From an uncultured Dehalococcoidia bacterium (GTDB lineage: Bacteria; Chloroflexota; Dehalococcoidia; GIF9; UBA5629), in the NCBI GenBank assembly GCA_903844685.1, contig CAIMUM010000222.1:1-33345 (forward strand): 33,345 nt of DNA, read 5' to 3'. Under the pieces are notes generated by a model. The model saw only the letters and a program-made list of their open reading frames with translations, made no database searches and was not told the origin of the DNA. Numbering within the stretch: position 1 is the first letter of the stretch; every line of letters starts with the position of its first letter. The translations under genes were made by a program, and so were the position numbers. This document shows, one piece after another, positions 1-33,345 of the stretch.

Positions 1-21
1 AGCTGCTGCTGAGCTAAATCC

Positions 22-513
22 CTATACTGACAGCCGCGGCAACCCCTCTTTCAACTTCTCATAGGTGGTTTTCAGGCCCTCGGATATAACCCGTGTATCT
101 GCCACCACAGACATAAAATTATGGTCCCCGTTCCACCGCGGCACAACGTGTGTATGTATATGTCCTTCCAGGCCAGCCCCGGCCACCTTGCCAAGGTTCA
201 TTCCGAGATTAAACCCATCGGGCTTTATCTCGGCAGTCAGCAGCCTGATGCATAGCTGCATAAGCTTGATATGCTCATCAGCCTCCTTAGCATTAGCTTC
301 CGTTAGATTGCCTATGTGGCGGTAAGGAGCAACCATTAAGTGACCCGGCGTATAAGGATAGGCATTCAAAATTACGAAGTTGTATTTGCCGCTGTACAAA
401 ATATAATTGGCTTCATCTCTCTTTTCTGCCGGTTTATCGCATAATATGCAGCCTTTATCTTTACCTGCCTGCAGTATGTATTGCATTCGCCAGGGCGCCC
501 AAATTTTCCTCAT
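22..513 (-). CDS. HIT family hydrolase / Ap4A phosphorylase-like protein
   Basis: Histidine triad HIHTHVVPRW; N-terminal zinc-type CILC...; GHxMVAPYRHIG typical of HIT proteins. Confidence 0.93.
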   Translation of the reverse strand: MRKIWAPWRMQYILQAGKDKGCILCDKPAEKRDEANYILYSGKYNFVILNAYPYTPGHLMVAPYRHIGNLTEANAKEADEHIKLMQLCIRLLTAEIKPDGFNLGMNLGKVAGAGLEGHIHTHVVPRWNGDHNFMSVVADTRVISEGLKTTYEKLKEGLPRLSV

Positions 514-603
514 CTCGGGAATACCTCGATATACTAATTTTCATCATTGTAGCACGATTATTGACTTTACCGCTCAACATTGATATCTTTGTCTTAATTG
601 CGT

Positions 604-1458
604 ATGTCTCCGGTTGATATTAGTTACTTCGCCCGCGGCAACATTTCGGGAAGCTTCAAGAAGGAGATTTCCGAAGTCCTTAACGACTGTTATCAGCATT
701 TTAGTCAGCGGGTACCCTACAAGATCGAGGTCTATGCATTCGATAGCGAAGAAAACCTCAACAGCTTCCTGCGCGAGGAAAAGTTCAAGCTGGGCATGTC
801 CTTCAACACTGTTGACGATGCCTCAGCCTGTACATACGAGGTGCTGCGCGGCTATCCGCGGCTGTTGATATGCAACGACCGACTGTCCAGATACAGCAAG
901 CTGGCCAGGGCCGGCGCGATCCGGCACGAGGTTGCGCACACGGTTCTGCACGGTGCGCTTGAATACAGCATCTTTCAAATACCTGAGGACTGCCGGCATA
1001 CGGCTACTGTAAAAGGAATCGAAAATGATAAGCTGGAGGAGATTTTCTTTCAGCTTTCGCTGGGTGTAAAAGACTACGAAGCAACCCGGTTATTGATCGC
1101 TAACGATTACATTCACTGCCAGTTCGCTTACGCGCGGGAATGGATTCAACCAGCAGAGGATGACAAGGCCGCCTGGAGCATTTCACGGACGAGCAGGCAG
1201 ACCCGGTTTGTCTATGAGAGCGCGTTGATGCGTCCTATACTTTTCACCAACCCGTTGCTTTCACTGCCCAAATCGAAAAAGGTGCCGGCAGAAGAGCAGT
1301 TGCAGCTGGGCGTTAAAATGGAGCAGATGATCTCTATGCTGGGTGAGGCTGAGGAGAATAAGGTCCTCAAAGTAGCCGAGGCAATCATTGAATGTATCGG
1401 CGAAGATACGCATAATAATATCGACGCAGCGTTCCATCAACTCATCAACTTAATTTAA
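604..1458 (+). CDS. Uncharacterised protein with HEVAHTVLH zincin-like motif (predicted metallopeptidase-like)
   Basis: Complete ORF. The track starts at TTG 598 but ATG 604 is likely. Contains RHEVAHTVLHG (HExxHxxxH). Confidence 0.7.
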   Translation: MSPVDISYFARGNISGSFKKEISEVLNDCYQHFSQRVPYKIEVYAFDSEENLNSFLREEKFKLGMSFNTVDDASACTYEVLRGYPRLLICNDRLSRYSKLARAGAIRHEVAHTVLHGALEYSIFQIPEDCRHTATVKGIENDKLEEIFFQLSLGVKDYEATRLLIANDYIHCQFAYAREWIQPAEDDKAAWSISRTSRQTRFVYESALMRPILFTNPLLSLPKSKKVPAEEQLQLGVKMEQMISMLGEAEENKVLKVAEAIIECIGEDTHNNIDAAFHQLINLI

Positions 1459-1485
1459 TATTGGTCTAACCAGAGGCAGTTATCT

Positions 1486-2208
1486 ATGAAATTCCACAAT
1501 TCAGTCAGATTACAGGACAATGTTTATGGCTATATCTGGCAGGGCATGGGCAATAACTGTAACACGACGGTAATTACGGGAGTCCTGAAGGGGGATAAGC
1601 AGCATATCATCGTCGACCCCGGTCATATCACCAACGAAGCCGGGGAAGACTGTATCGGGAGCCTCGAACAGGCAATGGCACAGGATAATATCAAAATGCA
1701 GGAGATCGGGTTGATCATCAATACTCACAGCCATCCTGATCACTGCCAATCAAATGAATTGATCATTAACCGGGGCGGGGCACAGGTAACCCTTTCTGAA
1801 GAAGAGGATAAATTCAGGAACACCGTCGGTGAGCGCATGTACACCATGTTCGGCATGAAACCGCCTCATTTCACCCCTCTCTTCTTCCTCAAAGAAGGTG
1901 AACTTGACCTCGGCAAGGATGGGTTCAAGGTTCAGGTAATACTGACGCCGGGCCATTCACCCGGGTCGGTATGCCTGTATCTGCCGGACACCAAAATATT
2001 GATAACCGGCGATGTTATCTTTTATATGAGCGTTGGCAGGACCGATTTCCCGGGAGGGGACACACTTATGCTGAAAAAGAGCATAGACAAGTTGGCCGTT
2101 TTGGACGTAGAGTATCTTGTTCCAGGCCATAATACTGAACCCAATGGGATAATCCGGGGCAAAGACAGGATTAAGCGTAATTTCGAAGCGGTACAGATGT
2201 TTTTCTGA
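1486..2208 (+). CDS. MBL-fold metallo-hydrolase (glyoxalase II-like)
   Basis: NTHSHPDHC (HxHxDH), PGHSPGS, ITGDVIF and PGHNT motifs. Confidence 0.93.
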   Translation: MKFHNSVRLQDNVYGYIWQGMGNNCNTTVITGVLKGDKQHIIVDPGHITNEAGEDCIGSLEQAMAQDNIKMQEIGLIINTHSHPDHCQSNELIINRGGAQVTLSEEEDKFRNTVGERMYTMFGMKPPHFTPLFFLKEGELDLGKDGFKVQVILTPGHSPGSVCLYLPDTKILITGDVIFYMSVGRTDFPGGDTLMLKKSIDKLAVLDVEYLVPGHNTEPNGIIRGKDRIKRNFEAVQMFF

Positions 2209-2222
2209 GCTGGTTAGCGACT

Positions 2223-2897
2223 ATGGAACCCGACGAAAAAATACAGGCTGCCATCAGCAATACATTTGTGCTGCGCTTTCCCAGGCAGCAACTGGCAACC
2301 TTCGGCATTACCAACATCTATTACTACATGGTTACGGAACTGATGCCAGAAGTGAATGTAGTCAGGGAAGGCCGGGTGATAGCTGCAAGGCCTAAAATCA
2401 TTACCCCCGCCTATCTTATGCACATAGAAGGTTTCAGTGGTCCGGCGCGGCGGTATATACAAATGGCAGCAGACCAAAATCCCCATGAGCCGGGTATCTT
2501 ATACTCCTATAAAAATGAATTCGGCGAAATGAGCTTGGTCGCTGAACCGCTGGGCAGCATAGTGGATAATATCAACCGGCGCATAGATAAACAGAGCGAT
2601 CCGCTCAGCACCATCATCAGAGGGGTCGAAGAGATGTGGGATGTTTCCCTGATGAAATTTACTCTCGACCTTACCAGAAATTCTGCTCAGCGGAATTTTT
2701 CGGAACTATATGGCCTAGGAAGGTTCAATATTGACCGGAGCGGAGTGCCCGAAGATGCCCGTGACAGGATAGAGGAACTCATGGATATGACTGCCAAAGA
2801 TCCCTCCCTGGCAGCGGAACTCGTTAGCGAATTGCAGCGCTGGGACCTGTGGGACAGCTACCAGGACCGCTTCCTGAAGCTTTTTAGAAAATTATGA
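2223..2897 (+). CDS. Conserved-looking hypothetical protein
   Basis: 224-aa ORF, co-directional with neighbours and with coding-like composition; no family recognised. Confidence 0.7.
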   Translation: MEPDEKIQAAISNTFVLRFPRQQLATFGITNIYYYMVTELMPEVNVVREGRVIAARPKIITPAYLMHIEGFSGPARRYIQMAADQNPHEPGILYSYKNEFGEMSLVAEPLGSIVDNINRRIDKQSDPLSTIIRGVEEMWDVSLMKFTLDLTRNSAQRNFSELYGLGRFNIDRSGVPEDARDRIEELMDMTAKDPSLAAELVSELQRWDLWDSYQDRFLKLFRKL

Positions 2898-2954
2898 TGC
2901 ACGCTCGATATATGCCCGTTTCGGCCAAAGCAGCCCTCAATACAAAATGATATT

Positions 2955-3245
2955 ATGGCGTACAAGAGAAATGATATGGCAAGAACATCTGAGAGATTTC
3001 CAGGAGTGGAATGGATCGGCGATACGGGCGTATTTATAAAGATAGATGAAAAGAAATGTACGGGTTGTGGTAATTGCCTGAAAGTGTGCCTGGGTGGCTG
3101 TTTTGAGATAGAAAATAAGCTGGCGAGGATACGAAGCCTTGACGAGTGTATGGAATGCGCCTCATGCTGGTATGTCTGCGGGGAAGAGGCGATAGATTTT
3201 TCCTGGCCGCCCGGTGGCACCGGATATAGGAGCGATTGGGGATAA
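2955..3245 (+). CDS. 2x[4Fe-4S] ferredoxin-like (FixX-like partner)
   Basis: CTGCGNCLKVC and CMECASCWYVC motifs. ATG 2985 is an alternative start. Ends 4 nt before the flavoprotein ATG. Confidence 0.88.
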   Translation: MAYKRNDMARTSERFPGVEWIGDTGVFIKIDEKKCTGCGNCLKVCLGGCFEIENKLARIRSLDECMECASCWYVCGEEAIDFSWPPGGTGYRSDWG

Positions 3246-3249
3246 AATA

Positions 3250-4887
3250 ATGCAACAGGAATACGATGTCGTTGTTATTGGGGCGGGATTTGGCGGTCCT
3301 GTAGCGGCTAAAAAGTGTGCCGGTGCCGGACTGAAAACGCTCTTGTTAGAAAGGTCGGAAAATCCCGGGGAAAAGGTGGTTTCGGGGCTCACTATCCCGA
3401 TTTATGGCTTTCTATTTGGCCCTCCCTTTATAAGGGATGGTAACCCTCCCGTAGAGAGGCCGGTAGACGGGATAAGAAATTACGTTATCTACGATGTAAA
3501 AGCCGGAGATATTGAGATAGTTGAAATGCGGATACCCAGGCCGCTGTCGCCGATATTTGCCTTTGGTTACAACGCTTATTGCAAACCTTTTTGCACCTGG
3601 GAAGCGGAACAGGCTGTTAATGCCGGGGCTGAGTTAAGAACATGCACCACTGTGATAGATTTTATAAAAGAGGATGGGTATATTAAAGGTGTCGTAACCG
3701 ACAATGGGGAGACAATAAGATCAAGAATTGTGATAAATAGCGAGGGATCGCAGGGAATACTTGCGGTCAAGGCGGGGGTAAGGGATAAATATCCGCCCCA
3801 GGCAATTTCCCTGGCTGATACTTATGACTATGATTGCCCGAAGGAGGTTATAGACAGGGTATTTGGACATACATTGCGATTCTGCTGGGGATTCGACGAA
3901 CTGAAGATTGCTCCGCCTCTTGGCCATGGCAACGGGCTTATGAGCTGGCCTTATAGAAATAGCATCCACTGGATGCAGGATCAATGCCTGGCAATGGGTG
4001 ACGGCTATGTGCCAAACTTGAGACGGCTATTTGACGAGTATCACGAAAATATTACCACGCAACTCCCCTGGTGGAGAGACGAGATCGCTCCCAGCGCCAA
4101 ATTGAGGGCGAGAATGTGGGAAGGGTTCGAAATATTTGTCGGCCTGGATGATAGATTGCGTAACATGCCCAATTACACGGATGGGATGATACTTGTGGGA
4201 GACACAGCCGGGCTTGAAAGCACTGGGCTGTGTGACGGTGTCCCAACCGCATGGTTTTCAGCCGATATAGCCGCTGATGTAGCTATTGAGGCAATAAGGG
4301 CTATGGATTTTTCCGCTAAATTCCTGGAGAGGTATAACCGGAGGATAAAAGCCCACACAATAATCCAATGGGCAATTACCAATAAGGGCAGGTGGAACCT
4401 GCGTAAAGCCCAGGAAAGCCACGACCGCAAAGAATTGAGGGCAAGGATAAATCATCAATTCGGCCCCGGCATCCTGACACATGCCGGTACCCCCCTGGTA
4501 AAGAGCCTTCTTCACGCGATCAGGAAGGACCCGCTGGTAATTATGAAATGGGCAAGGATGTTTCCGAGGTATTACTACAATTGGGAGCATGAGTGCTCAA
4601 GCGGGGATAGGCGCCCGATTGATAAACAAAAGAAAAGATCCTCCGGGATTGGTTGGGTACTTTTTGATTCACTGGTTATACTTTTCAGCCCTGTTAACTG
4701 GGCCGCAGCCTGGCTGCTGGAACCTCTTGCCGGAGTGGTTAATCCGCTGATCAAGGTATTCCTTCCCGCAGTTGAGCTTGGCTTAGGTGTTTCAATCAGG
4801 ATGGAACCCCTGTTCAGCCCCGTAACCCGGTGGATGATCGATTCCGTTAAGCAAGCTGATCCCTCAACTTTTAGCGTATCAAAGTGA
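3250..4887 (+). CDS. FAD-dependent oxidoreductase, FixC / geranylgeranyl-reductase-like superfamily
   Basis: N-terminal Rossmann VVVIGAGFGGPVAAKKCAGAGLKTLLLE and FAD motif GMILVGDTAGLESTGLCDGVPTAW. The track start (GTG 3214) overlaps the ferredoxin; ATG 3250 is preferred. Confidence 0.88.
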   Translation: MQQEYDVVVIGAGFGGPVAAKKCAGAGLKTLLLERSENPGEKVVSGLTIPIYGFLFGPPFIRDGNPPVERPVDGIRNYVIYDVKAGDIEIVEMRIPRPLSPIFAFGYNAYCKPFCTWEAEQAVNAGAELRTCTTVIDFIKEDGYIKGVVTDNGETIRSRIVINSEGSQGILAVKAGVRDKYPPQAISLADTYDYDCPKEVIDRVFGHTLRFCWGFDELKIAPPLGHGNGLMSWPYRNSIHWMQDQCLAMGDGYVPNLRRLFDEYHENITTQLPWWRDEIAPSAKLRARMWEGFEIFVGLDDRLRNMPNYTDGMILVGDTAGLESTGLCDGVPTAWFSADIAADVAIEAIRAMDFSAKFLERYNRRIKAHTIIQWAITNKGRWNLRKAQESHDRKELRARINHQFGPGILTHAGTPLVKSLLHAIRKDPLVIMKWARMFPRYYYNWEHECSSGDRRPIDKQKKRSSGIGWVLFDSLVILFSPVNWAAAWLLEPLAGVVNPLIKVFLPAVELGLGVSIRMEPLFSPVTRWMIDSVKQADPSTFSVSK

Positions 4888-4917
4888 AAGGCCTGTTCTC
4901 AATGCCTGATATATTGA

Positions 4918-4946
4918 TTGACATTATTTCCGCAGAGTTATATATT
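4918..4946 (+). promoter_or_regulatory. sigma70-like promoter TTGACA-N17-TATATT
   Basis: TTGACA at 4918-4923 and TATATT at 4941-4946 with exactly 17-bp spacing, upstream of the wHTH gene. Confidence 0.75.
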
Positions 4947-4984
4947 AGTCACACCTGCTTAAACTTGAGTTTACGGGTGGCCGG

Positions 4985-5269
4985 GTGAGGCAAATGAATC
5001 AACGGCGGTCTAATATTGAAATCATCAGTGAAATGCTGCGGATCGGGGCTGACGGAGCAGGCAAGACCGAGATAATGTACAGCGCCAACATGAGCTACCG
5101 GCAACTGCAAAAATATCTGAAATTTATGGTATCACAGGGACTGATAGACAAAATTGAAGTAGACAACCCGTCCATTTCCTTCCTGGTAACAGAAAAAGGA
5201 CACGGCTTAAGACGGAGCATTGAGACCGTTCTTGAGGTATTGAACTTCAAAGAACCTGAAGATAAGTAG
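4985..5269 (+). CDS. Winged-helix DNA-binding protein, archaeal-type
   Basis: RSNIEIISEMLRIGADGAGKTEIMYSANMSYRQLQKYLKFMVSQGLIDKI is typical of small archaeal-like wHTH proteins. ATG 4994 is an alternative start. Confidence 0.82.
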   Translation: MRQMNQRRSNIEIISEMLRIGADGAGKTEIMYSANMSYRQLQKYLKFMVSQGLIDKIEVDNPSISFLVTEKGHGLRRSIETVLEVLNFKEPEDK

Positions 5270-5286
5270 AATAGGAGGCGATGCTT

Positions 5287-5613
5287 ATGACGGAAAAAAG
5301 GATGCTGATACTTGATGCGGGAACCGTGCAAAAGATCGAGGAAAACCGCGGCGATATGAGCGTCTCCGAATTCATCAATTTCGTAATTGACAGCCACTTT
5401 GAGGAGACCACTGCACCGCATCAAAAAGATCTTGTGACCAAAGAAGAATTCCAGCATTTTGAAGAGGGTATCCGGGACCTGCTGCGAAGCTTTCTGGAAT
5501 TTTTCCTCAGCTATGGCCTTGAACTGGGCAAACAACCCACTGACGGCGAATTGGACAAGCTAAGTTTTAAGCTGCAGGGGTTGAGCAAGACCATCAAAGC
5601 TAAGAAACTCTGA
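5287..5613 (+). CDS. Small protein with ribbon-helix-helix-like N-terminus
   Basis: RMLILDAGTVQKIEENRGDMSVSEFINFVIDSHF resembles an RHH fold. AGGAGG lies 8 nt before ATG 5287. Confidence 0.6.
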   Translation: MTEKRMLILDAGTVQKIEENRGDMSVSEFINFVIDSHFEETTAPHQKDLVTKEEFQHFEEGIRDLLRSFLEFFLSYGLELGKQPTDGELDKLSFKLQGLSKTIKAKKL

Positions 5614-5759
5614 TCTTTATTGTCTTTACCGGCTTTCTTTCTCTTCGTTAACCCCTTTACATTCGTATCAGATAGAACTGTCTTCTAGAACACAAACACT
5701 TCCCAATCACGTTCAATCGTGCCATAGTTAATTAATGCACATTTGTGGGAGGTGTATTT

Positions 5760-7433
5760 ATGCCTACTGTTAAAGAGTTGCTGCGCACAGGCCGGAAAGA
5801 GGAACTCTGGCAAAGGTGTTGCGGCTTTCTAGATCTTAGCACTGAACAATTTATGTCCATCCAGAAAAGGCTTCTTCTTGAGCAAATTGAACTGCTTAAT
5901 GCCTCCGCCATTGGAAGAAAAATTCTCAAGGGCACTGTACCCCAGGATGTGGACGAATTCCGAAGGAGGGCGCCGCTAACCACTTATCAGGATTACTGTC
6001 CCGAGTTGAGCGAAAGAAGGGATGATGCCATGCCCGTTAAGCCTTTGCTATGGCAGCATACATCGGGCAGGTCTGCTGAGTATCCTTTCAAATGGGAAAA
6101 CATAAAGTGGATGCCGGTAACCCAGAGGATGTGCGAAGAATTAGCTGCGATCGGGGCAGGCCTTGCCATGCTGGCGAGTTGCAAGCATAAGGGTGACGCG
6201 TCAGCCATGAAGCGCGGGGCAAAATTTATTTACGCGGTTGCTCCCAGGCCCTATACTTCGGGAACATATGCCTATATAGCTACGGAGGAAGTTGAAGGTA
6301 TCAGCATGCCTCCTTTGGAGATTGCGGAAAAACTGGATATTGAAGAACGCATCGCCTTGAGCTTCAAGCAAGCCCTATCACAGGGCCTGGATTACTATTT
6401 TGGTGTTTCGGTAGCCCTGGTGGCTATCGGTGAGAAAATCAATCAACGCATGGGCAAGGTCAATATTAAATCAATGTTATCTCAACCGAGAGCTTTAGCC
6501 AGGTTGGCAAAGGGTTTAATCAAAAGCAAGTTGGCGGGACGTGCGCTTATGCCCAAAGACTTATGGACAGTAAAGGGCATCTTAAGCAGCGGCACCGATG
6601 TCACAATCTTCAAAAATGTAATTAAAGATACCTGGGGCGTATACCCGCTGGATACTTATGTCAGCACTGAAGGCGGCATGATTGCCACACAGGCCTGGGA
6701 TTACGACGGCATGACATTTATCCCTAACATGAATTTTTTTGAATTCATCCCGGAGGCAGAGTATGAGAAGTGGAAGGAAAACAGGTCATATGTGCCCAGG
6801 ACCGTGCTGCTTGATGAAGTACAGCCAAACAGTAAATATGAACTCGTCATCAGTAATTTCCACGGTGCGCCGCTCGTCAGGTACAGGACAGGAGATATCA
6901 TCAAAATTACTTCACTGCGCAATAAAAAGCTGAGCATTGAGCTGCCACAGATGGAATTCGAGGGCAGGATAGAGGATGTAATTGATGCAGCCGGATTTTT
7001 CGGACTGACCGAGAAGGTCATCTGGCAGGCTGTCAGCAAAACAGCTATACCATATGTTGATTGGGCAGCCCGCGAGGAACGAAAAGAGGACAAGTCTTTC
7101 CTGCATGTATATCTCGAACTCAAAGGTGATATCAAGCTGGCCGAAGATAGCATAGCACGTGCGATATACGCCGAACTAAAAAAAATGGATGAAGGATTCA
7201 TTTACGCAAATGTCGGACCAGTGCCCAACAATGTTCCGGTAATAGTTACTTTACTGCCAAAAGGAGCTTTTGAAAACCATATCAACTTGCGGCGTTCCCA
7301 GGGCGCAGACCTGGCGCATTTAAAGCCACGTCACATTAATCCCACGGATAAAGACCTGGTTATTCTCGGTTCACCCGTTCCAGCATCACCTGAAGCAGAC
7401 CGGGTATACGCTGGAGCGCCGTCAGCAAGCTAA
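5760..7433 (+). CDS. GH3 auxin-responsive promoter family protein (acyl-adenylating enzyme)
   Basis: Overall GH3 architecture: LWQHTSGRSAEYPFKW, STEGGMIATQ, NMNFFEFIPEAE, LVRYRTGDIIKI. GGGAGGTG RBS before ATG 5760. Confidence 0.88.
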   Translation: MPTVKELLRTGRKEELWQRCCGFLDLSTEQFMSIQKRLLLEQIELLNASAIGRKILKGTVPQDVDEFRRRAPLTTYQDYCPELSERRDDAMPVKPLLWQHTSGRSAEYPFKWENIKWMPVTQRMCEELAAIGAGLAMLASCKHKGDASAMKRGAKFIYAVAPRPYTSGTYAYIATEEVEGISMPPLEIAEKLDIEERIALSFKQALSQGLDYYFGVSVALVAIGEKINQRMGKVNIKSMLSQPRALARLAKGLIKSKLAGRALMPKDLWTVKGILSSGTDVTIFKNVIKDTWGVYPLDTYVSTEGGMIATQAWDYDGMTFIPNMNFFEFIPEAEYEKWKENRSYVPRTVLLDEVQPNSKYELVISNFHGAPLVRYRTGDIIKITSLRNKKLSIELPQMEFEGRIEDVIDAAGFFGLTEKVIWQAVSKTAIPYVDWAAREERKEDKSFLHVYLELKGDIKLAEDSIARAIYAELKKMDEGFIYANVGPVPNNVPVIVTLLPKGAFENHINLRRSQGADLAHLKPRHINPTDKDLVILGSPVPASPEADRVYAGAPSAS

Positions 7434-7455
7434 ATTCCACGAGGCGACTAACCAG

Positions 7456-7490
7456 GCGGGGCCATCTTGCAAGATGGCCCCGCTTTCTTT
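7456..7490 (+). terminator. Rho-independent terminator
   Basis: Perfect palindrome GCGGGGCCATCTTGCAAGATGGCCCCGC (7456-7483) followed by TTTCTTT, 20 bp past the GH3 stop. Confidence 0.9.
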
Positions 7491-7539
7491 AACCTGCCAA
7501 GGCAAGGTAATTCACAGTTCAAAGATCAGGGGCTATATC

Positions 7540-7568
7540 TTGACATTTGATAGTTACAGCTACATAAT
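7540..7568 (+). promoter_or_regulatory. sigma70-like promoter TTGACA-N17-CATAAT
   Basis: TTGACA 7540-7545 and CATAAT 7563-7568 (17-bp spacer), 28 bp before the start at 7596. Confidence 0.75.
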
Positions 7569-7595
7569 GGTCACAAGTATATATTTAAACATTAA

Positions 7596-10500
7596 ATGAA
7601 CATACACTCATTAATACCCCTGATAGCAACCATAGCATATATCCCGCTGATTATCATCCTTTACGCTAATCGTCCCTGGCAGCGTCAGAAACAGGTCTTC
7701 GTATTGTTCCTCTTTGCTGCCATGCTGTGGAGCTTAGGTGATTTCCTGTTTCGCAGCGATTTCCTGGTCAACGAAAAAACTGTTATTGCAATAGCAATAC
7801 TCTGTAGCGTTGTCTTCGCCGCAACGCAACTGCACTACTTCCTGCGTACGTACTATGAGACAAAAAAGCCGGGAGTCCCCGTGGCTTACATTATCATGGT
7901 TCTGGCCTTTATATGGATAATCCTGTTTACCCCTCAACGTTTAGTAGTCGATAAAGGCGTTCCACCGGTATATGGAACGTGGATATATCCTCTATTAATT
8001 TATTATATCGTCTTGATCGGGCGCGATGTCTTCATTCTTGTCAAAAAGCTTAGAAGTATTGTAGACCCTTTGGCACGCAACCAATTAGCCTACCTTCTTG
8101 TATCTATATTTATTCCCGCGCTCATTGTTGCCTTCGTAACAGGCGGCATGGCACAGGAATATCCATTAGCCCACGTGGCCAATTTTATCAGCGCCCTGCT
8201 TTTAACTTATACCGTTATCAAACATCAATTACTCGATTTGCGTATTGTCCTGCGGCGCAGTCTGGCTGTTACCGCTATGGCTGCTATCGGCATAGGCATC
8301 TACCTGCTACTGTATGTCATCGGGCATTTTCTCTTCCACTTCGATGTGATCAGCATTAACTTTTTACTGGGAATGGGTGCCGCCCTGTTGATTGCCTTCG
8401 TGATTTACCAGGTACGGTACGTGGCCATAGGCCAGATAGACAAATTGTTTTACCGGGATACCTACGAATACCGCCAAAAACTCAAAGACTTTACCGAGAA
8501 CCGTATCAGGGGGATGCTCAGCCTCGATGAAATGGGCAATGAGTTGTTAAACCTGCTGTGCGGCGCTATCAGGTGCAAACAGGCGTCTCTTTTGCTACCC
8601 CGTGAGGATAACGGTGAGTTTTTTGTCCGTTTTTCGGTCGGCGATGCACAAGCTGGATTGCCTCTATCGGTAAAAAACGATAGCCCGATCATCCAATGGC
8701 TGCAAAAGACGAAAACATATCTGCCCAGGGACAGATTGGATATAGCTCCCGAATTCAAGAGTTTATGGAAAGAAGAACTGGAATCTATTGCCCAATTGAA
8801 TATCCAGATGTTCTTGCCGGTGATCAGCAGAAATAACATTATAGGCTTGCTGGCACTCGGCGAAAAACAGCACAAACGCGGGTATTCGCTGGAAGACATT
8901 AACTATACCGAGAGAATACTCAACAATACCGCCACCAGCATTGAGAAAGAATACCTGCAGGACCAGCTGAGAAAACGTGAACAGGAACTATCACTTATAA
9001 ATCAATTGGCCGGTGTAATTTCCTCCAGTTTAGATATAAAAGAGGTATATGACGCCTTTGTCGGCGAGCTTAAAGAATTTATCGAGGTTGATTATGCGGC
9101 GATTGCCCTGGTGGAAGGTGACAACATATATTTTGCCGCCGTATCGACACAAGTCGGTTCCGCCTGGCATGCCGGAGAAAAAATCCCGATGCGCGGCACG
9201 GGAACGGAATGGGTTTATCTGAACAGGAGGCCCTTCTATGAGCGTGACCTTACCAAACGCAAACGATTTTGGACATGCGAAGAATATATCAAGCGGGGAC
9301 TGCGGTCGGTACTATACCTCCCGCTTGTAAACAAGGGGGAAGTCATAGGTGTGCTGATCATCGGCAGTAAAAATGTTGCAGCCTATAACACGGAACAGAG
9401 CATATTGCTGGAACACCTGGCTTCGCAGATAGCCGCTCCGATTGAAAACAGCCGGCTTTTTACTAAATCTGAGGAAATAGCGCGAGTCGACGGCCTTACA
9501 GAGTTATTTAACCGGCGCCATTTTGACGAAAGGATGCGTGAGGAGATAGCCCGTCACTCACGGTACGGGGATACGCTTTCCATGCTCCTCATCGATATGG
9601 ATAATTTTAAAAAATATAATGATACCTTCGGGCATTTAGCGGGAGACCGCATGTTGGTGCACGCGGCCGGCCTGGTCAAGGCTGCTACCAGGACTTCGGA
9701 CCTCGTCTTCAGATACGGTGGAGATGAGTTCGCGGTTATATTGCCAAACTCGTCTACTATGGATTCTTTCAAAGTTGCGGAGCGTATGAGGGAGAATTTA
9801 GCCGTTGAAATGTCCGGCAGGCAGGTGGACATCACGATCAGCATAGGGGTGGCCTCCTGGCCTGGCGACGGCACAACACTGGACGAGGTATGTTATGCGG
9901 CTGACATGGCCTTATATTACGCCAAGCGTACGGGACAAAACAGGACATCAATCGCGTCACGCACCCTTTTCTCTCTGAATGAACCAAATGTAAACGTTAA
10001 TACGGAAGCTGAAGTGCTAAGCACCATATACGCCCTGGCAGCGACACTTGAAGCGCGTGACAAGTATACGTACGGCCATTCGCGCCGTGTGAGCCGTTAT
10101 GCCGTATCGTTAGCGGAAGCTTTAAATTTACCGCCCGAACAGGTAGCGCTGGTAAGCGCAGCGTCCCTCCTTCACGACATAGGTAAGGTGGGAATACCTG
10201 ACAATGTGCTCAACAAATGCGAAAAACTATCGGATGACGAATGGGAATTGCTCAAACAACATCCCCGATTGTCCGCAACTATCGTAGGGCATGTGCCCAG
10301 TTTAAGCGCCTGTCTTGCTGCGGTAAGACATCACCATGAGCGTTGGGATGGTGCCGGTTACCCGGCAGGGTTAAAAGATGAGGCTATACCCATAGAAGCA
10401 CGTATACTGACGGTTACTGACTCTTTTGAAGCTATGATATCTGAAAGACCTTACCGTAAGGCATTATCTTTCAAACAAGCAATAGCGGAATTAGAAAAAT

Positions 10501-10616
10501 GCTCCGGAACACAATTCGATCCAGCAGTAGTCAGGGCATTCATCCCCATAGCGCTCTCATCCGCTCCTGACGATATCGAACTTGAAATGCAACGCAGCCA
10601 GCAAGACCAGGGTTAA
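7596..10616 (+). CDS. 7TM sensor - GAF - GAF - GGDEF - HD-GYP bifunctional c-di-GMP protein
   Basis: N-terminal multi-TM region, two GAF-like segments, RTSDLVFRYGGDEF (I-site RxxD plus intact GGDEF), and HDIGKVGIPD...HHHERWDGAGYP (HD-GYP). Confidence 0.95.
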   Translation: MNIHSLIPLIATIAYIPLIIILYANRPWQRQKQVFVLFLFAAMLWSLGDFLFRSDFLVNEKTVIAIAILCSVVFAATQLHYFLRTYYETKKPGVPVAYIIMVLAFIWIILFTPQRLVVDKGVPPVYGTWIYPLLIYYIVLIGRDVFILVKKLRSIVDPLARNQLAYLLVSIFIPALIVAFVTGGMAQEYPLAHVANFISALLLTYTVIKHQLLDLRIVLRRSLAVTAMAAIGIGIYLLLYVIGHFLFHFDVISINFLLGMGAALLIAFVIYQVRYVAIGQIDKLFYRDTYEYRQKLKDFTENRIRGMLSLDEMGNELLNLLCGAIRCKQASLLLPREDNGEFFVRFSVGDAQAGLPLSVKNDSPIIQWLQKTKTYLPRDRLDIAPEFKSLWKEELESIAQLNIQMFLPVISRNNIIGLLALGEKQHKRGYSLEDINYTERILNNTATSIEKEYLQDQLRKREQELSLINQLAGVISSSLDIKEVYDAFVGELKEFIEVDYAAIALVEGDNIYFAAVSTQVGSAWHAGEKIPMRGTGTEWVYLNRRPFYERDLTKRKRFWTCEEYIKRGLRSVLYLPLVNKGEVIGVLIIGSKNVAAYNTEQSILLEHLASQIAAPIENSRLFTKSEEIARVDGLTELFNRRHFDERMREEIARHSRYGDTLSMLLIDMDNFKKYNDTFGHLAGDRMLVHAAGLVKAATRTSDLVFRYGGDEFAVILPNSSTMDSFKVAERMRENLAVEMSGRQVDITISIGVASWPGDGTTLDEVCYAADMALYYAKRTGQNRTSIASRTLFSLNEPNVNVNTEAEVLSTIYALAATLEARDKYTYGHSRRVSRYAVSLAEALNLPPEQVALVSAASLLHDIGKVGIPDNVLNKCEKLSDDEWELLKQHPRLSATIVGHVPSLSACLAAVRHHHERWDGAGYPAGLKDEAIPIEARILTVTDSFEAMISERPYRKALSFKQAIAELEKCSGTQFDPAVVRAFIPIALSSAPDDIELEMQRSQQDQG

Positions 10617-11275
10617 CCCGGCCTGGCAAGTACACATATATTCCTGGAAAGATACTTTACCCGCAACGTGTACCCGTTCTCAGCATAAGTCCTCATAACT
10701 TCGAATCCGGCCGACTTCAGCAGTCTTGTTATTTCAGGATAAGTAAAAAGATAGTAATGGCGCATAAGTTGTTTGTCTTGAATTTTCCAGGGAACAATTA
10801 CTTGCTTGCCCTTCCCGATAAAATCCTTCTGCCAGCGGTTCCATACCGTTAAGAAAACCTCGCCGCCTGGCTTCAAGATACGCCGCAATTCCCGGAAAGC
10901 CTGCAGCCTGCTTTGTTTATCTAAAATATGATGATAGGCGGCCACGGAGATAATCCAATCAAAGCTTCTATCTTGGAAAGGCAGGCTAACAGCGTCCGCC
11001 ACTATCAGGCTGGCCGCAAATTTGAATTTATCGGAATATTTTAATGCCAGATTGATCATCGCTGCTGAGGAATCAATCCCCCATAATTCGAATTTATCCT
11101 TGAACGGCAGGAAGTCCGGCCCGTGCGCGCAGCCTATATTCAGCAGCTTCCCGCTTTGCCAGCGTTGCGCCACTGCATCAAGCTCTGCTCTGAACCGGGT
11201 CCGGTGGCGAAGCCTGTACCAGCTCTCGGCTATACCGTCATAGACGTTGGAGAGATCGTTTTCTTTGGTGTCCAT
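10613..11275 (-). CDS. Class I SAM-dependent methyltransferase, Trm9/ALKBH8-MTase-like
   Basis: NVYDGIAESWYRLR; LLNIGCAHG; GIDSSAAMINLA; ADAVSLPF; ISVAAYHHI; LKPGGEVFLTVWNRWQ; RNICVLAR. Divergent from elp3. Confidence 0.85.
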   Translation of the reverse strand: MDTKENDLSNVYDGIAESWYRLRHRTRFRAELDAVAQRWQSGKLLNIGCAHGPDFLPFKDKFELWGIDSSAAMINLALKYSDKFKFAASLIVADAVSLPFQDRSFDWIISVAAYHHILDKQSRLQAFRELRRILKPGGEVFLTVWNRWQKDFIGKGKQVIVPWKIQDKQLMRHYYLFTYPEITRLLKSAGFEVMRTYAENGYTLRVKYLSRNICVLARPG

Positions 11276-11340
11276 ATAGCTAATTTGCTACACTTGCAGC
11301 GCAACTCAAATATAACATAACCGGCAAGTTGAATCACATT

Positions 11341-12699
11341 ATGCGAAAAGGTTCGAGGACGATCTCCGGCGTCACGCCCGTGGCGGTCATGTCCAAGCCG
11401 GCGCCCTGCCCGGGCTCTTGCGTATTCTGCCCGACCTATCCTGATTCGCCGAAAAGCTACACACCTGAATCTCCCGCCGTATTGAGGGCGCTGGCCTGCG
11501 ATTTTGACCCTCAGAAACAGGTGGAACTCCGGCTCAAGATATTATCCAGGATGGGGCACCCGGGCGACAAAATTGAGCTTATCGTGATGGGCGGCACTTT
11601 CCTGGCAACTGAACCGGATTACCAGTATAGCTTTATCAAATCCTGCTATGATGCCCTGAACGGCAAAATTTCAAGCAATCTTGAAGAGGCCAAGCATATC
11701 AACGAAAGCTCGGCATTCAGGTGCGTTGGGCTCTGCATAGAAACCAGGCCCGACTGGTGCGGGGAAACTGAGGTAAACCGGATGCTGGAATTCGGCGCCA
11801 CACGCGTCGAATTGGGCGTCCAGGCCCTTGATGACGATATCTACAGCCTGGTACGCAGGGGTCACAGCGTAAGCGACGTCGCCAGAGCAACAGCACTGTT
11901 GAAGAAATACGGCTTGAAAGTCTACTACCACTGGATGCCGGGGTTGCCGGGCTCAAGCATAGATCACGACCTCGAAATGACACGCATGCTTTTTGAAGAT
12001 GACCGGTTCAAACCGGACGGTCTCAAACTCTACCCGATGCTGGTCGTGGCCGGCACTGAAATCGAGAGGTGGTATGCGGAGGGCAGGTATTTACCCTACA
12101 CGATGGATGAGCTTACTGCCTTGTTGGCAGACATAAAGGCGATGGTCCCGGGATATGTCCGAGTTCCGCGCGTGATGCGGGACATACCCACCAGATTTAT
12201 CGTTGCGGGTTGCCGGGACCTGGCCCTCCGCTCCAACGTACAGGAGGCTATGAAAACCAGGGGACTGCAATGCCAGTGCACCCGCTGCCGGGAGTACGGC
12301 CACAGGCGGCGCGACGGCTGGCATATCGGGCAGCCATCCCTTCACCGCTATGAATACGCGGCATCAGGCGGCAGGGAGATATTCCTATCCTGTGAAGACT
12401 CTGGCGGCACGCTTTTCGGGCTCCTGAGATTGCGCATCAGCCCGGATGACATATATCCGGCTATGGTGAGGGAGATCCATATTTTCGGTTCAGAGGTGCC
12501 GCTGGGGGACCAGGATGACCTTGCTGCACAGCACAAGGGGCTCGGTTCACAATTGCTGAAAGAGGCCGAAAGGATTGCCCGTGAGGAGAATTCGATAGGC
12601 AAAATTGCAGTCATAAGCGGTGTGGGGGCCAGGGACTATTTCCGCAATACCGGCGGTTACGAATTAGAAGGGCACTATATGATAAAGTCTCTAAAGTAA
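11341..12699 (+). CDS. elp3: Elp3-family tRNA U34 carboxymethyltransferase (radical SAM + GNAT)
   Basis: RTISGVTPVAVMSKPAPCPGSCVFCPTYPDSPKSYTPESPAVLRA, KIELIVMGGTF, CVGLCIETRPDW, GNAT tail ISGVGARDYFRNTGGYELEGHYMIKSL. ATG at 11341 preferred over TTG 11329. Confidence 0.96.
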   Translation: MRKGSRTISGVTPVAVMSKPAPCPGSCVFCPTYPDSPKSYTPESPAVLRALACDFDPQKQVELRLKILSRMGHPGDKIELIVMGGTFLATEPDYQYSFIKSCYDALNGKISSNLEEAKHINESSAFRCVGLCIETRPDWCGETEVNRMLEFGATRVELGVQALDDDIYSLVRRGHSVSDVARATALLKKYGLKVYYHWMPGLPGSSIDHDLEMTRMLFEDDRFKPDGLKLYPMLVVAGTEIERWYAEGRYLPYTMDELTALLADIKAMVPGYVRVPRVMRDIPTRFIVAGCRDLALRSNVQEAMKTRGLQCQCTRCREYGHRRRDGWHIGQPSLHRYEYAASGGREIFLSCEDSGGTLFGLLRLRISPDDIYPAMVREIHIFGSEVPLGDQDDLAAQHKGLGSQLLKEAERIAREENSIGKIAVISGVGARDYFRNTGGYELEGHYMIKSLK

Positions 12700-12704
12700 C
12701 CGCA

Positions 12705-13676
12705 TCAGGGGTAAAGATGGCAGGCCGCGTAATGTCCCGGCACAACTTCCCTGAAGGCGGGCTCTGCCACCGGGCAAATCTCCATCACCCTGTGACACCT
12801 GGTGTGAAAACGGCAGCCGGCCGGCGGTTTGAGGGGGGATGGCATATCGCCACTGAGCAAAATCCTGCTACCACCACCCCGCCTTAAGCCGGCCACGGCA
12901 GAGAGCAGGGCTTCAGTGTAGGGATGCAACGGATCCCTGAATAACTCCTCCTTATCCGCCAGTTCCACGATCTGTCCCATGTACATCACCGCCACGCGGT
13001 CGGCTATGTATTTTACCACCGCGAGATCATGGCTCACGAACATATACGATAGCCCGTCCGCGTCCTTGATATCCATCATCAGGTTAAGTACCTGTGCCTG
13101 CACCGATACGTCCAGGGCGCTAACCGGCTCGTCCGCAATAATCAGCCGGGGATCCATGGCCAGCGCGCGGGCAATGCCGATACGCTGGCGCTGGCCTCCG
13201 CTGAATTCATGCGGATACCTCTCCGCAAAGCCTGCCTCAAGGCCGACCTTCTCCATCAGGCGCGCCACTCTCCGGCCGCGCTCGCCGGCACCGCTGACCC
13301 CGTGCACAATCAAAGCCTCCCCGATTGAATCACCCACCGGCATACGCGGATCAAGCGACGAATCGGGATCCTGGAAAACGATCTGTATTTTGCCCCGCAA
13401 CGTGCGCAAATCCCGCTTATTCAAGGAAAGCACGTCAGTCCCCTGGAAAGAGATCTGCCCGCCCGTGGGCTCTTCCAGCCGCAGTATCGCTTTGCCGAGA
13501 GTGGATTTACCGCATCCCGATTCTCCCACCAGTCCCAACACTTCCCCCTCGATAATATCCAGCGAAACACCGTCTACCGCTTTTATCTCCCCCAGCGGCC
13601 TGGGTATCAAACCTGCGGTTACACGGTAGTATTTCTTGAGATTTTTGATCTGTAAGAGCGGAACCTTATTGATCAT
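12705..13676 (-). CDS. oppF: Oligopeptide/dipeptide ABC transporter ATP-binding protein (OppF/DppF-like)
   Basis: GESGCGKS Walker A, SGGQRQRIGIARAL signature, oligo_HPY C-terminus GCRFHTRC. Confidence 0.94.
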   Translation of the reverse strand: MINKVPLLQIKNLKKYYRVTAGLIPRPLGEIKAVDGVSLDIIEGEVLGLVGESGCGKSTLGKAILRLEEPTGGQISFQGTDVLSLNKRDLRTLRGKIQIVFQDPDSSLDPRMPVGDSIGEALIVHGVSGAGERGRRVARLMEKVGLEAGFAERYPHEFSGGQRQRIGIARALAMDPRLIIADEPVSALDVSVQAQVLNLMMDIKDADGLSYMFVSHDLAVVKYIADRVAVMYMGQIVELADKEELFRDPLHPYTEALLSAVAGLRRGGGSRILLSGDMPSPLKPPAGCRFHTRCHRVMEICPVAEPAFREVVPGHYAACHLYP

Positions 13677-14686
13677 GCTATGAAAGCTCCGGCGTTATCG
13701 TATAGATGACAGGCAACTTTATGAACACCCGCTATGTTCACCAGTGCAGGCTCAGTTGAACGGCAAACATCCATCACATCCCTGCAGCGCGGGTGGAAGG
13801 TGCATCCCTCCGGCAGGTCGATGGGATTGGGGGTATTGCCGGGTATGGACGGCAACCTTTTGAGGTTCGTGGATATATCCGGAAGGCAGGCAATCAGGCC
13901 ACGCGTGTAAGGATGGGCAGGATCAGTGAGAATAGTCTCAACCGGCGCTATCTCGACAACCCTGCCGCCATAGATAACGGCTGCCCGGTCGCCTATCTCG
14001 CGTACCAGCGACAGGTCATGCGTGATAAAAATTATAGACATGTTGCGCCTGGTTTTCAGTTCCTGCAGTATGAACATAATCTGTGCGCGTATAGTGACAT
14101 CCACCGCCGTGGTAGGTTCATCGGCGATCAATATTGACGGATCACAGGAAAGGCCCATGGCGATCATGGCCCTCTGCTTCATGCCGCCGGACATCTGGTG
14201 CGGATACATATTCAGCGCATTTTCAGCCTGGGGGATATTCATCTCCTCGAGGAGCAGCCGTGCTTTCTTGCGAGCGTCTGCCCGGTTATACCGGCCATGT
14301 GCATTTATTTGCTCCATTATCTGATCACCTATGGTAAAAACCGGGTTCAGGGCGGATTGCGCATTCTGAAAAACCATGGCAATCTCCTTGCCCCTGACCC
14401 GCCTGACCTGCTCCACAGGGCAATTCGCCAGGTCAATTCCGGCGAACATGACCTTGCCGCTGACAATTTTACCGGGAGGGCTATCGAAAAGCCGGAGGAG
14501 CGAAAGGGCGGTAACCGATTTACCGCAACCCGATTCACCCACCAGGCACAGGCATTCACCCTGCCTCAGATCAAAATCCACCCCGTTGACAGCCTTTACT
14601 ATCCCCCGTCGGGTATAGAACCAGGTTTTCAAGTTGCTTATTTCCAGTAAAGTGTTCACTGTCAATCTATTTTCACCATTGCACAC
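13673..14686 (-). CDS. oppD: Oligopeptide/dipeptide ABC transporter ATP-binding protein (OppD/DppD-like)
   Basis: GESGCGKS, MSGGMKQRAMIAMGL, GCTFHPRC. Overlaps oppF by 4 bp. Confidence 0.94.
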   Translation of the reverse strand: MCNGENRLTVNTLLEISNLKTWFYTRRGIVKAVNGVDFDLRQGECLCLVGESGCGKSVTALSLLRLFDSPPGKIVSGKVMFAGIDLANCPVEQVRRVRGKEIAMVFQNAQSALNPVFTIGDQIMEQINAHGRYNRADARKKARLLLEEMNIPQAENALNMYPHQMSGGMKQRAMIAMGLSCDPSILIADEPTTAVDVTIRAQIMFILQELKTRRNMSIIFITHDLSLVREIGDRAAVIYGGRVVEIAPVETILTDPAHPYTRGLIACLPDISTNLKRLPSIPGNTPNPIDLPEGCTFHPRCRDVMDVCRSTEPALVNIAGVHKVACHLYDNAGAFIA

Positions 14687-14691
14687 AAATC

Positions 14692-15654
14692 TTATACGCT
14701 GGCCTTGGGGTCAAAGGCATCACGTAAACCGTCACCGAAAAAATTAAATGAAAGGACGGTCAGAAAAAGCATGATGCCCGGCTCGACCGCCACCCACCAG
14801 GCGGAATCCAGGCTGTGCTGCCCGGTATTGAGTATCGTGCCCCAGCTCGTGCTCATCGGGTCACCCAGTCCTATGAAGCTCAGTGATGCCTCCGCCATGA
14901 TCACACCGGGTATGGAGAGCGAAGCCATCACTATGATAAGGCTGCTGACATTGGGGATGAGATGGTTAAATATAACCCTCGTATCGCTGGCCCCCAGGGC
15001 TTTGGACGCGGTGATAAAATCCCTTGTCCGTAACGACAGCGCTTCGCTGCGTATCAGGCGCGCTGCGCCCGTCCAACCTGTCAGGCCGATGACCAGCACG
15101 ATAATGGCCAGGCTGGGACCGAAAATGAAGACAATCAGCACCAGCAGCAGGAAGAAGGGGAAGGTCATCATGATATCCGTGAAGCGCATCAGGGCATTAT
15201 CCACCCAACCGCCCAGGAAAGCGGATAATACGCCGAGAAAGGTGCCCAGGAATATGGCTATGCCCGTGGCCAGCAGCCCTACCAGCAGCGATATCCTGGC
15301 GCCGGAGACCAGCATGGCCAGCATATCGCGTCCCTTGCTGTCGGTGCCCAGCGGATGCTCGGGTCGCCCTTCAATCATCGTAGTAGTTATCTCATTGGTT
15401 TTTATATCGTAAATCGATTCCTGTATCGAGAATCCCAAGGGCGGCAGGTTCAGGATATTGAAATCGGTTTTCTGCGGGTCCTGTACCAGCAGTGGTCCGA
15501 AAATACCTGTCAAAACAAGAAAACCGATGAATCCCAGACCCACCAGCGAAAGCCGGTTTTTCTGCAGCCTTTCCCAATAGTAGCCCCAGAGGCGATGGCT
15601 GATACGCAAAGGTATGCGGGATCTGCCACCCTGCCCTGGTTTCAACTCAGTCAT
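14692..15654 (-). CDS. oppC: ABC transporter permease (OppC/DppC-like)
   Basis: Multi-TM; GLTGWTGAARLIRSEALSLRTRDFITASKALGASD EAA-type loop. Confidence 0.93.
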   Translation of the reverse strand: MTELKPGQGGRSRIPLRISHRLWGYYWERLQKNRLSLVGLGFIGFLVLTGIFGPLLVQDPQKTDFNILNLPPLGFSIQESIYDIKTNEITTTMIEGRPEHPLGTDSKGRDMLAMLVSGARISLLVGLLATGIAIFLGTFLGVLSAFLGGWVDNALMRFTDIMMTFPFFLLLVLIVFIFGPSLAIIVLVIGLTGWTGAARLIRSEALSLRTRDFITASKALGASDTRVIFNHLIPNVSSLIIVMASLSIPGVIMAEASLSFIGLGDPMSTSWGTILNTGQHSLDSAWWVAVEPGIMLFLTVLSFNFFGDGLRDAFDPKASV

Positions 15655-16609
15655 ATCTGATCCTCGGGTCGAGGTAGGTATAGATAAGGTCGGTCGCCAG
15701 GTTGATAAAAAGCACCATGAAAGTGCCGATCAGCGTTACCGCTATAACAACAGCATAATCGTTGGCAAAGATAGCGTTAAAGGAAACCTGTCCCAGTCCG
15801 GGTATGCCGAAGACTATCTCGGTCAGGTAAGCCCCGCCGAAAACAATGCTGCCCAGGTCGAACATGATGATGGTCACCAGGGGCAGCACGGCGTTGCGCA
15901 GCACATGCTTGCCTATCACCGTCCTCTCGGATAACCCCTTGGCGCGCGCGGTGGTAACAAATTCCTTACGGAGGTTATCCAGCATGGCCGAACGCGTATA
16001 GCGCACGTAGCCGGCCAACTCCCCCGTGCCCAGCGCCAGCACGGGCATGATCAACTGCCGCAGGTTTTCCAGCGACCAGATGGGGTAACTTGTATCGTAA
16101 AAAGTCTTGAAAACACCCAGGTAGACGGCGAATACCAGTATCAGCATCAAACCCAGCCAGAATCCCGGTATAGATATGCCGATGAAAGAAAATATGGACG
16201 TGGCATAATCGATCTTCGTATTCTGATTAACCGCCGATAGTATGCCCAGGCCGACGCCCAGGATGATGGCAAAAATCGTAGCCAGCAGGATAAGCTGGAA
16301 TGAATAAATCCAGTGCGAGCCGATCAGTTCCATGACAGGCTGTGAGGCGCTGAATGACCAGCCCCACTTGCCCTGCAGGAGGTTGCCCATATACAGTAAA
16401 TACTGCTCGATAATCGGCTTATCCAGGCCGTAACGCGCCTCGATGGCCTGCCTTACCGATTCCACATCCTGACCTTTAGCAGCGATGTTGAGGATATACC
16501 GGTCTACGGGCGATGTCGGGCCGACGCGCAGCAAGATAAAGGTGATGGTCAGTATGCCCCAGGCGATGATGACGCTGTAAAGTAAACGCTTGATAATATA
16601 GCTGCGCAT
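15647..16609 (-). CDS. oppB: ABC transporter permease (OppB/DppB-like)
   Basis: MRSYIIKRLLYSVIIAWGILTITFILLRVGP start; YVRYTRSAMLDNLRKEFVTTARAKGLSE loop. Overlaps oppC by 8 bp. Confidence 0.93.
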   Translation of the reverse strand: MRSYIIKRLLYSVIIAWGILTITFILLRVGPTSPVDRYILNIAAKGQDVESVRQAIEARYGLDKPIIEQYLLYMGNLLQGKWGWSFSASQPVMELIGSHWIYSFQLILLATIFAIILGVGLGILSAVNQNTKIDYATSIFSFIGISIPGFWLGLMLILVFAVYLGVFKTFYDTSYPIWSLENLRQLIMPVLALGTGELAGYVRYTRSAMLDNLRKEFVTTARAKGLSERTVIGKHVLRNAVLPLVTIIMFDLGSIVFGGAYLTEIVFGIPGLGQVSFNAIFANDYAVVIAVTLIGTFMVLFINLATDLIYTYLDPRIRYD

Positions 16610-16664
16610 ATACCCGCCCGGTGGAGGGCTGTTACACCCGGGATGTGATCCTGTTGATTACAGT

Positions 16665-18401
16665 TTACTCAAAGTGCCAGAGGTAGTAATTATAGCCCAT
16701 GTTGATGCCGGGCTCGATGCCCTTGACGTTACTCTGGAAACCGTTGTTGCCCCTGGAATAGGTGATAAAATCCACCGGCTGTTCCTCGGATATCACCCGT
16801 GACAGCTCCTGGTACATCGTCCTGCGGTCTTCCTTATCCAGGCCTTCCTTTGACCTGATCTTTGCAAAGAGCGCATCCACCTTATCGTTGAAAAAGCCGA
16901 AGGAATTGAGGCCCCCGTCGCTGGCAAAGAAAACCCTGCTGCCCGAGGGAGCTAACGGGTCGGTGCTGTGCCCCATAAGGGTCAGGTCCCAGGTTTCCTC
17001 GCTGACCGCACCGGGCCCGTTGTTATAGCGTGCTTCCTGGCTGCTGCCGGGCACCTTATTAGCCATGTACTGCCGTATCAGGGTGGCCCATTGCACCCAC
17101 TTCACTTCAACGTCTATGCCGATAGCCGCCAGTTCCTGCTTGATCAGCAACGACATCGATTCCACCACGTCGCTGCCCGGCGTGGTAACCAGCAACAGCT
17201 TTACCGGCTTCCCGTCCTTGTCCAGCAGCACATCACGGTCACCGTTTTTCCCATACTTGTATCCTGCCGCTTTAAGCATCTCTATGGCTTGCTGCTTGCT
17301 GTTAAGCGGAGCGACACCGAGCTTCAAAACAGTATCATCGCTATACCAGGGCGAACTGGAAGGAATAAAGCTGTAGGCAGGTTCAGCGAAACCGAGGTAT
17401 ATCTTCTTGACGATGGTATCTTTGTCTATGGCCATGGAGATGGCCTGGCGCACCTCTTTCTTACGCAGACCCTCCCAACCATTGTCACGCTGGTTATAGC
17501 TGATTATGTTGTAGCCGCGGGTAGGGATGGTGTATACATTGATACGCTCCATCTTCTTGAACTTGGCCACGTTCTGCGGCTCGATCCCGCACTGCGTGAT
17601 GTCCCCGGCTTCCAGCGCCGCCTGCATCACCGCCGAGGTACCGAACATCTTGATAACCATTTCCTGGAAAAAGGGTGCGCCGTTCTCCTTGCCCAGGAAG
17701 AAAGCGGGGTTTCGCGACAGCACGAACTTGTCGTTCTTGAGCCACTCCTTGAAGGTATAGGGCCCGAGGTTACCTGTATAGCTGAGGTTATTGAATTCTT
17801 TGGCCTGTGTGAAAGCATCCACGTTGCCCTCATATTTAACGGCGATGTACTTGGGATACGGCATGAGATCGTAGAGGGTATAAACGAATTCAGGCTGCAC
17901 CGATTTGCGTGTAACCGTGAAAGTCGTATTATCAACCACCGCGGGTACAACGTACTGCTTCACCCCGTCCACAACCTCCTGCCAGTCGTCCTTGTAGTTG
18001 TAGTTCAGCCAACTGGAGAACATCAGGTTATTCATCGTGTATACGTAATCATCGGAGGTCACCTGCGAGCCGTCGCTCCATTTCAAGTCGGGACGGATGG
18101 TTATCGTATAAACCAGGCCGTCCGGCGACACTTCGATGTCCTTGGCCAGGCAGCGCAGGACGATATTGAACTTATTATCGTAGCCGGCTAATGATTCGAG
18201 CGTATAGCCTACATATCCAAAAGACGACGCGTCGGCCGCCAGTATCCAGTTCAACGTCTCGGCCTCGCCGCCGGAAACGTCACCTTCGATGTAGTTTCCG
18301 GCCACTTTGGGGGCCGGCGCTGAGCAGCCCGGCGCGGCGGTTAACAGCATGCTTACGGCTACCAGCGTTACAATCCACTTCATCAGTGTATCTTTAGACA
18401 C
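16665..18401 (-). CDS. ABC transporter substrate-binding lipoprotein, family 5
   Basis: N-terminal hydrophobic signal with lipobox-like AAPGC; family 5 SBP core DLKWSDGSQVTSDDYVYT. Confidence 0.93.
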   Translation of the reverse strand: MSKDTLMKWIVTLVAVSMLLTAAPGCSAPAPKVAGNYIEGDVSGGEAETLNWILAADASSFGYVGYTLESLAGYDNKFNIVLRCLAKDIEVSPDGLVYTITIRPDLKWSDGSQVTSDDYVYTMNNLMFSSWLNYNYKDDWQEVVDGVKQYVVPAVVDNTTFTVTRKSVQPEFVYTLYDLMPYPKYIAVKYEGNVDAFTQAKEFNNLSYTGNLGPYTFKEWLKNDKFVLSRNPAFFLGKENGAPFFQEMVIKMFGTSAVMQAALEAGDITQCGIEPQNVAKFKKMERINVYTIPTRGYNIISYNQRDNGWEGLRKKEVRQAISMAIDKDTIVKKIYLGFAEPAYSFIPSSSPWYSDDTVLKLGVAPLNSKQQAIEMLKAAGYKYGKNGDRDVLLDKDGKPVKLLLVTTPGSDVVESMSLLIKQELAAIGIDVEVKWVQWATLIRQYMANKVPGSSQEARYNNGPGAVSEETWDLTLMGHSTDPLAPSGSRVFFASDGGLNSFGFFNDKVDALFAKIRSKEGLDKEDRRTMYQELSRVISEEQPVDFITYSRGNNGFQSNVKGIEPGINMGYNYYLWHFE

Positions 18402-18437
18402 TTCTTTTCCCCCACTGCTGATTTACTTCGCCCGAGA

Positions 18438-20168
18438 TTATTCGGTGTACCAGAACTGGTAGTTGCTCAGGATATTATAGCCGGGTTCCACCCCTTTGAT
18501 ATTACTGCGCAATGCGAAATTATCCTTGTAATAAACGAGGAAATCGGCAGGTTGGGCATCCGATATCGCCTGGGCCAGTTCATCGTATATTTTCTGGCGG
18601 TTCTGCGGATTGATGGCCTCAGCGGAGAGGGCCCGCTTATAAAGCGCGTCAACTTTTTCATTGAAAAAGCCGAAGATATTCAGCCTGCCTGTGGACGAGA
18701 AGAATATCCCGCTGCGCCCGATCGTCAGTGCGTCGCCGTAGGAAGACAGGATCACCATATCCCAGGGCTGGCTGCTCACTGCGCCCGGGCCACTGTTGTA
18801 ATCCGGTGTCTTATCGCTGCCCGGCAGCTTGTTAACAAATATCTCCTTGGCTATGAATGCCTGTACCTGATACTTGGGATCCACGTCCAACCCGATACTT
18901 CTCAGGTTCTGCCCGATGATATAGGCCACGCTTTTCTGTACCTCGCTGTCCATCGCAACAGGTATGATCAGCTTGATCGGCTGGCCGTCCTTATCGACAA
19001 AAAGCTGTTTGCCATCCACATCCTTCGTCTCGTATCCGGCAGCCTTGATCAGGTCAATGGCCTTCTGGGCATCGCCGCTGGAATTCATGCCCATTTTTTG
19101 CAGCACGCTTTCGTTGTACCAGGGCGAATACGGCGGTATGAAGCTGAAGGCTGGATCGGCGTAACCGCCGAATATATCATTGATAACTGCAGGCTTGTCG
19201 ATAACCATAGAGATAGCCTGCCTAACCCTGGCATCTTTCAGCCCGGCCCAGCCATTGTCACGCTGATTATAGGCCACCATGAGAAACTGGCCGGTGGGAA
19301 CGGTCACGACGTTTAAATCTTTATTATTGCGGAAGTCATTGGCATCCTGCGGTTCGACATACGCATAAGATACTGTGCCGGCGTTAAGCGCGTCATTTAT
19401 ATCCGACTGCAACCCCATCTGCTTGATGGTATATTTTTCAAAATAGGGCGCCCCGTTATCGCGGGTTAAATAGTAGTTGGGATTGCGCACCATGACAAAG
19501 CCCCCGGCCGTGGTCCAGGCGGTGGGCCTGTAGGGGCCCAGGTTGCCGCAGTAACTCATGTTATTAAGTTCGGGAGCGGCAGTGAAATCATCAGCCTTAT
19601 TCTCGTAATTGCGAACAATATTCTTGGGATATGGCATCAGGTCATAGATTGAATATGCGAAGTTGGGATCCGCTGTTTTACGCACGATTTTAAAGACCGT
19701 GTCGTTTACAACTTCGGGTTGCACAGCAACCGCATTGCCGTCTAATGTCTCCTCCCACCTTGACCTGTCCGGACAGTTAAGCCAATCGGCCAGCATGATG
19801 TTTTTCAGGGTGTAAACGTAATCGTCTGCGGTCACTTTCGTGCCGTCCGACCATTTCAAGTCGTCCCTGATGGTCACCGTGTATACCAGCCCGTCGGCCG
19901 AAACATCCACGTCCTTGGCTAAGCACCTCAACTGCAGCTTGTACTGGTTATTGAAAACTGCCAGGGGTTCCACCATGAAGCTGGCGTACCTTTTGGATGC
20001 GCCCTGGTCCGTGGCGATTATCCAGTTCAAGGTCTGGGCGCTTTCACCCAGTTGCGCTTCTATGAATTCGCCTTTTACCGGGTGCAGTTGTACCGGCTGC
20101 GCCGGAGCGCAGGCGGGCAAAATCATGGCTAATATTGCCACTGCAAATAAATATATGATCTTTTTCAT
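18438..20168 (-). CDS. ABC transporter substrate-binding lipoprotein, family 5 (tandem paralogue)
   Basis: Lipobox MILPAC; DLKWSDGTKVTADDYVYT; clear paralogue of 16665-18401. Confidence 0.93.
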   Translation of the reverse strand: MKKIIYLFAVAILAMILPACAPAQPVQLHPVKGEFIEAQLGESAQTLNWIIATDQGASKRYASFMVEPLAVFNNQYKLQLRCLAKDVDVSADGLVYTVTIRDDLKWSDGTKVTADDYVYTLKNIMLADWLNCPDRSRWEETLDGNAVAVQPEVVNDTVFKIVRKTADPNFAYSIYDLMPYPKNIVRNYENKADDFTAAPELNNMSYCGNLGPYRPTAWTTAGGFVMVRNPNYYLTRDNGAPYFEKYTIKQMGLQSDINDALNAGTVSYAYVEPQDANDFRNNKDLNVVTVPTGQFLMVAYNQRDNGWAGLKDARVRQAISMVIDKPAVINDIFGGYADPAFSFIPPYSPWYNESVLQKMGMNSSGDAQKAIDLIKAAGYETKDVDGKQLFVDKDGQPIKLIIPVAMDSEVQKSVAYIIGQNLRSIGLDVDPKYQVQAFIAKEIFVNKLPGSDKTPDYNSGPGAVSSQPWDMVILSSYGDALTIGRSGIFFSSTGRLNIFGFFNEKVDALYKRALSAEAINPQNRQKIYDELAQAISDAQPADFLVYYKDNFALRSNIKGVEPGYNILSNYQFWYTE

Positions 20169-20267
20169 TTCTCTCCTTTAAGTTCTAATAACGTGTACCA
20201 CGAAAATAAGTTGCGGTATCCTTTCCTTGAATAACACGGCGACTGGGATTCTTTCGAACCCCGGGGC

Positions 20268-20296
20268 ACTATATACTAACATATTATCACGCTCAA
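20268..20296 (-). promoter_or_regulatory. sigma70-like promoter for the opp operon (TTGAGC-N17-TATAGT, minus strand)
   Basis: Minus-strand -35 at 20296-20291 and -10 at 20273-20268 with 17-bp spacer, upstream of the first SBP gene. Confidence 0.65.
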
Positions 20297-21450
20297 ATGA
20301 AGCGCTTTTTTATCTCATCGATCAACTCATCAACCTTCTCCGACGTATTAGCGCCCACACGGGCCATAGCTTCATCTATGCGCCGGTACTTGTCCGCATT
20401 GTAAATATCGTTAAGTTTCTCGTAGAGCCCGGACCTCCTGCCCAGCCGGTAATTGAGCCTTTCCCTGAGAGGCAGGGCCAGGTAGCGGTTGATCACGTCC
20501 AGGCAGGCCTGCTTAGCATCGGGGAACCTGCCTTCCAATTCGGGCAGCAGGTTTAATATGTGGTCGCTCTTCAATTCACCTGTGAAATCGAGGTTCTCAA
20601 TGAAACCGCCTATCTCACGCACTATCTCATCTTCGCTTGGCATGACGAATTCCCCGCTTTGCACCATGGCCCACATGGGCAGCGTCTCGCCCATCATCAA
20701 GGTGCGCAAGCGGACGAAATCAGGGTTTATCTCGCTCAACACGCGTGCGGACTCTTCAGCATGCTCCCCGGACCATTGACTGCCACCGAGGCCGGGCATA
20801 TAGTACTCCGAAAGCTCGATGCCGGCCTCCCGGATATTTTTACCGCCTTTAACATGGTCAGCGGCGGTCATCCCCTTATCAACAAACTGAAGCACCGTGT
20901 CGGAGCCGCTCTCCATGCCGATATGGATACGCGACAGCCCGGCCTCACGCAGTTCCCTGAACTCTTCCACGCTCTTTTTTGCGGCGGTCTTGGAGCGGCC
21001 ATAGGACGTAATCCTGTTGAGCCCGGGGAACGTTTCTTTTAACGAGGACACCACGTTCAGCAGGTCGGGATGCCGCATAATAATGCTGTTAGCGTCCTGC
21101 AGAAAAGCGGAGGTCCCTCCCGCCCATTGCCAGAGCGCCACCTGCCTGACGCAGTCATTATTGGTAACCATGCCATGAATGTAGGCCGACAGTTCCCGGG
21201 GCCTATCGCCATATCCTTTCTCCCTGCCAAGTTCGTTGATGCCATCCACGATCTGCCTGGCAGTGCCAATATCCTTTACCACATCCTCCGCGGAACGCAA
21301 TGCAAACTTTTGACCTTTATAGGTTTGGCAGAATGAGCAGCGGTTCCAGGGACAATTACGTGTGGCCCTGATTAACAGTGAGTAAGCCTCGCTGGGCGGC
21401 CGGATAGGTCCGGTCTCAAAGTAATAGCTGTTAAGTTTGGCCAGGTCCAT
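20293..21450 (-). CDS. Radical SAM protein
   Basis: RATRNCPWNRCSFCQTYKGQKF cluster motif and HIGMESGSDTVL. Confidence 0.9.
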   Translation of the reverse strand: MDLAKLNSYYFETGPIRPPSEAYSLLIRATRNCPWNRCSFCQTYKGQKFALRSAEDVVKDIGTARQIVDGINELGREKGYGDRPRELSAYIHGMVTNNDCVRQVALWQWAGGTSAFLQDANSIIMRHPDLLNVVSSLKETFPGLNRITSYGRSKTAAKKSVEEFRELREAGLSRIHIGMESGSDTVLQFVDKGMTAADHVKGGKNIREAGIELSEYYMPGLGGSQWSGEHAEESARVLSEINPDFVRLRTLMMGETLPMWAMVQSGEFVMPSEDEIVREIGGFIENLDFTGELKSDHILNLLPELEGRFPDAKQACLDVINRYLALPLRERLNYRLGRRSGLYEKLNDIYNADKYRRIDEAMARVGANTSEKVDELIDEIKKRFI

Positions 21451-21504
21451 ATTGTTATAATTGTAACGCCTGTTTATAAAGCGGGGAAATCATCGTGCCG
21501 CCAC

Positions 21505-22185
21505 ATGCTGGAAAATAAAATGATACAATCGGAAAGCATGAAGACTACGCAAAATGCTATCAAAGTGATCTCCTTCGACGTCGAAGGCACCATGGTAACC
21601 ACCGATTTCAGCTATGCCATCTGGTTCGAGACGATACCGCAGCGCTATGCCGAAAGGTGGGGCTTGAGCTTTGAGGAGGCCACACGAAAGATAAAGCAGG
21701 AGTACGACAGCCTGGGCGATCAGCATATCGACTGGTACGACGTGCAATACTGGTTCACACGCTTCGATCTCGGTAAAGCCGATATCGCCATGGAGGGATT
21801 GCAGCCGCGGGTCAAATACTATCCTGAAACTAAGGATGTGCTTAAAAAGCTTGACGGTAAATATAAGCTCAGCGTGGCCTCGGGTTCGCCGCGGCTCTTT
21901 CTCAGTCACCTGCTGCGCGATACTGCACACCATTTCAGCAGCATCTTCTCATCCACCTCTGATTTCCAGCAGGTCAAGACTACCGACTTCTATAAAAATA
22001 TGTGCCGTCAGCTCCAGGTTGAACCGGAGCAGGTCGTACATGTCGGCGACCACCTGCAGTTCGACTGCCTGGAGCCCGCCAGCATCGGCATACGCTCCTA
22101 TTACCTGGACCGCGAGGGCAAATCGGGTGACCCGGCGGCAGTGCGGGACCTGGCTGAATTCGCTGAAACCATAAAGAGCCTTTGA
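21505..22185 (+). CDS. HAD-superfamily hydrolase
   Basis: Motif I FDVEGTMV; motif II VASGSPR; VVHVGDHLQFDCLEPASIGIRS. The true start may be ATG 21520 or 21538. Confidence 0.85.
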   Translation: MLENKMIQSESMKTTQNAIKVISFDVEGTMVTTDFSYAIWFETIPQRYAERWGLSFEEATRKIKQEYDSLGDQHIDWYDVQYWFTRFDLGKADIAMEGLQPRVKYYPETKDVLKKLDGKYKLSVASGSPRLFLSHLLRDTAHHFSSIFSSTSDFQQVKTTDFYKNMCRQLQVEPEQVVHVGDHLQFDCLEPASIGIRSYYLDREGKSGDPAAVRDLAEFAETIKSL

Positions 22186-22207
22186 ATAAAATATTTGGGA
22201 GGTTGAC

Positions 22208-23059
22208 ATGCCGATTACCGTGACGACACTTGTAGAGAACACCGCGGGGACACCTTTTACCATCGGGGAATGGGGCCAGAGCCTGCTGGTGGAAGCCGAC
22301 GGGCAAAGGATACTTTTTGATACCGGCCCGACAGCCATGATAGCTAAGAACGCCTCGGCGCTGGGGGTCGACATCGGATCAGTGGACAGGATCGTGCTGA
22401 GCCACGGGCATTACGACCACACCGGCGGCCTGCAGGAGGTGCTGACCAAAATACGCGAATCGGGCAAACATCCTGACGGCATCGATATCATCGCCCATCC
22501 CGACATTTTCACCCCTAAACACTTTTACATCAAGGACCTCGTAGAGAAATACATAGGCATCCCTTTCCCGCGCGAAGAGCTTGAAGCCCTGGGTGCCCGC
22601 TTCAACCTGACGAATGAGCCGGTCAAGCTGAGCGAAAACATGCTGACCACCGGCGAGGTAGAAATCAGCGTGGATTTTGAGAAAATCGACAAGGACCTGC
22701 ATGTTAAAGAAGGAGAGTCACAAGTTCACGATAAACTGGCCGATGACATGGGGATCATCATAAAAACGGATCAGGGTCTGGTGCTATTGCTCGGCTGCGC
22801 TCACAGGGGAATTATCAATACCTTATTACACGCACAGAAGATCACGGGAATTAAGGAGATCTACGCAGTCATCGGCGGCACGCACCTGATCAGCGCGGAC
22901 AAGGAGCAGATGCAATCAACCATCCAGGCTTTAAAGGGTTTCAATATTAAAAAGCTGGGTGCCTCTCATTGCACCGGCCTCAAATCCGCCGCTATCCTGG
23001 CGCATGAATTCGAAGGCGCATTCTTCTTCAACAGCGCGGGAACGAAAACAATTTTATAA
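22208..23059 (+). CDS. MBL-fold metallo-hydrolase, COG1237-type (dihydropteroate-PABA-ribose-phosphate synthase-like)
   Basis: LSHGHYDHTGGLQEVL, LLGCAHRGIINTL, GGTHL, LGASHCTG; GGGAGG RBS before ATG. Confidence 0.9.
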   Translation: MPITVTTLVENTAGTPFTIGEWGQSLLVEADGQRILFDTGPTAMIAKNASALGVDIGSVDRIVLSHGHYDHTGGLQEVLTKIRESGKHPDGIDIIAHPDIFTPKHFYIKDLVEKYIGIPFPREELEALGARFNLTNEPVKLSENMLTTGEVEISVDFEKIDKDLHVKEGESQVHDKLADDMGIIIKTDQGLVLLLGCAHRGIINTLLHAQKITGIKEIYAVIGGTHLISADKEQMQSTIQALKGFNIKKLGASHCTGLKSAAILAHEFEGAFFFNSAGTKTIL

Positions 23060-23088
23060 TTGGCAAAGCACACTTTCACATTATCTAA

Positions 23089-23373
23089 TCAACTGTAGGT
23101 AGTTTCACTTCGTCTTGCCACATGTAGTATGAGAACAAGCTTGTTAGTATCGTCTACTTCGTAAACGACTCGAAACTTTCCGACCCTCATACGGTATTCC
23201 ACGGCCCTTGTCCTGATTTTACGAGCACCATTTGGTCTCGGATCGCTGGCAAGTAATCTAACCTTATTATCGATGCGATGAAAATCGCTGATTTGAATGT
23301 GTTTTTTAAGCTTATCAATATCCTTTTCCGCGGAAGGCGTCACCCGTATGGTATATTTTGCGGAATTATTCAT
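23089..23373 (-). CDS. RelE/ParE-family toxin
   Basis: YTIRVTPSAEKDIDKLKK...GARKIRTRAVEYRMRVGKFRVVYEVDDTNKLVLILHVARRSE. Confidence 0.87.
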   Translation of the reverse strand: MNNSAKYTIRVTPSAEKDIDKLKKHIQISDFHRIDNKVRLLASDPRPNGARKIRTRAVEYRMRVGKFRVVYEVDDTNKLVLILHVARRSETTYS

Positions 23374-23388
23374 AGCTTTAAAACGCAG

Positions 23389-23649
23389 CTATTTTTTCTT
23401 ATCCCGCTTTTCAATATGCCGTTTTAAATCTCTGGATACCTCATCCCACGTTCGCCCACCTTTTTTATTATATTCAGCCCGGGATTCCTCAATAACGGGA
23501 ATTAACTTGAAGTCCTCCCGGCTTTCCAGCAATTCTTTAACCGCTTCCGCTATCAAATCACTGGCCGACAGACGGCGTTTCACCGCCTCAATCTTCAACC
23601 CGGTGTATAGGTCTTCATCATGGAATATAACTGTCATCCTTCGGCTCAT
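23389..23649 (-). CDS. Ribbon-helix-helix antitoxin
   Basis: MSRRMTVIFHDEDLYTGLKIEAVKRRLSASDLIAEAVKELLE (RHH) directly upstream of the toxin. Start preferred at 23649 (GGGGGAAG RBS) over the track start 23670. Confidence 0.82.
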   Translation of the reverse strand: MSRRMTVIFHDEDLYTGLKIEAVKRRLSASDLIAEAVKELLESREDFKLIPVIEESRAEYNKKGGRTWDEVSRDLKRHIEKRDKKK

Positions 23650-23773
23650 AGACTTCCCCCCTACATGCATAAAAGCATAAAAACATAATTACGTTTTATT
23701 ATTACTCACCCTGAATGGTGCGTCAACTCACAGACGCAAATATGATGAATTTGTGCGCGCTTAATTATCCAAC

Positions 23774-24709
23774 CTAGGACAGCAGCCTCTCAACCTTAAC
23801 CTGCGGCAACAGTTTCTCCACATCTTCCCTATGGCAGAGTTCGGTGCCCGAAGTAAGTGTCGCTGCCGTGCCGGCCGCCACCGCCAGGCGTGAGGCCTCT
23901 TCGAGGCTGCCGCCCTGGCTCAACTTGAGGACCAGGCCCGCCACGGTGGAATCGCCGGCCCCCACCGTGCTCATGACCTGCACATCGGGAGGCACCACCT
24001 TAAACATAGAGTCCTTATCGCCGATTATCATCCCCTCCCTACCCCTGGAAATGGCCGCTATTCCTATCCCGCCGCTGATAAAAGACTTGACCGCCTGGAT
24101 AATATCCTCTTCCGTGTGCAGTTCCTTGCCTATGGCAGTCTGCGCCTCGCGGACATTGGGCTTGATAATGTCCGGTTTGGCCTGTATGCCTTCCTGCAGC
24201 CAAAGGTCGGCCGAGTCGAGCACGGTGGTAATTCCCAGGCCTTTCATTTTCTCGATAAGCTGCCTGTAAATGTTGAAGGGCACGCCGGGCGGAACGCTTC
24301 CGGCGAAAACCATGTAGCGGGGGTTGGGCTTGATGCAGGTAATCTTATCTACCAGTTTTTTAAGCTCGCCATCCGATACTTTGGGACCGGGCGCCGATAT
24401 CCTGGTCTGGCAATGGGTCTTGAGGTCAGTGATGATGAAATTGCTGCGTATCTCGTTCCTGATAGAGGTGAAATCGCAGGGCACGCCTTTCTGCTTCAAA
24501 ATATTCTTGAGGGAACTGCCGTCAACCCCGCCCATGAAGCCGTAAGCAACCGCCCGGCCACCGAGCTCGCAGATAACGCGCGACACGTTGATGCCCTTGC
24601 CACCCGGCTCGCTTTTGAAACTGACCCAGCGGTTGGTATCATCCAGCACCAGGTTTTCCACAGCCACGTGGCGGTCCAGGGACGGGTTCAGGGTTACTGT
24701 GGCTATCAC
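23774..24709 (-). CDS. 1-phosphofructokinase / tagatose-6-phosphate kinase family (PfkB)
   Basis: TVTLNPSLDRHVAVENL, GGKGINVSRVICELGG, STVGAGDSTVAG. GTG start abuts the pyk stop. Confidence 0.94.
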   Translation of the reverse strand: MIATVTLNPSLDRHVAVENLVLDDTNRWVSFKSEPGGKGINVSRVICELGGRAVAYGFMGGVDGSSLKNILKQKGVPCDFTSIRNEIRSNFIITDLKTHCQTRISAPGPKVSDGELKKLVDKITCIKPNPRYMVFAGSVPPGVPFNIYRQLIEKMKGLGITTVLDSADLWLQEGIQAKPDIIKPNVREAQTAIGKELHTEEDIIQAVKSFISGGIGIAAISRGREGMIIGDKDSMFKVVPPDVQVMSTVGAGDSTVAGLVLKLSQGGSLEEASRLAVAAGTAATLTSGTELCHREDVEKLLPQVKVERLLS

Positions 24710-26152
24710 CTATATCTTCTCTACTTTAAGCATGTTGGTGCTGCCGGATTTGCCCATCGGCAGGCCGGCCGTCACCACCACCAGGTCACCCTCCTGGCAC
24801 AGCCCGCATTTGCTCACGGCAGTGGCCGCCTGTGAAAACATATTGAGAATCATTTTAGGCTCGGTCACCTTGAGGGCAGTCACGCCCCAGGACAGGGACA
24901 ATTGTCTCTGCGTGGATACATTGGGAGTGATGGCCAGTATCGGCGTACGGGGACGGTACTTGGATACCCGCCTGGCTGTGCTGCCGGAAGCGGTATAGGC
25001 GATAACAGCTTTGGCTCCGAGTTGGGCAGCTACGTGGCAGGCCGCGTAGCTGATGGCGTCGTCCGTGAGCGGCTGCAAATCCTTGCCCTTGCTGGCGAAG
25101 TTCTCTTCATACGGCAATGCGGCTTCGGCCTCGAGAGCGATAAGGGACATCATCTGCACGGTCTCCACCGGGTAATGGCCGATAGCAGTTTCCTCGGACA
25201 GCATGATGGCATCGGCCCCGTCGAAGATGGCGTTGGCAACATCCGTCGCCTCGGCACGGGTGGGCATGGGAGAATCAACCATGGATTCGAGCATCTGGGT
25301 GGCAACAATCACCGGTTTGCCGAGGTGATTGCTCTTGCGGATGAGATCTTTCTGCACAATGGGAACGCGTTGAATCGGTATCTGCACACCAAGGTCGCCG
25401 CGCGCCACCATGATCCCGTCGGCGGCCTGGCTTATCTCGTCAAAATTATTGAGGCCTTCGAGCCTTTCGATTTTAGCTATTATCTTGGCCTTTGAACCCT
25501 GCTGTAACAGGAATTCCCTGACCTTGACCACGTCCGCAGCGCTGCGGACGAAAGATAGTCCCACGAAGTCAATGTCCTGCTTCACCGCGAAATCCAGGTG
25601 AAGCCAGTCCTCCTCCGTAACCGCATCGATGTCCCAGGTCACGCCCGGGACAGTCACACCTTTATTATCAAACAGCCTGCCGCCCGCGACGACCGTACAC
25701 TTGACAGCATCTTTGCTGATGGATTTTACTTCGAGGCGGATGGAGCCGTCATCCAGTAAAATGGTTTGCCCCAGCTTGACGTGCCGCGGCAACTCCGGCA
25801 GGTCGACAGAAACCTGTGATTCATCGCCCAGGACGTCGCGCGTAGTCAGCAGGAAATCAGCGCCTTCGCGCAGCTTGATGCCGCCCTTCTTGGTCTTGCC
25901 GGTGCGGTCCTTGGGACCCGGCAGGTCCAGCAGCAGCGCCAGCGGCAGCTTCTTTTTCTTAGCTTCACGCCGCAGGATCTCCACGTATTGCGCATGCTCC
26001 TCCATGGTGCCATGCGATGCGTTGATACGCGCAACATTCATCCCTGCTTCGAGAAGACTTTTAACAACGGCAGGAGCGATACTGCTGGGGCCGATAGTGG
26101 AGACGATTTTAGTTTTACGCAGGGGAATGCCCTGCGCCGGTAGAGTGGTCAT
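24710..26152 (-). CDS. pyk: Pyruvate kinase
   Basis: KTKIVSTIGPSS, NASHG, IAKIERLEGLNNFDEI, VARGDLGVQI, ATQMLESM. Start at ATG 26152 rather than 26197. Confidence 0.97.
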   Translation of the reverse strand: MTTLPAQGIPLRKTKIVSTIGPSSIAPAVVKSLLEAGMNVARINASHGTMEEHAQYVEILRREAKKKKLPLALLLDLPGPKDRTGKTKKGGIKLREGADFLLTTRDVLGDESQVSVDLPELPRHVKLGQTILLDDGSIRLEVKSISKDAVKCTVVAGGRLFDNKGVTVPGVTWDIDAVTEEDWLHLDFAVKQDIDFVGLSFVRSAADVVKVREFLLQQGSKAKIIAKIERLEGLNNFDEISQAADGIMVARGDLGVQIPIQRVPIVQKDLIRKSNHLGKPVIVATQMLESMVDSPMPTRAEATDVANAIFDGADAIMLSEETAIGHYPVETVQMMSLIALEAEAALPYEENFASKGKDLQPLTDDAISYAACHVAAQLGAKAVIAYTASGSTARRVSKYRPRTPILAITPNVSTQRQLSLSWGVTALKVTEPKMILNMFSQAATAVSKCGLCQEGDLVVVTAGLPMGKSGSTNMLKVEKI

Positions 26153-26159
26153 GGCGGTT

Positions 26160-27155
26160 TTAATAATTGCGGTACCAGCCGGGCCGGGTAGGAGCAATGT
26201 CAGATTCCTTTATCCCAATCTTGGCAAACCAGGGTTTAGCGTTTTCTGCGGTGATCCTGGATAGTTCGCTCAGCCTGCTACCCGCAATATCCCGGAAAAA
26301 CTTCAGCCTTTCAGGCCTGCCGCTTATCTCCAGCGCCTCCTGCCAGACGGCCCTGCCACCCAGGAAACCCGACGCCCCGGCCCGGCAGGCTATGGTCACC
26401 TGCTGTTTGAAAGTCTCATAATCCACGCCGGCGCTCAGGATTACCCAGGGGATGCGTGAAGCTGCATCCAATCCCTTACAATACCCGGCCATCTTTGCCG
26501 CGTCTTTTTCATATTTCGCATCGGCGGGGAACTCCGCTTTCAGCACATCAACGGGCAGCTCGGTGATCTGCCGGGCAGTCTCGATGACCATCTCCGGCAA
26601 CTTGCGCGCGAATTCGGACGAATCCATAATCTCGCCTTCAACACGGTAGGTCTTGGGCTCCACCAGCAGCGGGATATCGTATTTATTACAATCTGCCGCC
26701 ACGCCGGCTATGGTCTTGAGCTGTTTGGCCGCCAGCTTCTTGATATCAGGCCGGTAATAAACCAGTATCTTTACCGCTGAGGCCCCCATGCGCTTGATCT
26801 TCTCCACACTCCAGCCCTTGAGCAAAGTTGTCAGGCGCCCGGTGGGGTCCTTTTCGTAGCCGGTAGCCTCGATGCTGACCAGCAGCCCCGTATGGCCGCT
26901 CAGCGCATTGCCGGCGATACACTGGGCAGCCCCGTATTCCGGATCGAGCAGTATGCCACTAGAAAAGGCGCCCATGGTCGAGCACATATCCAATTTCAAC
27001 TGTACTATCTCAGTATAGTCAGGCACTTCATGCTGCGCGTCCTCCATCATGGTTATCAGGCCGGACCTGTGGTCCATGGCACACATGATGAAATGCCCGG
27101 TTGCCGTGGAAATCTGCTGCAACCCCCTTATTTTGCCTATCGATAATGCCTTCAT
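26160..27155 (-). CDS. LacD-like tagatose-1,6-bisphosphate aldolase family protein
   Basis: GHFIMCAMDHRSGL, LLDPEYG, AVKILVYYRP, VILSAGVDYETF, GASGFLGGRAVWQEAL. Confidence 0.9.
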   Translation of the reverse strand: MKALSIGKIRGLQQISTATGHFIMCAMDHRSGLITMMEDAQHEVPDYTEIVQLKLDMCSTMGAFSSGILLDPEYGAAQCIAGNALSGHTGLLVSIEATGYEKDPTGRLTTLLKGWSVEKIKRMGASAVKILVYYRPDIKKLAAKQLKTIAGVAADCNKYDIPLLVEPKTYRVEGEIMDSSEFARKLPEMVIETARQITELPVDVLKAEFPADAKYEKDAAKMAGYCKGLDAASRIPWVILSAGVDYETFKQQVTIACRAGASGFLGGRAVWQEALEISGRPERLKFFRDIAGSRLSELSRITAENAKPWFAKIGIKESDIAPTRPGWYRNY

Positions 27156-27165
27156 AACTCCACCT

Positions 27166-27185
27166 CTATATTGATATCAATATAG
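27166..27185. promoter_or_regulatory. Perfect 20-bp palindrome CTATATTGATATCAATATAG, candidate operator
   Basis: Perfect self-complementarity, read directly. Overlaps a predicted minus-strand -10 (TATATT, 27179-27184) 17 bp from TTGTAA (27202-27207). Confidence 0.75.
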
Positions 27186-27244
27186 CCGTTTGACCATTCC
27201 ATTACAAGTCATGCCGCCTGTACAGCTTCAGGTTGGATGCGCTG

Positions 27245-27253
27245 TGATATAAT
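27245..27253 (+). promoter_or_regulatory. Extended -10 promoter TGaTATAAT
   Basis: TGATATAAT at 27245-27253, 27 bp before ATG 27281. Confidence 0.6.
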
Positions 27254-27280
27254 GCGCTAAAAAGCGGAGATGATGGCAAG

Positions 27281-28549
27281 ATGGCGGAAAAACGTGACAT
27301 GTTCCCGCATGACGAATCGCTGGAAAGGCTGCCGACAGCAGACAGGGAAAAGCGGCTGTCGAAAAAGTTGCAGCAGTTAGTTAAATACGCTTACCGGAAC
27401 GCGCCCGGTTTTAAGGCACGCCTTGAAGCAGCAGGTTTGAAGCCGGACAATATCAAGGGCATATCTGACCTGCCCCGTATCCCTGTCTTAAGGAAAGACG
27501 ACCTGATCAGGCTGCAGAAAGAGCGTCCCCCCTTCGGCGGCTATCTTGCCGTGCCCCTTAAACGGGTAGGCCACGTCTACCAGTCGCCGGGCCCCATTTA
27601 CGACCCCCAGCGCCGGGTAAGAAACACCTTCGGCAGCCCGGGTATCGGCGCTGGCTTGATCGCCATCAATGCCTGGTCCTATCAAATTACACCGGCCGGC
27701 ATGATCATGGACACGGTATTGAAAAATATGGGGTTCACGGTTTTCCCGGCAGGCCCGGGCAATACCGACCTGCAGATGCAGGTGATGCGCGACCTGCAGG
27801 CGGCCTGCTTCGTGGGTTCGCCCTCCTTCCTGGCCTCCATTATCAAAAGGGCCGAAGAGCAGGGTTACGACTTTAAAAAAGATTTCAACCTGAAATATGC
27901 CCTGGTGTTCGGCGAGATGGGCGGTGACCAGTTGCGCCGGACATTCAGCGAGAAATACGGCATACGCTGCCTGGGGGGCGATGTCTATGTGACCGCGGAT
28001 ACCGGCATCATCGCCACCTCCTGTGATGAGAATGCCGGGATGCATGTCAGCACCGATATGATCGTTGAGATCGCCGACCCCGCGACCGGGCAGGTGTTGC
28101 CGCCCGGTGAGGCGGGCGAGGTGGTGGTCACGCCATTCGACGAAGTTTACCCGCTTATCCGTTTCGGCACAGGCGACCTGTCCATGCTTATCACCGCTAA
28201 GTGCGTGTGCGGACGCACCACTCCCAGGCTGCCCAGGATAATGGGCAGGAGCGGGGATGCGGTCAGGGTACGCGCCATGTTTGTGCACCCGCGGCAAACC
28301 GACGAGGTCATCTCACGCTATCCCCAGATATCGGCATACCAGCTGACCGTCACGCGGCAGGATAACCGCGACGAGATGCTGCTGCAGCTGGAACTCGGCA
28401 GCCAACCGGCGGAACGCGAGAAATGGATAGAAGCGCTGCGTAAGGATTTCCAGGAAACCTGCAGGGTGAGATTTGACCGGGTAGAATATCTGCCCGCGGG
28501 CTCCATACCCCAGGGCGCTAAAAAGATAGTCGATAAAAGGGTATATTGA
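27281..28549 (+). CDS. Phenylacetate-CoA ligase (PaaK)-like AMP-binding family protein
   Basis: PaaK-like N-terminus (LVKYAYRNAPGFKARLEAAGLKP...DLPRIPVLRKDDL), VVTPFDEVYPLIRFGTGDLS, C-terminal GAKKIVDKRVY. Confidence 0.87.
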   Translation: MAEKRDMFPHDESLERLPTADREKRLSKKLQQLVKYAYRNAPGFKARLEAAGLKPDNIKGISDLPRIPVLRKDDLIRLQKERPPFGGYLAVPLKRVGHVYQSPGPIYDPQRRVRNTFGSPGIGAGLIAINAWSYQITPAGMIMDTVLKNMGFTVFPAGPGNTDLQMQVMRDLQAACFVGSPSFLASIIKRAEEQGYDFKKDFNLKYALVFGEMGGDQLRRTFSEKYGIRCLGGDVYVTADTGIIATSCDENAGMHVSTDMIVEIADPATGQVLPPGEAGEVVVTPFDEVYPLIRFGTGDLSMLITAKCVCGRTTPRLPRIMGRSGDAVRVRAMFVHPRQTDEVISRYPQISAYQLTVTRQDNRDEMLLQLELGSQPAEREKWIEALRKDFQETCRVRFDRVEYLPAGSIPQGAKKIVDKRVY

Positions 28550-28594
28550 AGCTGCGCGAAAACTGGATTTAATACCCCTCGGGAGTATCCGGAA

Positions 28595-29263
28595 GTGACT
28601 TACTCTTACAGATTTGTATTCATCACCACCCTTTTCGTAACCTGCCTGCTGGCCGCCAACATCCTCATCGTCAAGCAGGTATCCGTTGCCGGTATCACGC
28701 TGCCGGCTGCCATCGTTATCTTCCCGCTCAGCTATATCTTCGGCGACGTATTGACCGAGGTTTACGGCTACAGCCAGGCCAGGCGCGTTATCTGGCTGGG
28801 TTTTTTCTGCAACCTGTTGCTGGTCATTGCCATATGGGTGGTGGGCATCCTGCCGCCGGCTTCAATTTTCGAGGCCCAGGCCGCTTACGACCGCATATTA
28901 GGCAATACACCGCGCTTCCTGATCGCATCATTCCTGGCCTACCTGGCGGGCGAGTTTGTCAATTCCTACATAATGGCTAAAATGAAACTGCTCACGGGGG
29001 GCAGATGGCTGTGGATGCGCACCATAGGATCAACTATAGCAGGCGAGGGTGTCGATACCGTTATTGTGCTCGGCGTAAGCTTCGCCGGCGTACTTTCCCC
29101 TGAAGTGATAATCAGTATGATTTTCTGGCACTGGCTGCTGAAAACCGCTTATGAGGCTTTAGCTACACCGCTGACCTACTTCCTGGTCGGGTACCTCAAG
29201 AAAGCCGAAAAGTTAGATACCTATGATTGCGGCACGAACTTCAACCCCTTGCGGGCAGACTGA
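28595..29263 (+). CDS. VUT-family queuosine precursor transporter (YhhQ-like)
   Basis: LLAANILIVKQVSVAGITLPAAIVIFPLSYIFGDVLTEVYGYSQARRVIWLG. GTG start. Confidence 0.93.
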   Translation: MTYSYRFVFITTLFVTCLLAANILIVKQVSVAGITLPAAIVIFPLSYIFGDVLTEVYGYSQARRVIWLGFFCNLLLVIAIWVVGILPPASIFEAQAAYDRILGNTPRFLIASFLAYLAGEFVNSYIMAKMKLLTGGRWLWMRTIGSTIAGEGVDTVIVLGVSFAGVLSPEVIISMIFWHWLLKTAYEALATPLTYFLVGYLKKAEKLDTYDCGTNFNPLRAD

Positions 29264-29281
29264 AGAGGGCCTAAAATTTGG

Positions 29282-29779
29282 ATGGACGTGGAAGTGAAGT
29301 TTATCGTAGATGCAAACGCAGGCAAGATAGCCAGGTGGCTGCGCATGATGGGCTATGACGCGCTCTTTTTCTCAGAACCTGATGACGGCCAGATGGTTAA
29401 GATTGCGCTGGCGCAGGGCAGGACCGTCATAACCAGGGACACCGGGTTTATGCAAAGAAGGGCGGTCACATCGGGCAGGGTACAGGCCTTGCTTTTGAAA
29501 GACTCCGAACCTCTAAAGCAAATGCGGGATGTAATCCGAATTTTACACCTCAGCAACGAATACAAACCCTTCACCCGCTGCCTGGAATGTAATACGGAGT
29601 TGCACTACACAGAGAAGACCGGTATTGCTCAAATGGTGCCTCCGAGGGTCTTCGAAAAACAGGAGCAGTACATGGCCTGCCCGCTCTGCGGCCGTATTTA
29701 CTGGAGGGGTACGCACTGGCAGGCCATGAAAAAGAAGTTGTATGATTTCAGCAGACCGCCGGAAAACCCCGGGGAGTAA
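29282..29779 (+). CDS. Mut7-C RNase domain protein (PIN-like + zinc ribbon)
   Basis: FIVDANAGKIARWLRMMGYDALF, ITRDTGFMQRR, two CxxC pairs (CLEC...CPLC). Confidence 0.92.
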   Translation: MDVEVKFIVDANAGKIARWLRMMGYDALFFSEPDDGQMVKIALAQGRTVITRDTGFMQRRAVTSGRVQALLLKDSEPLKQMRDVIRILHLSNEYKPFTRCLECNTELHYTEKTGIAQMVPPRVFEKQEQYMACPLCGRIYWRGTHWQAMKKKLYDFSRPPENPGE

Positions 29780-29783
29780 GCGC

Positions 29784-31340
29784 ATGAAAATAGTGACAGC
29801 TGAGCAAATGAGGGAAATCGATCGCAGGGCCGCCGCGTCCGGCATTGCCACCGACTTCCTCATGGAAAACGCCGGCCGGGCGGTAGCCGAGGCTATCCAC
29901 CGTTTCTTAGATTACACAGCCGGCAAAACCATCCTCGCCCTGGCGGGTCCGGGCAACAACGGCGGCGACGCACTGGTGGCGGCGCGCTGCCTGCATGAAT
30001 GGGGCGCAAATGTAATCGTATACCTGATGAGCGTCCGCACGGGTGAAGACAAAAACCTGTCATGCCTTGAAGAACTCGATATCCCGGTTTTTCAGCTTGT
30101 AAAAGACGCAAAACTCGCGAAGCTGAAAAAACTGGTTTCCGCAAGCGCCGTAGTCATTGATGGCATACTGGGCACGGGCAAGGCCCGCCCCCTCGAAGGC
30201 AACTTCAAAGAGATCCTCAACCTGCTCAATGCTGAGAAAAAACGGCGGCCCGCGCTGGTGGTGGCGTCAATTGACATCCCTACCGGTTTGAATGCCAATA
30301 CGGGAGCGGTTGACCCGGGCTGCCTGCAGGCCGACCTGACCATAACACTGGGGCTGCCCAAGCCCGGGCTCTACAACTTCCCGGGGGCGGAGAAAGCCGG
30401 TAAACTGGTTATCGCGGATATAGGCATCCCCACCGAATTAAGCAGCGGCATTCAAACGGAACTGATGACCGCAGGTTGGGCCGGCACAGTCCTGCCCGCA
30501 CGCCCGGCCAGTGCCAATAAGGGAACCTTCGGCAGGGTGCTGGCCGTGGTGGGTTCGGAGAACTACATAGGCGCCGCCTACCTGGCCTGCATGGGCGCCG
30601 CGCGGGTGGGAGCAGGCGTGGTAACCCTTTCCACCGCCAAAAGCCTGCAGCCGATATTAGCTGCCAAGCTCACCGAGGTCACCTATGCGCCGCTCCCGGA
30701 AACCTCAAAGGGCACACTATCGCAAAAGTCGGCATCCGCTATACTCAGCATCCTGCCATATTACCGCGTCCTGCTGATGGGCTGCGGCCTGGGGCAGCAT
30801 CCCCACACCAAAAACTTCGTCCGCAGCGTGCTGACCGGCCTGCCGGAAAGGCGTCCCGTAATGGTATTGGATGCGGACGCGCTCAACATCCTGTCGGGAA
30901 TAGACGGTTGGTGGGAACAGCTTCCTGCCGACACTATCATCACTCCCCATACCGGCGAGATGTCCAGGCTGCTGAAAATATCCATTGACGAGGTACAGGG
31001 CAACCGGCTGGAGATATGCCGCAAAGCCGCTTCCGTCTGGAACAAGATAGTAGTACTTAAGGGTGCCTTCAGCATAATCGCCGAACCGTCGGGCCGGGCA
31101 AGGGTGAGCGATGCCGCCAACGCCGGGTTGGCCACGGCGGGGACCGGCGACGTGCTGGCCGGTGCGATTGCCGGACTGGCGGGACAGGGCATTCCTCCCT
31201 TCGACGCCGCTTCGCTGGGGGTTTACCTGCACGCCGCTGCCGCTGAAATCGTGAGGGATGAGCTTGGTGATACCGGTATGCTGGCCAGCGACCTGCTGCC
31301 CGTGTTGCCAAAGGTGATCAAGAGACTAAAGGTAAATTAG
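29784..31340 (+). CDS. nnr: Bifunctional NAD(P)H-hydrate epimerase / dehydratase
   Basis: MKIVTAEQMREIDRR, AGPGNNGGDALVAARCL, TPHTGEMSRLL, NAGLATAGTGDVLAGAIAGL. The track start at 29742 overlaps the upstream gene. Confidence 0.96.
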   Translation: MKIVTAEQMREIDRRAAASGIATDFLMENAGRAVAEAIHRFLDYTAGKTILALAGPGNNGGDALVAARCLHEWGANVIVYLMSVRTGEDKNLSCLEELDIPVFQLVKDAKLAKLKKLVSASAVVIDGILGTGKARPLEGNFKEILNLLNAEKKRRPALVVASIDIPTGLNANTGAVDPGCLQADLTITLGLPKPGLYNFPGAEKAGKLVIADIGIPTELSSGIQTELMTAGWAGTVLPARPASANKGTFGRVLAVVGSENYIGAAYLACMGAARVGAGVVTLSTAKSLQPILAAKLTEVTYAPLPETSKGTLSQKSASAILSILPYYRVLLMGCGLGQHPHTKNFVRSVLTGLPERRPVMVLDADALNILSGIDGWWEQLPADTIITPHTGEMSRLLKISIDEVQGNRLEICRKAASVWNKIVVLKGAFSIIAEPSGRARVSDAANAGLATAGTGDVLAGAIAGLAGQGIPPFDAASLGVYLHAAAAEIVRDELGDTGMLASDLLPVLPKVIKRLKVN

Positions 31341-31345
31341 AGCAG

Positions 31346-31435
31346 GTCATTGCGAGGCCGAAGGCCGCGGCAATCCCATGGTATCACGGCACCATCGTCA
31401 TGCGCAGGAGATTGCTTCGCTTCGCTCGCAATGAC
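31346..31435. repeat. Small palindromic intergenic element with 11-bp perfect terminal inverted repeats GTCATTGCGAG/CTCGCAATGAC
   Basis: Left GTCATTGCGAG (31346-31356), right CTCGCAATGAC (31425-31435), internal arms GCGGCAATCCC / AGATTGCTTCGCTTCG. Antisense frame reads the familiar VIASEAKQS...RND peptide. Confidence 0.88.
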
Positions 31436-31475
31436 GCTTTTATTTGTATCTTCATTTATGTCATAATGAAATACT

Positions 31476-32243
31476 ATGCTGTTAGCGATTGATATAGGCA
31501 ACACTAATGTTACGTTCGGTGTTTTCGACGGTGAGACGATCAAGGCTACCTGGCGGGTATCAACCGCTATCCACCGCACGCCCGATGAATACGCCAACCT
31601 CATGTTCTCGCTGATGGAACGGCAGGGCATCTCGGCCGCAAAGCTAAAGGATGTCGTCACCTGCAGCGTGGTGCCGCCCCTGCTTATCATATTCGAAGAG
31701 GTCTGCAAGCGTTTCCTTAAGAAAGCGCCACTGATAGTGGAGGCGGGCATAAAGACCGGTGTACGCATCGATATGGATAACCCGCGTGAGGTAGGCCCGG
31801 ACCGCATCGTCAACGCCGTCGCCGCCCACCAGCTTTACGGCGGGCCCATCATCGTTATTGATCTGGGCACAGCAACCACCTTTGATGTCGTCTCCAAGGA
31901 CGGCAGGTATATCGGTGGCGCTATCGCCCCGGGTATCGCCATAGCTACGGAGGCGTTGTTCACCCGTACCGCCGTACTGCCCAGGATCGAACTGGCGCTG
32001 CCCAAGAAGGCCATTGGCAGGAATACCGTGGCGGCCATGCAGTCGGGCATCGTCTTCGGCTATATCGGGCTGATAGAAGGGCTCGTTTCCCGCATACAGG
32101 CCGAACTGGATGAGAAGGCCAAGGTCGTAGCGACCGGGGGCTTCGCCGCCCTTACCACCCGGGCAACCAAGGCTATTGATATAGTCAATTCAGATTTAAC
32201 TTTGATCGGGCTGCGCCTGATCTATAACATGAACCGGGGGTAA
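31476..32243 (+). CDS. coaX: Type III pantothenate kinase
   Basis: MLLAIDIGNTNVTFGVFDG, GPDRIVNAVAA, IVIDLGTATTFDVV, GGAIAPGI, VVATGGFA. Confidence 0.97.
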   Translation: MLLAIDIGNTNVTFGVFDGETIKATWRVSTAIHRTPDEYANLMFSLMERQGISAAKLKDVVTCSVVPPLLIIFEEVCKRFLKKAPLIVEAGIKTGVRIDMDNPREVGPDRIVNAVAAHQLYGGPIIVIDLGTATTFDVVSKDGRYIGGAIAPGIAIATEALFTRTAVLPRIELALPKKAIGRNTVAAMQSGIVFGYIGLIEGLVSRIQAELDEKAKVVATGGFAALTTRATKAIDIVNSDLTLIGLRLIYNMNRG

Positions 32244-32285
32244 GCCGAAGGGGCGTACCTTCAGGTGCGCCCGGTGAAAAAGAAA

Positions 32286-33345
32286 ATGGCTACGAAAAAT
32301 AAGAACATCGTACTGGGGGTAACCGGCAGCATCGCCGCCTATAAGGCTGCAGACCTGGCCAGCCGCTTTACCAAAGACGGCTTCCGCGTCGATGTCATCA
32401 TGACCGAATCGTCGCAGAGGTTCATTACGCCCCTGACTTTCCGCAATATCACGGGGCGGCCGGTGGTCACCACCATGTGGGACATAGCCTCGGAGTTCAG
32501 AGTTGAGCACGTGGCGCTGGCCGAGGCCGCCGACGTTGTTTTAATAGCGCCGGCCACGGCCAATACCATCGCCAAGGTAGCCTGCGGGATGGCGGACGAT
32601 ATGCTCACCTGCACGGTACTGGCTACCAAAGCGCCGGTAGTCATCGCGCCGGCCATGAACGATAACATGTGGGCCAACACCATTACGCAGGAGAATGTCG
32701 CGAAATTAGAAAAGCGCGGGTTTACCTTTGTCGGCCCGGCTTACGGAAGATTGGCCTCGGGCAAGCTGGGACTGGGGCGCCTGACCGGGCTGGATGAGAT
32801 ATACGGCATTACACTGCAGGTACTGGGCAGGAAGGGCGACCTGGCAGGTAAAAACATCGTGGTTACGGCAGGGGGAACGCAGGAGCCGGTGGACCCCGTG
32901 CGCTGCCTGACCAACCGCTCTACCGGCAAGATGGGCTACGCTGTTGCCGAGGCCGCGCGCAACCGCGGCGCTGAGGTCACCTTGATCAGCGCGCCCACCG
33001 CCCTGACCAAACCGCCCGGCATTAAAGTTATTGATATCAATACGGCCGAGGAAATGCTCAAAGCCGTGCAATCGGCGGTTAAAGGGGCCGACGCGCTCAT
33101 CATGGCCGCGGCAGTGGCCGACTTCCGCCCCCTTAAGAAAGCAGACAAAAAGATAAAGCGAGATGGCCTGTCCGACCTGACGCTCGAGCTTGAAAAAACA
33201 CCTGACATACTGGCCCAGGTCAAGGGTAATTTCATACGCGTCGGAGTCGCCGCCGAGAGCCACGACGTAATCGCTAACGCTAAGGACAAGGTGAAGAGAA
33301 AAGGGCTGGATTTAATCGTGGCCAACGATATCACCGAGAAGGACT
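32286..33345 (+). CDS. coaBC: Phosphopantothenoylcysteine decarboxylase / phosphopantothenate-cysteine ligase, truncated at the window end
   Basis: Open frame from ATG 32286 to the window edge: MATKNKNIVLGVTGSIAAYKAADLASRF...VEHVALAEAADVVLIAPATANTIAKVACGMADDML...APAMNDNMWAN...VTAGGTQEPVDPVRCLTNRSTGKMGYAVAEAA. Not in the supplied ORF track. Confidence 0.96.
   Translation, partial: MATKNKNIVLGVTGSIAAYKAADLASRFTKDGFRVDVIMTESSQRFITPLTFRNITGRPVVTTMWDIASEFRVEHVALAEAADVVLIAPATANTIAKVACGMADDMLTCTVLATKAPVVIAPAMNDNMWANTITQENVAKLEKRGFTFVGPAYGRLASGKLGLGRLTGLDEIYGITLQVLGRKGDLAGKNIVVTAGGTQEPVDPVRCLTNRSTGKMGYAVAEAARNRGAEVTLISAPTALTKPPGIKVIDINTAEEMLKAVQSAVKGADALIMAAAVADFRPLKKADKKIKRDGLSDLTLELEKTPDILAQVKGNFIRVGVAAESHDVIANAKDKVKRKGLDLIVANDITEKD

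Follow-up and report, generated by a model that had tools for sequence, protein, structure and literature searches.

Divergent elp3 and Trm9-like methyltransferase genes as a candidate minimal route to mcm5U34 in Dehalococcoidia

An elp3 gene and a divergently transcribed gene for a small methyltransferase, lying side by side in the genome of an uncultured Dehalococcoidia bacterium, most probably form a minimal bacterial route from cm5U to mcm5(s2)U34 in tRNA; we put the probability of this reading at about 0.8, with both the nucleoside and the enzyme activity being inferred. In the proposed pathway, Elp3 would add a carboxymethyl group to U34 by means of acetyl-CoA and radical SAM chemistry, giving cm5U34, and the Trm9-like methyltransferase would esterify the cm5U34 carboxylate with SAM to give mcm5U34. 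MnmA could then add a 2-thio group, resulting in mcm5s2U34 in the tRNAs for Lys, Glu and Gln. This two-gene route would replace MnmE/MnmG, the enzymes which modify C5 of U34 in most bacteria (to cmnm5U34), and it would operate without a stand-alone Trm112 at least in one family, that of genomes G013 and G068. The substrate and product of the methyltransferase, the order of the steps, the Trm112-independent activity and the shared promoter are all inferred. mcm5U has been described as a modification typical of eukaryotes. Formation of cm5U by archaeal Elp3 has been reported in vitro (PMC13315578), and Trm9-Trm112 is known to convert cm5U to mcm5U (PMC5372719).

The window, by which we mean the whole stretch of 33,345 nucleotides that was analysed, is one contig (C222) of a 2.05-Mb genome that is 78% complete. 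The features of the locus are listed in Table 1. A preliminary description had placed an Elp3 gene about 65 bp from a divergent methyltransferase gene with Trm9/ALKBH8-like motifs, and this was confirmed, as the ORFs, domains and start codons agree and the 220-aa ORF does contain the motifs that were quoted. The elp3 ORF (11329-12699, plus strand) opens with a TTG at 11329; nevertheless, the likely translation start is the ATG at 11341, because MRKGSRTISGVTPVAV aligns with the N-terminus of the Dehalococcoides Elp3 structure, and it follows that 65 bp separate the two start codons. No sigma-70-type match was found when this gap was searched, and thus divergent promoters within it are inferred from gene orientation only. 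Membership of Elp3 in its family is met by TIGR01211 (560 bits, 4.6e-168; NCBIfam cut-off 350), and its closest solved relative is the Dehalococcoides Elp3 5l7j (1.7e-190). The methyltransferase has only generic Pfam matches (Methyltransf_11, 25 and 23), with no specific NCBIfam family above cut-off; Pfam and NCBIfam alone were rejected as a classifier, since they cannot tell this protein from generic methyltransferases.

Table 1. Features of the elp3-methyltransferase locus, with codons for the residues aligned to yeast (Sc) Trm9
Feature	Position	Strand	Basis
Trm9-like class I SAM-dependent methyltransferase, 220 aa	10613..11275	-	Pfam Methyltransf_11, PDB profile, AF2 model and Foldseek
N212 codon = ScTrm9 N271	10640..10642	-	N in 49/49 rows reaching the column
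Y174 codon = ScTrm9 Y243	10754..10756	-	Y in 48/51
R172 codon = ScTrm9 R241	10760..10762	-	R in 51/51
H115-H116 codons = ScTrm9 H115	10928..10933	-	HH in 51/51
R23 codon = ScTrm9 R29	11207..11209	-	aligned with YlTrm9 'ANTR'; R in 51/51
Divergent intergenic region, 65 bp (shared promoter inferred)	11276..11340	.	sequence
Elp3 with radical SAM, Radical_SAM_C and GNAT domains; 452 aa from ATG at 11341	11341..12699	+	TIGR01211, Pfam

Several other features of the surroundings were recorded. A gene for a GAF-GGDEF-HD-GYP protein (7596-10616, plus strand) is convergent with the methyltransferase gene, the two stops overlapping by 4 bp, and such a gene is found convergently downstream of the methyltransferase in 28 of the 69 orthologue loci with enough sequence. 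On the other side, genes for two ABC-transporter ATPases and two permease-like proteins (12705-16609, minus strand) read towards elp3, and a substrate-binding-protein-like gene (16665-18401) lies nearby; the ATPase encoded next to elp3 also occurs in 17 of 80 orthologue loci. The window further encodes a GH3-family (adenylating enzyme) protein (5745-7433, plus strand) in this Chloroflexota genome, a family familiar from the conjugation of plant hormones. No RNA family and no tRNA were found in the whole window. The nearest named loci (98-99% identity) come from Chloroflexi MAGs whose samples bear the code LacPavin; Dehalococcoidia is the label of most of the remaining ones.

Three independent tests, namely profile, residues and co-occurrence with Elp3, group the methyltransferase with Trm9/ALKBH8. 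In a phmmer search of the PDB with the methyltransferase of the window, Yarrowia Trm9 ranked second; over 181 aligned positions the two proteins are 27% identical. When a profile built from 21 orthologues was searched against the whole PDB, Trm9 (5cm2_Z) moved to first place (7.2e-22, 81 bits), with a modest margin over the runner-up 1ve3, an uncharacterised archaeal methyltransferase (76 bits). The match covers residues 26-186 of 5cm2_Z, and thus it extends past the SAM core and further C-terminally than the match to 1ve3. When the AlphaFold2 model of the methyltransferase (pLDDT 89.8) was submitted to Foldseek, 1ve3 ranked first and 5cm2 second (E 2.5e-15), the TMt of 0.81 and the 25% identity of 5cm2 being the highest among the 50 matches listed. 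Trm9 is therefore the top PDB relative by profile and the second by fold.

The residues point the same way. In yeast Trm9, the substitutions R29A, H115A, R241A, Y243A and N271A cause a loss of both tRNA affinity and activity (PMC5372719, a review by the authors of that work). We aligned the Yarrowia Trm9 chain with 51 bacterial rows of the Dehalococcoidia type and located the equivalents of these five residues (Table 1); the conversion of ScTrm9 to Yarrowia numbering is our assumption, deduced from the spacing of the residues together with the Sc sequence. In ten generic class I methyltransferases the five are almost never combined (R29 in 1/10, H115 in 4/10, R241 in 0/10, Y243 in 2/10 and N271 in 0/10). 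A maximum-likelihood tree, which contained no archaeal Trm9, left the attachment of its sole, long-branched Trm9 tip unresolved, and for this reason the assignment to the Trm9 group is based on the profile, the residues and the link to the pathway, with no support drawn from phylogeny. The top-scoring match of a tblastn search of plasmids, from Haloarcula, was rejected as a generic methyltransferase that lacks the Trm9 residues.

The distribution of the two genes was assessed in the class of the source genome (Dehalococcoidia, 148 genomes) and in the phylum (301 Chloroflexota genomes). Within the class, the methyltransferase orthologue is present in 24 genomes (E about 1e-41 or better, in one case split over two contigs), and apart from the contig-split piece there is a gap in score between 1e-41 and the paralogues at about 1e-14. 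Elp3 is found in exactly the same 24 genomes, while none of the 124 genomes lacking Elp3 has the orthologue (Fisher p 4e-28, not corrected for relatedness). Moreover, elp3 is divergent from and adjacent to the methyltransferase gene in 75 of 80 named orthologue loci. Three of the remaining loci (L106, L135 and L146) are cut by a contig end at the start of the methyltransferase gene, and in the genome of L149 elp3 lies on a different contig. Only L092 (2988-5633) is a true exception, with the methyltransferase gene downstream of miaA-dapF and not beside elp3; just a C-terminal Elp3 fragment was found elsewhere in that genome, in a record with masked bases. The linkage goes well beyond chance, and with 75/80 loci and 24/24 Elp3 genomes it is conserved across Dehalococcoidia. 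Close orthologues at L135 and L148 (54% and 51%) come from MAGs labelled Deltaproteobacteria, which may be mislabelled, mis-binned or a result of transfer.

On this evidence, it seems very improbable that the protein merely adjoins elp3 and methylates small molecules or quinones as a generic, UbiE-like enzyme. Such an idea could lean on the broad Methyltransf_11/UbiE-like fold, which is all that Pfam and NCBIfam yield, as well as on the uncharacterised archaeal enzyme as top fold match and on the unresolved tree. It is contradicted by an occurrence that coincides exactly with that of Elp3 across 148 genomes and is set off from the paralogues by a clear gap in score, by conservation of the Trm9 residues, and by the scores themselves, as the best UbiE-type score is 39 bits against a cut-off of 158 and all NCBIfam matches listed, UbiE and BioC included, stay far below cut-off. 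Placement among UbiE or small-molecule methyltransferases, which would have refuted the original proposal, was not obtained, even if the tree itself remains unresolved. An enzyme like CmoM, converting cmo5U34 to its ester mcmo5U34, deserves mention because CmoM, too, is a carboxyl methyltransferase of the wobble uridine. We regard this as hardly tenable: CmoB, which is needed for cmo5U, was found in none of 100 class genomes, and this removes a CmoM-like role; besides, the linkage to Elp3 would be left unexplained and no CmoM chain is named among the PDB matches of the orthologue profile at 1e-5.

The alternative that is hardest to dismiss, though still unlikely, is that the methyltransferase belongs to the same tRNA pathway and acts on another target. 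This could be some other site in the anticodon loop that Elp3 modifies, or a group made by Elp3 that is not the cm5 carboxylate. That the two genes co-occur and are linked shows that they share a pathway, but not which substrate is used. On the other hand, the conserved residues are those that affect tRNA affinity and cm5U34 methylation in yeast Trm9, and generic methyltransferases lack them. Esterification of cm5U34 thus remains our preferred reading.

If Elp3 and its partner take over the modification of U34, the relation to MnmG is of interest. MnmG occurs in 39 of the 148 class genomes, none of which has Elp3 (p 6e-4); in the phylum it is present in 0/52 Elp3 genomes and in 121/249 others (p 1e-13). 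The two systems thus share the modification of U34 at C5, but MnmG is never found alongside Elp3 in either set. Neither Elp3 nor MnmG was found in about 128 of the 301 phylum genomes, and therefore Elp3 is not the sole alternative to MnmG in Chloroflexota. The source genome has MnmA, as do 25 of 30 relatives; this makes mcm5s2U possible and suggests that part of the product may be in this form.

The methyltransferase of the Dehalococcoidia type is restricted to the 24 genomes of this class among the 301 of the phylum, all of them bearing Elp3. The remaining 28 of the 52 Elp3 genomes belong to other classes, and the neighbourhoods of twelve of their elp3 genes revealed a diverged methyltransferase of about 250 aa. 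A profile built from seven such sequences and searched against the 301 genomes matched 27, all within these 28, with G321 as the sole one without a match. The second type (loci L165-L176 and L178-L204) lies at most 2.2 kb from elp3, in divergent orientation, in 23 of the 27 genomes, and one or the other type is present in 51/52 Elp3 genomes and 0/249 others. Its profile also places Trm9 first in the PDB (5.3e-12). It retains the equivalents of R29 (in 20/20 rows), H115 and R241; the Y243 equivalent is missing and that of N271 is rare. We could not show that the two bacterial types are each other's closest relatives, since the match between their profiles is of a kind that class I methyltransferases in general could produce. 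The genomes with the second type might, at a guess, be Anaerolineae. It seems rather probable that at least two Chloroflexota classes have swapped MnmE/MnmG for an Elp3 plus Trm9-like mcm5(s2)U34 pathway, using two types of methyltransferase that evolved separately and, in the case of one family, dispensing with Trm112.

Trm112 requires separate consideration, as both Trm9 and ALKBH8 depend on it (PMC5372719). No Trm112-like gene is visible in the window, as had been remarked previously, and the sole Trm112p (PF03966) match in the 78%-complete source genome is a false lead, lying inside PriA. Small PF03966 proteins do occur in the class, in genomes with and without the elp3 pair. More informative is f16, the family of G013 and G068, represented by eight genomes (99-100% complete, mostly one contig), all with the pair. 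No stand-alone PF03966 protein was found in any of these eight; five have no PF03966 match, and in the other three the matches all fall within ORFs of 284-823 aa. G013 bears the same divergent pair, and its Elp3 matches 5l7j over the full length with 985 bits; judged by this similarity, the f16 Elp3 is of the same lineage as the Dehalococcoides enzyme of known structure. Unless an unrelated helper takes the place of Trm112, the methyltransferase of f16 must therefore function without it. Its activity is apparently Trm112-independent, an inference from gene content only, and the missing Trm112 concerns mechanism more than homology.

Taken together, profile, fold, linkage and absence of MnmG support the two-gene mcm5U pathway which the preliminary description had proposed, while its chemistry, i.e. 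mcm5U in tRNA, is unproven. Against it stand the lack of nucleoside or activity data, the closeness of 1ve3 in the profile search and its first place by fold, the unresolved tree, the need of Trm9 for Trm112 as opposed to the situation in f16, the absence of the Y243 and mostly of the N271 equivalents from the second type, and locus L092.

With the Trm9/ALKBH8-Trm112 systems the bacterial enzyme shares the five active-site residues, the C-terminal VPW...R-Y-Y-H lid region and the partnership with Elp3. It differs from them in being encoded by a stand-alone gene divergent from elp3, without an Elp1/2/4/5/6 context and without AlkB or RRM domains, and in the lack of a stand-alone Trm112 in the f16 family. 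Archaeal pairs, such as HVO_2888 with HVO_0574/HVO_1032 of Haloferax volcanii, likewise combine a single-subunit Elp3 with a Trm9-like methyltransferase, but in hosts where Trm112 exists (PMC2584109, PMC5372719). Clustering of Elp3 and Trm9 genes was noted as early as 2008 in the archaeon Sulfolobus solfataricus (PMC2584109). For bacteria, a 2017 review stated that genes resembling Trm112-dependent methyltransferases were not detected (PMC5372719), and a 2020 review mentioned Elp3 in Dehalococcoides and the lack of direct evidence for xcm5U34 derivatives there, without mention of Trm9 (PMC7663514). Our literature search, which excluded subscription papers and preprints, found no earlier description of a bacterial Elp3-Trm9 pair.

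The Elp3 crystal structures widely used for bacteria derive from Dehalococcoides, and that of D. mccartyi (5l7j) is of the same Elp3 family as the one described here; the published work covers Elp3 alone. A conserved Trm9-like partner predicts which U34 derivative to seek and identifies the gene that would carry out step two; with it comes a Trm9-type enzyme that apparently does without Trm112. Because the methyltransferase both resembles Trm9 and is distributed like it, many Chloroflexota probably rely on two genes to produce mcm5U or mcm5s2U; this would represent a bacterial replacement of one wobble-uridine system (MnmEG) by another (Elp3-Trm9).
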